Shown here: positions 1 to 64,000 of the stretch, one piece after another
How the letters are laid out: every line of letters starts with the position of its first letter
How positions within the stretch are numbered: the first letter of the stretch is position 1
From: Candidatus Phycosocius bacilliformis
Lineage (GTDB): Bacteria; Pseudomonadota; Alphaproteobacteria; Caulobacterales; Aquidulcibacteraceae
Direction of reading: 5' to 3'
Assembly (NCBI RefSeq): GCF_003112735.1
Contig: NZ_BFBR01000003.1
Coordinates: forward strand, 1 to 64,000
DNA: 64,000 nt
Notes under the pieces: model-generated
The model's database searches: none
Seen by the model: the letters and a program-made list of their open reading frames with translations, nothing else
What the model was told of the DNA's origin: nothing
Translations under genes and position numbers: made by a program

Positions 1-1
1 C

Positions 2-466
2 GCCGAAATCAGCTTTATCAACACCCAAATCGATAAGATCGAGCAACAGATCGCTGACCTTATAAAGTCCGATCCACGCATCAAAGTTCAAGAAAAGCGC
101 CTGCGCGCCATCAAAGGCATCGGCCCCATCAGCGCCCATACCCTCATCGCCATGTTGCCCGAACTTGGTCATGCAACCCGCAAGCAAATCGCCTGTCTGG
201 CAGGCCTTGCTCCCCACCCCGCTCAGTCAGGCAACAGCTTCAAGAAATATCCCATGACTGGTGGACGCGATCTCATCAGACGCACCCTCTTCATGGCCGC
301 CTTGACCGCATCACGCTGCCACCCAGAGTTAAAACACTTCTACCAAAACCTTCTCAGCAACAAAAAACCCAAAAAACTCGCTCTCGCCGCCGTAGCACGA
401 AAACTCGTAACCATCGCAAATGCCGTCCTCAAACCAATACAAATCTCAATTCCACAACTGACTTGA
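2..466 (+). CDS. IS110-family transposase, C-terminal part (cut by window edge)
   Basis: The reading frame is open from the left edge, so only the last ~154 residues are visible and the N-terminal DEDD catalytic domain lies outside. What remains matches the C-terminal transposase_20 region of IS110/IS1111 enzymes: a helix-hairpin-helix-like stretch (IKGIGPISAHTL) followed by the typical CLAGLAPHPAQSG block with its serine, then GGRDLIRRTLFMAAL and a basic C-terminus. Enzymes of this family move a circular intermediate by a RuvC-like mechanism, guided by an element-encoded RNA in characterised members. The non-coding right end of the element should lie just after the stop codon, but no clear boundary is visible. 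Family assignment is firm; whether the element is intact cannot be judged here. Confidence 0.85.
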   Translation, partial: AEISFINTQIDKIEQQIADLIKSDPRIKVQEKRLRAIKGIGPISAHTLIAMLPELGHATRKQIACLAGLAPHPAQSGNSFKKYPMTGGRDLIRRTLFMAALTASRCHPELKHFYQNLLSNKKPKKLALAAVARKLVTIANAVLKPIQISIPQLT

Positions 467-537
467 TGACAGCGTGGTGGGGGTGGGGGATCGTTCCAAT
501 CTATCCCACAGCACAGCTTCCCAGCCATGATAGTGTG

Positions 538-1209
538 ATGGCCTTCTCGCTTGCCCCCTTTGCCTTTGTGCTGTCCCTGGCCTTGCAGCTGCATAGCCAT
601 GTCTTGGCAAAGGATAATTTATGGGAACGGCCACACTTTGTGCGCAAGGCGGTGGCCGCACGTCTGCGGGCGGGTGTGCGCGCGCTTGAGGCCTTCTTGC
701 GCCGGATATTGATCCTGATGGCGCTTGATCTGGAGCATGAATTGGTCGCCAAGCCGCAGGTTGAAAACCTGCGCCGCAAGAAGGCGCGCAAAGTGCGGGT
801 ATCTAGCCCAGGTTTTCGGGTGTTTCCGGCCCCGTTTCAGCCCCATCCTGACACGCTCTCCCAGCGGTTTGAGGCGCTATCTACCGCTGTCACAGGCCAA
901 GCCCGGCCCTTTTACTTTGCCCCAGCCCCTGTACCCATCGGCCACTGGTTGCGGCGCTTGGACCTGCTGCAGGCCATCGCAGCCGACCCCCAAGCCAAGG
1001 CCAAACGCTTGGCCTTCTCTCTCGCCCGCCGCAGACCCGGCCCCATGCTTGCCCCTGACGAGCGCCCCCGCATCATGGCCCGACGCGGCCATGAAATCAG
1101 CGCCACCTTCGATGCCATGGGCTTTCAAATCACCCAGAAGAGCCGAAGTCGCCCCCCGCCCTTACCCCCGCCGCGCCGCTGGCCAATACCCATGATCACC
1201 TTATTATAG
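538..1209 (+). CDS. hypothetical protein downstream of the IS110 element
   Basis: I do not recognise a family. The frame is open from 463, but the first ~25 residues of that version (Trp/Pro-rich) overlap the transposase stop and look non-coding, so the ATG at 538 is preferred, giving 223 residues. The protein is strongly basic, has an LRRILILMALDLEHEL helix around residues 55-70, an Arg/Lys-rich stretch (RRKKARKVR), and ends in a proline/arginine-rich tail. The middle part (RPRIMARRGHEISATF) looks like a folded helical protein with a basic surface. Four other frames are also open here, so coding status is only moderately supported. The 5' end may have been altered by the adjacent IS110 insertion. 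Confidence 0.45.
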   Translation: MAFSLAPFAFVLSLALQLHSHVLAKDNLWERPHFVRKAVAARLRAGVRALEAFLRRILILMALDLEHELVAKPQVENLRRKKARKVRVSSPGFRVFPAPFQPHPDTLSQRFEALSTAVTGQARPFYFAPAPVPIGHWLRRLDLLQAIAADPQAKAKRLAFSLARRRPGPMLAPDERPRIMARRGHEISATFDAMGFQITQKSRSRPPPLPPPRRWPIPMITLL

Positions 1210-1294
1210 CTGTGACCCTGCTTTGATGTGCAAGCGGGGGTGGGGGTGTTGGTTTCAGTCTGAGAAGTGTTTCGGTGAAAACATATAATCGGCT

Positions 1295-1390
1295 GTCATC
1301 CCGGACGGCGGTAGCCGATCCGGGATCGTGTGGTGCACATGCGCTTGGAGGTCCCCGCTCTGCGCTATCGCTCCGGCGGGGATGACATCG
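1295..1390 (+). repeat. palindromic intergenic repeat, copy A
   Basis: The unit has two hairpin halves. The left half is GTCATCCCGGACGGCG followed by its near-perfect complement (GCCGATCCGGGAT). A variable centre comes next, and the right half is GGTCCCCGC, a short loop, then GGCGGGGATGAC. The outer ends (GTCATCCC and GGGGATGAC) are also complementary, so the whole unit can fold back. The same unit recurs at 12952-13411, 13663-13690, 39061-39264 and 49148-49238. Confidence 0.85.
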
Positions 1391-1419
1391 TTTAGTTAAA
1401 TCGGCCAATAAAACGGGGT

Positions 1420-1502
1420 GTCATCCCGGACGGCGAAGCCGATCCGGGATCTCATGACGCAGAAAGCCCAAAAGGCCGCGCTGCGCTCCGGCAGGGATGA
1501 CG
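1420..1502 (+). repeat. palindromic intergenic repeat, copy B (degenerate right half)
   Basis: The left half is intact (TCATCCCGGACGGCGAAGCC then GATCCGGGAT). The right half has diverged (GCGCTGCGCTCCGGCAGGGATGAC). It starts 125 bp after copy A, close to the ~123-bp period of the array at 12952, which suggests the same tandem arrangement. Confidence 0.8.
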
Positions 1503-1589
1503 CCTTCATGTCACCTCCCCGCCCCCGGTGGAGGAGATCAACACATCCACCACGCCGTCATCGACGATGGCGGTGCTGTCCAAGCCGCC

Positions 1590-4500
1590 TTAACGTCCGA
1601 CGACGGGGCCCGGTGGCGGGTCACGGGGAGCTTCAACCCGCCCGCCAGTCGTTGGTCTGGCTACTGGTCGGGGTTGATTTTGCGCGCTGCGGGCTTGGGC
1701 GGTAGGGGTTGGTCGATTGGCCCGATTGGTTGGAGAGGCAGCTTTCGAAGGCGACCGCTGGGGTGGCAGGCTTGGCCGGACATCGGGCATCAAGGGTGCG
1801 GCCTCTGCCGCCCCATCATTGGGCTTTAAGGCAGTGGGCAGCGCCGACAAAATGGTGCGGGTCAGACGGCCGGTCGGATTGCCGTCCGTGGGTCCTTTGG
1901 CCACTGTCGCGGCCAGCGAGGTTTCTGCTTCACTTGGCGCATCAATCTGGTTCAGGCGGTCACGCAGGCGTCGCATCAGGCCTTCATAAGGTGACCCACC
2001 TGTGGCGACCTTAAGCGCACCTTGCAAAGCAGCCGTTGACGGAATGGCATTGTCGGTGACCACTTTGAAGGCCTCGGCAAAAGCACTCTTACTCATGGCG
2101 GGGCCATAGCTCCGCAACAGATTTCGGTTGAAATCATCCTCACGCGCCATGGCTTGGGCGACGGCAACCCTGAGCACTTCACCAGCATCTTCGGGCGACA
2201 AGGTTGGACGCGCTGGCGGCAGAGAGGCGCGCGCATTGGCCGCAGCATTTGGCCAATCCCCTGCCCGCATATAGATTTCTGTGCGAACGCGGGCAGCATC
2301 GCGGGAATCATCAAACTCAATGGTTTCCAGCGCATGATCCTTGCGGCCTAATTCTGCCAAGCTGGCAGCCTCGATCAGACGGCGTTGTTCATTGAGGGCT
2401 TCGGGCAATAAAGAGACACGGCTGTTCCAAATGGCCCGCAAGGCTTCTTCAGGTCGCCGATCCATCAGATAAATGGCGGCTAGATCCGTGGCGACTTGGG
2501 CCTTTGAAAAGCCCTCTAGGCGCTTGTCGACCTGATGTTGCAGCAATTGGGTCGCTTGAGGCAACAGATCCAAAGCGACCAAACGCTCCGCCAAGCCGCG
2601 CACCATCCGATCACCGTCCGGGCCAATCGGGGCCAGATGGCGGAAATCATAGAATAGGGCGAGGGCTTGGATCGGATCCATGCCGTCTGCGCCGCCCTCA
2701 AGGAACAGATATTTGAACTGCTCATACAAGGCATCGCGCAAGCGCCGCGCGGCGGGCAATTCAGGGCGCAAAGTCGAAGCGCTGGCCATGGTCGTCAGCC
2801 CCGAGCGAATGTCCCCGGCTGCGATGTAGAGACCGCCCAGACGACGCAGAACATCAAGCTCAAGGTCATCCCCGCGCCAGCTGTAACGCAAGCCATCAAG
2901 GGCGCGAATGGCTTCCACCAGCGGTACTTTGCCATTGGCTTCCCCCAGATTGGCGCGCTCATAAATTGCACGTGCGGCAACTTCGCGATCTGGTGCTGTG
3001 GCCAGCTTGGTCAACGCAACAAGCGCCTCATTCACCCGCCCTGTTGCCCCCATGGCACGGGCAGCCAGCAGCGCTGCCCGCAGTTGGGTCAGACTGTCTT
3101 GCGCATCACGCTGCGCCGAATTGGCTGACATGGCAGCCAGCGCCCCGTCACCGACTTCCAAAGCGGCATTGCCATTGGCAATTTGAAAGCGGGCTCGATA
3201 TTCGGGATCAAAATTCTGCAACGCATTCTTGCCACGCTCAAAACGCACGCGGGCTTCGGTGGCATTGCCAATATTTTGCGCAGCAAGGCCTGCCCACAAT
3301 TGCGAAGCTGGGTCTTCGGCAATTTCTGGCTCACTCAAAAGATCAAGGGCCGCCTTGTCGTGTCCAGCCATCAGGCTGGCGATGCCTTCAAGAGCCAGCA
3401 GTTCGGGCGAGCGCTCAAGGGCGGGAACATCGGCGCGCATTTGGCGCAGGACACCGGCTGCCTCTGCCCCCAAATCCCACGCGACCAGAAAGCGGGCCAG
3501 ATCAAGTCGGGCAGCAATCTTGTTGGTCGTATCACCCAATTCAGTTGCAGCCTTGCGGCGCAACTTGTTGAGATTGACAGTAAAATCGGCTTTCGGGCCC
3601 AAGCGCCAGTTTTTGAAATCCACAAAGCCGGGTGACAGATTGGCCGCGGGAGTCATGTCTGCATTGCCACTCAACCCAGACAAGGCCATGCCATTGGGCC
3701 GTACCAGCACAAAACCGTCGATATCGCGTCGCAGCTCGAAATCATCTGTCCGCGGGATCACGACCAGACCATGATAGGTTTCGGGCACCACGGCTTCCAA
3801 ATAGGACCGCTGGGCCGGTAAATTGCTGGCTGGCCCTAAAGCCATGCCCAGAAGCAATGTGTCGCCCACTTCCGGGTCAGTAATCATCCCCGTCGCCGCA
3901 GCATCAGGCACAATCGCCTTGACCCGTGATGTGCCATCCAAAGCCTGTTCGCGCTGCAAAGCGACCGAGCGGGTGGCTTGGGTCTTTTGGGGCGACAACA
4001 CCACTTTCCATTTATTGCCAATCGCACTGGGGATGGCTTGAACTTCGGGTGGAGCAACCAGCCGAACACCGGCGACATCCTCGCCTTTGACCCGTTCAGC
4101 TCGGCTGACGAACTTGCCCGTCGGAATGCGGCCCAGATCGACTTCTGCCGCCGTGGCAAACAGCACGTAAATGGAATCACCCCGCCGATAGATGACAGCG
4201 GGTGCCGGACTTTGGAAATCAAACTCCAGCTGCAAATCCTTGCCGATCATGGCGCTGCTCATGCGGATTCGACCGCTGGGGGCAGGATCAGGCCGCTGGG
4301 TCAGAATGGCTTCGGCATCCATCGCGCTGGCTTGATCTTCTGGGGTCTGCGGACCAGGGAGCGCCTCCAGATCGGCTGCTTGTTTGGCGACCGGGCGAGC
4401 TGGCGATTTTGTGTCGCTGGGAGGTGGGGTTTTGCCTGCTGATCCTTTGCCGGGTTCAGCCACTGATCGGGGTTGGGTGGACCCAAACTTCAGGCCGGCC

Positions 4501-5393
4501 TCATCCTGCAAGGCTTGGATCGTATCAGGATTTGAGCCGGGCGGCAGGACGTCCAAAATGATCGTATTGCCCTCTCGGCTGTCCCGCACCACAGCGCCGG
4601 GCGCAACATCGAGCAAAAAGGCCGAATCGGTTGGACTATTGTAGCGCGCCGCGTCCTCAATCAGATTGGGCGGACGGTTACGAATGGCCGAGGTGTCAAA
4701 AGCGAATTTGCCGGGCAAAGCTATGGCCAATCGGTCGCCGCGACGGGCAAAACCATGCTCGGGCAATTGAAACTGGCTGCCGGCGCGCGACAGGCGCAAA
4801 CGCGTGAATTCCTTCGATTCCAGCACTTCAACTTGAATGCGCGGTGCGCCGACGGGTGCCGGCCCATTGATCATCTTTTTCGGCTTACCGTCGGTGGCGG
4901 CTTCTTCATCGCCGCCACTTTCAGCCCCTGCTTGATCCTCGCCGCGATAGGGTGGTGGCGCACTTGCCCCGCTTAACACAAAGTCAAATGCCTGGACGCC
5001 GTCAATCTGGCTGGTTTCCACCCGTGTCGGACGCAGCAGAGCAAGGCGAATGGTTCGCTTATCGGCGCTCATGGCCGCTGAGGCGATAAAGTCTGGCGCG
5101 CCCTTCACAAAGGCGCTGGGGTCCGCATCAATCGGCCGGGGGAGCCTGATCATGGCCAGACCATTATTGGGCGTCGCAGCAATTGTGGCAGCCAAATTAC
5201 TACCGGCTGGCCATTTGATCAGGAGACGGGCGAATGTGCCCTGTTGGCTGGACGACAATCCGACACCTTTAAGCCCGGGAACCGCCGGGGCTTGAGCCCG
5301 CCCGCCTGGCGCAGCATTTTGCCCATAGGCCATCGGTGGCGCAGCCAAAGCTGCGCAGACGACATAGGCAAGATACCGACGAAATTTGGCCAT
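1590..5393 (-). CDS. large exported TPR-type protein of the flagellar cluster
   Basis: This 1267-residue protein starts with a Sec signal peptide (MAKFRRYLAYVVCAALAAPPMAYG, cleavage probably after AYG or GQ). The first ~500 residues are beta-rich with proline-rich linkers. Residues ~600-1100 are helical and alanine-rich with TPR-like spacing. The last ~120 residues are a disordered Pro/Arg/Ala tail. It follows fliL-fliM-DUF6468-motE on the same strand, 155 bp after motE. A very large exported TPR protein at the end of a fliLM operon fits a periplasmic scaffold for the basal body or stator. That role is inferred from position and architecture; I know of no characterised domain by which to name it. 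Confidence 0.8.
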   Translation of the reverse strand: MAKFRRYLAYVVCAALAAPPMAYGQNAAPGGRAQAPAVPGLKGVGLSSSQQGTFARLLIKWPAGSNLAATIAATPNNGLAMIRLPRPIDADPSAFVKGAPDFIASAAMSADKRTIRLALLRPTRVETSQIDGVQAFDFVLSGASAPPPYRGEDQAGAESGGDEEAATDGKPKKMINGPAPVGAPRIQVEVLESKEFTRLRLSRAGSQFQLPEHGFARRGDRLAIALPGKFAFDTSAIRNRPPNLIEDAARYNSPTDSAFLLDVAPGAVVRDSREGNTIILDVLPPGSNPDTIQALQDEAGLKFGSTQPRSVAEPGKGSAGKTPPPSDTKSPARPVAKQAADLEALPGPQTPEDQASAMDAEAILTQRPDPAPSGRIRMSSAMIGKDLQLEFDFQSPAPAVIYRRGDSIYVLFATAAEVDLGRIPTGKFVSRAERVKGEDVAGVRLVAPPEVQAIPSAIGNKWKVVLSPQKTQATRSVALQREQALDGTSRVKAIVPDAAATGMITDPEVGDTLLLGMALGPASNLPAQRSYLEAVVPETYHGLVVIPRTDDFELRRDIDGFVLVRPNGMALSGLSGNADMTPAANLSPGFVDFKNWRLGPKADFTVNLNKLRRKAATELGDTTNKIAARLDLARFLVAWDLGAEAAGVLRQMRADVPALERSPELLALEGIASLMAGHDKAALDLLSEPEIAEDPASQLWAGLAAQNIGNATEARVRFERGKNALQNFDPEYRARFQIANGNAALEVGDGALAAMSANSAQRDAQDSLTQLRAALLAARAMGATGRVNEALVALTKLATAPDREVAARAIYERANLGEANGKVPLVEAIRALDGLRYSWRGDDLELDVLRRLGGLYIAAGDIRSGLTTMASASTLRPELPAARRLRDALYEQFKYLFLEGGADGMDPIQALALFYDFRHLAPIGPDGDRMVRGLAERLVALDLLPQATQLLQHQVDKRLEGFSKAQVATDLAAIYLMDRRPEEALRAIWNSRVSLLPEALNEQRRLIEAASLAELGRKDHALETIEFDDSRDAARVRTEIYMRAGDWPNAAANARASLPPARPTLSPEDAGEVLRVAVAQAMAREDDFNRNLLRSYGPAMSKSAFAEAFKVVTDNAIPSTAALQGALKVATGGSPYEGLMRRLRDRLNQIDAPSEAETSLAATVAKGPTDGNPTGRLTRTILSALPTALKPNDGAAEAAPLMPDVRPSLPPQRSPSKAASPTNRANRPTPTAQARSAQNQPRPVARPTTGGRVEAPRDPPPGPVVGR

Positions 5394-5424
5394 CAGATGT
5401 TTAGGTCAGAGTCAAACTGCTTCC

Positions 5425-5446
5425 ATCCGGTCGGTCTGGACCGGAT
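5425..5446. other. perfect inverted repeat between motE and the large TPR gene
   Basis: ATCCGGTC, a six-base loop and GACCGGAT form an 8-bp perfect stem 32 bp upstream of the TPR gene start. No T-run follows on either strand, so it is more likely a leader hairpin, a processing site or an operator than a terminator. Confidence 0.5.
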
Positions 5447-5548
5447 TTCGGAATGCTCTATGTATGACTGAAGGCGGTTAAGCTCGTCTTACCAGCACAG
5501 CCAAAGGCTTGACGACCAAAAGAATCACCACTCCCAACTGGAATCGTG

Positions 5549-6562
5549 TTAGGCTTTTGGCCGTGGCGCAGGATCAGCCGGTGCCTGACCACTGGCAGGG
5601 CGCGCTGCGGGCTGAGGTGTGGATGGGTTGTTCGGGGCTTTGGCGGTGGGCGCACGCGGTTGAGTTGGCCCTGCACCTGCAGGACCGGCACCTTTGGCAT
5701 CAAGCGCAGCATTGGCAGCATTTGCGTTCCGATTTCCCGGCGCACCCGCCTTGGGCTGATTGCCGAGAGCGGCCTGTTGGCCCGGTGCCCGCGTCTGTTG
5801 ACCAGGTGGATTATTCGCCGCTTTCGGAGCCGGGGCTTTTGTCGCAGGGGCTGGCGCTGCCGCAGGTGGGGGTGTGGCGGGTCCTGCAGGGGCACCCGGT
5901 CCTGCCATCACAGGCATTGCTGGCGCATCAATTTCAGCCAGACGACGGGTGATCTCACGGGCACGCTCTGGCGTCATTTTCGCCAGGATTAAGGACAATG
6001 GCTGTTCCTTCATCTTCTGGGCGATCTTCAGCAGGACTTCGGTATCAAGCCCTTCCCACACAGCGGCCGCATCCTTGGGCTTCATCTTTTCATAGACGCG
6101 CACCAATGAGGCGATCCGCTGGGTCTCAAGATCATCGACTTGCCCCAGCAGCTTTTGCAAATTGGTCTCAACCGCTCTGAGCGCCGCCATACGCTCTTGG
6201 ATCTTCGTATCGGTATTGGCGAGCAGATTTTCGCGTGTAACAATATCACGTTCGCGCGCGTCAAGGGTTTGGCGGCGCTCTTGCAAGGTTTGCAGAAGAC
6301 GGAACTCTGCCGCACTAATCCCGGCTTCTTTGGCCAAATCCACCGGCAAGCACATGGGTGGGCCGACCTTCTGCCCTGGCTTGTCGCCGCCCTCTGCCGG
6401 AGCAGCCGCGGCCCCAGTATCGGTGGCAGCAACTGCCTTTTCGGCAGCCTCACCGGCAGCGAATGCAGAAGTTGCATCAAAGGCCACACGACCAACTTGG
6501 GCTACGCCAACAAGGCCCAGTCCAATTGCCAATGCGGTCAAAGGCCGCAATTTAAAGCTCAT
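5549..6562 (-). CDS. MotE-like flagellar protein with MgtE-type N domain
   Basis: 337 residues. It has an N-terminal hydrophobic export/anchor segment (~residues 8-27), an Ala-rich spacer, and a coiled-coil region (FRLLQTLQERRQTLDARERDI, ~residues 85-150). A MgtE intracellular-N-like helical domain follows (MKPKDAAAVWEGLDTEVL to ITRRLAEIDAP, ~160-215). The C-terminal third is a low-complexity Pro/Ala/Asn tail. In alphaproteobacteria proteins of this shape sit with motility genes and are annotated as MotE, which in rhizobia acts as a periplasmic chaperone for a stator-associated protein. Its start overlaps the end of the upstream DUF6468 gene by 4 bp, so they are translationally coupled. The long disordered tail is unusual in length. 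Confidence 0.8.
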   Translation of the reverse strand: MSFKLRPLTALAIGLGLVGVAQVGRVAFDATSAFAAGEAAEKAVAATDTGAAAAPAEGGDKPGQKVGPPMCLPVDLAKEAGISAAEFRLLQTLQERRQTLDARERDIVTRENLLANTDTKIQERMAALRAVETNLQKLLGQVDDLETQRIASLVRVYEKMKPKDAAAVWEGLDTEVLLKIAQKMKEQPLSLILAKMTPERAREITRRLAEIDAPAMPVMAGPGAPAGPATPPPAAAPAPATKAPAPKAANNPPGQQTRAPGQQAALGNQPKAGAPGNRNANAANAALDAKGAGPAGAGPTQPRAPTAKAPNNPSTPQPAARPASGQAPADPAPRPKA

Positions 6563-7002
6563 CTCAAACCACCCCAGGTCTCATTCAGGGGGCGGCTGCG
6601 CCGGGCCAGACGAAAGTCTGCATCATCCTCCTCATCATCCCACCGCAAGTCCCGCCGCGGGCGCATTGGTTCGGCGGGCGGCGCAGCAACCGCGGGCGCG
6701 GGCTTGGCTTCAAGAGCGCGGGCTGTTGTCACCAGAAACTTCAAGGCTTCAGACGCAGCACGGGCTTCTTCGAGGCTTTTGTGCAAATCATCACTGGTCG
6801 TTTCGGTGGATAGCTTCAATGCCGCCACCGATGCCTCAGCGCGTGCCACTGCTTGGGAAAGTTCAGCCGCCGCAGCTGCCACACCATCCTTACCTTCACG
6901 CAAAGCGGTGATTTTGCGGTCAAGCCGCAGACACAGCACCGCCACGATCAGCATGGCAACCGCCAACAGAACTTGGGCTATGGGGATAAAAAGATCGGTC
7001 AT
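6559..7002 (-). CDS. DUF6468 motility-associated membrane protein
   Basis: 147 residues: one N-terminal membrane segment (residues ~5-25), then a long alanine-rich coiled coil (~40-100) and an acidic/basic charged tail (RPRRDLRWDDEEDDADF). This is the layout of DUF6468 proteins, which are found almost only next to fliM and motE in alphaproteobacterial flagellar clusters. The topology suggests a membrane-anchored cytoplasmic coiled coil near the C-ring. Start and stop overlap both neighbours by 4 bp. The molecular role is not established. Confidence 0.75.
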   Translation of the reverse strand: MTDLFIPIAQVLLAVAMLIVAVLCLRLDRKITALREGKDGVAAAAAELSQAVARAEASVAALKLSTETTSDDLHKSLEEARAASEALKFLVTTARALEAKPAPAVAAPPAEPMRPRRDLRWDDEEDDADFRLARRSRPLNETWGGLR

Positions 7003-8138
7003 TGCTTTATCAGTTCCCGTCGCGCCGAATTGCTCAAAGGCCCATCAAGACATAAGGCGATTGCCCGGCCCATCTTGCCCATCCGACCCTTGGTGAGCAC
7101 GACCTGACCGCAGCGCAATTCAACACTGCCATCAGGGGGTTGGTTCAGAAAAACCGTCTCACCAACCCGCAAGTTCAACAACCGGCCGAGGGGTACGGGG
7201 AGCTCGTCGAGCACCGCTTCCACCTGCATGTCGGTCGACCAGAGTTCGGTGGCCAAGTGACCTTCCCAGATATTATCCCGGCCGAATTTCTCACCCATGA
7301 ATTGCTGGATCAGCATTTTACGGATCGGCTCAAGGGTTGCGTAAGGCAGAAGCAATTCCACGCGGCCACCCCGGTCTTCCATATCGATCCGCATCTTGAT
7401 CATGATGGCGGCGTTGGCAGGCCGGGCAATGGCGGCAAAGCGCGGGTTGGTTTCAATCCGGTCAAGCGAGAAGTCGACCTGCTTCAGGGGCTCAAAGGCG
7501 GCCTGCATGTCTTGCAAGATCACTTCAATCATCCGTGTGACCAGCATGCGCTCGATCGTGGTGTAAGGCCGCCCCTCGATCCGCATGGCCGTGGTGCCAC
7601 GCCGTCCACCCAGGAGCACGTCCACGATTGAATAGATCAGGTTGGAATCAACCGTCATCAGCCCGTAATTGTCGAGCTGTTCGGCGCGGAACACCGCCAG
7701 AATAGCGGGGAGCGGAATGGAGTTGAGGTAATCGCCAAACCGGATCGAGGAAATATGATCAAGCGAGACTTCGACGTTATCAGAGGTAAAGTTTCTCAGA
7801 CTGGTGGTCATCAAACGCACGAGGCGGTCGAAGACAATTTCCAACATCGGCAGGCGTTCGTAAGACACCAGTGCCGAATTGATGATGCCGCGAATACCAT
7901 TTTTCTCATCGCTGTCGTCATCACCCAGATCAAAGCCGAGCAGCGAGTCGATTTCATCCTGATTGAGGACGCGCTCAGCCCCGATGGCAGATGCTGAAAT
8001 GGTCTTGCCGGTTTCCCCGCCGACCATGGCTTCCCATTCCGCAGCAAAGGCGTCATCGCCACCACCGCCACCACCATCACCCAAGGCCTCGGCTTCCCAA
8101 GCCGCAGCCATAGCGTCCTGATCAAGATCATCTGCCAT
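6999..8138 (-). CDS. fliM: flagellar motor switch protein FliM
   Basis: 379 residues. FliM connects CheY binding to the C-ring switch. The usual N-terminal CheY-binding motif LxQDEIDxLL is present (LNQDEIDSLLGFDL), but at about residue 58 rather than at the extreme N-terminus. It is preceded by an acidic, glycine-rich extension carrying two similar AxWEA segments (AAAWEAEAL, AAEWEAMVG). The middle domain (IRGIINSALVSYERLPMLE onward) and the C-terminal SpoA domain (LDELPVPLGRLLNLRVGE) are complete. It overlaps fliL by one base and the DUF6468 gene by 4 bp. Confidence 0.97.
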   Translation of the reverse strand: MADDLDQDAMAAAWEAEALGDGGGGGGDDAFAAEWEAMVGGETGKTISASAIGAERVLNQDEIDSLLGFDLGDDDSDEKNGIRGIINSALVSYERLPMLEIVFDRLVRLMTTSLRNFTSDNVEVSLDHISSIRFGDYLNSIPLPAILAVFRAEQLDNYGLMTVDSNLIYSIVDVLLGGRRGTTAMRIEGRPYTTIERMLVTRMIEVILQDMQAAFEPLKQVDFSLDRIETNPRFAAIARPANAAIMIKMRIDMEDRGGRVELLLPYATLEPIRKMLIQQFMGEKFGRDNIWEGHLATELWSTDMQVEAVLDELPVPLGRLLNLRVGETVFLNQPPDGSVELRCGQVVLTKGRMGKMGRAIALCLDGPLSNSARRELIKQ

Positions 8139-8764
8139 TATTGAACCAACATTTCTTCGATCAGGACCGCATCGACTTGGGCCGGTGCAATCGCGAGGTT
8201 AACCCGTTTGAGAAGCTCAAGCTGCAGGCGCGAATAACCCGCTGAACCCGCCACATCCTCCATGCGCAATTCCCGCAGAAAGCCGGTATATTGATCGCGT
8301 ATGCGTGGCAGCATCGGTTCGATGGTTTCGGCAGTTTCCATATCCTTGGCCTGCAACGTCAGGCGCAGCTTGAGATAGGCCGGCTTGTTATCGGCAGTGG
8401 CAATATTGACGATGATTTCAGGCAAAGTCAGGAACGCCTCCCCGTTGGGACCTTCAGCCAGCTTGATGCCGTCCTCGCCATCCTTTTTATCGCCACCCTT
8501 GTCGTCCTTGCCCTTTTCCTTTTTCTTTTCGTCTTTCTTTTTCTCGTCCTTGCCCTTCTCGCCTTCCTTTGCTTCCGCTGTCGCGGCAGGCTTCTTGGCA
8601 AAAATCAGGAAGTAGGCAGCCGCACCACCTCCGCCCAGCAGCAATATGGCGGGCAGCACGATGAACAAAATGAGTTGCTTGCCGGCAAGTTTCTTCTTGC
8701 CGCCCGCAGCCCCGGCTTCGCCTTCTTCGCCATCGTCGGCTGGTTTCTCATTCTTTCCGGCCAT
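8138..8764 (-). CDS. fliL: flagellar basal body-associated protein FliL
   Basis: 208 residues. There is a short acidic cytoplasmic start, one membrane segment (LILFIVLPAILLLGGGGAAAYF, ~30-52) and a long Lys/Glu/Asp-rich linker (~62-95). The periplasmic FliL domain follows (LPEIIVNIATADNKPAYLKLRLTL to the C-terminal VDAVLIEEMLVQ). FliL surrounds the stator near MotAB and supports torque. It is the first gene of the leftward block fliL-fliM-DUF6468-motE. The lysine-rich linker is longer than in enteric FliL, a common variation in this class. Confidence 0.95.
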   Translation of the reverse strand: MAGKNEKPADDGEEGEAGAAGGKKKLAGKQLILFIVLPAILLLGGGGAAAYFLIFAKKPAATAEAKEGEKGKDEKKKDEKKKEKGKDDKGGDKKDGEDGIKLAEGPNGEAFLTLPEIIVNIATADNKPAYLKLRLTLQAKDMETAETIEPMLPRIRDQYTGFLRELRMEDVAGSAGYSRLQLELLKRVNLAIAPAQVDAVLIEEMLVQ

Positions 8765-9085
8765 AAATCTTCTCGCATCGTGCCGGTCTGGCCCGACTCA
8801 GAAAGGGCAGCGCCGACGAAAGGAACGGGTCGAGTTAAGCCAAACGTGGTTAACGAAAGGTCACCAAATCTTAACCATGCGGCAAAAACTGCCCACATCG
8901 AGGTCAATCTGACCTATTTGGGCAGCCCTTTCCCGGCACCTTCTACCCAAGTGCTTGATAACGAATTTTAGTACATTGAAATATTTGACTTAAATATTGG
9001 CCCATCTCTTGCAAACCCTCAGGCATGGCTCAGAAAACTTGGTGCCAAAGCGCATCAGAAGCCGACCAAGAAGGTAGTACAAGAG
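8765..9085. other. divergent flagellar promoter region fliL / flgF
   Basis: This region separates the two divergent flagellar operons. It contains the sigma-54-type site at 8997-9013 reading towards flgF. On the fliL side there are three TTAA half-sites (8835, 8850, 8871), which resemble CtrA half-sites but lack the proper TTAA-N7-TTAA spacing. No convincing promoter for fliL could be picked by eye. Confidence 0.55.
8997..9013 (+). promoter_or_regulatory. probable sigma-54 promoter of the flgF operon
   Basis: TTGGCCCATCTCTTGCA matches the -24/-12 consensus TTGGCAC-N5-TTGCA, with GG and GC separated by exactly 10 bases. It lies 72 bp upstream of the flgF start, leaving a leader of about 60 bases. 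In Caulobacter, mid-class rod/hook operons are sigma-54 dependent, so position and type agree. Confidence 0.75.
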
Positions 9086-9823
9086 ATGGACAATACACTT
9101 CTCATCACGCTTTCGGCCCAGAATGCCCTGCGGCGGCAGATGGATGTTGCCGCCAACAACATGGCCAACGTCTCCACCGCTGGCTTCAAGTCAGAATCGG
9201 TTCTGTTTGAGCCTGTGATCCGCAAACCTGCGTCAATCGCCGAAAGACCCAAGACTGTCGAATTTGTCCGCGATTACACGATTGCGCGCGATTTTCGCCC
9301 CGGTGCGTTGCAGCGCACCGACAATCCCCTCGACTTTGGACTCGCAGGTGATGGCTATTTCACCATCCAAACCCCGCAAGGTAATGCCTTTACCCGCGAT
9401 GGACGGTTCCAGATGGACCCCCAGGGCCGGATCGTCACTGGCGACGGTCGCCCGGTGCTCGACACCAATGGCCAGCCAATCACATTGGATCTGACCCAGG
9501 GCGAGCCGGTGGTCGGCAAGAATGGGACCATCTCGCAAAATGGTGTGCCAGTGGCCCAATTCGGCATCGCGACTTTCCAGCGCCCCGGTGCGCTTGATAA
9601 GATTGGCGACAATTTGTGGCGTCCCACCGGGGAAGCCGCCCAACCCGCCGCCGATCCCCAAATTGTTCAGGGCATGATTGAAGGCTCCAATGTGGTTGCC
9701 GTTTCCGAGCTGACCCGGATCATGGAAATCAGCCGCGCCTTTGAAAGCGTCTCTCGCCTGCAACGACAAACCGAAGACCTGCGCGGCAAAGCCATTGAAC
9801 GGCTTGCCCGGGTTCAATCCTGA
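9086..9823 (+). CDS. flgF: flagellar proximal rod protein FlgF
   Basis: 245 residues with the flagellar rod/hook family signature near the N-terminus (QMDVAANNMANVSTAGFKSE), a central FlgF/FlgG domain (GDGYFTIQTPQGNAFTRDGRF) and the conserved C-terminal helix (VAVSELTRIMEISRAFESV). It polymerises into the rod through the periplasm after type III export. It is the first gene of flgF-flgG-flgA-flgH, 21 bp before flgG. Confidence 0.95.
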   Translation: MDNTLLITLSAQNALRRQMDVAANNMANVSTAGFKSESVLFEPVIRKPASIAERPKTVEFVRDYTIARDFRPGALQRTDNPLDFGLAGDGYFTIQTPQGNAFTRDGRFQMDPQGRIVTGDGRPVLDTNGQPITLDLTQGEPVVGKNGTISQNGVPVAQFGIATFQRPGALDKIGDNLWRPTGEAAQPAADPQIVQGMIEGSNVVAVSELTRIMEISRAFESVSRLQRQTEDLRGKAIERLARVQS

Positions 9824-9844
9824 TCTGACTGAAGGACCAAGCCG

Positions 9845-10633
9845 ATGCGCTCCATGAATATTGCCGCCACCGGGATGCTGGCCCAGCAACTCAATGTGGA
9901 AGTCATTTCCAACAATATCGCCAACATGAACACCACGGGCTTTAAGCGCCAGCGCGCTGAGTTTCAGGACCTGATTTATCAGAATCTGGAGCGGCCCGGC
10001 GCCACAACATCGGATTCTGGCACGATTGATCCAACCGGCGTTCAGGTTGGCTATGGTGTGAAAACCGGTTCGGTCTACCGAATTGCCGAGCAAGGCAGTC
10101 TGACCCGCACCGACAATAAATATGATATGGCCATCAATGGACGGGGCTATTTCCAGATCCTACTGCCCGATGGCCGCACCGCCTACACACGCGCGGGCAA
10201 TTTTTCCTCCTCACCGACCGGCCAGATTGTCACCGGCGAAGGCTATATCCTGCAGCCAGAAATCCAGATCCCCGACGGGGCGCTCGATTTCTCCATCTCG
10301 CCGTCAGGGCAAGTCCAAGCCGTGTTGTCGGGCCAGACTGCGCCGCAGGATCTGGGCCAAATCACATTGGCAAGTTTCGTCAATCCCGCGGGTCTTGAAG
10401 CGCTGGGAGACAATTTGCTGGTTGAAACCGCTGCCTCTGGCCCCGCCACGATCGGCAACCCGACCGGGCCAGGTCTGGGCTCAATCAATCAGAATTATGT
10501 TGAGGCGTCCAACGTCAATCCGGTGTTTGAAATCTCGGCCCTGATCATTGCCCAGCGCGCCTATGAGATGAATTCCAAAGTGATCAATGCCACCGACGAG
10601 ATGATGCAAGCCACATCTCAAGTCCTGCGCTAG
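9845..10633 (+). CDS. flgG: flagellar distal rod protein FlgG
   Basis: 262 residues, the standard FlgG length. It carries the N-terminal motif (LNVEVISNNIANMNTTGFKRQ), the central domain (INGRGYFQILLPDGRTAYTRAGNF) and the C-terminal NYVEASNVNPVFEISALI / AYEMNSKVI block typical of FlgG. It builds the distal rod. GAAGGA precedes the ATG at Shine-Dalgarno distance. Confidence 0.97.
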   Translation: MRSMNIAATGMLAQQLNVEVISNNIANMNTTGFKRQRAEFQDLIYQNLERPGATTSDSGTIDPTGVQVGYGVKTGSVYRIAEQGSLTRTDNKYDMAINGRGYFQILLPDGRTAYTRAGNFSSSPTGQIVTGEGYILQPEIQIPDGALDFSISPSGQVQAVLSGQTAPQDLGQITLASFVNPAGLEALGDNLLVETAASGPATIGNPTGPGLGSINQNYVEASNVNPVFEISALIIAQRAYEMNSKVINATDEMMQATSQVLR

Positions 10634-10642
10634 GGTTTGGCA

Positions 10643-11524
10643 ATGGTGGCGCGTTTGCACACTTTGCTTAAGGGGCATGCCATCGGCTTGGCGATGTGTC
10701 TGGCCCTTGCCGGCCTATTGGGTCTTGGCGCACCACCTGCATGGGCCCAAACCAATAATCCTGCTGGCACGCGTGCGGCACCAGTTTTGTCGCTCAAGAC
10801 CAATCCTGGCACCCAGAATGTGCAGATCACCTTTGGCGATGTGTTCGACAATGCTGGTGCCTTGGCCAGCCAGCCCTTGGCGCGTGCCCCCGGTCCCGGC
10901 CAGACTGTGGTTTTCGGGGCAGGCCCCCTGCAGGCCCGTGTGCGGGCTGCGGGCTATAATTGGCCCAATCGCGAAAATGTGCGCCAAGTTGTGGTCAATG
11001 GATCAGGAGACCGCGAACCTTTGCAGGCAATCGCGACCGAAACGACAATGAGCGCGGTCGAACCCAGTCGCACGCGGGCCGCGCCACAAAGCCCGCCACG
11101 CCCAGAAGCCTTGTCAGTTCTTGCCCGCACCATTCAGCGCGGGGAAGAAATCACCGACGCCGATGTGATCTGGATGGACACGCCTGCTGCGGCTCCCCGC
11201 GATTCCCTCGCTGACCCTGCGAGCTTGATCGGCAAAACCGCCCGGCGCACGCTTTTGGCCAATACACCTTTGCGCGCCATGGACGTGATGGAAACCCCAG
11301 CTGTCCGGCGCAACGAAACCGTGACCCTGATTTATGAAGCCCGCGGCCTCAAGCTGACAGTTCGGGGCAAAGCCTTGGCCGATGCGCCGGTCGGGGCGAC
11401 GGTAAAAGTCCTCAACCCGCAGTCCAACAAAGTCCTCGAAGCCGTTGTTGAAGGCCCCGGTGCTGCCCGCGTCATGCTGAGCCAATTGTCAGCCCGCGTG
11501 ACCAGTGAGAATGGAGTAAACTGA
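10643..11524 (+). CDS. flgA: flagellar P-ring assembly chaperone FlgA
   Basis: An ATG at 10643 is preferred over the in-frame TTG at 10637, giving 293 residues. A Sec signal peptide is present (hydrophobic LAMCLALAGLLGLG, cleavage near AWA-QT). The C-terminal half is the SAF/ChapFlgA domain: LARTIQRGEEITDADVIWMD, LIGKTARRTLLANTPLRAMDV, VTLIYEARGLKLTVRGKAL. FlgA chaperones FlgI P-ring assembly in the periplasm. The ~110-residue N-terminal part is longer than in enterics. The stop overlaps the flgH start (TGATG). Confidence 0.93.
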   Translation: MVARLHTLLKGHAIGLAMCLALAGLLGLGAPPAWAQTNNPAGTRAAPVLSLKTNPGTQNVQITFGDVFDNAGALASQPLARAPGPGQTVVFGAGPLQARVRAAGYNWPNRENVRQVVVNGSGDREPLQAIATETTMSAVEPSRTRAAPQSPPRPEALSVLARTIQRGEEITDADVIWMDTPAAAPRDSLADPASLIGKTARRTLLANTPLRAMDVMETPAVRRNETVTLIYEARGLKLTVRGKALADAPVGATVKVLNPQSNKVLEAVVEGPGAARVMLSQLSARVTSENGVN

Positions 11525-12267
11525 TGAAAAAGCTTGGTCTGATCTTGGTGGCAAGCCTTGGCTTGAGCGGATGTGCGGCGACGCTGGAGGAGGTCCGTCA
11601 GGCTGGCAAACCGCCTGAAGTCACGCCGATTGAAAACCCGGCCTATGCGGCCACGGGTCGGCGCCAAGTTGTGCTGCCCATGCCCGATACTATTCCCCAG
11701 CAGGCTTCTTCCAATTCGCTCTGGAAAACCGGCGCGCGTCAGTTTTTCAACGATCCACGCGCCTCCAATGTTGGGGATATTTTGACCGTCCTGATCCAAA
11801 TCAATGATCAGGCCCAGTTGAGCAACACCACCGGCCGCACGCGCAAATCCACCATGGACGGGGGCGTCAGCAATTTCTTTGGACTGGAGCAATTGCCCGG
11901 CAAAGTGCTGCCAGAAGGCTTTGATCCCTCAACCATGGTCGGGGCCAGTTCAAATGGCGCATTTTCAGGACAGGGATCGGTCGCCCGCAATGAAAAGGTC
12001 GACATGACCGTGGCTGCCATCGTCACCCAAGTCCTGCCCAATGGCAATCTGGTGGTTGCTGGACGGCAGGAAGTGCGGATCAATAACGAATTGCGCGAGC
12101 TTTTGGTCTCCGGCATTGTCCGCCCGCAAGACATTACTGCGGCCAATCAGGTCCGTCACACCCAGATGGCAGAGGCCCGGATCTCTTATGGCGGGCGTGG
12201 GCAGATCACCGCCTATCAGCAACCGCCGAAGGGCCAGCAAATCCTTGGTGCCATCAGCCCATTCTGA
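11524..12267 (+). CDS. flgH: flagellar L-ring lipoprotein FlgH
   Basis: 247 residues with a lipoprotein signal (MKKLGLILVASLGLSGC, lipidated Cys17), followed by the FlgH domain: SLWKTGARQFFNDPRASNVGDILTV, then VTQVLPNGNLVVAGRQEVRINNELRELLVSGIVRPQDI and the C-terminal GRGQITAYQQPPKGQQ. It forms the outer-membrane L-ring around the rod. It is the last gene of the flgF operon and is translationally coupled to flgA. Confidence 0.97.
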   Translation: MKKLGLILVASLGLSGCAATLEEVRQAGKPPEVTPIENPAYAATGRRQVVLPMPDTIPQQASSNSLWKTGARQFFNDPRASNVGDILTVLIQINDQAQLSNTTGRTRKSTMDGGVSNFFGLEQLPGKVLPEGFDPSTMVGASSNGAFSGQGSVARNEKVDMTVAAIVTQVLPNGNLVVAGRQEVRINNELRELLVSGIVRPQDITAANQVRHTQMAEARISYGGRGQITAYQQPPKGQQILGAISPF

Positions 12268-12281
12268 TCCTGACAGCATGA

Positions 12282-12301
12282 AGGCAGGCCGTGGCCTGCC
12301 T
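12282..12301. terminator. hairpin between the convergent flgH and dksA stops
   Basis: AGGCAGGCC, a GT loop and GGCCTGCCT form a 9-bp perfect GC-rich stem exactly between the two convergent stop codons. There is no T-run on either side, so termination may be weak or factor-assisted. Position favours a bidirectional 3'-end structure. Confidence 0.55.
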
Positions 12302-12735
12302 CAATCGTCGCGATAAATGCGCTCGGAACGCTCATGCCGCTCTTGGGCTTCCAAGCTCAAAGTAGCCACTGGTCGGGCCATGAGGCGACCGAGTGAAATG
12401 GGTTCACCTGTCTCATCGCAATAGCCGTAGGACCCATCATCAATACGGCGCAAAGCGGCATCAATTTTGGAGATCAATTTGCGCTGACGATCGCGCGCAC
12501 GCAACTCAATGCTTTTGTCGGTTTCAGCTGACGCCCGGTCGGCCACATCCGGCAGAGAGGCGGTCTCGGTCTGCAAATGGGAAAGCGTGTCCTTGGAATC
12601 AGCCAGGATCTGCTCTTTCCAGTCCTCAAGCTTTTTGCGGAAATATTCCCGCTGACGCTCGTTCATGAACTCTTCGTCGTCGGAAGGCACATAGTCACTC
12701 GGAACATTGGTGTTTGGCACAACAATCGCGGTCAT
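12301..12735 (-). CDS. dksA: RNA polymerase-binding transcription factor DksA (degenerate zinc finger)
   Basis: 144 residues. DksA enters the RNA polymerase secondary channel and works with ppGpp. The coiled-coil tip motif DxxDxA is intact (Asp63, Asp66, Ala68), so the functional tip is present. The C-terminal globular part keeps the fold (GSYGYCDETGEPISLGRLMARP), but only one of the four zinc cysteines remains: Cys106 is present, while Thr109, Ser127 and Ala130 stand at the others. DksA proteins with reduced cysteine sets are known in alphaproteobacteria and as Pseudomonas DksA2. The neighbourhood next to flgH is as in Caulobacter. Confidence 0.95.
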   Translation of the reverse strand: MTAIVVPNTNVPSDYVPSDDEEFMNERQREYFRKKLEDWKEQILADSKDTLSHLQTETASLPDVADRASAETDKSIELRARDRQRKLISKIDAALRRIDDGSYGYCDETGEPISLGRLMARPVATLSLEAQERHERSERIYRDD

Positions 12736-12951
12736 GACGTACCCCTTGTTTCTGCTTGTGATCGATCAACTTTATGCTCGACAATATCGCGCTATAGTGA
12801 AGCCTGAAGAGGCCCGCAAGGCGGCACAAACACTCACCCTTCCACCTGACTGCTAAAACCACTGTCCAACAGGTGGTCATGACAGCGGTCTCAACCTGGC
12901 CTGACGACGGTCGTCTCGGACCGGGATGAAGGCTGAACTCAAGAAAGGTTT
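12736..12951. other. dksA upstream region
   Basis: No gene seen. It contains two weak inverted repeats (CCACCTG ... CAGGTGG at ~12842-12877 and GACGAC-G-GTCGTC near 12902) between dksA and the repeat array. Confidence 0.4.
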
Positions 12952-13411
12952 GTCATCCCGGACGGCGAAGCCGATCCGGGATCGTGTGCCGCACATGCGC
13001 AAAGAGGTCCCCGCACTGCGCTACGCTTCGGTGGTGATGACATCGTTTGGAGTTGGTTGCATTTATAATTGGGTGTCATCCCGGACGGCGGTAGCCGATC
13101 CGGGACCTTGTGCCGCACGTGCGCGAGGAGGTCCCCGCTCTGCGCTTCGCTTCGGCGGGGATGACATCGTTTAATTAAGTCAGCCAAAAAAACACGCTGT
13201 CCTCCCGGACGGCGTTAGCCGATCCGGGATCGTGTGCCGCACATGCGCGAGGAGGTCCGGTTATGCGCTGAGCTTCGGTGGGGATGACATCGTTTAATTA
13301 AGTCAGCCAATAAAACACGCTGTCATCCCGGACGGCGAAGCCGAGCCGGGATCTCATTGCGCACTTGCGTATGAAGGTCCCCGCTCTGTGCTACGCTCCG
13401 GCGGGGATGAC
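12952..13411 (+). repeat. tandem array of four palindromic repeat units, period ~123 bp
   Basis: Units begin at 12952, 13075, 13199 and 13322. Each is a ~90-bp two-hairpin palindromic unit (GTCATCCCGGACGGCG... to ...GGCGGGGATGACA). They are separated by a ~33-bp linker that is also conserved (ATCGTTTAATTAAGTCAGCC then AATAAAACACGCT in the later copies). The left hairpin is best conserved. The centre varies by a few bases, and the right half decays in units 1 and 3. Conserved linkers imply tandem duplication of the ~123-bp module rather than independent insertions. Confidence 0.85.
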
Positions 13412-13440
13412 ACGGCTTTTCTTAGGTATTTCGTCTGGAA

Positions 13441-13473
13441 GCGGTTTGGTGCCCTTTCTGGTCACCAAACCGC
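13441..13473. repeat. perfect 11-bp inverted repeat (left flank of nested palindromic element)
   Basis: GCGGTTTGGTG (13441-13451), an 11-base loop and CACCAAACCGC (13463-13473). The inner sequence TTTGGTG/CACCAAA is shared with the inverted repeat at 13597-13629, so the two look related. Confidence 0.8.
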
Positions 13474-13489
13474 AAACTCAATTGTTTCT

Positions 13490-13580
13490 GCGACATCGGG
13501 GTGGTCAAGTGCGCAGCTTTGCTGCGTCGCGATGCGATCGGTTTTCAAAGAAAACCGACACTTGACGACCCAGATGACGC
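13490..13580. other. long stem opening into a junction of three perfect hairpins
   Basis: Arms 13490-13511 and 13559-13580 pair at 19 of 22 positions; the mismatches are isolated single bases. The innermost 8 bp (GTCAAGTG/CACTTGAC) are perfect. The enclosed 47 bases are fully used by three consecutive perfect hairpins: CGCAGC-TTT-GCTGCG (13512-13526), TCGC-GAT-GCGA (13527-13537) and TCGGTTTTC-AAA-GAAAACCGA (13538-13558). No unpaired base remains between helices, so the unit forms a closed four-way junction. It is not a tRNA: all loops are three bases and there is no T-loop motif. It could act as a structured RNA, as folded single-stranded DNA for a recombinase or Rep protein, or be part of a miniature mobile element. 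Confidence 0.8.
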
Positions 13581-13596
13581 GCTCAAACTCGCACTT

Positions 13597-13629
13597 CCGT
13601 TTTGGTGAAACACAGGTTTCACCAAACGG
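13597..13629. repeat. inverted repeat (right flank of nested palindromic element)
   Basis: CCGTTTTGGTGAAAC, an ACA loop and GTTTCACCAAACGG pair over 14 bp with a single bulged T. Together with the repeat at 13441 it brackets the central junction structure with similar CGGTTTGGTG-type arms. Confidence 0.75.
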
Positions 13630-13662
13630 TTCTGAGTAGAAAGGCCACACTCACAATAGCCT

Positions 13663-13690
13663 GTCATCCCGGACGGCGCAGCCGATCCGG
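13663..13690 (+). repeat. half unit of the palindromic repeat
   Basis: Only the left hairpin half (GTCATCCCGGACGGCGCAGC then CGATCCGG) is present, ending shortly before the mutase stop codon. Confidence 0.75.
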
Positions 13691-13708
13691 CTGGGTTGGT
13701 CTCCACCC

Positions 13709-15871
13709 TCACCCTACGTCCTGATAGCCCAAGCGGCCACTCAATGTGCCGATCAGATCCACCACCGCTTCGCCAATCACTGTCCCCGGCAGATAAACCG
13801 CACTGGCCCCCATTTGTTTGAGGATGGCGACATCATCGGGCGGGATGACCCCGCCAATCACAATCATGATATCGCTGCGGCCTTGGGCAGACAGGGCTTG
13901 GCGCAGGGCGGGCAACAGGGTCAAATGGCCTGCAGCCAGCGAGGATACACCAATGACATGGACATTATTGTCGATGGCCTGGCGGGCGGCTTCTTCCGGT
14001 GTGGCAAATAGCGGGCCGATATCCACCTCAAAGCCCAGATCGCTGAAAGCCGTGGCGATGACCTTCTGGCCCCGGTCGTGGCCGTCCTGGCCCATTTTGG
14101 CAACGAGGATTTTCGGCGGGCGGCCGTCGGCTTTGGTAAAGGCGGCAATCGCCTCCCGGGCTTTGGCAAGAACTGGGTTAGAGGGATCAGCTTCGCGGGT
14201 ATAGACACCTGAATTGATCCGAATTTCGGCCTTATGGCGTCCAAAAACATCTTCCAGAGCGAGTGAAATCTCCCCCACTGTGGCTTTGGCACGCGCTGCC
14301 TTGATCGCTAAATCAAGCAGATTGCCCGACCCATCACGGGCCGCAGCAGTCAACGCCGCACAGGCTGCATCCACGTCAGCCTGACTGCGTTCAGCCTTGA
14401 GACGTTTGAGCTTGTCGAGCTGTTTCATGCGCACAGCCGTATTGTCGACCTTGAGGACCGGCACGTCCTCAATTTCATCGAGCGGGAATTTGTTGACCCC
14501 CACCACCGTCTGCATGCCTGTATCAATCCGGGCCTGGGTTCGGGCTGCGGCTTCCTCGATCCGCAATTTTGGCAAGCCCTGTTCGATGGCTTTGGCCATG
14601 CCGCCCAAGGCTTCAACCTCTTCAATATGCTTCCAAGCCCGCTCAGCCAGATCCGCCGTCAGCTTTTCAACATAATAACTTCCCCCCCACGGATCGATCG
14701 GGCGGGAAAAGCCGGCTTCTTCCTGCAGAATCAATTGGGTGTTGCGGGCGATGCGGGCGGAAAAATCCGTCGGCAACGCCAGTGCTTCATCCAGACTATT
14801 GGTGTGCAGACTTTGGGTATGGCCATGGGTGGCCGCCATTGCCTCGACACACGTGCGCACCGCATTGTTAAACACATCTTGGGCGGTCAGGCTCCAGCCC
14901 GAGGTTTGGCTGTGAGTCCGCAAGGCCAAGGACTTCTCGCTCTTGGGATTGAACTGCTTGACCAAGCGCGCCCACAAAGCCCGCCCCGCACGCATCTTGG
15001 CGACTTCCATGAAGAAATTCATGCCGATCGCCCAGAAGAAGGACAAACGAGGGGCAAAGGCATCAATGTCGAGGCCGACGGCCAATCCGGCGCGAATATA
15101 GTCCAAGCCATCGGCCAAAGTGTAGGCCAATTCCAGATCCGCTGTCGCGCCAGCTTCCTGCATGTGATAGCCAGAGATGGAGATAGAATTGAATTTCGGC
15201 ATGTTTTGACTGGTGAAGGCAAAAATATCCGAAATGATCCGCATGCTCGGCCCGGGCGGGTAGATATAGGTGTTGCGGACCATGAATTCTTTTAAGATGT
15301 CATTCTGGATGGTGCCGGACAATTTGTCCGGGCTGACGCCTTGTTCCTCTGCGGCCACGACATAAAGCGCCAGAATGGGCAAGACCGCGCCATTCATCGT
15401 CATCGACACGCTCATCTGATCCAGCGGTATGCCCTCAAACAACGTGCGCATGTCGTAAATGCTGTCGATGGCAACCCCGGCCATGCCAACATCGCCCAGC
15501 ACACGAGGGTGGTCGCTGTCATAGCCACGATGTGTTGCCAAATCGAAGGCGACCGACAGGCCCTTTTGGCCGGCAGCCAGATTGCGCCGATAAAAGGCGT
15601 TTGAATCCTCTGCCGTCGAAAAGCCCGCATATTGGCGGATTGTCCAAGGCTGCTGGACATACATGGTCGGATAGGGTCCGCGGATATTGGGGGCGATGCC
15701 CGGCAGTCCGTTGAGGTGATCAAGACCGTTAAGATCGGCGGGCCCATAGACCGGCTTGACCATCACGTCTTCAGGTGTCCGCCACAAAGTGGTTGGCGTG
15801 GCCACATCAGGACCACCCGCGACAAGGGGTACCCCCAAATCCAGCTCGGCAAAATTGGGTAGCTTGCTCAT
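13709..15871 (-). CDS. mutB: methylmalonyl-CoA mutase large (catalytic) subunit
   Basis: 720 residues, the full length for the family. It interconverts methylmalonyl-CoA and succinyl-CoA using adenosylcobalamin, in propionate and branched-chain/odd-chain catabolism. The N-terminal TIM barrel carries [34 protein letters not shown] and [15 protein letters not shown]. The C-terminal B12 domain carries the base-off motif DxHxxG (Asp596, His598) and the downstream GVSSLAAGH and IVIGGVIPP segments. Its ATG overlaps the small-subunit stop by 4 bp. No MeaB chaperone or epimerase gene is adjacent. Confidence 0.97.
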
Positions 15872-17700
15872 GACATTGTCTCCACCAGCCAGACCGCATG
15901 GGTGAGTTCGGCGAGAATATCGGCCCCCACAAAAATATTGCGGTCGATGGCTTCGGCCTCAAATTTGCCCGCGAGCCAGATGTGGCGGGCACCAGCCTCT
16001 TTAAGGGCCAATGCCGCGCCTGCAGCTTCTTCCCCATAGGTGGCATCATCCCCGCACAGGCACACAAGCTGCGTGCCACTGGCAGCAAAAGCTGCCAGCA
16101 GGGCTGCATGATCAGCATAAGCCGTGTCAGCCCCCACAGCGCGGATACCGCCCGCTTCAAAGGCATTGCGCGCAAATCCCGCCCGCGCACTGAAACGGGC
16201 CAAAGGCCCCAGATTGGCAAGGAATATAGCCGGTTTGGCCGCATCGGCGCGATCGCGCAGGGCCTCAAACTCTTGTGCCAGCCGCATGGGTAGGATGGCC
16301 CCCGGCAAAGGAGGTGGCGGTGCGGACTGGGGCAAAGCAATGGCCACCTCGGGCGGGGTCTCATCCAAATTGGCATAGATATTGATGCCGATGAGTTGGG
16401 TTTTCCGCCGGGCGATATCGCGACGTCGGGCTGTCGCGGTCTCGGCTACCCAAGCCTGTATCAAACCCTGATCGAGCGCTGCCTCAAGCCCGCCTGCCCG
16501 CTCAATTTCTTGAACTTTAGGCCAAGCCGCCTTGGCCAGATCATCGGCCAAAGCTTCCATCGCCCACGCCCCACCTGCAGGATCGGTGACCCGGCCTAAA
16601 TGGCTTTCCTCCTGCAAAATCAACTGGGTGTTGCGCGCGATGCGGCGGGCGGCCTCATCGGCAAGGCCCAGCGCACTGGTAAAGGGTAATATGGTGATCA
16701 CATCAGCCCCGGCCGCCGCAGCCGCAAAACCAGCGCATGTGGCGCGCAAAATATTGGTCCAGGGATCGCGCCGGGTCTGCATACGGGCTGAGGTCACCGC
16801 CTGCACACGCATGGGCGCTTGGGTCCCACAGGCCTGCAACACCCGAGCCCACAGGCGACGGGCCGCGCGCTGTTTGGCAATTTCAACCACCACGTCAGGG
16901 CCTGCCGACAGCGTGAATAGCAGGGTTTCATTGACCTCACGGGGCGACAAGCCCATCGCCTCCCCGGCCCGCAGATGGGCGATGCCCGATGCGATCAGCA
17001 CGGCCAATTCCTGTGCTTCTGTGCCGCCGCCTTCATGGACAGGTCGGGCATCAGCCCGCAGGCTGGTTGCGGCCGGAAATAGGGTTTTGACCTGCGCTGC
17101 AAAGCCCGCCGCGGCTGACAAGGAACAGCCGGTCATGCCTGTCATGCGGGCGGCCATCGGATCGAGATTAAAAGCCAGCTTTGCTGTGGCCCTGGCTGCT
17201 TCAGGCACCGCATCGGCCAATGCCCGCGCCGCGCCCAGAGGATCAGACGGAGCATCCAGGCCAAGGGTTGCCAGATCAAGCAAGATACCCTTGATCAGCT
17301 GTCTGAACGCCTCGACATGGGTGGCGACGACGCCACAAGCACCAGTCGGGTCGATCTGAAATTCGAGCGAACTGACGCCCCGCTCCAAGTCCCGCAACCC
17401 GATTTCATTGGCCATGTGTGGATCAGGATCGGTGACGATCTGGCGTATATCCCACGGCAGGAATGCATCACGTTCAAATGCCGCCCCTCGAATGAAAGGG
17501 GCAGCACCGGGCGCACCCGTCATTGAGGCAGGATTCGGCGCTTCATATGGCCCATAGAGGGGGCGTATCGGCACGCCATCATAGGTCTGACCGGTAAGAC
17601 GTGAGACGGGTGCGCCTTTCAGCGCCTTCTCAGCCAGCTCTTGCCAGCGCGCAAGATCGGGGTCGGCAAAGCCGGAAGCCAAAGCGAATGAATCTGTCAT
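15868..17700 (-). CDS. mutA: methylmalonyl-CoA mutase small subunit
   Basis: 610 residues. It is homologous to the large subunit: a mutase barrel ([32 protein letters not shown]) and a degenerate C-terminal cobalamin-like domain in which DxHxxG is missing, as expected for the non-catalytic subunit of the heterodimer. The pair is a two-gene operon. A LuxR-type gene lies 40 bp upstream on the same strand and could share or control its transcription. Confidence 0.93.
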
Positions 17701-17740
17701 GCCAAGGCAAGTGCAGGCCTAAACTTGCCGCGTCAAGACC

Positions 17741-18571
17741 TCACCTAGCGGTAGATACAAGTCGCACAAGATCGGCTTGGCGGCGCAGACCGAGCTTGGC
17801 CAGCAATGCTTTAATCTGGCTTTTCACCGTCGCCACCGAGGTTTTGCGAATGGCGGCAATTTCTTCCACCATGCGGGCCTGTGACAACAAGGTCGCAATA
17901 TTGGCTTCTGACTTGGTCAGACCAGCAAATACCTGCAAGCCCGTGATGTTGGGCATTTCATCCTGAGCCGTTTTTGGTAGCAAAACAGCGACCAAGTTGC
18001 CCAAAGTAGCCTCGCACTTATAGAGCCGCACCATGTCGATGACCCAACCGTCGAGATTGCGCAACGGGATCGACAGATGCTTGCCAGGATAACCCTGGTA
18101 TAGAACACCCAGTCCAGCATGAAGATCGGTCATGCTGCGGGCAGTCAGAGCGGTCAGAATACCGTCTTTCAAACGCAAAGTGCTGGAGGCCTCGATGCGT
18201 CGCGCCCATTTGGAGGTGCCCCCCTGAACCCGGCAATTCTGATCAATGATCACGCCATGAACACCCGCCGCCTCAAGCCCTTCAAGGAATTGGGCAAGTC
18301 GGGTGCGCCTTTGATGATCCTTCAGGTTGGAGTGGCCAGCTTCGCTCTGCCAAGATGGCATTTGGTCCGTCGAATTCTGGTCCACGGCCTCAAACGCCCA
18401 TGACAAGCCCACATGATCAACAGGCTCAAATCCTATGGGCTGATCAGAGACCACCCCATAATCTGGCCTGATCCTGAAATCCGAGGGCGTGACAGGGTCA
18501 CCGACCAATTCAAACGGTTCAAACCGTCCACTGACACCAAATTCGGATTTGCCCGGTTCATTCGCGCTCAT
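17741..18571 (-). CDS. LuxR-family transcriptional regulator upstream of the mutase operon
   Basis: The frame is open from 18628, but the ATG at 18571 (MSANEPGKSEFG) is preferred, giving 276 residues. The C-terminal ~60 residues are a GerE/LuxR helix-turn-helix (GLTKSEANIATLLSQARMVEEIAAIRKTSVATVKSQIKALLAKLGL). The N-terminal ~200 residues resemble no sensor domain I can name; a PAS-like fold around residues 95-190 is possible. It is read in the same direction as mutA-mutB with 40 bp between them, so local control of the mutase genes is plausible but unproven. Confidence 0.8.
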   Translation of the reverse strand: MSANEPGKSEFGVSGRFEPFELVGDPVTPSDFRIRPDYGVVSDQPIGFEPVDHVGLSWAFEAVDQNSTDQMPSWQSEAGHSNLKDHQRRTRLAQFLEGLEAAGVHGVIIDQNCRVQGGTSKWARRIEASSTLRLKDGILTALTARSMTDLHAGLGVLYQGYPGKHLSIPLRNLDGWVIDMVRLYKCEATLGNLVAVLLPKTAQDEMPNITGLQVFAGLTKSEANIATLLSQARMVEEIAAIRKTSVATVKSQIKALLAKLGLRRQADLVRLVSTAR

Positions 18572-18640
18572 ACAACTCCCCCAAAGCGACTTCAATCTTG
18601 TTTGGGCTCTCAAGAATTGTCCACCCAAAATAGCGGCATA

Positions 18641-18656
18641 TTGATCGCAAGATCAA
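18641..18656. promoter_or_regulatory. inverted repeat TTGATC-GCAA-GATCAA, possible operator
   Basis: A perfect 6-bp inverted repeat in the 261-bp divergent region between the LuxR gene and nitronate monooxygenase. Its position, 70 bp upstream of the LuxR start, suits an operator, but no family consensus is claimed. Confidence 0.35.
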
Positions 18657-18791
18657 AAATGTTTCGAAATTGTGATAAGCGTAAACGCATGGACGTCAGT
18701 GCTAGACGAGGACTGGTTCTGTCAAAGCCAGTTTCGCGACGTGCATCTACTTGCATCCCGTCACAGGACGCGCCAAGACAGAGACATAAAT

Positions 18792-18808
18792 CTTGCCAAT
18801 TGGGCAAG
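18792..18808. promoter_or_regulatory. inverted repeat CTTGCC-AATTG-GGCAAG before nitronate monooxygenase
   Basis: A perfect 6-bp inverted repeat ends 24 bp upstream of the ATG at 18833, followed by GGGAG as ribosome binding site. It may be an operator or a leader hairpin. Confidence 0.4.
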
Positions 18809-18832
18809 CGCCAAATAGCTCTGGGAGTCTAC

Positions 18833-19795
18833 ATGTCGGTACCTGCCGTCCTTTCGCGTCTGCGCATCCCCGTGATCGGGGCACCTCTGTTCATCATCTC
18901 CAACCCCGATCTGGTGATTGCCCAATGTAAGGCAGGCGTGGTGGGGTCATTCCCAGCGCTCAATGCACGGCCTGCCCCTGTTCTTGAGGAGTGGCTGGAC
19001 AAGATCACAACTGAATTAGGGGAATGGAACGACAAGAATCCCGATCGTCCAGCAGCCCCTTTTGCCGTGAACCAAATTGTTCACCGCACCAATGACCGGC
19101 TCATGCATGATGTCGAAGCCTGTGTGAAATTCAAAGTGCCGGTCGTCATTACGTCGCTGGGGGCACGTGAAGATGTGAACCAAGCCATCCAATCATATGG
19201 CGGCATCACCTTACATGACGTCATCAACAACAAGTTTGCCAAAAAGGCCGTCGAGAAAGGTGCCACCGGCCTGATCGCCGTATCGGCCGGGGCTGGTGGC
19301 CATGCAGGGACCTTGTCGCCCTTCGCGCTGGTGCAAGAAATCCGCGAATGGTTTGATGGCCCCCTTGCCCTGTCCGGCTCGATTGCCAACGGCGGCGCGG
19401 TTCTGGCAGCGCAAGCGATGGGGGCAGATTTTGGCTATATCGGTTCAGCCTTTATCGCCACGGAAGAGGCCAATGCCGAGCAAGGCTACAAGCAAATGAT
19501 CGTCGACAGCAGCGCGGACGACATCATCTATTCAAGTTTGTTCACCGGCGTGCATGGCAATTATCTGGCCCCATCGGTGGCTGCAGCCGGTCTTGATCCG
19601 GCCAATTTGCCCGAAAGCGACCCCTCGGCCATGAATTTCGGCTCAGGCGGTAATCAATCCAAAAAGGCTTGGCGCGATATCTGGGGATGTGGCCAAGGGA
19701 TTGGTGCGATCAAGAAAGTTGCCACCACCGCCGAGCTGGTCGACCGGCTGGTGCGCGAATATGAGGCTGCCAAAGCCCGCATTCTCGCAGCCTGA
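18833..19795 (+). CDS. nitronate monooxygenase (NMO / 2-nitropropane dioxygenase family)
   Basis: The ATG at 18833 is chosen because GGGAG lies six bases upstream and homology begins there (RLRIPVIGAPLFIISNPDLVIAQ). The longer upstream frame looks non-coding. 320 residues; an FMN-dependent TIM-barrel enzyme that oxidises alkyl nitronates. Visible motifs are the N-terminal PVIGAPLF, the FMN phosphate loop (VSAGAGGHAG) and ALSGSIANGGAVLAAQAMGADFGYIGSAFIATEEA. The last part (DIWGCGQGIGAI) is typical of the bacterial NMO/YrpB-like branch. The physiological substrate cannot be read from the sequence. Confidence 0.92.
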   Translation: MSVPAVLSRLRIPVIGAPLFIISNPDLVIAQCKAGVVGSFPALNARPAPVLEEWLDKITTELGEWNDKNPDRPAAPFAVNQIVHRTNDRLMHDVEACVKFKVPVVITSLGAREDVNQAIQSYGGITLHDVINNKFAKKAVEKGATGLIAVSAGAGGHAGTLSPFALVQEIREWFDGPLALSGSIANGGAVLAAQAMGADFGYIGSAFIATEEANAEQGYKQMIVDSSADDIIYSSLFTGVHGNYLAPSVAAAGLDPANLPESDPSAMNFGSGGNQSKKAWRDIWGCGQGIGAIKKVATTAELVDRLVREYEAAKARILAA

Positions 19796-19847
19796 TCGGA
19801 TCGGCTAACGCGCTTGGCGCGACACCTTATCGGACCGACTAAAGCAT

Positions 19848-19896
19848 AGGGCCATGATGGTGTTCTGACTTCAGGACATTCTTCATGGCCCTTTTT
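19848..19896 (+). terminator. hairpin plus T-run that also contains the start codon of the M15 peptidase
   Basis: AGGGCCATGA (19848-19857) pairs perfectly with TCATGGCCCT (19883-19892). The interior extends the stem (GTGTTCTGA with TCAGGACAT, including G-U pairs), and TTTTT follows at 19892-19896. This is a textbook intrinsic terminator for the upstream gene, yet the ATG of the next gene (19885) lies inside the 3' arm. Confidence 0.65.
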
Positions 19897-20355
19897 GCAT
19901 TTCCACCGGACCCGGCAAGTCTTGCTTGGCGCTGGCCTCATTTTTCACCGCGTGAACTGGCCTGCCCCTGCCGGCTTCATTGCCAAGGGGCCTATTTTCA
20001 CGACCCGGCTTTTTTGGATGCACTCGAGACGCTTCGCCATGAGGTCGGCCCGATCCATATTCGCTCCGGCCATCGTTGCTTGGGACATAATCGAGACGTT
20101 GGCGGGGTTCCCCACTCTTATCATACGCGCCAGATCGCAGCTGACATCGCCGTCACAGATGCCAGTCGGAAGGCGATTTTGCAGAGTGCCATTAAGGCAG
20201 GCTTCTGCGGCTTTGGCTATGGTCGCAGCTTTCTGCACGTGGACTTGGGTCCGGTGCGCGCTTGGACATATCCAGGAGCATTACGATTATGGACCCGGGC
20301 TCTTGGGTATAATCCCATGCAAAAGCCGCTCACGCCACGCCAAGGCCGTGATTGA
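19885..20355 (+). CDS. M15A-type D,D-peptidase, no signal peptide
   Basis: 156 residues. It belongs to the peptidase M15 / VanY-like zinc peptidases that cleave cell-wall peptides. Motifs are IRSGHR (~residues 59-64), the zinc site SxH...D (Ser78, His80, Asp87; a Gln replaces the usual Gly at 83), and GFGYGRSFLHVDLGP with His118 and Asp120. The N-terminus (WPHFSPRELACPCRLHCQG) is the usual lead-in. No export signal is visible; family members in this size class are often phage or gene-transfer-agent endolysins, or cytoplasmic proteins of unknown role. No other phage genes are nearby. Its start is buried in the hairpin at 19848. Confidence 0.85.
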   Translation: MALFAFPPDPASLAWRWPHFSPRELACPCRLHCQGAYFHDPAFLDALETLRHEVGPIHIRSGHRCLGHNRDVGGVPHSYHTRQIAADIAVTDASRKAILQSAIKAGFCGFGYGRSFLHVDLGPVRAWTYPGALRLWTRALGYNPMQKPLTPRQGRD

Positions 20356-20371
20356 GCTATTCGGTCAAGCC

Positions 20372-21193
20372 CTACTCGCCTTTGGCTTTGCGCTTGGCTT
20401 CTTTGGCCTCGCGTTCTTCCTTGGTTGGCGGCGGTGGCGCACTGGCCTTGATTTGGCGCGCCTGCAGCGCGAGGGCCTCGCTGCGGGCACCGGCCTCGTC
20501 ATCACACGACACCCGATCCTTCAAGATCGGGTCTCGACCGACCACGCATAGGCTGACGGCTGCGACCCGGACATTGCCGACCGCATCGGCGGGATCATTG
20601 GCGTCGCGATTGAGGATTTGTGCCGAAACTTCGGCTTGCGCCCGCGACTTGATCTCTTGGGCATAGAAAGACAAGGCTGCACTTTCCCCGGACCGACCCA
20701 TTGAGCCTGTGGCGCTGGCAAAGCGTTGGACAGAATCGGCAAAGGCCCGCGGGCTGATCTTGCCCGAAAAATAGAGGCGGCGGGCTAATACGGCCTCAGC
20801 CCCGAAGAAAGTTTCCGCTGAGCGGGGATCGCGCTTTTCAAACGCGAGGAAACCCAGTCGCTTGCTGGCCTCCCAAGCCACAGGATCGCCCAATTCACCG
20901 GCTGGCGCGAGGCTGAGGGCAGATCGATACGCCCGCTCGGCTTGTACCAAATCCCCGGCAGCACTGGCAGAAACACCCTGTTTCAATGCAGCCCGCGCCG
21001 CTGAATCTGCAGGCTCTGATGCGGGGACATTGGGGTCAGCCGATGGGGCGACAGCCACGGGTGACGCGGCGGGCGCTGATTGTGTGGGGTCCTGAGCCGC
21101 CGCATGAGCAACGGCTAAACTACCAAGAGCGGCGACCATGCCGGCACACAGAAACAAGGTCGATTGGGGGAGCTTTTTAGGGGAAATTCGCAA
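20372..21193 (-). CDS. exported hypothetical protein
   Basis: 273 residues from a TTG start preceded by GAGG. The signal peptide (TLFLCAGMVAALGSLAVAHAAA) is followed by a Pro/Ala-rich spacer. A helical region with TPR-like character comes next (ALKQGVSASAAGDLVQAERAYRSALSLAPAGELGD, ~residues 70-110), and the C-terminus is a Lys/Glu-rich charged helix (KEEREAKEAKRKAKGE). Two cysteines (CVVGRDPILKDRVSCDDE) could form a disulfide. No function assigned. It converges on the M15 peptidase gene with a 16-bp gap. Confidence 0.65.
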   Translation of the reverse strand: MRISPKKLPQSTLFLCAGMVAALGSLAVAHAAAQDPTQSAPAASPVAVAPSADPNVPASEPADSAARAALKQGVSASAAGDLVQAERAYRSALSLAPAGELGDPVAWEASKRLGFLAFEKRDPRSAETFFGAEAVLARRLYFSGKISPRAFADSVQRFASATGSMGRSGESAALSFYAQEIKSRAQAEVSAQILNRDANDPADAVGNVRVAAVSLCVVGRDPILKDRVSCDDEAGARSEALALQARQIKASAPPPPTKEEREAKEAKRKAKGE

Positions 21194-21294
21194 GGAAACC
21201 TCGGTTCTGGAAGTCGTAAATTGTGCCCGTCCTGCCCTACAATAGCGCAGCGTGGCTGCGACGCAACGCGTAACACGCAGAGAGGCCTCGGGTT

Positions 21295-22125
21295 TCAGGC
21301 TGTCGAAGCCAGCAATGCGGCCACATGGCGCTCAAGACTCTGCCATTTCTTATAACCGCGGACATCGGGGGCTGCTGCGCGCCAAGCTTCCTCAAACAAG
21401 GCCTTCTGGACTGGGTCTGCGAGCAGTTCTGCCAAGCGGGTCAGGCGTATTCGTATGGTGAAGAGAACGGCTCCGCTGGCAGGCAGGCGACGAATGGTCT
21501 GGCGTTCCACCCGTAAATGCAGGGCTTCACGAGCCTCCGATTCAGATGCGGCTGCGGCGGCCTCACGCAGGGGTTGGCCGTCAGGGGTGAAGCGGGCTTT
21601 GCTCCATTGCACAGTCCAATTGTGCCGCTCCAGAACCAGATCATCTCGCAAGAGGGAGAAGACGCGCGAAATACGACCTCCTAAGCCAGGGTCGCCGCCG
21701 GGCACTGGCCGATGCAGGCCGAAAAGGCTTTTGCCAATCGCATCGTGCGCCGAGAAAAAAGTTGGACTACACAGACACATGGCGGTGGCCGTCCAAGCAC
21801 CGTCCACCATCTCCATCACCACAAGATCATCTGATACCAGTCGACTTGCAGCCAGAAGCGGTGGCTCGCCCCTGTCATAAGCCCTGCCAACAGCGGCAGC
21901 GACAAGATCAGCTGCCTCGATTTGGGCCGGCATCGACCCCGGCAGACTGGCAAACACGGCCTGTGGATCGGCATCAATCAACTCTGCCTTTGGGCCCAGC
22001 CACGCGGCTTGATCATCCGGTATCAACCAATGGGCCAAGTCGATGGGTGCCAGCCCAACATCAAACCGGGGTGGGCCACGCTCAAAGGGATGGGCTTGTG
22101 ATGTAATGGACGGCGATGACACCAT
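21295..22125 (-). CDS. DUF3445 (HODM-like, heme-dependent oxidative N-demethylase family) protein
   Basis: 276 residues. The layout matches DUF3445/HODM: an N-terminal FDVGLAPIDLAHWLIPDD, then KAELIDADPQAVF, a central LLAASRLVSDDLVVMEMVDGAWTATAMCLCSPTFFSAHDAIGKSL, and RVFSLLRDDLVLERHNWTV. The C-terminal half has LHLRVERQTIRRLPASGAVLFTIRIRL. In Pseudomonas a relative is the heme-binding subunit of a dimethylamine-type N-demethylase. Here no partner reductase or tetrahydrofolate-linked subunit is adjacent, so substrate and even activity are uncertain. Confidence 0.8.
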   Translation of the reverse strand: MVSSPSITSQAHPFERGPPRFDVGLAPIDLAHWLIPDDQAAWLGPKAELIDADPQAVFASLPGSMPAQIEAADLVAAAVGRAYDRGEPPLLAASRLVSDDLVVMEMVDGAWTATAMCLCSPTFFSAHDAIGKSLFGLHRPVPGGDPGLGGRISRVFSLLRDDLVLERHNWTVQWSKARFTPDGQPLREAAAAASESEAREALHLRVERQTIRRLPASGAVLFTIRIRLTRLAELLADPVQKALFEEAWRAAAPDVRGYKKWQSLERHVAALLASTA

Positions 22126-22197
22126 TTTCTTGAAGCGGGTCTTGGGCTGGGATGCAAGCCGTCACATGTCCCCGATTAATGCCATGCCTGCGATTGC

Positions 22198-22743
22198 TTA
22201 AGGCTTTTGCGGCACCAGATCATTGGGACCAATGGCGCGGTCGGTTGGCTTGCGCGGATTGGCCTTGCTTGAGGGGGTAGTCCGCTGGCGGAAGTCCCAA
22301 GATTCCACCTCATCCCCACACACGGTGGCAAAGACGCGCTGAGGCTTGCCGTCGGCCCCGATACGCACGTCTTCTTGGGTTTGACATGTGGCATCAGGAT
22401 TGTTGCTGCCCGTGAAGATATCGTCGCTGACAGCTGTGATCTGAGCCGGCTTGGCTGCACATGCCGGTGCAGGTTGGCCAGGTGTCACCACGCACAGATC
22501 AGCCGGGCCGAACAGGCTTGCAGCCGGATCAAAACCCGCAACTGTGTCGTCGGGACCAGGCATACGGGCCGCAGGCCCTGCCCAGTCCAGCGGCACGGCC
22601 CCATCTGGGGTGGCGATCGACTCCCGCAGACCGGGGATGAGTGGTCCAGCCCCAGACTGAGTGCCTGTTGAGGCCGGGGGTGTTGAGGAGGCTGGAGCCG
22701 ACACCAAGAGTGCGCCCAGCAAAAGACTTAGGAACTGGACCAC
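22198..22743 (-). CDS. exported small hypothetical protein
   Basis: 181 residues from a GTG start. A signal peptide (MVQFLSLLLGALLVSAPAS) is followed by a proline-rich mature protein with four cysteines in its centre and C-terminal half (LCVVTPGQPAPACAAKP, ATCQTQED, TVCGDEVESWDF). No family recognised. It starts 12 bp after the stop of the LuxR-type gene, so the two are probably co-transcribed. Confidence 0.6.
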   Translation of the reverse strand: MVQFLSLLLGALLVSAPASSTPPASTGTQSGAGPLIPGLRESIATPDGAVPLDWAGPAARMPGPDDTVAGFDPAASLFGPADLCVVTPGQPAPACAAKPAQITAVSDDIFTGSNNPDATCQTQEDVRIGADGKPQRVFATVCGDEVESWDFRQRTTPSSKANPRKPTDRAIGPNDLVPQKP

Positions 22744-22755
22744 AGCCGCATCCCT

Positions 22756-23631
22756 TCAGGCTCGAAACGAGGTCAAAATCGCAGCCTTCGAAGATGGCGG
22801 GCAAGTCTTACTTTGACGTGAACGCGGTAATGAAGCCGAATTGCGCCGACCATAAGGGTCCTCCACACGGATTTCCTGACGGCTTTGGCTCAATTGGTGG
22901 ACCGACAAGTCACCCCTCAGCAGCGCGCGGACGGCCGCTTGAACCCGGTTCACCACCCCCAATTTGCGGGAGGCATTGCCAAGATGGAACTGGACCGTAC
23001 GGGCCGTCACCCCCATCAGAACACCGATTTCCCAATTGGTCTTTCCTTCCAGCACCCAGTGGAGGCATTCGATTTCGCGGCTGGTTAAATGGGCTGGCTC
23101 GGCTGGTTGAAAAAGTGCCGCCGCAGTCAGGCGACGGACGCGCTGATAGAGGGCCATGGCAATATGGCTCAGCGCTTCACCATCATCGGGGTCAATGCGC
23201 AGACTGCGAGGTGCAGCAAACATCATGATGGCAACACAGCCTTGCGGGCCATGCACCGGGGTTGTGATTCCATCACGCAGACCCTGCTGGCGGCACGCGT
23301 GGACAAAAGCGCGCTGTTCGGGGCTGCGAGCGGCTGCAAATGCGCGGGCCCATTGCACGCTGCCTGCCCGCTGGATGGCTTGGTTGCGCGCGGGGTCAGA
23401 CCGACAACTGGGCTCGGTGGCATATTGACGCCGCCAAGCCGGATCAAAATTGCCAAACGTCAGCAGGCAAGTCGGATCAATCATTGGGTTATGCGGTCCT
23501 GGAGCCAACTGAAACCAGTCAAACCCGCAGTTCTTGGCATAAGTGGTGAGGATGTGAAGGATGTCGCCTTCCCGCCGTGCGGTACGCAACTCAAACAAAA
23601 CCGCGGCAGTTAGGCTCTGAATCTGGGTCAT
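22756..23631 (-). CDS. LuxR-type regulator with autoinducer-binding domain (LuxR solo)
   Basis: The start is placed at the ATG at 23631 (MTQIQSLTAAV), giving 291 residues; the frame is open 36 bases further. The N-terminal domain keeps the residues that contact acyl-homoserine lactone in TraR/LuxR: the Trp/Tyr pair (AWRRQYATE), the Asp-Pro pair (RSDPARN), the following Trp (VQWARA) and a Gly (RDGITTPVHG). The C-terminal HTH is complete (LTSREIECLHWVLEGKTNWEIGVLMGVTARTVQFHLGNASRKLGV). No luxI synthase gene is in the window, so it is a solo that may sense own or foreign signals. It is followed on the same strand by a small exported hypothetical protein. Confidence 0.88.
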   Translation of the reverse strand: MTQIQSLTAAVLFELRTARREGDILHILTTYAKNCGFDWFQLAPGPHNPMIDPTCLLTFGNFDPAWRRQYATEPSCRSDPARNQAIQRAGSVQWARAFAAARSPEQRAFVHACRQQGLRDGITTPVHGPQGCVAIMMFAAPRSLRIDPDDGEALSHIAMALYQRVRRLTAAALFQPAEPAHLTSREIECLHWVLEGKTNWEIGVLMGVTARTVQFHLGNASRKLGVVNRVQAAVRALLRGDLSVHQLSQSRQEIRVEDPYGRRNSASLPRSRQSKTCPPSSKAAILTSFRA

Positions 23632-23667
23632 CGCCGTCTCCGAGTGCGCCGCACCCTTCTGGTGCAT

Positions 23668-23750
23668 TTGTGTAAAATATCAATTTTAAATAGCGTATAC
23701 GTACAGCGATAGGGGGTGGTTGTGTATTTCGTGTGCCGCATCCAATCACC
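23668..23750. promoter_or_regulatory. AT-rich promoter region of the LuxR solo
   Basis: A conspicuously AT-rich stretch (TGTGTAAAATATCAATTTTAAA) and an 8-bp palindrome (CGTATACG, near 23693) lie just upstream of the LuxR-solo gene and just after the dnaE2 stop. No lux-box consensus is claimed. Confidence 0.35.
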
Positions 23751-26700
23751 TCAATGAAAGTCGCGGCTATTGGCAAACGCCCGACTGGCGCGTTCGGCGG
23801 CCAATGCCTGATCTCCAGCCGCGATCAGCTTGGGGTCTTCACGCGGGCTTTGCAATTCATCGGCACGCGCCAGAGCATGCGGCAGGCTGAGGCCGCCTTC
23901 TGACAATTCAGCCAAGCGCGGGTTAAGATTGCTCACCCGGTCAGCAATAACATGGATGACCCCGCTGTCGCGCTGCAACCGCCCACGTACCGCCATGAAT
24001 TTGGCAGCCAAAGTCTCGCGCCGGAAACGCTCAAAAATCTTGGGCCACACGATGACATTGGCCGAGCCAAACTCATCCTCCAGCGTGACAAACAACACGC
24101 CCTTAGCCGTGCCAGGCTTTTGGCGCACCAGCACAAGCCCGGCCAGATCCACACGCCCACCATTGGGCGCGGTCTTCAGGTCTGCCGATGTGACAAAGCG
24201 CTTGGCTGCCAGCTCTGTGCGGAAAAACGCCACCGGATGGGCTTTGAGGCTGAGGCGCAAGCGGGCATAATCATGGACAACCTGCTCGCTCAACGCCATT
24301 TCGGGCAAGGCCGGATCAACTTCGGGGCCATATTCGCTGGCAGCAGCAAACAAGGGCAAGGCAGTCTCGGCCAGACCGCGCGCCTGCCACAATGCCGCCC
24401 GCCGATCCAGGTTCAAACTGCCCATCGCGTCCCCATCTGCCAGCAGCGCCATGGCGCGGGCATTGAGACGGGCGCGCCGCTTCAAATCCTCGCCATCCTT
24501 AAAGGGGCCACCTGCACAGCGCGCCGCAACCAAACGAGCCGCATCAGCTTCCTTGAAGCCTTTGATCTCGCGCAGACCCAAACGCACCGCTTTGCGGGAC
24601 TGGCCTGCCACAGCCTCCAGCACGTTGTCCCAGTCCGAAAAGCCAACATCGGGAGGCAGAACCACCACACCATGTTCCTTGCCATCGCGCACCAATTGGG
24701 CCGAGGCATAAAAACCCATGGGCTGGGCATTGAGAATGGCGGCGAGGAAGACCTCCGGCCAATGTTTCTTAAGCCAGGCCGAGACATAGACGATCAACGC
24801 AAAACTGGCGGCATGGCTTTCAGGAAAGCCATATTCGCCAAAGCCTTCGATCTGACGAAAACAGCGCTCGGCAAATTCACGCTCATAACCATTGGCGACC
24901 ATGCCATCCACAAGGCGCTTGCCGAATTCGTGGATGATGCCGACTTTGCGGAATGTGGCCATTGCCCGGCGCAGACGATCAGCCTCTGAGGGGGTAAAGC
25001 CTGCGGCCACGATGGCGATGCGCATGGCTTGTTCTTGAAACAGGGGAACACCCAGCGTCTTGCCCAACACATCTTCCAACGCCTTGGAGGGAAAGCTGAC
25101 CTGTTCAAGCCCCTGACGGCGGCGCAGATAGGGATGGACCATATCGCCCTGTATGGGTCCAGGCCGGACAATCGCCACCTCGATCACCAGATCATAGAAG
25201 CTGCGCGGGCGCAGACGCGGCAGCATGGACATTTGCGCCCGGCTTTCGATCTGGAACACCCCAATCGTATCAGCGGCACAAATCATGTCATAGACCTCAG
25301 GATCATCGGGGGGGATGTCAGCCAAGCCCAGATGAATGCCGTAATCGGTGGCCAGAAACTCAAAGGCGCGCGCCACGCATGTCAGCATGCCCAGTGCCAG
25401 CACATCGATCTTCAAAATGCCCAGGGCATCAAGATCATCCTTATCCCACTCCACAAAAGTGCGATCCGGCATGGCAGCATTGCCAATCGGCACCACTTCG
25501 TCCAACGCACCCCGGGTGATCACAAAGCCGCCGACATGCTGGGACAAATGGCGGGGAAAGCCATGCAGCGTGCGCGCCAGTTCCAGAGTGCGGGCAATCA
25601 GCGGGCTGGTGATATCAAGCCCGGTCATGCGCTGGATCAAAGCCGGGTCCACCCCGCCGCGCCCCCACCCCCACACCGATTTGGCCAGAGCCTCCTGCGT
25701 GTCCCCACTCAAGCCCATGACTTTACCGACCTCACGCAGGGCCGACCGACCGCGATAGGAAATAACAACCCCGGCAATCCCGGCCCGATGGCGGCCGAAC
25801 TTGTCATAAATATATTGGATGACCTCCTCGCGCCGCTCATGTTCGAAATCGACATCAATGTCGGGCGGCTCCCGGCGCTCGGCAGAAATGAAGCGTTCAA
25901 ACAACAGATCAACCCGTATCGGGTCGACAGCCGTGATGCCCAGACAATAGCACACCACCGAATTGGCCGCTGACCCCCGACCCTGACAAATGATGCCCCG
26001 GCTGCGCGCAAAGCCGACAATATCGGCCACAGTCAGAAAGTAAGGCGCATAATTGAGTTCATTGATCAGAGCATATTCGTGATCCAAAGCCGCCCTTACC
26101 CGCTCTGGCACACCATCGGGATAGCGCGTCAGCGCCCCGGCTTCGCTGAGACGGATCAGGCTGTCCATCGGGCTTTCACCAGGGGCCACCACTTCGTCAG
26201 GATATTCATAGGCCAGTTGATCAAGGGAAAAGGAAATGGCGTCAAACAGCTTCTTTTGGTTCGCAACACAATGCGAAAACCCCTTGAAAAGACGGATGAT
26301 TTCATCTGGGTCTTTCAAGCATTTCTCAGCATTCTGCAGCCGCAAATAGCCAGCCGCCTCCAGCGTCGTCTTGGTACGGATGCAGGCCAGAACATCGCAC
26401 AGCAGGCGGCGGTCGCGATGGTGAAACAACGCATCCATCGTCGCAATCAAGTGCCCGCGCGTGGCCGTCACAAGGCCGGTCAGATCGGCCAGACGCTGAA
26501 AATCGCTGCCGTCAAACGGGCGGGTCGCTGCCACATAGACATCCCCTGTCGGCGGGGCTTGAGCAAGGCGCTGACGGGCTTGATCCAGCCAAGCGGGGGT
26601 CAGAATAGCGGGGGGCACCAGAATAGCGCATGCCCCTTCCATCGCTGCCAACACATCCTCGATGGTGAGGGTGCAAACCCCCTTGCGAGAGCGCCGATTG

Positions 26701-26984
26701 CCTCGCGTGAGAGTGCGGGTGAGACGGCCCCAGGCCGCCCGGTCCTTAGGATAGATCACGGTCTCAAAGCCGCAAGGTTCAACCAGACGCGCACCGACAA
26801 TCAGGCGCAGGCCCGCTTCCTTAGCCGCCACATGGGCGCGCACCACCCCGGCGACCGTATTGACATCGGCGACCCCAAGGCCCTGCAGGCCGAGACCATG
26901 GGCTGCCCACACCATTTCATCAGGCTGGCTGGCCCCACGCAGGAAAGAGAAACTGGTGGCCGCCAGAGGCTCAAACACCAACAT
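23751..26984 (-). CDS. dnaE2: error-prone DNA polymerase DnaE2
   Basis: 1077 residues, typical for DnaE2 rather than the ~1160 of replicative DnaE1. It starts with the PHP domain ([39 protein letters not shown]). The polymerase core has [27 protein letters not shown] and [26 protein letters not shown] with the catalytic DxD. The OB-fold region ([27 protein letters not shown]) and the family's SRDFH-type C-terminal end are present. With ImuA and ImuB it forms the SOS mutasome that performs translesion synthesis. It lies 27 bp after imuB in the LexA-controlled operon. Confidence 0.97.
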   Translation of the reverse strand: [1077 protein letters not shown]

Positions 26985-27011
26985 GACGACCGCCTGTCAG
27001 GAGCCCAATGG

Positions 27012-28601
27012 TCACGCCGCACTCCCATGTACATACCAGCGCGGATGATCGACCTGACCGGGCAGGCCTTGGCGATACAGCCAGAAGCGGCGGCCTTCCA
27101 CCGTCTCGATCCGATAATAGTCACGATCCTGAGTGTCGTCCGAAACATCGCCACAGGCGATGCGCTCTGGCCCTTCGGCACAGGCAACCCGGAAAGCCAG
27201 AGACCGCCAGCGGAACAGGCGGGGCGGACCATCAGGCACTTCGGCAATCGCATCGATCGGCTCGGCCCGCTCCAGCAGGAGAGCCGGGCGGCGGGCAGCC
27301 AGCGCAGCGGGAAACTGGTTGGCCTGGGGCTTACGCTCTGCCACAGGGACTTGGCGCACGGCACGCTCTGGCACCCAATGGGCAATGGCCTCAGTCCGCG
27401 TCACGCGACCGGCCCCCAAGCGGGCTGACAGCCGATCAGCCAGACGGTGGAGCGCATCGGCACTGGCCAAAGCTGCGGCAGCAGCAGGATCCAAATCCAT
27501 CACCTGACCAGTCAGGCGTTCAACCACCGGCGCAGCCACGTCAACCAGATCAATGCCAAAGCCGAGATCAAGTCCAGCCCCATTGGCCAATGCCTCAATC
27601 CGCTCACACAAGACCCGGTTCCACAGCATGGCATCGCGATGGGCTTGACCAGCCCCGCCTGTCACCGACAGCACAATGCCATCAACCCGATAAAGCGACA
27701 AAACAAGGCGGCGCGCGCCTTCCTGCTGATCATCCAGCAAGGCACAGATTTCCCCGGCAGCCTTGGCTGCGGCCAATTCCAGACCCTGACGTGTCATCAA
27801 AGGTTCTGCCAGACGCAATCGGATACGCCGGGGGATGATCTCAGCCACGGGATCGATGGCCTCCTCCTCAAGCCCACGCACACGATCCAGGGCCCGGACC
27901 AGATCTATACCAAAGCGGCGCGCCAGAGCCGCTGAGGATTGAGCCGCCACGTGGCTGATTTGTTTAAGCCCCAAAGCCCGCAACCCGCTGGTGGTCCCCC
28001 CCGGCAGGCGCAAAGCCTCCACCGGCAGGGTCCCAACCAGAGCGCGCAAAGCTGGCCCATCTGGCGCACTTAGGCCCTGATGCGCTTCCGGGGCAAAGCG
28101 GGCAAGGCCGTAAGCTGCCCCTGGCGTTGCTGCACATGCCGCGCGCGCCGTCAGACCCAAGGCGCGCATGCGCGTCACCATATCGGCCAGCATGGCAGCC
28201 TCCCCGCCAAACAAATGCGCACAGCCTGTCACATCGAGGAAGAGCGCGTGGGTTGCTTCCAGCCCTTTGGCCGGGGCGCAATAAGGGCTCCAGCGCATCG
28301 CCCAGCGGGCCAGCGCCATCAGGTCAGCGGCCTCGCCTGCAGGATCACTATCGGCCACGCACAGATCGGGCACCAATGCCTTGGCCCCAGCCAGCATCAT
28401 GCCGGCAGAAAGGCCAGTTGCCTGGGCGGCACGATTGAGGGCAATCAGGCGTATGCCCCCGGCACTGCGGGCCACAGTCGCGCATGGTCTGGCGCGCGAG
28501 AAACCGGCGTCTGCCGCAGTTTCAGCCGAACCGATAGTGCGGCTCAGACGATCGGTCGGCCAGCGTGGCAGGCTGATACAGGCTATGCGTCGCATCATCA
28601 T
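27012..28601 (-). CDS. imuB: ImuB, catalytically inactive Y-family polymerase homologue
   Basis: The start is placed at the first of three consecutive ATG codons (28601-28593) that lead into RRIACISLPRWPTDRL, giving 529 residues. The N-terminal acidic residues needed for Y-family catalysis are absent (CISLPRWP), as in other ImuB proteins. The little-finger and C-terminal ImuB region is present (ERAEPIDAIAEVPDGPPRLFRWRS then RDYYRIETVEGRRFWLYRQGLPG). ImuB bridges DnaE2 to the beta clamp. The gene overlaps imuA by about 80 bp, an unusually long overlap that suggests tight translational coupling. Confidence 0.93.
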   Translation of the reverse strand: MMMRRIACISLPRWPTDRLSRTIGSAETAADAGFSRARPCATVARSAGGIRLIALNRAAQATGLSAGMMLAGAKALVPDLCVADSDPAGEAADLMALARWAMRWSPYCAPAKGLEATHALFLDVTGCAHLFGGEAAMLADMVTRMRALGLTARAACAATPGAAYGLARFAPEAHQGLSAPDGPALRALVGTLPVEALRLPGGTTSGLRALGLKQISHVAAQSSAALARRFGIDLVRALDRVRGLEEEAIDPVAEIIPRRIRLRLAEPLMTRQGLELAAAKAAGEICALLDDQQEGARRLVLSLYRVDGIVLSVTGGAGQAHRDAMLWNRVLCERIEALANGAGLDLGFGIDLVDVAAPVVERLTGQVMDLDPAAAAALASADALHRLADRLSARLGAGRVTRTEAIAHWVPERAVRQVPVAERKPQANQFPAALAARRPALLLERAEPIDAIAEVPDGPPRLFRWRSLAFRVACAEGPERIACGDVSDDTQDRDYYRIETVEGRRFWLYRQGLPGQVDHPRWYVHGSAA

Positions 28602-29283
28602 ACTCCAGGTCAAAGGATTGCGGGCGGGCACCATGGCGGGTGCGTTCAAGCTGAAGCCGCCAGGCTGGCGGACCAAGGCCGGGCAAAGCAGTACCCAAGG
28701 CCACAGGGCGGCACGGACGGCTGGCCACCACCAGCCGGGCCCGGGCCGGCGCAAAGGCAGGTGTGCGCAGGCCTTGCACCAGCAGCACCAGACTATGGGC
28801 TTGCTCCGCTGCCAGCTGTACCCGGCGTGCCCCGGCCAAACCAAAGCCTGCCTTAGGCCCCGCCATTGCCAGAATACCGGCCAATCCGATGGTGCGGGCG
28901 GCATCTTCCAGACAGGCGTGAAAGCTTTTCACATCCGGGGCGCGAACGATCAGAATGCGCCCTGCGCACAGGCCCAGCTTCTGCAAGCCCGGCCCATAAA
29001 GACGCCCCCAGCTATTGTGCCCCCGGCTGGCATCCTCAATCACCACCAGATCGCCAGGGCGCTGTTTGAGAGCCCCAGCCAGACACGCCAAAGCAAAATG
29101 CAGATTGGCTGCCTCATCCATGAAGGCTGCGGGGACCAGTTCGGTTACACCGCCCAGCGCCAATCCCCCGCCCAGCGCCTGATCCAGTCCAAGCGCCCCG
29201 GTTGGCAGACAGGCCAAAGTTGGCCGATCCTGGGTTTCGATGGCCCGTATCTGGTCACGCAAAGCGGTCAAATCCGGTCTCAT
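28522..29283 (-). CDS. imuA: ImuA, RecA-like SOS mutasome protein
   Basis: The ATG at 29283 (MRPDLTALRDQI) is preferred. The alternative at 29313 would place the start only 4 bp from the LexA box, leaving no room for a promoter and leader. 253 residues. It matches ImuA: LACLPTGALGLDQALGGGLALGGVTELVPA, FALACLAGALKQRPGDLVVIEDA, and a C-terminal block with LVVASRPCRPVALGTALPGLGPPAWRLQLERTR. ImuA is a RecA/SulA-like scaffold required with ImuB for DnaE2-dependent damage-induced mutagenesis. Confidence 0.92.
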   Translation of the reverse strand: MRPDLTALRDQIRAIETQDRPTLACLPTGALGLDQALGGGLALGGVTELVPAAFMDEAANLHFALACLAGALKQRPGDLVVIEDASRGHNSWGRLYGPGLQKLGLCAGRILIVRAPDVKSFHACLEDAARTIGLAGILAMAGPKAGFGLAGARRVQLAAEQAHSLVLLVQGLRTPAFAPARARLVVASRPCRPVALGTALPGLGPPAWRLQLERTRHGARPQSFDLEYDDATHSLYQPATLADRSSEPHYRFG

Positions 29284-29316
29284 GGCAGTTGCTTGCACCT
29301 TTGTTTCACGCAATTT

Positions 29317-29331
29317 GTTCTTGTTTTGTTC
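29317..29331. promoter_or_regulatory. LexA (SOS) box of the imuA-imuB-dnaE2 operon
   Basis: GTTCTTGTTTTGTTC is exactly the alphaproteobacterial LexA operator GTTC-N7-GTTC, 33 bp upstream of the chosen imuA start. It indicates induction on DNA damage. Confidence 0.85.
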
Positions 29332-29591
29332 TAATCATGAAGACAGCCCAGAGTCGAGTCGGAAAACTGAAGGCGTGAGCCCCTAGCCTGATACTTACGT
29401 CCATATCTGACGTGAGATCATTGCGGCGGCCCAGATCACATCGGCCGAGATTGCTCCACCCTCCCCGGCCTCACCCCCTGCATATCGTGAGGTCGGCGCA
29501 TGAGAAGCCCCAATAATAGCCAAAAAACGCGCTGCTTAACCTAAAATCAAGGTCGCTCGACTATCCTCATCAGTACGATCCAGGTAGCGGC

Positions 29592-32549
29592 ATGAAATCT
29601 ATCCCCAAGTTCCTCGCGGTTACTTTTGCTATTTTTGTGCTAGCAGCCGCTTCTGCTTGGCAATTCGCGTCATATCGCGACGTCAACATGCGTCAGATCA
29701 TGTTCACCCAAGCCAGTGGTGACATCAAAAACCTTGATGAGATCCTGTCGATGTCGGCCATGATGTATGCCGCGACCGGTGACAAGCGTTGGGCCGAGCG
29801 CCACAAAGAGCATAGTCCGATGCTGGACGCTGCCCTGACCAAAGCCCACAATGTTGGACCCATCGTATCCCATCACACACTTGATGCGGTCAATCGGGCC
29901 AATCAAGACCTGACGACATTGGAACTCACGGCCATTGACCAAGCCGACCAAGGCCGCCTTGCCGAGGCCCAAGCAACCCTCGCCTCACAGGCTTATCAAA
30001 ACAGTAAACGCAATTATCGAGAGGCTTTAACCACCTCTCTCAAATCTGGCTCACTGGCGATCCAACTCGAAAAGCAGCGCATTCAGACAGGCTTTCTCAT
30101 TACCATCATTCTGGTCGGGATCGCCTTGGTCCTGATTTTTGAACTCTGGCGCCAAGATCGTGAAGCCACGCAGAAAGAGAAAATCCGCTACCGCGAGTTT
30201 GCCCGTTTTGCAGAACTCGCCCGTAACCCGGTGATCCGAACCGATACACAACGCTGCATCACATGGGTCAATGACGCATATCTGGCGCTGACCGGCTATA
30301 CTTATGATGAGGTAATCGGCAAAAAACCAGGCGCGCTATCGCATTGCCCACAAACCGACCAAAAAGAAGTCGCGCGCATTATGGCTGCTATGGATGCAGG
30401 CCGGGCAGCCAGCGCCACTTTGCTCAATCGCAGCAAGACCGGCCGACTCTATTGGATCAATCTGGACATCCAACCGCTCTATGACGACAAGCACCAGCTC
30501 GAGGGTTTTCAAGCCATTGAAACCGATGTGACCGATCTGGTGGAGGCCCAACGACGCGCCGACGATGCCCTTGCCGACCTACATGCCTATCAAAAGGCCT
30601 TGGATGAGCATTCTATCATTTCGATCGCCGACCAATATGGCAAAATCGAGTTCGTCAACGACCGCTTCTGCGAGATCAGCGGCTACACACGCGAGGAACT
30701 GATCGGCACCGATCATCGTATCGTCCAATCCGGCCTGCACGACCCCACTTATTTTGAGCAAATGCGCACCACGATCCTCAAAGGTCAGTCTTGGCATGGC
30801 GAAGTATCGAATAAAGCCAAGGATGGTTCGATCTACTGGGTCGATGCGACTGTCGTGCCTCTGCCCGCCACCCAGACAAAGGGGCCGCGCTTTGTCAGCG
30901 TGCTGTATGATTTGACCGAGCGCAAACGCGCCGAGAGCAAATTGAAAGACGCGCTCAATCAGTCTTCGACCTTCTTCGACGTCTCGCCTGAATTGCTCTG
31001 TATCTTCGACACAGAAGGTCGCGCTGTCCGCATGAGCAAGGCCTCCGAAAAGATATTGGGCGTGGCAGAAGCCGATCTGATCGGTCGCAACGCCCTCGAC
31101 CTCATCCATCCTGATGATCGCGACCGCACCATCAAGGCAGTTATTGCCATTCGCGACACACGTGACGTGATGGATTTTGTGGCCCGCTTCTGTCATCCAT
31201 CGGGGGAAGTCCGCAGTGTCGAATGGCGGGCCAAAGCTGTTGGCACTTACATTTATGCAACCGCGCGCGATGTAACCGAACGTCTGGCTACAGAAGCCGA
31301 ATTGCTGGCTGCGCGCGAACAGGCCGAAGCCGCCAACCGGGCTAAAAGCAGCTTCTTGGCCAATATGAGCCATGAAATCCGCACGCCGCTCAATGGGGTT
31401 ATTGGTGTGGTGGGGGCATTGGCGCGCACAGAACTGACGCCCAACCAGCGCGAAATGGTCGATCTGATCCAGTCATCGGGCGAAACGCTGGAACTTTTGT
31501 TGTCGGATATTCTCGACGTGTCCAAAATCGAAGCTGGTAAATTCAGCCTCCAGCTTGAGCCGTTTGACCTGCGCAAGACAATCGAAGCCACCGCCCAAGT
31601 GATGCAGACACGTGCTGAAGAAAAAGGGCTGGGCTTCCACGTCCGCTTTGGCCCTGGCACGGATGGTCTGTTTGAAGGCGATGGCATCCGCGTGAAGCAG
31701 ATCGTGTCCAATCTCGCCTCCAACGCGGTGAAGTTTACCCAGAAGGGTCATGTCGAAATTGGTGTGACAGCCACCGATCGTGGGGATGGGCCATGTCAGA
31801 TCATGATCAGTGTGAAAGACACCGGGATCGGCTTTGATGAGGAAACCAAACAGCGCCTGTTTGCCCGTTTTGAGCAGGCTGATGCCTCCATCACCAAGAA
31901 TTTTGGTGGAACAGGGCTGGGTCTGTCTATTTGCCGCACATTGACCGACATGATGGACGGTCAATTCTTGGTGACATCTGAAGCCGGCATTGGCAGCCTG
32001 TTTTCGGTTATCCTGCCGCTGCCGCGCGTGCAGGCTGAGGCCTCGCCCAAAGCTGAGACCCGTCCAGCTGACGAACATGCCGCAATCGCCCCCGTTTCAA
32101 GATCGCTGGCCATTCTGCTGGCTGAGGATCATCTGGTCAATCAACGTGTCGTCGCCATGATCCTCGAACCACACGGCGTCGATCTCACCATTGCCCAGAA
32201 CGGGCAAGAAGCCGTGGCCTTATGGCAAGAACGCCATTTCGATTTGATCTTGATGGATATGCAGATGCCGGTCATGGACGGCCTGACCGCAACCCGAACG
32301 ATCCGTGACCTAGAGGCCAAGGCAGGTCGCGATCGCACACCTATCGCCATGGTCAGCGCCAATGCGATGAAGGAACATATCACCCAATCACTCGCCTGTG
32401 GGTGCGACCATCATATCTCCAAGCCGATCACACCAAGCACGTTGCTGACAGGAATTGACGCAACTCTGACGGCCAGCGAGTCCGCGAGCAAGGAAGCATT
32501 GCAAGGCTCACCCCACGCCAATGCCAAGAGCAGGCTGGCTTTCCCTTAA
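29592..32549 (+). CDS. membrane hybrid histidine kinase with three PAS domains and receiver
   Basis: 985 residues. TM1 (~7-26) and TM2 (~168-187) flank a ~140-residue periplasmic helical sensor region. Three PAS domains follow (~205-315, 325-440, 450-560; for example ITWVNDAYLALTGYTYDEVIGKKPG and KIEFVNDRFCEISGYTREELIGTDHRIV), with PAC-type ends. The HisKA motif SHEIRTPLNG has His594. The HATPase domain has N and G boxes (LASNAVKFTQKG, DTGIGF, GGTGLGLSIC). A C-terminal receiver has phospho-acceptor Asp889 (LMDMQMP). No HPt domain or dedicated regulator is adjacent, so the output partner is unknown. Upstream 29335-29591 shows no gene. Confidence 0.95.
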   Translation: MKSIPKFLAVTFAIFVLAAASAWQFASYRDVNMRQIMFTQASGDIKNLDEILSMSAMMYAATGDKRWAERHKEHSPMLDAALTKAHNVGPIVSHHTLDAVNRANQDLTTLELTAIDQADQGRLAEAQATLASQAYQNSKRNYREALTTSLKSGSLAIQLEKQRIQTGFLITIILVGIALVLIFELWRQDREATQKEKIRYREFARFAELARNPVIRTDTQRCITWVNDAYLALTGYTYDEVIGKKPGALSHCPQTDQKEVARIMAAMDAGRAASATLLNRSKTGRLYWINLDIQPLYDDKHQLEGFQAIETDVTDLVEAQRRADDALADLHAYQKALDEHSIISIADQYGKIEFVNDRFCEISGYTREELIGTDHRIVQSGLHDPTYFEQMRTTILKGQSWHGEVSNKAKDGSIYWVDATVVPLPATQTKGPRFVSVLYDLTERKRAESKLKDALNQSSTFFDVSPELLCIFDTEGRAVRMSKASEKILGVAEADLIGRNALDLIHPDDRDRTIKAVIAIRDTRDVMDFVARFCHPSGEVRSVEWRAKAVGTYIYATARDVTERLATEAELLAAREQAEAANRAKSSFLANMSHEIRTPLNGVIGVVGALARTELTPNQREMVDLIQSSGETLELLLSDILDVSKIEAGKFSLQLEPFDLRKTIEATAQVMQTRAEEKGLGFHVRFGPGTDGLFEGDGIRVKQIVSNLASNAVKFTQKGHVEIGVTATDRGDGPCQIMISVKDTGIGFDEETKQRLFARFEQADASITKNFGGTGLGLSICRTLTDMMDGQFLVTSEAGIGSLFSVILPLPRVQAEASPKAETRPADEHAAIAPVSRSLAILLAEDHLVNQRVVAMILEPHGVDLTIAQNGQEAVALWQERHFDLILMDMQMPVMDGLTATRTIRDLEAKAGRDRTPIAMVSANAMKEHITQSLACGCDHHISKPITPSTLLTGIDATLTASESASKEALQGSPHANAKSRLAFP

Positions 32550-32690
32550 ATCGGTCCGCCCGCTGGTTCCCCTTATCGTCGCCGCGCCATGTTACCACGT
32601 CATCTGTGGCAACAACCACTAACCAGTTTTCGGCGCAATGTGGGAGACCAACAAAGGGGGAGGGCTCCCATCCTTGCTCACGCGGCGTGA

Positions 32691-33197
32691 TCAGAATGGA
32701 ATATCGTCTTCCAGATCGGCTGCGAAGGAACGCTTTTCGCCTTGAACGGCACGTGGGGCTGCCCCGCCACCAAAGCCGCCGCCCATGGACCGACCGCCGC
32801 CATAGCCAGAATCGCCACCATCTTCGATCATGTCGGCACCCCCACCGCGGCTATCAAGAATGGTGATCTCGCCCTTGAAGCGGCCAATGACAACTTCGGT
32901 CGAATAACGCTTTTGGCCAGCCTGATCGGTCCATTCACGGGTTTGCAATTGGCCTTCGACATAGACCTTGCTGCCCTTTTTAATGTAGTTTTCGACCACT
33001 TTGACCAGATTGTCATTGCGCACCACAACCCGGTGCCACTCGGTCTTTTCCTTCTTTTCCCCGGTGGCGCGATCATTCCAGCGCTCGCTGGTGGCAACGG
33101 AAAACTCCGCAATGCGGTCACCGGATGGGAAGGACTTGATCTCAGGATCGCGGCCCAAATTGCCGACCAAGATCACTTTGTTCACACTGCCCGCCAT
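32691..33197 (-). CDS. ssb: single-stranded DNA-binding protein SSB
   Basis: The ATG at 33197 (MAGSVNKVILVGNLGRDPE) is chosen because OB-fold homology begins there; the frame is open ~100 bp further without support. 168 residues. The OB fold includes SFPSGDRIAEFSVATSERWNDR and KKGSKVYVEGQLQTREWTDQ. A glycine-rich linker and the acidic C-terminal tip (DLEDDIPF), which recruits repair and replication proteins, follow. It is divergent from uvrA with a shared LexA box between them. Confidence 0.97.
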   Translation of the reverse strand: MAGSVNKVILVGNLGRDPEIKSFPSGDRIAEFSVATSERWNDRATGEKKEKTEWHRVVVRNDNLVKVVENYIKKGSKVYVEGQLQTREWTDQAGQKRYSTEVVIGRFKGEITILDSRGGGADMIEDGGDSGYGGGRSMGGGFGGGAAPRAVQGEKRSFAADLEDDIPF

Positions 33198-33505
33198 GTC
33201 CCTTGCTCCATCTTGCCTGCCTGGGGCCGACTCATGTCGGCCAACCAAGGCCATATCCACTCTTGAAACTGACGCTACAGGTCTTAAGTCCATCACAGAA
33301 GAGCGGGGGCGTCACGCAAACCGCCTCGCCTTGTGGATAAGCCTGCAAAACTGTGCATGCCGTGGACAAGCACAAGATGTTCACATAATGTTCCGTTCGT
33401 CAAGCTGATTTGCGCGCGCTAATCATCGCGACATTGTTGTCGCCGCGGGGCCGTGGCCTCGCAAGGTGATGTCATTATCCGAGTCTGAATGTATCAAGGT
33501 CTGTC
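33198..33505. other. divergent ssb/uvrA control region
   Basis: 308 bp without a gene. The LexA box at 33379-33393 lies 112 bp upstream of the uvrA start and 181 bp upstream of the ssb start. Divergent SOS control of ssb and uvrA is the classic arrangement in many proteobacteria. Confidence 0.6.
33379..33393. promoter_or_regulatory. LexA (SOS) box between ssb and uvrA
   Basis: GTTCACATAATGTTC matches GTTC-N7-GTTC exactly. It is the second LexA box within 4.1 kb. Confidence 0.85.
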
Positions 33506-36418
33506 ATGTCTGAATCCCCAGTGATCCGGGTTCGCGGTGCGCGCGAACATAATTTGAAGAATGTCACGGTGGAAATCCCACGCGGTGAGCTGGTGGTCAT
33601 CACTGGCTTGTCTGGGTCTGGCAAGAGTTCACTGGCCTTTGATACAATCTATGCCGAGGGCCAGCGGCGCTATGTCGAGAGCTTGTCAGCCTATGCGCGC
33701 CAATTCCTTGAGATGATGCAAAAGCCGGACATGGACTCGATTGAAGGTCTGTCTCCGGCCATTTCGATTGAGCAAAAGACCACCTCGAAAAATCCGCGCT
33801 CGACAGTGGGAACCGTCACGGAAATCTATGATTATATGCGCCTTCTCTGGGCGCGCATTGGCGTGCCCTATTCGCCTGCCACTGGCCTGCCCATTGAAAG
33901 CCAGACGGTAAGCCAAATGGTCGATAAGATCATGGCGCTGCCCGAAGGAACGCGACTTTATCTCTTGGCACCGGTGGTGCGTGGCCGCAAAGGTGAGTTT
34001 AAGACTGAGTTCAAGAGCTGGATTAAACAGGGTTTTGTGCGCGCAAAGATCGATGGCACCTATTATGAACTCGAAAATGCGCCCGAGCTCGACAAGAAAG
34101 TAAAGCATGATATTGATGTGGTGGTGGACCGCATCGCCGTCCGCGCGGGGATGCAGCAGCGCTTGGCAGAAGGGTTTGAGACCTGTCTGCGGCTGGCCGA
34201 TGACATCGCGCTGGCTGAGTTTGCCGATGAGCAAGACGACAAGGGCGCCCCGCGCCGCCTGTTGTTTTCGGCCAAATTTGCCTGCCCCGTCTCGGGCTTT
34301 ACCATCCCCGAGATTGAGCCCCGCCTGTTTTCCTTCAACAATCCCTTTGGCGCCTGCCCGACATGTGATGGATTGGGCGTACAGCTGAAGTTTGACCCTG
34401 AACTGGTCGTGCCCGATTCCAGTAAAAGCTTGAATGATGGGGTGATCGCACCGTGGTCGAAAGGTGCCTCGCCGCTCTATACCCAGACGCTGCAGGCGCT
34501 TGCCCGCCACGCCGGGGTGGCATTGACAACACCCTGGCAGAAATTGCCTGAGAGCTTCCAGCAATTGGTGCTTTACGGCTCTGGCAGCGACAAAATCCAA
34601 TTCGTCTATGATGACGGCGCGCGCCGCTATGAGACGACCAAAACGTTTGAGGGTGTGATCCCCAATTTGGAGCGGCGCTGGCGGGAGACCGATTCAGCTT
34701 GGTCGCGGGAAGAGTTAGGCCGCTATCAGTCCGCCCAGAAATGCCCGACCTGCGATGGCAAACGCTTAAAGCCTGAAGCATTGGCCGTGCGCGTCGGTGG
34801 AGAGGATATTTCGGTGGTGTCGGCGCGCTCAATCCGGGGTGCGCGGGATTGGTTTGTGGCTTTAGAGGATCGGCTATCACCCAAGGACCGCGAGATTGCC
34901 ACCCGCGTATTAAAGGAAATCAAAGAGCGTTTGCGCTTTCTGGTGGATGTTGGGTTGGATTATCTCACCCTGCATCGCGGTTCTGCAACCTTGTCTGGTG
35001 GAGAGAGCCAACGCATTCGTTTGGCCAGCCAAATCGGTTCAGGCCTGACCGGCGTGCTCTATGTGTTGGACGAACCCAGCATCGGGCTGCACCAGCGCGA
35101 CAACACAAGGCTCCTCACCTCGCTCAAAGGACTGCGGGACTTGGGCAATAGTGTCATTGTGGTTGAGCATGATGAAGAAGCCATTCTGACCGCCGATCAT
35201 GTGCTGGACATGGGGCCTTTGGCAGGTGTCCATGGCGGCCAAGTGGTCGCTCAGGGCAGCCCTGCTGATATTGAAGCCGCCAAAGCGAGCCTGACAGGCG
35301 CCTATTTGCGCGGCGAGAAGGCCATCGACATACCGCCTAAGCGCCGTCGCCGAAATCCGAAGAAATTCCTCCGTGTCGAGGGTGCCACTGGCAATAACCT
35401 CAAAAATGTCTCCGTCGATATTCCTTTGGGGATCTTCACCTGTGTCACTGGCGTTTCAGGTGGTGGTAAGTCCACCTTGATCCTTGAGACACTCTATAAG
35501 GCGCTCGCCCGGCGCCTGAACGGGGCCAATGAAGTTCCAGGGCCGCACAAGGCACTCGAAGGCCTGCATCACCTCGATAAGGTGATTGATATTGATCAAA
35601 GCCCGATCGGGCGCACCCCGCGCTCCAATCCCGCCACATATACGGGTGCCTTTGGTCCGATCCGCGACTGGTTTGCCGGCCTGCCTGAATCAAAGGCGCG
35701 CGGCTATGGCCCTGGCCGCTTCAGTTTCAATGTTAAAGGCGGCCGCTGCGAGGCCTGCCAAGGTGACGGGGTACAGAAGATCGAGATGCACTTCCTGCCT
35801 GATGTCTATGTCACATGCGATGTTTGCCATGGTCAACGCTATAATCGCGAGACTTTGGAGGTCACCTATCGCAATAAATCCATTGCCCAAGTTCTCGACA
35901 TGACGGTTGAGGAAGCCGCCAGTTTCTTCCAGGCCGTGCCGGCCATTCGCGACAAGATGGAGACATTGGTGCGTGTCGGCCTCGGCTATGTGAAAGTGGG
36001 TCAGCAAGCCACCACTCTGTCGGGCGGGGAAGCTCAGCGGGTGAAATTGTCAAAGGAATTGTCACGCCGGTCGACCGGCCGCACGCTTTATATCCTCGAT
36101 GAACCCACCACAGGCCTGCATTTTGAAGATACACGCAAGCTATTGGATGTGCTGCAGGAATTGGTGGATCAGGGCAATAGTGTTCTGGTGATTGAGCATA
36201 ATCTCGATGTGATCAAAACCGCTGACTGGCTGATTGATTTAGGTCCTGAAGGAGGCGATGGCGGTGGACGCATCGTGGCTGAAGGCACACCGGAAGAAGT
36301 CGCTTTGGTTGAGGCGTCCTGGACGGGTCGCTATCTGAAAGAGACCTTGCTCAAACACGAAGAGCGCCGTCAGGCCCAAGCCAAGCGCATGGCTGAGGAA
36401 TCCAAGGCACACGGGTAG
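33506..36418 (+). CDS. uvrA: excinuclease ABC subunit UvrA
   Basis: 970 residues. UvrA is the damage-recognition ATPase of nucleotide excision repair. It has two ABC modules: the first Walker A is GLSGSGKSS (~residue 32), the second GVSGGGKST (~650). Two ABC signatures ([20 protein letters not shown] and [19 protein letters not shown]) and both zinc modules (CPVSG/CPTC and CEAC/CDVC) are intact. Nothing is missing. Its stop lies one base from the stop of the convergent small gene at 36420. Confidence 0.98.
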
Positions 36419-36419
36419 G

Positions 36420-36584
36420 CTAAGGGCGCGCGCTTGAGGCCTCCTTACCACCATCCCAAACCTGAACGTCGAATCCGCGACGCTGCTGATCTTGTCGGGC
36501 GATGATCAGGGTGGCACTTGCAGCCAGAACAAGGGCGATACAGAGCCAGCCGCGAACCGTCGAAAGGAAGTTTTGCCGCCTCAT
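36420..36584 (-). CDS. 54-residue single-pass membrane protein, last gene of ABC exporter operon
   Basis: This short gene reads from the ATG at 36584 to a TAG. Its start overlaps the TGA of the ABC ATPase gene in an ATGA arrangement, the same coupling seen between permease and ATPase. The product starts MRRQNFLSTVRG, has one membrane segment (WLCIALVLAASATLIIA, ~residues 13-29) and a ~25-residue hydrophilic tail (RQDQQRRGFDVQVWDGG then KEASSARP). The positive N-terminus suggests N-in topology with the tail in the periplasm. Coupled translation is the main argument that it is real. It may be a small subunit or regulator of the transporter; no family is recognised. Confidence 0.6.
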   Translation of the reverse strand: MRRQNFLSTVRGWLCIALVLAASATLIIARQDQQRRGFDVQVWDGGKEASSARP

Positions 36585-37282
36585 GCTGGGTCCTGCAGCT
36601 GGTCGTGGATGAGGCTACCCGCTTGTAGCGTTATAACCCGATCACAAAATGGAATGAGGCGTTCATCATGAGTGGCACAAACAATCGTAGCGCCGCGCTG
36701 GCGCACAACGTGTTGGAAAAGTTCCCCAATCAGGCGCGCGTTATCAGTATCAAGCGCTGAGGTTGGTTCATCGCAGAAGAGAATAGCTGGCTGCTTGGCC
36801 AACATACGGGCGATAGCAACACGCTGATTTTGCCCGCCAGACAATTGCGTCGGCAAGGCTCCTTCCCGTGCGCTCAGTCCAACGTGATCCAGCGCTTCTG
36901 TCGCGCGCAAGCGCGCAACTTGTCGATCCACGCCCAATTGCCGCAATGGAACATAAATCTGCTGCCATGCGGTGAGAGAAGGAAAAAGCCCAGGACTTTG
37001 GAATACAAAGCCGCAGGCATCACGTCTAAAGGCTGCCGCGGACTGATTACCACGTGCCCAGATATCTCGCCCCTGAAAATGGACTTCGCCCCGATCAGGC
37101 CGCTGAAGCCCTGACATGGCGGCTAAGAGGCAAGATTTTCCAGATCCACTGGCCCCCAACACAATGACAAAACTTGCGGGCGCAATTTCCAATGTAACAT
37201 CATCGAGGGCCCGCACGGCGTTCGGCTCGCGCCCGAACCATTTGGATAGCCCAATTGCATGCAAACCCGTCTCGGTTCTCAT
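36581..37282 (-). CDS. ABC transporter ATP-binding protein (LolD/MacB-like)
   Basis: 233 residues. Walker A is GASGSGKSC (~residue 39), Q-loop GFVFQSPGLFPSLTAWQQI, signature LSGGQNQRVAIARML, Walker B ILFCDEP, and H-loop CATHDERLIPFCDRVITL. It belongs to the LolD/MacB/DevA-type ATPases that pair with FtsX-like permeases to move lipids, lipoproteins or peptides, or act mechanically from the inner membrane. It overlaps the permease gene by 4 bp and the small membrane gene downstream by 3 bp. Confidence 0.93.
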   Translation of the reverse strand: MRTETGLHAIGLSKWFGREPNAVRALDDVTLEIAPASFVIVLGASGSGKSCLLAAMSGLQRPDRGEVHFQGRDIWARGNQSAAAFRRDACGFVFQSPGLFPSLTAWQQIYVPLRQLGVDRQVARLRATEALDHVGLSAREGALPTQLSGGQNQRVAIARMLAKQPAILFCDEPTSALDTDNARLIGELFQHVVRQRGATIVCATHDERLIPFCDRVITLQAGSLIHDQLQDPA

Positions 37283-38403
37283 CGCAAGAGCTGCACTGGC
37301 TTGAGAGTGAGGACCGAAGGAATGGCGACAAGACCAGCCAAAACTGCTGTCACCAGTATGATACCGCTGATCGGTAGTATTTGTGCCAGATGCAACGCGA
37401 TGGGGACATCAAACCGCTCCAGCACCATCTGCCCCACGAGGGCAGTCGGGATGGCAAGCGCGGCTGCAATGAGACCAAGCCAAAGGGCCTGTTCAAGCAC
37501 TATCAGGCCGATCCGCCAGCGCGTCACCCCGATTGCAACAAGGGTGGCCAATTCAGATCGCTGTCCGGCAATCATGGACTGGACGGACTGGGCGATGATG
37601 AGCAGAGCAATCAGGCCAACGGCTGTCGCCAGATAGAGATAGGCCCGCACATCCTGATTTTGCTCTATACCCTCCTGAACCAAACCGCGCACATAGTCCT
37701 CACGGCTCATCGCCTGAGCACCGAAAAGATGAAGTACCTGATTGAGGCGACCCAATGTCTCTGACAGCAGCTGCCCTTTTTGCCCACGCACAAGGATGAT
37801 GCGCGGCTTAAGTGGTTCCGTTCTAGGTATCGCCGGCACCAATAAATCACGAGTTTGCTGGGAAACAAGGCTGCCATTACGGCCAAAACCGCCTTTGATC
37901 CGACCGACGATCTGAAGGCGGTGACCTGCCACGACAAAACTGTCACCAAGACGAAAGCCGGTCATTTCGGCGTCTTTATCTGTCAGAAGAACATGACCGG
38001 GTGTGACCAAAAGCTGCCGACTTGCTTGCGACAATGCCCTCGGGGCTGAAAGTCCCGGTCCAGTGACGTCAACAGCCAAAGCCGCCAGAGGATAGCCCGT
38101 TGGCCCGGCCGCCAAATCAACCATCGACCTGCTACGGACTTCAAATGCTTCTACCACCGAGCTGGCCCGGACCCGAGCCTCAACCTCAGGCGTCATCGGC
38201 TGCAAGTCTAATAAGGTGCCAGATGTCGAAACAACCACGATCGGGGCACTGATCTGTTGTTCAAAACGCACCAAGCGATCAAGATAATGGTTTGAGAGGC
38301 CCACTTGCAGATAGACAACGACACCCGCCAGCGTCAGCGTTACAATGGCGAACCATGCCCGTAACCACATGTGCGACAATTGTTGCTGGGCCAATGAATG
38401 CAT
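37279..38403 (-). CDS. FtsX/MacB-type ABC transporter permease
   Basis: 374 residues with the typical 1+3 topology: TM1 (~15-33), a large periplasmic domain (~35-245), then three C-terminal TMs (AYLYLATAVGLIALLIIAQ, IVLEQALWLGLIAAALAIPTA, ISGIILVTAVLAGLVAIPSVL). A permease box (SELATLVAIGVTRWRIGL) marks the FtsX/DevC family. No membrane-fusion (DevB/MacA) gene is adjacent; only a 54-residue single-pass protein closes the operon. Substrate unknown. Confidence 0.88.
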   Translation of the reverse strand: MHSLAQQQLSHMWLRAWFAIVTLTLAGVVVYLQVGLSNHYLDRLVRFEQQISAPIVVVSTSGTLLDLQPMTPEVEARVRASSVVEAFEVRSRSMVDLAAGPTGYPLAALAVDVTGPGLSAPRALSQASRQLLVTPGHVLLTDKDAEMTGFRLGDSFVVAGHRLQIVGRIKGGFGRNGSLVSQQTRDLLVPAIPRTEPLKPRIILVRGQKGQLLSETLGRLNQVLHLFGAQAMSREDYVRGLVQEGIEQNQDVRAYLYLATAVGLIALLIIAQSVQSMIAGQRSELATLVAIGVTRWRIGLIVLEQALWLGLIAAALAIPTALVGQMVLERFDVPIALHLAQILPISGIILVTAVLAGLVAIPSVLTLKPVQLLR

Positions 38404-38555
38404 GAAATCGACTCATCGCGGCTCACCTGAGCTGGCCACGCATTCACACTAGCCCATGATTCCGTTCACTTCCCGACAGGCCACGTGCCGTATTTATCTC
38501 AAATTGCAGTGACGGATTGAAGGCTTTATCAGCGTCAATCGGTTAGCATTGTCCG

Positions 38556-39020
38556 ATGTTGAGCTATTATGTGCAGGCGATCCTGCAAATGTTTGATATC
38601 AGTGGCCGCATGAATCGGCGGGCCTTCTGGTACTTCCTGCTGATGGTCGCAGCACTGACCTCTCTTGCCATTGCCGTGGATAGCGTGACCGTTTTGTCGG
38701 CGCTGGCGCAGGGCAATTTGAAGGTCGAAGTGGGTGTCAGCGCGTCGGGCATGCCCGAGATCAACACCGGAATCCAGATCGGCGCACTGACGAAACTATT
38801 TGCCACTTTGCATGCCCTGCCGCTGTTCACGGCAAGCATTCGCCGCCTCCATGATATCGGCAAAAGTGGGCTATGGATGATCCTGCATGTGGTCCCCATT
38901 ATTGGCAGTTTGACGCTTTTGTCGTGGTATGCGCGGCCAACCGATCCCGATTCCGAACATGGCGATGCGCCGCGCGAACGCCTTACGCGGGCCAATTGGG
39001 CCGACCGGACTCAGTTCTAG
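38556..39020 (+). CDS. DUF805 membrane protein
   Basis: 154 residues. The DUF805 layout is clear: FDISGRMNRRAFWYFLL, a membrane segment, an extramembrane insertion (~50-80), then RRLHDIGKSGLWMIL and a final TM (VVPIIGSLTLLSWYARP). Its function is unknown; the family are small inner-membrane proteins. A stretch of palindromic repeats begins 40 bp downstream. Confidence 0.9.
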   Translation: MLSYYVQAILQMFDISGRMNRRAFWYFLLMVAALTSLAIAVDSVTVLSALAQGNLKVEVGVSASGMPEINTGIQIGALTKLFATLHALPLFTASIRRLHDIGKSGLWMILHVVPIIGSLTLLSWYARPTDPDSEHGDAPRERLTRANWADRTQF

Positions 39021-39060
39021 TTCCGCTCTGAGCGCGACGGGCTTTACGGTTCATCTCTGC

Positions 39061-39264
39061 CGGATCGGCTTTGCCGTCCGGGATGACAACTCCAACCACA
39101 TGTCATCCCCGCCGAAGCGCAGCGAAGAGCGGGGACCTCGTGGTGTTTATGTGCTGGGGGGTCCCGGATCGGCTACCGCCGTCCGGGACGACAGCGTGTT
39201 GTATAAATTGATGTTTCTAACTACGCGTCATCCCCGCCGGAGCGCAGCGCAGAGCGGGGACCTC
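39061..39264 (-). repeat. palindromic repeat cluster, reverse orientation (half + full + half unit)
   Basis: The units are in the opposite orientation to those at 1.3 and 13 kb: a left-hairpin half at 39061-39087, a complete unit at 39102-39193 and a right-hairpin half at 39227-39264. The sequence before the last half (TTGTATAAATTGATGTTTCT) recurs almost unchanged before the copy at 49148, so the repeated module extends beyond the palindromes. Confidence 0.85.
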
Positions 39265-39282
39265 CATTCGCGCTATCAGAAA

Positions 39283-39627
39283 TCAGCCTGCGATGGCGGC
39301 AGCGTCCTTTTCGCCAGTGCGGATGCGTAACGCCATTTCCACATCGACCACAAATATCTTGCCGTCACCAATCTTGCCGGTATTGGCCGCACCAGCCAAA
39401 GCCTCCACCACTTTGTCGACCATGTCGTCGGTTACCACGGCTTCGATTTTGACTTTGGGCAGCAGCTTCACTTCATATTCGGCGCCACGATAAACTTCGG
39501 TCTTGCCCTTCTGGCGGCCATAGCCGCGCACTTCGGTGACCGTCAGCCCCGAAATCCCGGCTTCGGTGGCGGCATCGAGAACCGCATCCAGACGGCTTGG
39601 CTTGATAATGGCGGTAACCAGCTTCAT
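39283..39627 (-). CDS. P-II nitrogen regulatory protein (GlnB/GlnK)
   Basis: The ATG at 39627 (MKLVTAIIKPSRLDAVL) gives 114 residues, standard for PII. The T-loop carries Tyr51 (KTEVYRGAEY), the uridylylation site; the B-loop TGKIGDGKIFV and the C-terminal IRTGEKDAAAI are present. PII integrates glutamine, 2-oxoglutarate and ATP/ADP signals and binds AmtB or the NtrB/GlnE systems. Neither amtB nor glnA is adjacent, so GlnB cannot be told from GlnK by context. The upstream region (39628-39792) shows no exact sigma-54 site. Confidence 0.95.
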   Translation of the reverse strand: MKLVTAIIKPSRLDAVLDAATEAGISGLTVTEVRGYGRQKGKTEVYRGAEYEVKLLPKVKIEAVVTDDMVDKVVEALAGAANTGKIGDGKIFVVDVEMALRIRTGEKDAAAIAG

Positions 39628-39792
39628 TCTGTTCCCCTCACGTCGCAGCGGGCGTGGCACATCTTACCACAAGCCCCTTCTATCTCACCGCCTAGATTAG
39701 ACGATCAAACGCACTTGTGACCCGCTTTTAATGCCTGACCGCATTGCAGCCATCAATCGCTCAAAAAATATGCGACTTTGCTGGCCAATGCC

Positions 39793-40512
39793 TTAAAAAC
39801 GTGCGGCAGCAGGCTGGGCCAGCAGAACGCGGCGGCCTTGACCCGGCAGGCTGTCGGCATAAAGCCGCTTGACCGCATCGACCAGAATGAGACCACCCAA
39901 AGCGGGCCACACCCGTTCCCCCACCCCTTCCCAGGTTTCAGCTGCCCCGCCTGTGGTCATTTTCCACGCTAAAGGTGGGGCATAGAGCGCGCGCGACCAT
40001 GCCATAGGCTGGAACATGGCGTCAGCCAACAAGGTCGACAATTGGCTGCGACTATAGGGTCTGCCTTGACCAAAGGGGGTGGACTCCGCCCGTGCCCAGA
40101 TGCCGCCGCGATTGGCCACCGCCATCATCAAACGGCCCTCAGGAGCCAAAAGTCGCCAGAGTTCGCGCAAGAGGCCACGGGGATTTTCAGCCTCTTCCAG
40201 CGCGTGCACACAAATGATGCGGTCAAACACAGCCTCTGTGAAGGGCATGCGGTCTTCATCGCCAATACATGCCAGATTCGGTCCAACTGAAGGCCAACGC
40301 TCCACCCCTTGCGTGGCCGGCATCAATGCCGTCACCCGGCGGGCTCGTTCCAGCCAAGGGGACAGGAAAGGCGTCGCATAGCCAAAGCCCAGCACATCAA
40401 GGCCCTGACAATCCCCCCATGCATCGATAATGCGACGACCCACCATGGCTTGGGCTGTCAGACCCAAGGGGCTGGCATAGAAACTTTGCAGGGCCAGAAC
40501 GTCGACACGCAT
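39793..40512 (-). CDS. SAM-dependent methyltransferase (type 11)
   Basis: 239 residues. A Rossmann-like methyltransferase with a slightly unusual glycine motif (GLDVLGFGYATPFL, ~residue 37), followed by RIICVHALEEAENPRGLLRELWRLLAPEGRLMMAVANRGG, the typical post-motif segment. The substrate is unknown. It is divergent from gloB with 41 bp between the starts, an arrangement I recall from other alphaproteobacteria, so a shared promoter region is likely. Confidence 0.88.
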   Translation of the reverse strand: MRVDVLALQSFYASPLGLTAQAMVGRRIIDAWGDCQGLDVLGFGYATPFLSPWLERARRVTALMPATQGVERWPSVGPNLACIGDEDRMPFTEAVFDRIICVHALEEAENPRGLLRELWRLLAPEGRLMMAVANRGGIWARAESTPFGQGRPYSRSQLSTLLADAMFQPMAWSRALYAPPLAWKMTTGGAAETWEGVGERVWPALGGLILVDAVKRLYADSLPGQGRRVLLAQPAAARF

Positions 40513-40553
40513 GAGGGCTAGGATAAAGCAAATTTCTGACCTAAAGGACAGAC

Positions 40554-41321
40554 ATGCTGCTCATTCACATGTTTGCCTGCCTGTCCGACAATTATGGCTT
40601 TCTGATCCGGGATTCGGCGTCGGGCAAGGTTGCCTGTATCGATACACCCGATGCCACCGCCATTTTGGCCGAAGCCGACAAGCTGGGCTGGCAGATTGAT
40701 GAGATCTGGAACACGCATTGGCATCCTGATCATGCCGGGGGCAATCAGGCGATTGAGAAAGCCCATGGGGCGCGCTCCCTTGGCCCGGCAGAAGTTGATC
40801 AGCGTATCAGCCCACTTTCCCAGATCGTCCACCCCGGCGAAATGCTCCGCCTTGGGGACAGCAGCGCCGAGGTTCTCGATGTCGGCGGTCACACATTGGG
40901 TCACATCGCTTTTCACTTTGCGGCCGATCAGGTCGCTTTTGTCGGCGATAGCCTGTTTGCCCTAGGCTGTGGGCGTTTGTTTGAAGGCAGTGCTGAACAG
41001 GCTTGGAACAGCCTCTCGCGCCTGATGGCCCTGCCGGATGAAACCCGAATCTATTGCGCGCATGAATATACCGCCGCCAACGCCCGCTTTTGCGCCACCA
41101 TCGAGGCAGACAATGCTGCCCTCCAAGCGCGGCTTGAGGAGATCACCCGGCTGCGCCAAGACAACCAACCGACAGTGCCCACGACCATCGGATTGGAGCG
41201 GGCCACCAATCCGTTTGTGCGGGCCGATATGGCCAGCGTGCGCGCTGCTGTGGCGGCGGACGCCTCCCTGCCAGCCCATGAGGTGTTTGCGATCATTCGC
41301 AAGCGGAAGGACACTTTCTGA
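40554..41321 (+). CDS. gloB: hydroxyacylglutathione hydrolase (glyoxalase II)
   Basis: 255 residues. A metallo-beta-lactamase fold with metal site THWHPDHAGG (His55, His57, Asp59, His60), HTLGHIAFHF, a metal Asp in FVGDSLFALGCGRLFEG, and HEYTAANARF. The C-terminal HAGH substrate domain ends with ATNPFVRADMASVRAAV...HEVFAIIRKRKDTF. It hydrolyses S-lactoylglutathione to lactate and glutathione. The stop overlaps the next start (TGATG). Confidence 0.96.
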   Translation: MLLIHMFACLSDNYGFLIRDSASGKVACIDTPDATAILAEADKLGWQIDEIWNTHWHPDHAGGNQAIEKAHGARSLGPAEVDQRISPLSQIVHPGEMLRLGDSSAEVLDVGGHTLGHIAFHFAADQVAFVGDSLFALGCGRLFEGSAEQAWNSLSRLMALPDETRIYCAHEYTAANARFCATIEADNAALQARLEEITRLRQDNQPTVPTTIGLERATNPFVRADMASVRAAVAADASLPAHEVFAIIRKRKDTF

Positions 41322-41773
41322 TGCAGCGCGCCATATCAGGGGATTTAAGCGCCAGCGAAATCATCGGTCTGCTCACGATGAAACCCCATCCCGAGGGCGG
41401 CCATTATGTTGAGACCTTTCGCGACCCAAAAGGTCCTGCAGAGCGCGGCCACTCAACCAGCATCTATTTTCTGTTGCAGGCGGGCGAGATCTCGGCCTGG
41501 CATCGGGTTGATGCGGCTGAACATTGGTTCTGGCATGCTGGCGGGCCACTTGCGCTGTCGATCAGTGAGGATGGCCAAACCGCCTATGCCCATCATCTCG
41601 GGCCTGATCTGCGCGCGGGGCAACGCCCGCAAGCGGTCGTGCCAGCCGGGGCATGGCAGGCCGCAGAAAGCCTCGGGGCGTGGACATTGGTCAGCTGCGT
41701 GGTGGCACCGGGATTTGTGTTCGACCGATTTGAGCTGGCCGACCCGGATTGGTTTCCCGGCAAAAAGGCGTAG
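41321..41773 (+). CDS. DUF985 cupin family protein
   Basis: 150 residues with the DUF985 RmlC-like cupin signature: LLTMKPHPEGGHYVETFRD, TSIYFLLQAGEISAWHRVDAAEHWFWHAGGPL, VVPAGAWQAAESLGAWTLVSCVVAPGFVFDRFELAD. The family is small, with no settled function. Translationally coupled to gloB. Confidence 0.92.
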   Translation: MQRAISGDLSASEIIGLLTMKPHPEGGHYVETFRDPKGPAERGHSTSIYFLLQAGEISAWHRVDAAEHWFWHAGGPLALSISEDGQTAYAHHLGPDLRAGQRPQAVVPAGAWQAAESLGAWTLVSCVVAPGFVFDRFELADPDWFPGKKA

Positions 41774-41849
41774 CGCCCTCATCCCTATGGCGCGCAGACG
41801 GATTTGGCCTCAGACGCCACGACAAGCGCCGTGACCCGACGCTCTAAAC

Positions 41850-42539
41850 TCATCCAGCCTTGTCGAGCGCATAGCCAGCCGAGCGCACCGTGCGGATCGG
41901 ATCGAATTCATCGCCCTCGTTCAAAGCCTTGCGCAGCCGTCCGACATGCACATCCACCGTGCGGGCTTCGACATAGACATCCGAGCCCCACACCGCGTCG
42001 AGCAATTGTTCGCGCGAAAACACCCGACCTGGATGCTGCATGAAATAATCCAGCAAGCGGAACTCGGTCGGGCCTAAATGCACATCGCGGTCGCCGCGCT
42101 TAACGCGGTAGGACACACGGTCCACCACAATATCGCCAAACACCAGACGATCATCTGCAAGACCCGGGCGGATTCGGCGCAGGACAGCGCGAACACGGGC
42201 TAAAAGCTCTGTCGTCGAAAACGGCTTGGTGACATAATCATCCGCCCCGGTATCAAGCCCGCGGATGCGATCAGATTCCTCGCCGCGCGCTGTCAGCATG
42301 ATGATTGGAATATTGCGCGCATCGGGCTTGGCCCGCAGCCGCCGACATACTTCAATGCCAGGCACTTTGGGCAGCATCCAGTCCAGAATAACAAGGTCTG
42401 GCAAACGCTCTGCAGCCATCATCATGGCCTCTTCCCCGTCGGTTGCCACGCCGACCTGATAGCCGTCCTTCTCCAGATTATAGCGCAGCAAAGTGGCCAG
42501 CGCGTCTTCATCTTCTACGACAAGGACATAGGGGGTCAT
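41850..42539 (-). CDS. phoB: phosphate regulon response regulator PhoB
   Basis: 229 residues. The receiver has Asp53 (VILDWMLPKVPG) and the switch Lys (YVTKPF). The C-terminal winged helix has LGPTEFRLLDYFMQHPGRVFSREQLLDAVWG and the recognition helix region RTVDVHVGRLRKAL. It is activated by PhoR under phosphate limitation and binds PHO boxes, two of which are proposed in this window. It overlaps phoU by 4 bp. Confidence 0.97.
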   Translation of the reverse strand: MTPYVLVVEDEDALATLLRYNLEKDGYQVGVATDGEEAMMMAAERLPDLVILDWMLPKVPGIEVCRRLRAKPDARNIPIIMLTARGEESDRIRGLDTGADDYVTKPFSTTELLARVRAVLRRIRPGLADDRLVFGDIVVDRVSYRVKRGDRDVHLGPTEFRLLDYFMQHPGRVFSREQLLDAVWGSDVYVEARTVDVHVGRLRKALNEGDEFDPIRTVRSAGYALDKAG

Positions 42540-43261
42540 TTTGAGGACTCCGAATTAGGAGGTGGTAAGGGCGGCATGGCTGGATCGACCGCCTTAGGCC
42601 GGTCTGTGCCAATGTCTTCCCCGGTTTCAAGATAATAGATGACCTCGGCCATATTGGTGCAGTGATCGCCGATGCGCTCAAGGTTCTTGGCAACAAACAG
42701 CAAATGCGCGCCCGGCCCGATCATGCGGGGATCTTCCATCATATAGGTCAGCAATTCGCGGAACAGCGAATTATAATGCTCGTCCAATTCCTCGTCCTGC
42801 ATCCAGACGGAGACGGCTCCTGCCACCTCATGGGAGGCAAAAGTGTCGAGGATTTGCTTTAATTGCGTGACAGCAATTTTGCCCATGCGCTCAACACTGC
42901 GGGTCAGAGCGATGGGGTCAAACTCCTGAATGGTGAGAGCCCGTTTCGCGATATTTTTGGCCAAATCACCAATACGCTCAAGATCACCTGCCAGCTTCAG
43001 GGCCGCCACGGTCTGGCGCAAGTCGCGCCCTAGAGGCTGGCGCAGGGCCAATAGACGCATGATTTTGCGTTCAATCTCACGCTGGAGTTCATCAATCTTT
43101 TTGTCGCCATCAATCACGGTCCGCGCGAGCCCCGCGTCGCGACGGGCCATGGCCGTGATGGCATCGCTTAGGGCTTGTTCGGAATAACCGCCCATGCGGT
43201 TGAGATCAGCCCCCAAGGCTTCCAATTCTTCGGTAAAAGCACGGACGGTATGTTCTGTCAT
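42536..43261 (-). CDS. phoU: phosphate signalling protein PhoU
   Basis: 241 residues. Two PhoU three-helix repeats are visible, each with the metal-binding E/DxxxD-type helices (DELQREIERKIMRLLALRQPLGRDLR and LAKNIAKRA; MIGPGAHLLFVAKNLERIGDHCTNMAEVIYY). PhoU couples the state of the Pst transporter to PhoR. The C-terminus is a proline-rich tail. Confidence 0.96.
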   Translation of the reverse strand: MTEHTVRAFTEELEALGADLNRMGGYSEQALSDAITAMARRDAGLARTVIDGDKKIDELQREIERKIMRLLALRQPLGRDLRQTVAALKLAGDLERIGDLAKNIAKRALTIQEFDPIALTRSVERMGKIAVTQLKQILDTFASHEVAGAVSVWMQDEELDEHYNSLFRELLTYMMEDPRMIGPGAHLLFVAKNLERIGDHCTNMAEVIYYLETGEDIGTDRPKAVDPAMPPLPPPNSESSK

Positions 43262-43324
43262 GTCGGTCTACTCGCTTGGCGCCCCAGGATCGGGCACGCC
43301 GGGCAAACAAGAAAAGGGAGCGGA

Positions 43325-44173
43325 TCAGCCAAATCGACCAGTAATATAATCCTGTGTCCGGCTGTCACGGGGATTGGTGAAGATTTCCTCGGTGGGGCCT
43401 GCTTCAACCAACCGTCCCATGTGGAAGAAGGCGGTACGCTGGCTGACGCGCGCGGCTTGGGCCATCGAGTGGGTGACGATGATGATGCAATAGTTTTGGC
43501 GCAACTCGTCGATCAATTCTTCGATCTTAGCGGTGGCAATCGGGTCCAGAGCTGAACAAGGCTCGTCCATCAGGATGATTTCAGGATTGACGGCAATGGC
43601 GCGCGCAATCACCAGACGCTGCTGCTGGCCACCCGACAGTCCGGTACCTGGCTGATGCAGGCGATCCTTAACCTCATCCCACAGGCCTGCTTTACGCAAG
43701 CTTTGCTCAACAATACGCTCCAACCCCTGCTTATCATTGGCGATGCCGTGAATGCGGGGCCCATAAGCGACGTTTTCGAAAATCGTTTTCGGGAATGGAT
43801 TGGGCTTCTGGAACACCATACCCACAGAGGCGCGCAACACCACCGGATCAATTGCCTTGTCGTTCACATCGCGACCATCGACTTGGATGCTGCCCATGAC
43901 TTTGCAGGTATCGATCGTGTCATTCATGCGGTTGATGCAGCGCAGGAAGGTGGATTTGCCGCAGCCCGAGGGGCCGATAAAGGCCGTGACCGACGCGTCG
44001 GGTACATCCAGCGAGACATCAAAGAGTGCTTGCTTGGCCCCATAGAAAACATTGATGTCGCGCGTACGAACCTTGGCGGAAATGCCGGGTAAAATGCCGG
44101 TGGTTTGCTGGGCCGCGCTGATGAGTTCATCAGGACTGGCATCGGAAACGGTCTGGGAAAAGGTGTTCATCAT
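43325..44173 (-). CDS. pstB: phosphate ABC transporter ATP-binding protein PstB
   Basis: 282 residues with a ~30-residue N-terminal extension before the conserved core ([21 protein letters not shown]). Walker [10 protein letters not shown], the PstB-typical [20 protein letters not shown], signature [16 protein letters not shown], Walker [13 protein letters not shown], and [20 protein letters not shown] are all present. Starts one base after the pstA stop. Confidence 0.98.
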
Positions 44174-44174
44174 T

Positions 44175-46004
44175 TTACCACCTGCGCTCGAACTTGCGCC
44201 GCAGGAAGATTGCGACGGCGTTCATCAAGATCATGAAGAGAAGAAGGATCAGAATGGCCATGGCGGTGCGTGGTTCCCACGCCCGTTCAGGTCGGCCTGC
44301 CCACATGAACAATTCCACCGGCAGCACTGTGGCTGAATCGGTGAAGCTGGTTGGGATGTCAGCGATGAAAGCGACCATGCCAATCATCAAAAGCGGTGCG
44401 GTTTCACCCAAAGCATGGGCCATCGCCAAGATAGAACCCGTCATGATGCCGGGCATGGCCAGTGGCAACACATGGTGGAACACCGCCTGCATGCGCGAGG
44501 CCCCGACACCAAGGGCGGCTTCGCGGATTGAGGGGGGCACGGATTTCAAAGCAGCCCGCGAGGCAATGATGATCACGGGAAGGCTCATCAAGGTCAGCAC
44601 GATCCCCCCCACGATGGGGGCGGAGCGCGGCATGTTGAAGAAGGTCAAGAAGACGGCAAAACCCAACAAACCGAAGACGATGGACGGCACCGCTGCCAGA
44701 TTATTGATATTGACTTCGATGAAGTCCGTCAGCGCATTCTTGGGCGCAAACTCTTCCAGATAGACCGCAGTCGCCACGCCAATCGGCACCGCCGTGCAGA
44801 AGGTGACCAGCAAGGTCAGGATTGTGCCGACCAGCGCCGACAGGATTCCGGCCAACTCAGGCTCATTGGAATCTGAACGGGTGAAGATCGTGGTGTTGAG
44901 CGCGGGCTTGATCGCCCCAGTGGCTTGCAACTGGCGACCAAAGGCAATCACTTCATCATTGACAGCCCGGCCATTCTGAGGCGTGGCGAGTTGCACTGTT
45001 CGCCATGCAGGATCTGTCCGCGTGCTGGTGTCACGGATCAGAAGGACACCCGTGGCGGCATTGGCGCTGATGCGGGTTAATTTATAAGTCGCCCCACCGC
45101 GCTCGACCAGAATGGTGGGTTTGTCATCGCTAAATGCAATGGCCCCACCATCGCCTTGAATGGCGGCCTTATAGGCAGCCAGATTGAGCTGATCATTCGT
45201 GATCTCATCAGCCAAGCTGGCTGCGGTGGTCTCGGCCTGATCGGCAAGTGCTTCGGCGGCGGCAAGCCCCGGTGCCTCACTGGCCTTAAGGGCAAGAGCC
45301 CGCGCCTTCAGCGTCTCAACTTGAGCCTTGGCAATCGCCAGGCGCTGCTGTTTGGGGCCAAGCGCCGTTTCCAGATCGCGCACGGTTGCCTGCAAATCCT
45401 GGCGCAGATTGGCAATCGGCTTGGCAAAAGGTGCCCGGCCACCAGAAAGCACAAAACTGCCATCATTTTGAGCGGTGACGGTCAGATCATCTGATCCTTC
45501 GCTCACCCGCGTTTTGCCATAGGCCCCCTTCAAGAACAGGTCGAGATCGTCATTGATCGGCAACGAAACCTCAAGGCTTTTGCCGATCAGGCTGGGATCG
45601 GCCGCAATCGTGCGACCAATGGGGACAGCAGCCAGCGAGGTGACCACGTCGAACAGGTCATCCAACGTGCCGTCAGCCTCGGCAGTCGGGAAACGGGCAA
45701 TCAGCCCGTCCTGCACCATGCCGTAAAAATTGCCCTGTTCGCGAATGTCTGACGGCACACGCTTGCCAAGTGGGTCAGCCTTGTCGGGGGTGACCTGAAT
45801 GGTCAGATGCAGCCGATTTTCGGTCAATGCAGGCACCGACTGGGCCATCACCGACAGCAGCAACAGCGCACATGCGGCAATGGCTGTTGATACCATGGCG
45901 ATACCAAACCAGCGAAAGCGGGTTTCCGCGGCATAGCGGCGGCGAATCTGCTGGTTGACAAGATCGCGCATGGCCGTGCGGGAGGGGGTGACAGGCTCAC
46001 TCAT
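44175..46004 (-). CDS. pstA: phosphate ABC transporter permease PstA with large N-terminal insert
   Basis: 609 residues, about twice the E. coli PstA. TM1 (~37-60) is followed by a ~310-residue extracytoplasmic region containing a coiled coil ([23 protein letters not shown], ~220-280). The standard permease domain follows (~390-600: [50 protein letters not shown], the EAA loop [30 protein letters not shown]). The extra N-terminal domain (DUF3333 type) is known from alphaproteobacterial PstA; its role is unknown. Overlaps pstC by 8 bp. Confidence 0.95.
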
Positions 46005-47394
46005 ACTTGTCTCGATATTTCTGCACCACGCGCAGCGCGATGATGTTGAGGATCAAGGTCACAAAGAACAGGACGAAGCCCAAGGCGAAGGCAGCATGGG
46101 TCTTGGGGCTGTCATATTCCTGGTCCCCCGTCAGCAAAGTGACGATCTGGACGGTCACGGTGGTCACCATGTCGAGTGGATTGAGGGTCAGATTGGCATT
46201 CTGGCCTGCGGCCATGGTCACAATCATGGTCTCGCCCAAAGCCTTGGATACGGCGAGCAAAACCGAACCGACGATGCCGGGTAAAGCCGCCGGCACCACC
46301 ACGCGGCTTATGGTTTCCGACTTGGTCGCCCCCATGGCATAGGAGCCATCGCGTAGGGCTTGGGGCACTGCATTAATCACATCATCTGACAGCGAGGAGA
46401 TGAAGGGGATAATCATAATCCCCATAACGAGGCCGGCCGCCAACGCGCTTTGGGCCGAGACATCAAGCCCGATACTGGTCCCAACAGCGCGAATAATCGG
46501 GGCCACGGTCAATAGGGCAAAAAAGCCGAAGACGACGGTAGGTATGCCCGCCAGAATCTCCAGAACTGGCTTGACCACAGCTCGCGCCCGCGCGCTGGCA
46601 TATTCTGACAGATAGATCGCCGAACCCAGCCCGACTGGCACCGCAATGGCCATGGCGATCACCATGATGAGCGCGGTCCCCACGAACAAAGGTACGGCCC
46701 CAAATGCACCGGATTGGCCAATCTGGTCAGCCCGAATGGCGACTTGCGGGCTCCATTGAGTGCCAAACAGAAAGTCGATCGGACTGTAATTGGAGAAGAA
46801 TTTCAGCGTCTCAAACAAGAGCGACAGCACAATGCCCAAAGTGGTAAGAATGGCGATGCCGGACGCCAGGATCATCAGCGCCTTAATCCAACTTTCCACG
46901 GCATTACGGGCACGGAAATCCTGACTTAAATGCGAGCGCGACAAAAAGAAGCCAAGCCCGGCCAGAACCAAGGCACCCACCCCAAAAGCGATGTTGAGAA
47001 GGGCTGAATTGTGCCGCATCGCATCAGCGGCAGCCAGCACATCCGGGGTGCGTTGGCTGGGGGTGCCACCAAATGCAATTCTGGCTGCGTCGGTGAAGAA
47101 CAGGTCCAGCCGCTCTTTTGGCAATGCCAGCACTTCAGGCGGGAGTTGCTGGGTGATCAGACTGCGGATGAAGGAGGGTGCCAGCAATTCATGGAGAATC
47201 AACAGACCAACAGCAGGTGCAACCACCCAAAGTGCCGCATACCAGCCATGGTGGCTCGGCAAGGAATTCAGCCGACCTGCGGTCTGGGTCAAAGCTAAGG
47301 CCTTATTGGACCCTTTCTGCCAGGCCCACGTGCCAAATGACAGCACAATCGCGGCTGCAATCAGGCTGACCGGCACATCTGCAAATGCGTCCAT
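45997..47394 (-). CDS. pstC: phosphate ABC transporter permease PstC
   Basis: 465 residues, longer than the ~320 of enteric PstC because of an N-terminal membrane and periplasmic region (~1-200). The permease core carries SGAFGAVPLFVGTALIMVIAMAIAVPVGLGSAIYLSEYAS, EILAGIPTVVFGFFAL and DGSYAMGATKSETISRVVVPAALPGIVGSVLLAVSKALGETMIV. First gene of pstC-pstA-pstB-phoU-phoB; a PHO box lies ~86 bp upstream. Confidence 0.96.
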   Translation of the reverse strand: MDAFADVPVSLIAAAIVLSFGTWAWQKGSNKALALTQTAGRLNSLPSHHGWYAALWVVAPAVGLLILHELLAPSFIRSLITQQLPPEVLALPKERLDLFFTDAARIAFGGTPSQRTPDVLAAADAMRHNSALLNIAFGVGALVLAGLGFFLSRSHLSQDFRARNAVESWIKALMILASGIAILTTLGIVLSLLFETLKFFSNYSPIDFLFGTQWSPQVAIRADQIGQSGAFGAVPLFVGTALIMVIAMAIAVPVGLGSAIYLSEYASARARAVVKPVLEILAGIPTVVFGFFALLTVAPIIRAVGTSIGLDVSAQSALAAGLVMGIMIIPFISSLSDDVINAVPQALRDGSYAMGATKSETISRVVVPAALPGIVGSVLLAVSKALGETMIVTMAAGQNANLTLNPLDMVTTVTVQIVTLLTGDQEYDSPKTHAAFALGFVLFFVTLILNIIALRVVQKYRDKYE

Positions 47395-47479
47395 GGAGAA
47401 TCACTGCCCCAACCGGATTATCCGGCTCTCTTTCGGGCAGCCCCTTACGTCTTTGCTGAGAAGGCTAGATTACATTTTT

Positions 47480-47497
47480 GTGACACTTCCATGACAT
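47480..47497 (-). promoter_or_regulatory. PHO box of the pstC operon
   Basis: On the minus strand ATGTCATGGAAGTGTCAC contains two TGTCA repeats spaced 11 bp start to start, as in the PhoB consensus CTGTCATAWAWCTGTCA. It sits 86 bp upstream of the pstC start and downstream of the phoR stop, so pst has its own PhoB-controlled promoter. Confidence 0.7.
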
Positions 47498-47515
47498 CAC
47501 CCGTATGCGGACGGG

Positions 47516-48940
47516 TCATGCAGGGGTTAGGCTTGGTTCTGAGCGGGCAGGTTCAAGTTCAAATGGCTGCGGCAGATAGACGGCAAAGGCGGTACCCCGA
47601 CCCTGTTCACTTTCCACCACAAGCCCACCCCTGTGGCGGTTGACGATGTGTTTGACGATGGCAAGACCAAGCCCAGTACCGCTCTTGCCAGTGGCTGTCT
47701 CCTCCACCCGATAAAAGCGCTCTGACAGGCGCGGCAAATGCTGACGGGCAATACCGGGGCCCGCATCCTCAACCCGCAAGGTGCAATAGAGCCGATCACG
47801 TTCCAGCTCTGGACTGGTAAGTGGTAGGCGGGATGCTCCCTCCCAGTCGCGCATGGCCAGCCGCAAAGCGGTCTCTCGATCAAGCCAGCCATTCAATTTG
47901 ATCTTCACGGGACTGTCCGCACCGCCATATTTCAAAGCATTATCAATCAGATTGGCGGCAATTTGCTGGATCTCATCCCAATCACCGATCACCCACAGGG
48001 GGTCACCATCTGGGGCAAAGCGGATGCGCGATTGTTTATCAGGCGGCAGACTCTCAACAATCTCCTGCACTGCTGCCGTAAAGTCAGACCGTGCGGTCGG
48101 CGCGACATGTTCATTGAGTTCGATGCGTGACAGGCTAAGCAAGTCCGAGATCAGGCGGCTCATGCGGTCGGCTTGCAGATGCATGATCTCCAAAAACCGA
48201 TCACGGGCGGCTTCATCCTCGCGTGCTGGGCCGCGCAATGTTTCGATAAAGCCGATAATGCCTGCAAGTGGGGTGCGCAGCTCATGACTGGCATTGGCCA
48301 GAAAGTCAGCGCGCATGCGCTCTGACATGCGCGCCTCGGTCTCATCTTGCACTGACATGAGCACAAAGCGGGATGAATCAACCGAGAAGGCCGCAATCGA
48401 CACCCGCTCATAGCGGTCAACCGGCACGCGGCTTTCCACGGACAATGTGCGGCTTTCCCCTGTCGCAAATACCTCATCGACTGCTTCGACCAAATTGGGG
48501 CGGCGGATCACAGCACTAAAACGCGATTGACCGGGGTCGATGGAATAACGATCGCGCGACGCTTGATTGGTGCCCACCAGCCGGCCATTCTGATCAATTA
48601 TCAGCACGGGATCGGGCGAAGCCTCAATCGCTGCGCGGGCAAAGCGAATGGCATCGCGGGTATCGTCCAAGCGGCCCATGCCACTGGTTCGCATGCCACC
48701 AGTTTGGGCTGCCTCCGCCAGTCGCTGGGTCTCTAGATGGGCTGTTGTGGTCTCAGCACCCAGCCACCAGCCCACAGCGAGGCAAACACCCACCCCCAAT
48801 ATGCCGACAACCAAGAGACCAACATCTTGGCTCAAACCGTAAATCAACCCACCGGCGACAAACAACACCCCCAAAATGGTGGCGATTACAGGCCAATTGG
48901 GTGGAATGGGCTCGGGCGTGGTCTCAGACATGGGGTCCAT
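47516..48940 (-). CDS. phoR: phosphate regulon sensor histidine kinase PhoR
   Basis: 474 residues. Two adjacent TMs near the N-terminus (~18-58), a PAS domain (~112-200, PDPVLIIDQNGRLVGTNQASRDRYSID), HisKA with His219 (NASHELRTPLAGIIGF), then HATPase boxes (LIDNALKYGG, VEDAGPGI, GTGLGLAIVKHIV). No large periplasmic loop, as in other PhoR proteins that sense through Pst/PhoU. It precedes pstC by 121 bp. Autophosphorylates and activates PhoB when phosphate is scarce. Confidence 0.95.
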   Translation of the reverse strand: MDPMSETTPEPIPPNWPVIATILGVLFVAGGLIYGLSQDVGLLVVGILGVGVCLAVGWWLGAETTTAHLETQRLAEAAQTGGMRTSGMGRLDDTRDAIRFARAAIEASPDPVLIIDQNGRLVGTNQASRDRYSIDPGQSRFSAVIRRPNLVEAVDEVFATGESRTLSVESRVPVDRYERVSIAAFSVDSSRFVLMSVQDETEARMSERMRADFLANASHELRTPLAGIIGFIETLRGPAREDEAARDRFLEIMHLQADRMSRLISDLLSLSRIELNEHVAPTARSDFTAAVQEIVESLPPDKQSRIRFAPDGDPLWVIGDWDEIQQIAANLIDNALKYGGADSPVKIKLNGWLDRETALRLAMRDWEGASRLPLTSPELERDRLYCTLRVEDAGPGIARQHLPRLSERFYRVEETATGKSGTGLGLAIVKHIVNRHRGGLVVESEQGRGTAFAVYLPQPFELEPARSEPSLTPA

Positions 48941-48993
48941 TTTCAGCTTATAGGCAGGCTTTCAGCAGGCTGGCAAAAGCCCGTGTCGACAGG

Positions 48994-49010
48994 ATGACAG
49001 GATTTTGACG
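48994..49010 (-). promoter_or_regulatory. possible PHO box upstream of phoR
   Basis: On the minus strand CGTCAAAATCCTGTCAT has a degenerate and an exact TGTCA-type half-site spaced 11 bp, 54 bp upstream of the phoR start. It is weaker than the pstC box. Confidence 0.4.
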
Positions 49011-49147
49011 AATTTGTCACGCCCGCTCTGAGGGACAATCACGCGGGGTGTGTAACTTTCAAGAGATCACCGATCAGAGCATTTACGCCCCTGTCCTATG
49101 AATTGGAGCCGCCGAGATATTGTATGATTTGATGTTTCTGACCCCGC

Positions 49148-49238
49148 GTCATCCCCGCCGGAGCGTCAGCGCAGAGCGGGGACCCCCGTGTGCTTTTGCG
49201 GCACAAGGTCCCGGATCAGCTACCGCCGTCCGGGATGA
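49148..49238 (-). repeat. palindromic intergenic repeat, reverse orientation
   Basis: A complete unit (GTCATCCCCGCCGGAGCG ... CGCCGTCCGGGATGA) in the same orientation as the 39-kb cluster and preceded by the same flanking sequence (GATTTGATGTTTCTGACC). Confidence 0.85.
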
Positions 49239-49316
49239 GATTGGACCGATTGACGCCCCTGCCCGCACCATGAAACTCTCTTTGTCCCTTTGGTCACCCT
49301 TCGAAGGAATTAAGCC

Positions 49317-49697
49317 ATGAAAAGGCAAATCTGGACGATGATCGGATTGAGTTCAGCCATCGCCTTGGCCACTGTTCCGTTGGCATTTGCTGCTGGCAAG
49401 GCAAGGCCCGACCCACAAGTCCAAGCCGGGCGAGACCTGGCCCAGACCCATTGCTCGGCTTGTCACGCTGTGGGCAGAACGGGGGCAAGTCCCAATCGGC
49501 AAGCCCCGCGCTTCGTCACTTTGTCCAAGCGCTATCCGCTGGATAATCTGGCCGAAGCCCTGAGCGAAGGCATTCTGGTTGGTCATGGTCCGATGCCAGC
49601 CTTTGAGTTCGAGCCAGACCAGATTGATGCCCTGATCGCCTATCTCAAGAGCATCCAGCCACCCGCCAAACCCCGGCGGCAACCTGCCGCGCCTTAA
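49317..49697 (+). CDS. exported class I cytochrome c
   Basis: 126 residues. Signal peptide (IGLSSAIALATVPLAFA, cleavage near residue 26), heme motif CSACH (Cys46, Cys49, His50), and a probable distal Met93 in HGPMPAFEF. The final helix (QIDALIAYLKSIQP) is typical, and a proline/arginine-rich tail ends the protein. A small monoheme periplasmic electron carrier; partner unknown. Not obviously part of an oxidase operon. Confidence 0.92.
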   Translation: MKRQIWTMIGLSSAIALATVPLAFAAGKARPDPQVQAGRDLAQTHCSACHAVGRTGASPNRQAPRFVTLSKRYPLDNLAEALSEGILVGHGPMPAFEFEPDQIDALIAYLKSIQPPAKPRRQPAAP

Positions 49698-49752
49698 GGT
49701 GCCGCACACCCCTTGTGTTGCTCAAAGGCCACACCTAACTGAAGAGGCAACA

Positions 49753-49768
49753 GTCTTGCTTGCAAGAC
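49753..49768. promoter_or_regulatory. inverted repeat in the clpB leader
   Basis: GTCTTGC-TT-GCAAGAC, a perfect 7-bp inverted repeat, lies 34 bp upstream of the clpB start. It could be a leader hairpin; it does not match the CIRCE element. Confidence 0.4.
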
Positions 49769-49802
49769 AATCCCTGCCGCAAGGCCCAAAGGTTGGACCC
49801 AC

Positions 49803-52421
<2,619 letters not shown>

Positions 52422-52441
52422 GATGTGAGGGGGCGGTGCGA

Positions 52442-52888
52442 CTAGCTGACCGCGCGGACGGGTGGCATGCCGAAAGGCGGCTCTGGTGCACGCGGACTGG
52501 CCGGCGCCCCCCATTTCCACCCGGCTTCAGCGAAAGCACGGGCGGCAATCTGGGTGGTTTCAGTCATCTCCGCCCCGGGCTCGAAACCGGCCAGCCAGCG
52601 CAAGGCGGCAATCAAGGCATCCTCATCATCAGCCTGTGCCGCAGCCAACGCATTGAGGAGCGTGCGCTCATCCGGGGTTGGCTCAAGGCTACCTAATTCG
52701 CCCAGACGCAATTTGCGGCCTGACAAAAGCAAGAGATTGGCCAATTTACGCATGGCCGCGCGCGCCGTCTCTACCCGCTCTGCCGTCACAGGGCAGCGAA
52801 ATACGGAGGGACCGGCCACACGCCGCATCGCATGGAGCGCCAATTGCGCCCCGGCCTCAAGACCATGCATGGACTGTGAATGCGGCAT
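52442..52888 (-). CDS. hypothetical helical protein
   Basis: 148 residues from ATG 52888; a TTG at 52909 is an alternative. It is alanine/leucine-rich and all-helical by appearance (MRRVAGPSVFRCPVTAERVETARAAMRKLANLLLLSGRKLRLGELGSLEPTPDERTLLNALAAAQADDEDALIAALRWLAG). The C-terminal tail is proline-rich. No family recognised. It converges on clpB with 20 bp between the stops. Confidence 0.6.
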   Translation of the reverse strand: MPHSQSMHGLEAGAQLALHAMRRVAGPSVFRCPVTAERVETARAAMRKLANLLLLSGRKLRLGELGSLEPTPDERTLLNALAAAQADDEDALIAALRWLAGFEPGAEMTETTQIAARAFAEAGWKWGAPASPRAPEPPFGMPPVRAVS

Positions 52889-52995
52889 GGGCTGAGTATA
52901 TGCGAACAATTCTCAAATACAAGCATATTCGCAACACCAGCCCCGAAAAAATGGCGCGCACTTTGCCCAGCCAATTCAGGCCGCCGCCATTTCCG

Positions 52996-53490
52996 TCAGG
53001 GCACAAGCAGGGGCCGTCGGTGACGCGCCAATTCACGATTAGCGTCCGCCACGGCCCGGGCCTGGACCACATCATCGCCAGGCAATACGCCTTGCTGGCC
53101 AAACCATGCCGCAGCCTCCGCCCAATCCCATAAGGGCGATGTTGAGGTAATCCGCGCGATTGGAGCCGGGAAGTCTTCACGACGCTGCCCCGACGCATAA
53201 TTGGTGATGGCCTGACGTGTCATTCCGGTCCGCTCGGCCATATCGCTGAGACTGACCAAAGGATCAGGTTCAATGCGCTCAACCACAGCCCCTCCCCGTT
53301 CCACGTCACGTTGCGCGGATTGTAGGGCGTCGATGATTGAGACCGCTTCACGGGCGAATTCCACAATGATGTGACCGCGCTGGAATGACACCATCGCGTC
53401 CTCACATCCGGCTTCAAAGAAACGTCTTTCAAAAGCAGGATCGGTTGGATCCAAGCCCGTCGCTATGACACTGAATTCGTGGATTGGCAT
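52996..53490 (-). CDS. AlpA/XRE-like helix-turn-helix DNA-binding protein
   Basis: 164 residues with GAGGG five bases upstream of the ATG. The N-terminal ~75 residues look like a small alpha/beta domain (HEFSVIATGLDPTDPAFERRFFEAGCEDAMVSFQRG HIIVEF). The second half has a helix-turn-helix (VSLSDMAERTGMTRQAITNYASGQRREDFPAP, ~85-116), followed by a WDWAEAAAWF segment as in AlpA/excisionase-like proteins. Its own promoter region holds the palindrome TGTTGACATTTGTCAACA, a likely operator. Target unknown. Confidence 0.75.
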   Translation of the reverse strand: MPIHEFSVIATGLDPTDPAFERRFFEAGCEDAMVSFQRGHIIVEFAREAVSIIDALQSAQRDVERGGAVVERIEPDPLVSLSDMAERTGMTRQAITNYASGQRREDFPAPIARITSTSPLWDWAEAAAWFGQQGVLPGDDVVQARAVADANRELARHRRPLLVP

Positions 53491-53819
53491 GTTTCCCTCA
53501 TTATCTTCAACTCATTCACGTCGCTACAATCATGTTCTCCCTCTAGCCAAACTGTTGACATTTGTCAACAAACATTTGGGGTAGCGATCAGAGACACGCA
53601 ATGATCCTTTCCCCTCGCGCAAATCCCAACGCGCGACACACGATACGACCTTAAAGTTTTTCATATAAAAGAATTATCAAAGATAAAGCATGCGATCCTG
53701 GTCCAGCCACAATGCTGTCACGATCTCTTAATGCAGCAGCAACCTTTTTGACCGATCCTAGAAGCCTCAAATCGTTCAGCAAATTGGAAGATCGTCGAAC
53801 TCGTGTAGGACAAAATCCA
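53491..53819. other. divergent region before the flagellin-hook/propeller gene
   Basis: A largely gene-free stretch. It contains the palindrome at 53553-53570 and an AT-rich run (AGTTTTTCATATAAAAGAAT, near 53655) that probably carries the rightward promoter. If the upstream ATG at 53712 is used, the last 108 bp are coding. Confidence 0.5.
53553..53570. promoter_or_regulatory. palindromic operator candidate TGTTGACATTTGTCAACA
   Basis: Perfect 7-bp arms (TGTTGAC/GTCAACA) separated by four bases, 62 bp upstream of the HTH gene. It resembles helix-turn-helix dimer operators, and autoregulation by the HTH protein is the simplest reading. Confidence 0.55.
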
Positions 53820-56474
53820 GTGGCCATTAACGCCAATATTGCCAGCCTGTTGAATTCAGGCGCATTTTCGAGTGCGTCAACGGGCTCGCTTGACCTCTCG
53901 GTCTTGGCCAATGGCGGTTCCACTGCAGCGCGGTCTGGCCCACCTACCAAAACCCAAATCGCACGCATGGCCCCCTGGGACAGCCGTGCCCCTCAGCCGA
54001 CGCTGTCAAAAGTGGCTGCAGATGCGCTGCGCGACACACGGCTTGTCAATACAAGTTTGGGGACTGGGCCGGGTTCGGCGGTTCGCGATGACAATGACCG
54101 CGATCTTTTTATTATCCATAATAGCGTTCAGAAACTCCAAGCGCTGGCCGATGCCGCTGCCAAGGACGGCGTGAGTGCCGATACACGCAAGCGGATTCAA
54201 GAACGGATCAATAGAGGCTTGGCAGAGGTCAATGCCCATATTGCGGCAACCAAGCTCGAAGGTGCCTATCTAATCGGCGGTCGCCGCCTCAATCGCCATG
54301 AAAGCGAAGGCATCCAAAGAGGTTTGTTGCAATATGACACCAAGCCTTTGGTGAATGGTGATATGCTGGCGATCCCCCAAGGATTTCTCGGTGATCGACG
54401 CTTCAATCTGAAAGTCACCAAGAATGGCGTGACCACCAACATCGACATCAATCTGGCCGATATGGGCACGACTGATCGTACGGTCGGCAATGTTGCAAGT
54501 TTTGTGTCCAACAAGTTGGAAGCCGCTGGCTTTGAAAGCCGGTTCGAACGGGTTCAGACCAAATTAGCACCGACCACAAAGGGCGGTACCGAGACTCTTC
54601 AACAACGCTTGCGCATTACAACCACCGCGTCGGAGACTTTGACGTTTGAGGCCGTCGCGGGAGATAGCCAACCTGCGCTCTATGTCGCGGGCGGCAAGAC
54701 GATCGACGGGGCGATGCAGAGTGTGGTCTCCAAGCTCACGGGCCTTAATGGCACCGATGAATTGTCGAGCTTCAGTGCCGATTTGGCAGCAGCCAAAGGC
54801 GGAACGGCGGGGGTTCGGGCTTCGGTGGTAGGGCCTGATGGGTCGCTTTATGTGATTGCAGACGCAACAGCCAAAGTGAACGGTCAGACCCCGAAGGGCA
54901 AGAGCGACGTCATTTTGATGAAATATGACACGACGGGGCAAGTGTCTTGGACCCGATCCTTGGGGTCGGCGGCACCCGCACAGGGTTTCTCGCTCGCCAT
55001 TGGTGCAGATGGCACTTTGGCCGTGGCTGGTGCCGTGGATGGCCGGGCCGATACACTGACCAGCACCACTGGCAATGGCCTTGATTCCTTTGTTGCCGCG
55101 TTTGACGCCGAAGGACGCGACAAATGGTATTTCCAACAAGGTGCCACTGGGAGCGACAGCGCAACCCAAGTCAAAGTTGGCGATGACGGCAGTGTCTATG
55201 TGATGGGAACCACCACCGCCAGCTATGGCGGAGCGGCCACCTTGGGCGGCAAAGATGTCTATCTGCAAGCCTTTGATGCGACGGGCACCATCCGCTTTAC
55301 CCAAAGTCTGGGAACTGCCAATGACGATAGTCCCGGCGGGTTGGTCCTGGCCAATGGCCAAGCGCTGGCGGTCTGGAACGAGACAGGCGGCGCACGTATG
55401 CAGGCCTTTGATCAAGTGACGGGTACAGCTATCGGCTCGGTCAATAATTTGGGGTCAGCCAATCTGAATGCGGTGACGCAATTGGCCGCCGATTCGAGTG
55501 GACGCATGTTTCTGGCCGGACGCGAGACTGCAGGGGGGGTGGCCAATAAATTGGTTGCTCTGGAAATTAGCAGTGGCAATGTGCTGTTCACCAAACAATC
55601 CACAACCGGGGAAGCCATCCGCGCCTTGACCGCCGCTGGCGATCAAGTGGCCTATGCAACAAACACAATAACGATCCCCACAACCGGCGGGACCACCCGG
55701 GAAACCACCATTGTTGGCCTGGATGCTGACACCGGAAGCCAAAACTTCAGCCGCGCGGCCAATCAAGCCGCTGATGCGCCCGTCGCCATCGCTCTGGCTG
55801 CCAATGTATCTGAAAGCCTCGACTCACTGGGCATTCCCCAAGGCCAATTGCGCTTTGGCATGTCTGATGAATTGACAGACCGGACTGGACTGCGCGCTGG
55901 CGATCAGTTTGCCGTCATCGTCAATGGCGGGGCGGAAAAGAAGATCACCATTTCCGATGGCGAAACCATGCGGACCCTCGCGGCCAAGCTCAATCGCGTG
56001 CTGATGCGCGATGGAACCGCCGAAGCCCGCAGCTTGCGGGGGGTTGAAAGCCTCGTCATCACCCCCAAGCCGGGCGATCGGATTGAGCTAAAGGCTGTGG
56101 GTGGCGTAGCCGATGCCCTTAAGCAATTGGGCTTAGAACCCGGTGTGGCCGTACCAAGACCCGCAAAAGCCACGGGTGGCACCAAGTCCGTCTCTGATCC
56201 GCCCCCCATCATAGCCCTTGAAATGCCGATCACAGGGGATGTGTCGGACAAAACCAAGGCCAAGGCGCTACTGGATTCGTTTGACGGGGTTTTGCGTCGC
56301 CTGCGTATCGGTTATCGGGAAATCTCTACCGACCCAACTCAGGTGGAATTGCGCAAGCAAAATGCCGCCAATGCGGCCAAAAAGGCCGCCGGCAGCGGAT
56401 CGGGTGTCGCCTATTATAATAAGCAGACCGCACTGGGTCAGGACGCTCTGCGCCGCTTGGGCGTCTCGGTCTAA
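53820..56474 (+). CDS. large protein with flagellin-like ends and central beta-propeller repeats (FlaEY-like)
   Basis: The GTG at 53820 is preferred because AGGA lies nine bases upstream and the product then begins VAINANIASLLNSG, like a flagellin N-terminus. An ATG at 53712 would add 36 residues. 884 residues. A helical N-terminal part (VQKLQALADAAAKDGVSADTRKRIQERINRGLAEV) resembles the flagellin D0/D1 coiled coil. The central ~340 residues are SBBP-type propeller repeats (VVGPDGSLYVIADATAK, AIGADGTLAVAGAVDG, VGDDGSVYVMGTTTAS, AADSSGRMFLAGRET). A hook-IN-like motif follows (KKITISDGETMRTLAAKLNRVL). The architecture suggests a flagellar filament or regulatory protein of the Caulobacter FlaEY type; that name is an inference. 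Confidence 0.8.
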   Translation: MAINANIASLLNSGAFSSASTGSLDLSVLANGGSTAARSGPPTKTQIARMAPWDSRAPQPTLSKVAADALRDTRLVNTSLGTGPGSAVRDDNDRDLFIIHNSVQKLQALADAAAKDGVSADTRKRIQERINRGLAEVNAHIAATKLEGAYLIGGRRLNRHESEGIQRGLLQYDTKPLVNGDMLAIPQGFLGDRRFNLKVTKNGVTTNIDINLADMGTTDRTVGNVASFVSNKLEAAGFESRFERVQTKLAPTTKGGTETLQQRLRITTTASETLTFEAVAGDSQPALYVAGGKTIDGAMQSVVSKLTGLNGTDELSSFSADLAAAKGGTAGVRASVVGPDGSLYVIADATAKVNGQTPKGKSDVILMKYDTTGQVSWTRSLGSAAPAQGFSLAIGADGTLAVAGAVDGRADTLTSTTGNGLDSFVAAFDAEGRDKWYFQQGATGSDSATQVKVGDDGSVYVMGTTTASYGGAATLGGKDVYLQAFDATGTIRFTQSLGTANDDSPGGLVLANGQALAVWNETGGARMQAFDQVTGTAIGSVNNLGSANLNAVTQLAADSSGRMFLAGRETAGGVANKLVALEISSGNVLFTKQSTTGEAIRALTAAGDQVAYATNTITIPTTGGTTRETTIVGLDADTGSQNFSRAANQAADAPVAIALAANVSESLDSLGIPQGQLRFGMSDELTDRTGLRAGDQFAVIVNGGAEKKITISDGETMRTLAAKLNRVLMRDGTAEARSLRGVESLVITPKPGDRIELKAVGGVADALKQLGLEPGVAVPRPAKATGGTKSVSDPPPIIALEMPITGDVSDKTKAKALLDSFDGVLRRLRIGYREISTDPTQVELRKQNAANAAKKAAGSGSGVAYYNKQTALGQDALRRLGVSV

Positions 56475-56516
56475 TTCAAGACACCGCCTTTGAGCGATTG
56501 ACCATTGCCTTTACCG

Positions 56517-56551
56517 CCACATGCGATATTCAAATGATATATCCTATGTGG
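56517..56551. other. imperfect inverted repeat upstream of the VOC gene
   Basis: CCACAT-GC-GATAT and ATATC-CT-ATGTGG pair over 11 of 13 positions around a nine-base loop, ending 10 bp before the VOC start. It overlaps the likely ribosome-binding region, so it could act as an operator or a translational hairpin. Confidence 0.45.
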
Positions 56552-56561
56552 AGACTGGATC

Positions 56562-57185
56562 ATGCGTTGTTGGATCAGCCGATCAGCCCTTGCGACCATT
56601 TTGGCAGCCAGCTGCAGCATCGGGTTTGCGCTCGCCCAACAGACGGGCGGGGCAGCAACCAGCCCCCCAAGTCAAGACCCAACCAAGATTGCCGCGCCAG
56701 CTGACCGGGTCCCCATTGATCTTCGCCGCACCACCATCATCGTGCGCGATCTGGACAAATCCCTGGAATTATATCGCGATGCGTTGGGTATGCGCGTCAA
56801 TTATGATGCGCGCATGACCGTCTCCAGCCCCGCCTTCACCCAAGGTGGCCCGCCGCGGCCAATCCGCCTTGTGCTGCTCAATGCCAATGATCCCTGGATC
56901 GGCTGGATTGGCCTCATTCAATATACCGACAATCCCGACCTACCAGCTGTGAGCCAACCGAAGGCATTGGGGCCAGGAAGTCATATCATGGTGGCCGCTG
57001 TTGCCGATGCACAAAAGGCCTGTGATGCGGCCAAAGCGGCACCGGGTGTTCGCATGATTGTTGAACCCAAAATCTCCGTTTATCCGCCCCGTACGCCCGG
57101 TGCGGCCCCCATCCGGGTCTTGGGTTGCCAATTTTTCGACGCCGATGGAGCCTATCTGGAACTTAACCAGACTTTGGTCCCCTGA
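56562..57185 (+). CDS. exported VOC (glyoxalase-fold) protein
   Basis: 207 residues. A signal peptide (ALATILAASCSIGFALA, residues ~9-25) is followed by a short linker and one VOC domain pair (LRRTTIIVRDLDKSLELYRDALGMRVNYDAR at ~55-85; SHIMVAAVADAQKACDAAKAAPGVRM at ~145-170; GCQFFDADGAYLELNQ at the end). The usual metal-site Glu in YLELN is present. Export of a VOC domain is uncommon; the substrate is unknown. Confidence 0.85.
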   Translation: MRCWISRSALATILAASCSIGFALAQQTGGAATSPPSQDPTKIAAPADRVPIDLRRTTIIVRDLDKSLELYRDALGMRVNYDARMTVSSPAFTQGGPPRPIRLVLLNANDPWIGWIGLIQYTDNPDLPAVSQPKALGPGSHIMVAAVADAQKACDAAKAAPGVRMIVEPKISVYPPRTPGAAPIRVLGCQFFDADGAYLELNQTLVP

Positions 57186-57244
57186 TCGATGCGGCCTTAG
57201 TTTAGGCCATGGATTTAAAGCTCTTTTGGGTTTATCCTACCATC

Positions 57245-57442
57245 ATGGCCGACATCATCAATTTAAGACAAGCACGCAAAGCCAAAAAGCGCGCCGATCA
57301 TGCCGCCCAAGGTGAAGCCAACCGGTTGAGCTTTGGACGCAAAAAAGGTGAACGGACCGCCACACAAAAGGCTAAAACACAGGCCAAGATTCATCTCGAT
57401 GGGCATTTTTTACGCCCTGCGAGAGACCATGAGTCTGATTAA
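57245..57442 (+). CDS. DUF4169 protein
   Basis: 65 residues from ATG 57245 (MADIINLRQARKAKKRADH). It is the small, highly basic DUF4169 family (INLRQARKAK...AEANRLSFGRKK...LDGHFL). In alphaproteobacteria it is regularly followed by a ribbon-helix-helix gene, as here, with a 14-bp overlap. Confidence 0.88.
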   Translation: MADIINLRQARKAKKRADHAAQGEANRLSFGRKKGERTATQKAKTQAKIHLDGHFLRPARDHESD

Positions 57443-57659
57443 GCGATCTTTGTCATTGGAAGGCCACGCCACCAGTGTGGCGCTCGAGCCTGAGTTTTGG
57501 TCTGTGCTGGAACAACATGCGCGGCAAAGACGTGTGTCGTTAAGCGGCCTGATTGGCGAAATTGACCGCCAGCGCGGTGATCAGCCCCTTGCCAGTGCGT
57601 TGCGGGTGTGGGCCTTGTTGCATCAAGGCTTGCCCGAAAGCGGAACCCTTGCCAAATAG
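57429..57659 (+). CDS. ribbon-helix-helix domain protein
   Basis: 76 residues from ATG 57429 (MSLIKRSLSLEGHATSVALEPEFWSVLEQHARQRRVSLSGLIGEID). The N-terminal strand plus two helices match the RHH_4 family (SLxGHxTSxxLExxFW). Overlaps the DUF4169 stop in another frame. Role presumably DNA binding or in concert with DUF4169; not established. Confidence 0.85.
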   Translation: MSLIKRSLSLEGHATSVALEPEFWSVLEQHARQRRVSLSGLIGEIDRQRGDQPLASALRVWALLHQGLPESGTLAK

Positions 57660-57663
57660 GGTC

Positions 57664-59919
57664 ATGCGCTGTGCCCTTCTCTTTCTGGCGATTCTGTCCA
57701 GTTTCCCCGGCCTTGCGGCTGCCCAGGATAAACCCGCCTCTGTGGCTGTTCCCACCACAGGCAGGCTGACGCTTGATCGGCTGTTTGCCGACCCCGCCTT
57801 GAATGGCCCAGTCACAAGGGCGGCCAAGTTCTCACCCGATGGCAAATTGGTGACGTGGCTGCGCCCCAATGACAGCGACTTCCTGCGTCTCGACTTATGG
57901 GCTGCCCCGGTTTCAGGCGGTGCCCCCTTCATGCTGGTGGACTCCAAAGCGCTTGTGCCGGACGAGGGTGCACTTTCCGCTGAAGAGGCTGCCCGACGTG
58001 AACGCCAAAGATTGGCTGGTTCGCGTGGGCTGGTAAGCTATGATTGGGACAAAAAGGGCGAAGCCATTCTCGCCCCTTTGGGTGGTGATCTCTATTACGT
58101 CCCGCTTGCCAATCCGGCCAATCCCCGTCGCCTCACCCAGACCCCAGCTTTTGAAACCGACGGCCAGATTTCCCCGGGTGGGGCCTTTGTCTCTTTCATC
58201 CGCGATGGGCAATTGCTGGGGGTCAATCTCGCCACGAATAGCGAACTGGCCCTGTCACCGGAAGCCGAAGAGGCTGTGACCTATGGCATGGCTGAATTTA
58301 TCGCCCAAGAGGAAATGGATCGCGACACCGGCTATTGGTGGGCACCCGATGACAGCCGGATCGCCTTTGCCAAGGTCGATGAAACAGCTGTGGCGCTGAT
58401 CCCGCGCGTTGAGATTGGTGCCACACAGACCGACATTGTCCAACAACGCTATCCCCGTGCCGGGGCGACCAATGCTACTGTGAGCTTGTTCATCCGCGAC
58501 ATGAAAACCGGGGAGGTCGTGCCCGTCGATCTGGGTCGGGACGAGGATATCTATCTGGCGCGGGTCAATTGGTCCAAAGATGGCCAGACCCTGTACGTCC
58601 AACGGCAAAACCGGGCGCAGACCCGGCTTGACCTGTTGATGGTGAACCCGGCGACGGGGGAGTCAAAAGTCATCCTAACAGAGGCTGATCTGGTCTGGCT
58701 GAACCTCACCCACGACTTCACGCCCTTGGCGTCGGGGGATTTCTTGTGGACGAGCGAGCGCAGCGGTTGGCGGCATATCGAACGACGCAAGCGGGATGGG
58801 ACAGGTGTGCAGATCCTGACCACGGGCAATTGGGCAGTGTCGCAGATTGTCGGCGTCGATGAAGCCGGTGGGCGCGTTTTCTTTTTGTCGAACAAAGACG
58901 ATAGCCTCGAACAGCGCCTCTATGCCGCCCCCTTAAGCAAACGGCGTAATCCAACGGCTGTGACCGCTGCCGGGGGCAGTTGGAACGTCACAATGGCTGG
59001 TAATGGCAAAGCCTTTCTGGGCGGCTTTTCCAGCCCAGACACCCCACCACGGCTTGGGCTCTACGACAATAATGGCCGCCTGGTCCGTTGGATTGAGGAA
59101 AATCGCCTCAATGACAATCACCCATGGAGCCCCTATCTGGCGCAGCGCGCACAGATGCGCTTTGGCACAATGATCGGCCCATATGGCGACACCCTTAATT
59201 GGTCGATGCATCTGCCACCAGACTTCGACCCCAGCAAGAAATGGCCCGTGATCGTCTATGTCTATGGCGGACCGGGGGTTCAAGTTGTCCAGCGCAACTG
59301 GGGCAGCAATACCGATCAATTACACGCCGCGCGTGGCTATATCGTCTTTCGCATTGACAATCGCGGCACCCCCAATCGTGGCCGCAGCTTTGAACGTGCC
59401 ATCAGCCGTAAACTCGGCGGGCCAGAGGTGGAAGACCAATTGGCCGGCCTCGCCTTCCTCAAAGCGCAAACCTATGTCGACACAGACCGGATCGGATTAT
59501 GGGGCTGGTCTTATGGCGGCTATATGACCTTGCGCTTGGCAACAGAGGCCCCTGACGCCTTTGCAGCTTATGCGGCAGGCGCGCCCGTAACCGACTGGGC
59601 GCTCTATGACACCCATTATACCGAGCGTTACATGGGCACTCCGGCGAGTGAGCCTGAGGCTTATCGACGGGCATCGATTCTGCCGCGCCTGAAAGATGTG
59701 CGCCGTCCTTTGCTAATCTTGCACGGCATGGCCGACGACAATGTGACATTTGACAATTCGACCGCCGCCTTTGACGCGCTACAGGCAGCCTCGATTCCGT
59801 TCGAGGCCATGGTTTATCCCGGCCAAAAGCATGGCATTCGCGACAAGGCACGTGCCAAGCACGTCCAGACCACCATTCTTAATTTCTTTGACCGCCATTT
59901 AGGGCCAGGTCCGCGTTAG
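57664..59919 (+). CDS. exported S9 prolyl oligopeptidase, dipeptidyl-peptidase IV type
   Basis: 751 residues from ATG 57664; a signal peptide (ALLFLAILSSFPGLAAA) starts here, so the longer upstream frame is rejected. The N-terminal beta-propeller has the DPP IV-type FIAQEEMDRDTGYWWAPDDSRIAFAKVDE, whose Glu-Glu pair binds the peptide N-terminus. The alpha/beta-hydrolase domain has Ser616 (GWSYGGYM), Asp691/692 (HGMADDNV) and His723 (QKHGI). Removes X-Pro-type dipeptides in the periplasm. Confidence 0.95.
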   Translation: MRCALLFLAILSSFPGLAAAQDKPASVAVPTTGRLTLDRLFADPALNGPVTRAAKFSPDGKLVTWLRPNDSDFLRLDLWAAPVSGGAPFMLVDSKALVPDEGALSAEEAARRERQRLAGSRGLVSYDWDKKGEAILAPLGGDLYYVPLANPANPRRLTQTPAFETDGQISPGGAFVSFIRDGQLLGVNLATNSELALSPEAEEAVTYGMAEFIAQEEMDRDTGYWWAPDDSRIAFAKVDETAVALIPRVEIGATQTDIVQQRYPRAGATNATVSLFIRDMKTGEVVPVDLGRDEDIYLARVNWSKDGQTLYVQRQNRAQTRLDLLMVNPATGESKVILTEADLVWLNLTHDFTPLASGDFLWTSERSGWRHIERRKRDGTGVQILTTGNWAVSQIVGVDEAGGRVFFLSNKDDSLEQRLYAAPLSKRRNPTAVTAAGGSWNVTMAGNGKAFLGGFSSPDTPPRLGLYDNNGRLVRWIEENRLNDNHPWSPYLAQRAQMRFGTMIGPYGDTLNWSMHLPPDFDPSKKWPVIVYVYGGPGVQVVQRNWGSNTDQLHAARGYIVFRIDNRGTPNRGRSFERAISRKLGGPEVEDQLAGLAFLKAQTYVDTDRIGLWGWSYGGYMTLRLATEAPDAFAAYAAGAPVTDWALYDTHYTERYMGTPASEPEAYRRASILPRLKDVRRPLLILHGMADDNVTFDNSTAAFDALQAASIPFEAMVYPGQKHGIRDKARAKHVQTTILNFFDRHLGPGPR

Positions 59920-59930
59920 CCTGGCCCCGA

Positions 59931-60551
59931 TCAGGCAAACCGATAAGGGCCACCCTTTTGGAGAGCAGCTTGCCATTGTGGGCGGGCATGCAGCCCCTCG
60001 AGCCAAGCCTTTAGATTGGGCAATGACGCCAGTGCGCCTTGGCCCTTGGCAATTTCACCCACAAAACTCATTTGAATATCCGCCCCGGTCAGACGGTCAT
60101 CGACAAAGAAGCGCTTGCCCGCCAACGCTCCCTCCACATAGGCCAGATGATTCATGATTTCGCTCGTAATCCGAGGCATCAAGGGGGCAGCTGCCTCGCC
60201 CAAGCGCCCAGTATAAAGGGCCAGCAGGAAGGGCAACATCGCTGATCCTTCAGCGAAATGGAGCCAATGTGCATAGGCTGGATAGTGCGGTGAGGCAAAA
60301 TCGACCGCCAGATTAGGGGCGTATCGGCGGGCCAGCACATCAATAATCATGCCAGATTCAGCCAGTACCTCTGCGCCATCACTTACAACCGGCGACTTGC
60401 CCAAAGGATGGACCTGCTTGAGCTCAGGTGGTGCAAGATTGGTGACTGCATCGCGCTGATAATGGCGGATTTCATAAGGCGTTCCCATTTCCTCAAGCAA
60501 CCACAGAATCCGCTGCGACCGGGAGTCGTTTAAGTGATGCACAACAATCAT
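59931..60551 (-). CDS. glutathione S-transferase
   Basis: 206 residues. An N-terminal thioredoxin-like domain (VVHHLNDSRSQRILWLLEEMGTPYEI, LKQVHPLGKSPVVSDGAEVLAESGMIIDVL) and a C-terminal helical domain (FFVDDRLTGADIQMSFVGEIAKGQGAL). A serine in SRSQRILW is the probable glutathione-activating residue. Starts within the last codons of ispE (4-bp overlap). Confidence 0.93.
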   Translation of the reverse strand: MIVVHHLNDSRSQRILWLLEEMGTPYEIRHYQRDAVTNLAPPELKQVHPLGKSPVVSDGAEVLAESGMIIDVLARRYAPNLAVDFASPHYPAYAHWLHFAEGSAMLPFLLALYTGRLGEAAAPLMPRITSEIMNHLAYVEGALAGKRFFVDDRLTGADIQMSFVGEIAKGQGALASLPNLKAWLEGLHARPQWQAALQKGGPYRFA

Positions 60552-61456
60552 AGCGGTCCCTCTCCTGCTGCGGGGTCCGGCCCACGCGCGTTAATCTCAT
60601 CTGCCTCCACCCAAAACCGGGGATTTGCAAGCCTCTCGACCATAAAGGCACGTGCAACTTGGGCGGCTGAAACATCATCATACAGGCCAAAGCAAGTTGC
60701 CCCTGAGCCCGACATGCGTGCCATCCGCACACCGGGGCTCTCCTGCAGTAGGGTCAAGGTCTCACCAATCTCGGGCACCAAGCTGACCGCGGCAGCCTCA
60801 AGATCATTGGGTGTAGCAGCCATATAGGCCAAAAGTTTGGATGGACTGGACAGATCTGGCATTTGGCTCGAGGTCAAGGCAGGGCCTGCACCCAATTCAT
60901 CAAACCGGCGATAGACCGGCCCTGTGGGACATGCCACGCCGGGATTGACCAAAACAATCCCCAGTCCAGCGATCTCTGCGAGCGCGGCCATCTCTTCCCC
61001 GGTGCCGGTCATATGCGCGGGTTGACCGAGAACACAAGCCGGCACATCCGCACCTAATTGGCCTGCCATAGCCATGAGATCGGCCATTGGAAGACCCAGT
61101 TTCCACAATCTGTTGAGCCCGTGAAGCGTTGCTGCTGCATCCGCAGAGCCTCCGCCAATGCCGGAGGCCAACGGCAGGTTTTTGACCAAATGCAGGTGAG
61201 CATGTGCTTCGATGTCGGCGGCTGCGGCGAGAAGACGAGCGGCCCGCAACACCAGATTATCCGCCTCGCCACCCAATCCGCTCGCGAACGGACCCGCGAG
61301 GGTCAATTCCAGCCCTTGGCCCAAGGAAATCTCAAGACGATCACCGAGGCGGTGGGTAAAGCACACTAAACTGTCCAGATCGTGACGGCCATCGCTTCGG
61401 GGGGGGCCAACGCGCAAGGTCAGATTGAGTTTGGCAGGCGCGTGCAGGCTCAACAT
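60548..61456 (-). CDS. ispE: 4-diphosphocytidyl-2-C-methyl-D-erythritol kinase IspE
   Basis: 302 residues. A GHMP kinase of the MEP isoprenoid pathway. N-terminal APAKLNLTLRVGPPRSDGRHDLDSLVCF with the catalytic Lys/Asp region, the glycine-rich ATP loop PLASGIGGGSADAAATL, and MSGSGATCFGLYDD near the C-terminus. Lies in an apparent operon TPR-TPR-ispE-GST with gaps of 13 and 6 bp and a 4-bp overlap. Confidence 0.97.
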   Translation of the reverse strand: MLSLHAPAKLNLTLRVGPPRSDGRHDLDSLVCFTHRLGDRLEISLGQGLELTLAGPFASGLGGEADNLVLRAARLLAAAADIEAHAHLHLVKNLPLASGIGGGSADAAATLHGLNRLWKLGLPMADLMAMAGQLGADVPACVLGQPAHMTGTGEEMAALAEIAGLGIVLVNPGVACPTGPVYRRFDELGAGPALTSSQMPDLSSPSKLLAYMAATPNDLEAAAVSLVPEIGETLTLLQESPGVRMARMSGSGATCFGLYDDVSAAQVARAFMVERLANPRFWVEADEINARGPDPAAGEGPL

Positions 61457-61462
61457 GGAGGA

Positions 61463-63247
61463 CTAACGTGGCTTACTCTGAGCAATGATGGCGGCATCGG
61501 CAGCCTTGCGGGGATCGGGCGGTAATCCTTTATCGAGTTTGATCTCCAAGGCGGCGGCCATGTCCTCTGGGGGGGAAAGAGACAAGGCCCGTCCCCATTC
61601 CATTCGGGCTTCGTCTTCATGACCGGTTCGCCAATAAGCATCCCCCAAATGATCGGCGACTTCGGCCAAAGTGGGGGCGAGAATGGCCGCACGCTCCAAC
61701 ATGCCGACCGCTTCTTCATAGCGACCCAATTTGAACAGCGCCCAGCCATATGAATCTGCAATGGCGCCCGAGCGGGGACGCAGGCGCATGGCGCTGCGCA
61801 AGAGCCCTAAGGCCTCATCGAGATTTTCACCCCGATCCGCCAAAGCATAGCCCAGATAATTCAGCACATTGGCTTGATTGGGTGCTAAAGTCTTGGCCTG
61901 ACGCAGGTCAGCCAAAGCCTCTTGCCAGCGCCCCAGACGCTCGCGCGCGCCACCTCTGCCAAAATAGAGCGGCCACATCTGACTGGCAGACCAGCGCCCG
62001 GCCTCCCCGGTTTGGATCAGACGATGATAAGCAGCTTCGGCTTCCAGGTCACGGCGATTGGCTGCCAGCATATCGGCCAGCACTGTCCAAGCTGCTGGAA
62101 CATCTTGGGCGGCAGCAAGTCGTTCGGCTTTTTGCAGTGCCAAAACTGGATCGCGATCATATATCAGCCAAGCCAATTCGACCTGTGCAGCGACATAATC
62201 GGGGCTTGTGGACCCAACGCGCGACAGAATGAGCTCGGCTTGATCGGCTTGCCCATAACTCACCAGATGCTGGCCAAGTACTGCATTCACCGCACTTGAG
62301 CCAGGATTGAGAAACGCCAAAAGATACAGAAGCTCGGTTGTCTCACCGGATGCACGCTGGCCTTTGCGTGCCTCAACCAAAGTCAACAATCCTGATGTGG
62401 CCGAACTGAGAAAGCTCGACCGCGAAACGACGCGTCCGCCTGCCTGCGCATCTGCCAACGCCCCTGAGAGAGCCGACGCCATGGGCGAATTGCCGGTTGC
62501 AAAAGGGGTTAGACGAGCAATGGCGTCAGATTGGCGGCCGGCCGCTGTCAAAAGCTGACCATAGAGGCGCAGACCTGTCGGGGAGTCCTGCCCGGCTTGA
62601 TGGGCTTGATCCAGCAGCCTGATGGCCTCGGCGGAGCGGCCCGCATGAGCCAAAATAAAGGCGCGCGACATCAGGGCCGCCTCATCAAGTGCCGCGCTGC
62701 CCGTTGGTTTGGCGGCCAGATCGACAGCTGCTTGGGTTTGACCTTGCCCCAATAGCGCATAGGCCCGCAAATGGCTGGCAAACTGGGTTAAGCCGGCATC
62801 AAATGCGCGGCTTTCCAACAAGCGACCTGCATCAGCAAAGCGCCCCTCCGTGAAAGCCTCAACGGCCAAGGCCAGAACAGCTTCATCGGTGCGCTGGGTG
62901 GCAGGCACCAGTTTGGCCATGCGGACAACCATGGCGAAATTGCCGATCTCCAAATTGGCGGCGGTTGCCTGATCATATAGCTCAACATCGTGGGGACGGC
63001 GATAAAAAGCCTGAACCCAAGCCTGCGCCGCCAGCCTTGGATCATTGACATTTTGGGCATAGCGCCCTGCCAATGTGGCCGCATAGAGATCTGCATCTGA
63101 GCGTTGCAGCACAACTGGCCGGGTTGCTTCAGCCTTCTTGGCCTTCGGTCGCCCTTCCGCGGCCCAACTGGTCGCCGTTGTGGCTATTAGGATTGCAGCG
63201 CCTACCGACAGACCCAAAAAAAGATGTTTTGATCGCAGCTTGATCAT
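61463..63247 (-). CDS. exported TPR protein
   Basis: The ATG at 63247 (MIKLRSKHLFLGLSVG) is chosen because a signal peptide begins there (residues ~8-27, cleavage near TSWA). 594 residues of nearly continuous TPR-like helical pairs from ~65 to ~570 (for example LNYLGYALADRGENLDEALGLLRSAMRLRPRSGAIADSYGWALFKLGRYEEAVGMLERAA). Positioned upstream of ispE, 6 bp away. Probably a periplasmic scaffold or lipoprotein-independent assembly factor; substrate unknown. Confidence 0.85.
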   Translation of the reverse strand: MIKLRSKHLFLGLSVGAAILIATTATSWAAEGRPKAKKAEATRPVVLQRSDADLYAATLAGRYAQNVNDPRLAAQAWVQAFYRRPHDVELYDQATAANLEIGNFAMVVRMAKLVPATQRTDEAVLALAVEAFTEGRFADAGRLLESRAFDAGLTQFASHLRAYALLGQGQTQAAVDLAAKPTGSAALDEAALMSRAFILAHAGRSAEAIRLLDQAHQAGQDSPTGLRLYGQLLTAAGRQSDAIARLTPFATGNSPMASALSGALADAQAGGRVVSRSSFLSSATSGLLTLVEARKGQRASGETTELLYLLAFLNPGSSAVNAVLGQHLVSYGQADQAELILSRVGSTSPDYVAAQVELAWLIYDRDPVLALQKAERLAAAQDVPAAWTVLADMLAANRRDLEAEAAYHRLIQTGEAGRWSASQMWPLYFGRGGARERLGRWQEALADLRQAKTLAPNQANVLNYLGYALADRGENLDEALGLLRSAMRLRPRSGAIADSYGWALFKLGRYEEAVGMLERAAILAPTLAEVADHLGDAYWRTGHEDEARMEWGRALSLSPPEDMAAALEIKLDKGLPPDPRKAADAAIIAQSKPR

Positions 63248-63260
63248 GGGCAGCTTTGGC

Positions 63261-64000
63261 TTAGACACTGCCAGGTTCCAGAACGATCGGGGCATCGCGG
63301 CGGGCAGGCGGTGGCGTTCGCAAGCCATCCTTCAACTTGGCCTTGACCGCGTCAGCATCCTCATAGGCCGGCCCAAAGCTCGCCGCCTTTTGCCACATGC
63401 GACGGGCGGCCTCTGGCTTGCCCTGATGCCAATAGACATTGCCAAGATTGTCGTAAATCTCTGGGTCAGGCGACTCTTTGCGCATATCGACCGCTTTTTC
63501 GATCAATTGCTGCGCCTCGTCCAATTGGCCAAGCTTGTAATGGGCATAGCCAAGCGAGTCGGTGATCGCCCCCGAATAAGGCCGCAATTCATACGCCTTC
63601 TGAAGCAGTTGAAAACCCTCTTCAAGATCAATATCATAACGCACCAACGTATAGCCCAGTGCATTCATATACATGGCGGATCGAGGTAGCTCCGCCAAGG
63701 CATCGCGCAAATGTTGGATGCCTTCGGCGCGGGTTTCGGGGAATCTACTCAGCGTATCGCCCAGCGCGACTCGGGTTTGGCTGGAGGCACCTAGGGCCTG
63801 CAAGCTTGCCCGGGCAGCAGCCAGACCTTCAGTGCGGGTTTCAGGCTGGCTGGCCAGAAAATTACCTGCATCACCGCGGATGAGATTATTTGGCTTGAGG
63901 GTGTCAATCAGGTTGCGGGCAATGGTTTTGGCTTCGGCCTTACGCCCGACCTGATCCAGCGCGCCCATCAGCGCGAGCTGTGCGGCTGCCTTGGTCCATT
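63261..64000 (-). CDS. TPR protein, partial (continues beyond the right edge)
   Basis: The frame stays open to the window edge, so the N-terminus is missing; ~246 residues are visible. TPR motifs follow one another (MYMNALGYTLVRYDIDLEEGFQLLQKAYELRPYSGAITDSLGYAHYKLGQLDEAQQLIEKAVDMRKESPDPEIYDNLGNVYWHQGKPEAARRMWQKAA). It resembles the next TPR protein in the operon and lies 13 bp upstream of it, so the two may be paralogues. The C-terminal end is not TPR. Confidence 0.85.
   Translation of the reverse strand, partial: WTKAAAQLALMGALDQVGRKAEAKTIARNLIDTLKPNNLIRGDAGNFLASQPETRTEGLAAARASLQALGASSQTRVALGDTLSRFPETRAEGIQHLRDALAELPRSAMYMNALGYTLVRYDIDLEEGFQLLQKAYELRPYSGAITDSLGYAHYKLGQLDEAQQLIEKAVDMRKESPDPEIYDNLGNVYWHQGKPEAARRMWQKAASFGPAYEDADAVKAKLKDGLRTPPPARRDAPIVLEPGSV

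Follow-up and report, generated by a model that had tools for sequence, protein, structure and literature searches.

A dispersed palindromic DNA repeat with a predicted four-way-junction apex and a core in two orientations in the order of Caulobacter crescentus

The described systems closest to the locus studied here are bacterial MITEs such as ERIC, RUP, Correia and QMITE, with which it shares the size range of 100–200 bp, non-coding and mostly intergenic copies, terminal inverted repeats, many copies and a stable hairpin fold (PMC2229807, PMC10969869). The CIR repeats of Caulobacter and other alphaproteobacteria, likewise intergenic and palindromic, are outlined in PMC2229807 as units of ~110 bp in which a linker connects two hairpin arms and a loop contains GANTC (Chen & Shapiro 2003). 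A resemblance of another kind exists with the small hairpin-associated inversions of chloroplast DNA, where, in the outline of PMC6342102, a segment flanked by palindromic arms repeatedly undergoes inversion in place. REP and REPIN sequences (RAYT, Y1 HUH) are dispersed extragenic palindromes as well, with hairpins in inverted pairs. The terminal repeat of AAV-type parvoviruses carries small perfect triloop hairpins in a longer palindromic stem, and its inner part occurs as flip and flop.

The locus lies in the window, i.e. the whole stretch of 64,000 nucleotides from Candidatus Phycosocius bacilliformis that was analyzed. A literature search, with subscription papers mostly outside its reach, returned no description of the element, and its novelty is provisional. 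Apparently it represents an undescribed repeat family across Caulobacterales, the order containing Caulobacter crescentus.

Architecture and setting of the element

The element sits between mcmA and a dksA-like gene, behind an array of a different repeat (Table 1). Its center is a 91-nt unit, an imperfect 22-bp stem (P1) whose apex is a closed four-way junction of three perfect hairpins (P2–P4), each with a 3-nt loop. An earlier note on this DNA had described 19 paired positions out of 22 in the P1 arms, three perfect triloop hairpins and zero unpaired bases between the helices, and these statements were confirmed base by base. It had also suggested a check with RNAfold, which for positions 13441–13629 returned exactly this stem with its three hairpins at −96.5 kcal/mol, compared with −54.7 ± 4.0 for shuffled sequences (z −10.5; 0 of 200 as stable). 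Folded as single-stranded DNA, the 91-nt unit reached −36.9 (z −9.2), and again none of 200 shuffles was as stable. In the consensus of the copies the P1 arms have one conserved mismatch, 13503 × 13567, which is G·G here and A·G elsewhere; the remaining two mismatches of the window copy are private or found in few copies.

The outer hairpins, the array to the left and the half unit to the right were all found as previously described. The genus consensus of the termini is ACTTRGAA / RTCTGGAA, and these sequences stand in inverted order at the two ends of the element, where a TTTGGTG..CACCAAA hairpin follows each of them. An intrinsic terminator was considered and rejected, as neither outer hairpin has a T-run behind it on its own strand.

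Table 1 Features of the element and its surroundings (positions in the window)
Feature	Position	Strand	Remarks
dksA-like gene	12301–12735	minus	name from reading the translation
TGTCATCCC...GGGATGACA repeat array	12951–13412	+	separate repeat family flanking most copies in own genome; ~92-nt units, 124-nt spacing
Left terminal inverted repeat GTCTGGAAGCG	13433–13443	+	conservation edge between copies; inverse of right end
Left outer hairpin TTTGGTG...CACCAAA	13441–13473
Left linker	13474–13489		consensus ...CTCAATTGTT; indicates outer orientation
91-nt unit	13490–13580		P1 to P4
P1 5' arm	13490–13511		mismatch position 13503
P2 hairpin	13512–13526		CGCAGC-TTT-GCTGCG; 6 bp, triloop
P3 hairpin	13527–13537		TCGC-GAT-GCGA; 4 bp, variable triloop
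P4 hairpin	13538–13558		TCGGTTTTC-AAA-GAAAACCGA; 9 bp, variable triloop; CGG/CCG -> CCG/CGG in related copies
P1 3' arm	13559–13580		mismatch position 13567
Right linker	13581–13596		consensus GCTCAAACTCG...
Right outer hairpin	13597–13629
Right terminal inverted repeat CGGTTCTGAGT	13627–13637	+
Half unit of the repeat array	13662–13690
mcmA	13709–15871	minus	name from reading the translation

The array belongs to a high-copy repeat family of the genus, and some of its copies elsewhere (loci L195 and L059) have GACTC/GAGTC, i.e. GANTC, and are CIR-like. Another palindromic repeat (AATTTCTTGATTTAAACGCGCAACTTGGTTC...) is inserted in the P3 region of subfamily-B copies of the element (L195 near 400–520, L052 near 1600–1690). 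In UKL13-1 (G003), a non-coding repeat of 500–700 bp lies near many copies, often at a distance of 50–100 bp (L131 1745–2393, L134 716–1357, L195 and other loci of this genome). This repeat may be a large structured element. It also occurs in other Aquidulcibacter species, and none was seen at the own-genome loci compared. Deletion derivatives of the element occur as well: L035 642–689 is a single outer hairpin with both termini, while L192 is truncated and without most of the core.

Distribution and conservation of the paired shape

BLAST finds ~30 matching places in the own genome (3.33 Mb, 21 contigs), a lower bound because the assembly breaks inside the element; the contig ends C1:701368 and C4:301980 stop at the same position within it. 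The earlier note had held that no known repeat explains the fold. In agreement with this, Rfam gave no match above the gathering threshold for the locus and its relatives (sub-threshold hits were miRNA-like hairpins, and a tRNA elsewhere), but the element is itself a repeat. It is present in 9 of 9 Aquidulcibacter genomes searched, and 52 other genomes of the family and order gave no match at BLAST sensitivity. When 84,980 species were scanned for a 20-base signature, 60 stretches matched, almost all of them labelled as Aquidulcibacter or as unnamed Hyphomonadaceae or alphaproteobacteria. A MAG contig labelled Maricaulis salignorans (L065, CAMDDL010000050.1) has the element and flanks in common with G002, a genome assigned to the genus studied here; the MAG is probably mislabelled, and Maricaulis was rejected as a second host genus. 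The plasmid collection contained one 38-base match, by chance.

A covariance model built from the 91-nt unit was used for searches at the level of the genus, the order and the Alphaproteobacteria. Copies were found genus-wide, including a subfamily with different arms, a 3-bp P2 and a 5×5 internal loop in the stem, in which the junction is the same. Another genus of the family (G013) gave 12 matches at E<=1. Across the order, 26 of 398 genomes matched, representing 7 genera with the own genus counted, with up to 11 copies in one genome (G110). As a specificity control, ~380 genomes of other alphaproteobacterial orders yielded zero matches at E<=1e-5. Copy number varies widely. The copies lie mostly between ORFs according to a crude scan with stop-to-stop ORFs, in which 15 of 60 “inside ORF” calls are probably spurious frames across repeat arrays.

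The paired shape is conserved far better than the sequence. In the genus alignment, 96.2% of cells are paired, two-sided change occurs in 18 of 40 pairs, and 57 two-sided cells compare with 12.7 in shuffles (0 of 500). The order-wide alignment has 95.3% of cells paired (66.3% when shuffled), 844 two-sided cells against 264 expected from shuffles and few single-sided changes, figures that are inflated toward structure because the alignment was fitted to the model and contains both strands of many copies as rows. In an unfitted check on two genomes of other genera (G110 and G190), the 20-nt arms outside TCAAGG matched their own partner at 84% on average and the partners of other copies at 49%. 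Likewise, the arms of L199, L201 and L235 are 100% self-complementary and quite different in sequence from each other. Compensatory changes in homologues, which the earlier note had named as a check on a conserved fold, are thus strongly evident. What is kept across the order is the three-hairpin junction with zero linkers, TCAAG/CTTGA and the CGC..GCG of P3. Divergent copies in other genera have little common sequence apart from TCAAG/CTTGA, and their origin could be partly convergent.

Copying within the palindrome would help to restore complementarity, so that the covariation need not all be due to selection on function. Taken further, the element might be an old palindromic repeat kept by template-switch correction, without selection or present mobility. 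Arms that are perfectly complementary though different between copies, the few single-sided changes and orientation-free cores agree with a purely mutational origin of this kind. However, correction alone leaves the constant three-hairpin zero-linker junction, TCAAG/CTTGA and the CGC..GCG of P3 unexplained, and the same holds for the many intergenic copies. We consider this explanation unlikely.

In RNA helices G·U is tolerated and A·C is not, and structured RNAs have many G·U pairs as a rule. Here, wobble cells amount to ~1% and G·T is barely more common than A·C, with 13 versus 6 cells in the genus and 25 versus 19 in the order (best strand only), among about 1,600–1,700. Due to this near equality, the match of both strands to the model and the free orientation of the core, pairing in DNA or copying that restores the palindrome is favored over selection on a transcript. 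Strong covariation alone does not imply RNA, and the balance of G·T and A·C in these sequences leads us to favor pairing that would act in DNA, which weakens the RNA reading. A functional structured RNA, either a small RNA or a 3'-UTR element whose junction was selected as RNA and whose copies spread secondarily, was among the candidates of the earlier note. It would be in line with the very stable fold, the strong covariation, the predominance of triloops and the neighboring long ORFs, 43 of which point toward the element and 26 away by crude ORF calls. Nevertheless, it is not favored and seems to us rather improbable, because beyond the G·T counts the fold is near-symmetric on both strands, copy number differs strongly between genomes and Rfam is without a match.

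Orientation of the core

Of the 26 full copies in the own genome, 16 have the core in one orientation relative to the outer hairpins and 10 have it in the opposite one. The core sequences are without orientation structure, the nearest neighbor being of the same class in 14 of 26 (p = 0.46), and the outer parts cluster by orientation class (21 of 26, p = 0.008). Over 63 nt, 5 of the 10 inverted cores have a perfect (100%) match among the non-inverted ones. Identical cores in both orientations indicate that the change of orientation is recurrent, although some of the identity could be coincidence since cores differ mainly in two short loops.

Species were compared for synteny by tblastx with repeats masked, the unmasked version being swamped by repeats. 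At 13 presumed orthologous intergenic loci, with matching unique flanks and the element on both sides, the outer orientation agrees in every case and the core orientation differs at 8. Relative to neighboring genes the outer orientation is unbiased (22 versus 21 toward, 16 versus 10 away), and its agreement therefore suggests shared insertions; at some of the loci, independent insertion into the same intergenic region is possible. At several of them the flipped core is also of another sequence subfamily (P3 loop AA versus GAC), so that inversion in place is no likelier there than replacement via the near-symmetric arms.

We propose that the core may be inverted by arm-to-arm recombination or template switching. 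Alternatively, ectopic conversion might replace the core, and the near symmetry of the arms would let this happen in both directions. In most inverted copies the conserved mismatch remains with the outer part (C·C, C·T), and in 6 of them it moves with the core (A·G, G·G). The exchange thus has no constant position, and this speaks against a site-specific recombinase that uses a single crossover site. Such a recombinase would be needed for an invertible switch that flips the core at GTCAAGTG/CACTTGAC sites and controls the neighboring genes. A switch would agree with 10 of the 26 own copies, in which the segment between the arms is exactly inverted and the mismatch stays outside it, but the exchange outside the mismatch in the 6 copies is at odds with a fixed crossover site. 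Furthermore, dozens of unlinked copies lie beside unrelated genes, and in the near-symmetric core no promoter was identified. We hold a switch to be extremely unlikely.

Mobility and comparison with known systems

Scattered copies with target-site duplications had been named in the earlier note as support for a mobile element. Dozens of intergenic copies were found, but no duplication was recognized at the element ends seen. None of the loci compared showed a clean empty site; around mcmA, the search in other species met a different gene order or contigs that stop in repeats, and in UKL13-1 this region holds other insertions. Searching the own genome at BLAST sensitivity for an autonomous relative gave no pair of element ends 1–3 kb apart that encloses a gene. 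With neither a target duplication nor an empty site demonstrated, transposition itself is what we infer. Many own-genome copies lie between TGTCATCCC repeats with shared linkers, and some of the spread may therefore be co-duplication with the array instead of transposition.

Y1_Tnp (PF01797) was found in 0 of 10 genomes, and the controls of this search did give matches. The search for Y2_Tnp in 7 genomes gave a certain match only in UKL13-1, a weak partial one in the own genome and none in 5, and the control genomes gave no match. As far as Y1 and Y2 go, the Rep/relaxase-type HUH site considered in the earlier note is unsupported. As an ssDNA substrate of an HUH enzyme (REP/RAYT Y1, Y2 transposase, Rep or relaxase), the element would resemble a parvovirus terminal repeat with flip/flop. 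The junction of small perfect triloop hairpins within a long stem, the two orientations of the core and the strong ssDNA fold would suit this role; the absence of Y1 from all genomes searched and the sporadic occurrence of Y2 make it very improbable.

In conclusion, the element is real, recurrent and order-wide, the most likely reading being a palindromic, non-autonomous DNA repeat whose core can take either orientation. Of the candidates in the earlier note, the miniature mobile or dispersed element is the best-supported, given dozens of intergenic copies, terminal inverted hairpins and genus-wide occurrence. The element is probably an intergenic, dispersed, non-autonomous and MITE-like palindrome of ~205 bp. 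On the same reading, terminal inverted repeats and a pair of outer hairpins enclose a long imperfect palindrome with a linker-free four-way junction at its apex. Copies of this MITE-like element could be spread by an enzyme in trans, or by recombination along with neighboring repeats, and the folded DNA (a cruciform, or a hairpin in ssDNA) may be the form that is recognized or the form that survives. It could be speculated, with low probability, that the element is mobile DNA recognized by shape. The folded four-way junction would then be the substrate of a putative enzyme, junction resolvase-like or a hairpin-processing transposase, and the flip/flop of the core would be a by-product of a hairpin intermediate, as in parvovirus terminal repeats. 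Through its conserved shape and flipping core the element offers many natural replicates per genome, and two open questions thereby become testable. One is whether recognition by DNA shape exists for some bacterial elements, the other how dispersed repeats are molded by palindrome-mediated inversion and correction.

As in MITEs, we found many short, non-coding, mostly intergenic copies with terminal inverted repeats. Target-site duplications, 5'TA termini and a parent IS were not found for the element, and it differs from MITEs in the linker-free four-way junction at its apex, the core in both orientations and the outer hairpins at both ends. Classification as a CIR repeat, a family known here by its description in PMC2229807, was rejected: measured against that description, the anatomy differs in that the element has its parts nested around a single palindrome whose apex is a junction, no GANTC is conserved in the copy alignment, and the flanking TGTCATCCC array is more CIR-like. 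Assignment to REPIN/RAYT was rejected too, as the element is far larger and nested and none of 10 element-carrying genomes has a Y1 gene. With the AAV terminal repeat, the small triloop hairpins in a stem and the two inner orientations form an analogy of behavior and not membership. In contrast to it, the element is chromosomal, has a four-way instead of a three-way junction and is not known to be accompanied by a virus or Rep gene; a change of orientation by recombination appears more likely than the AAV-type route. Finally, in the chloroplast inversions as outlined in PMC6342102 a plain loop inverts, whereas the inverted part of the element consists of three conserved hairpins.
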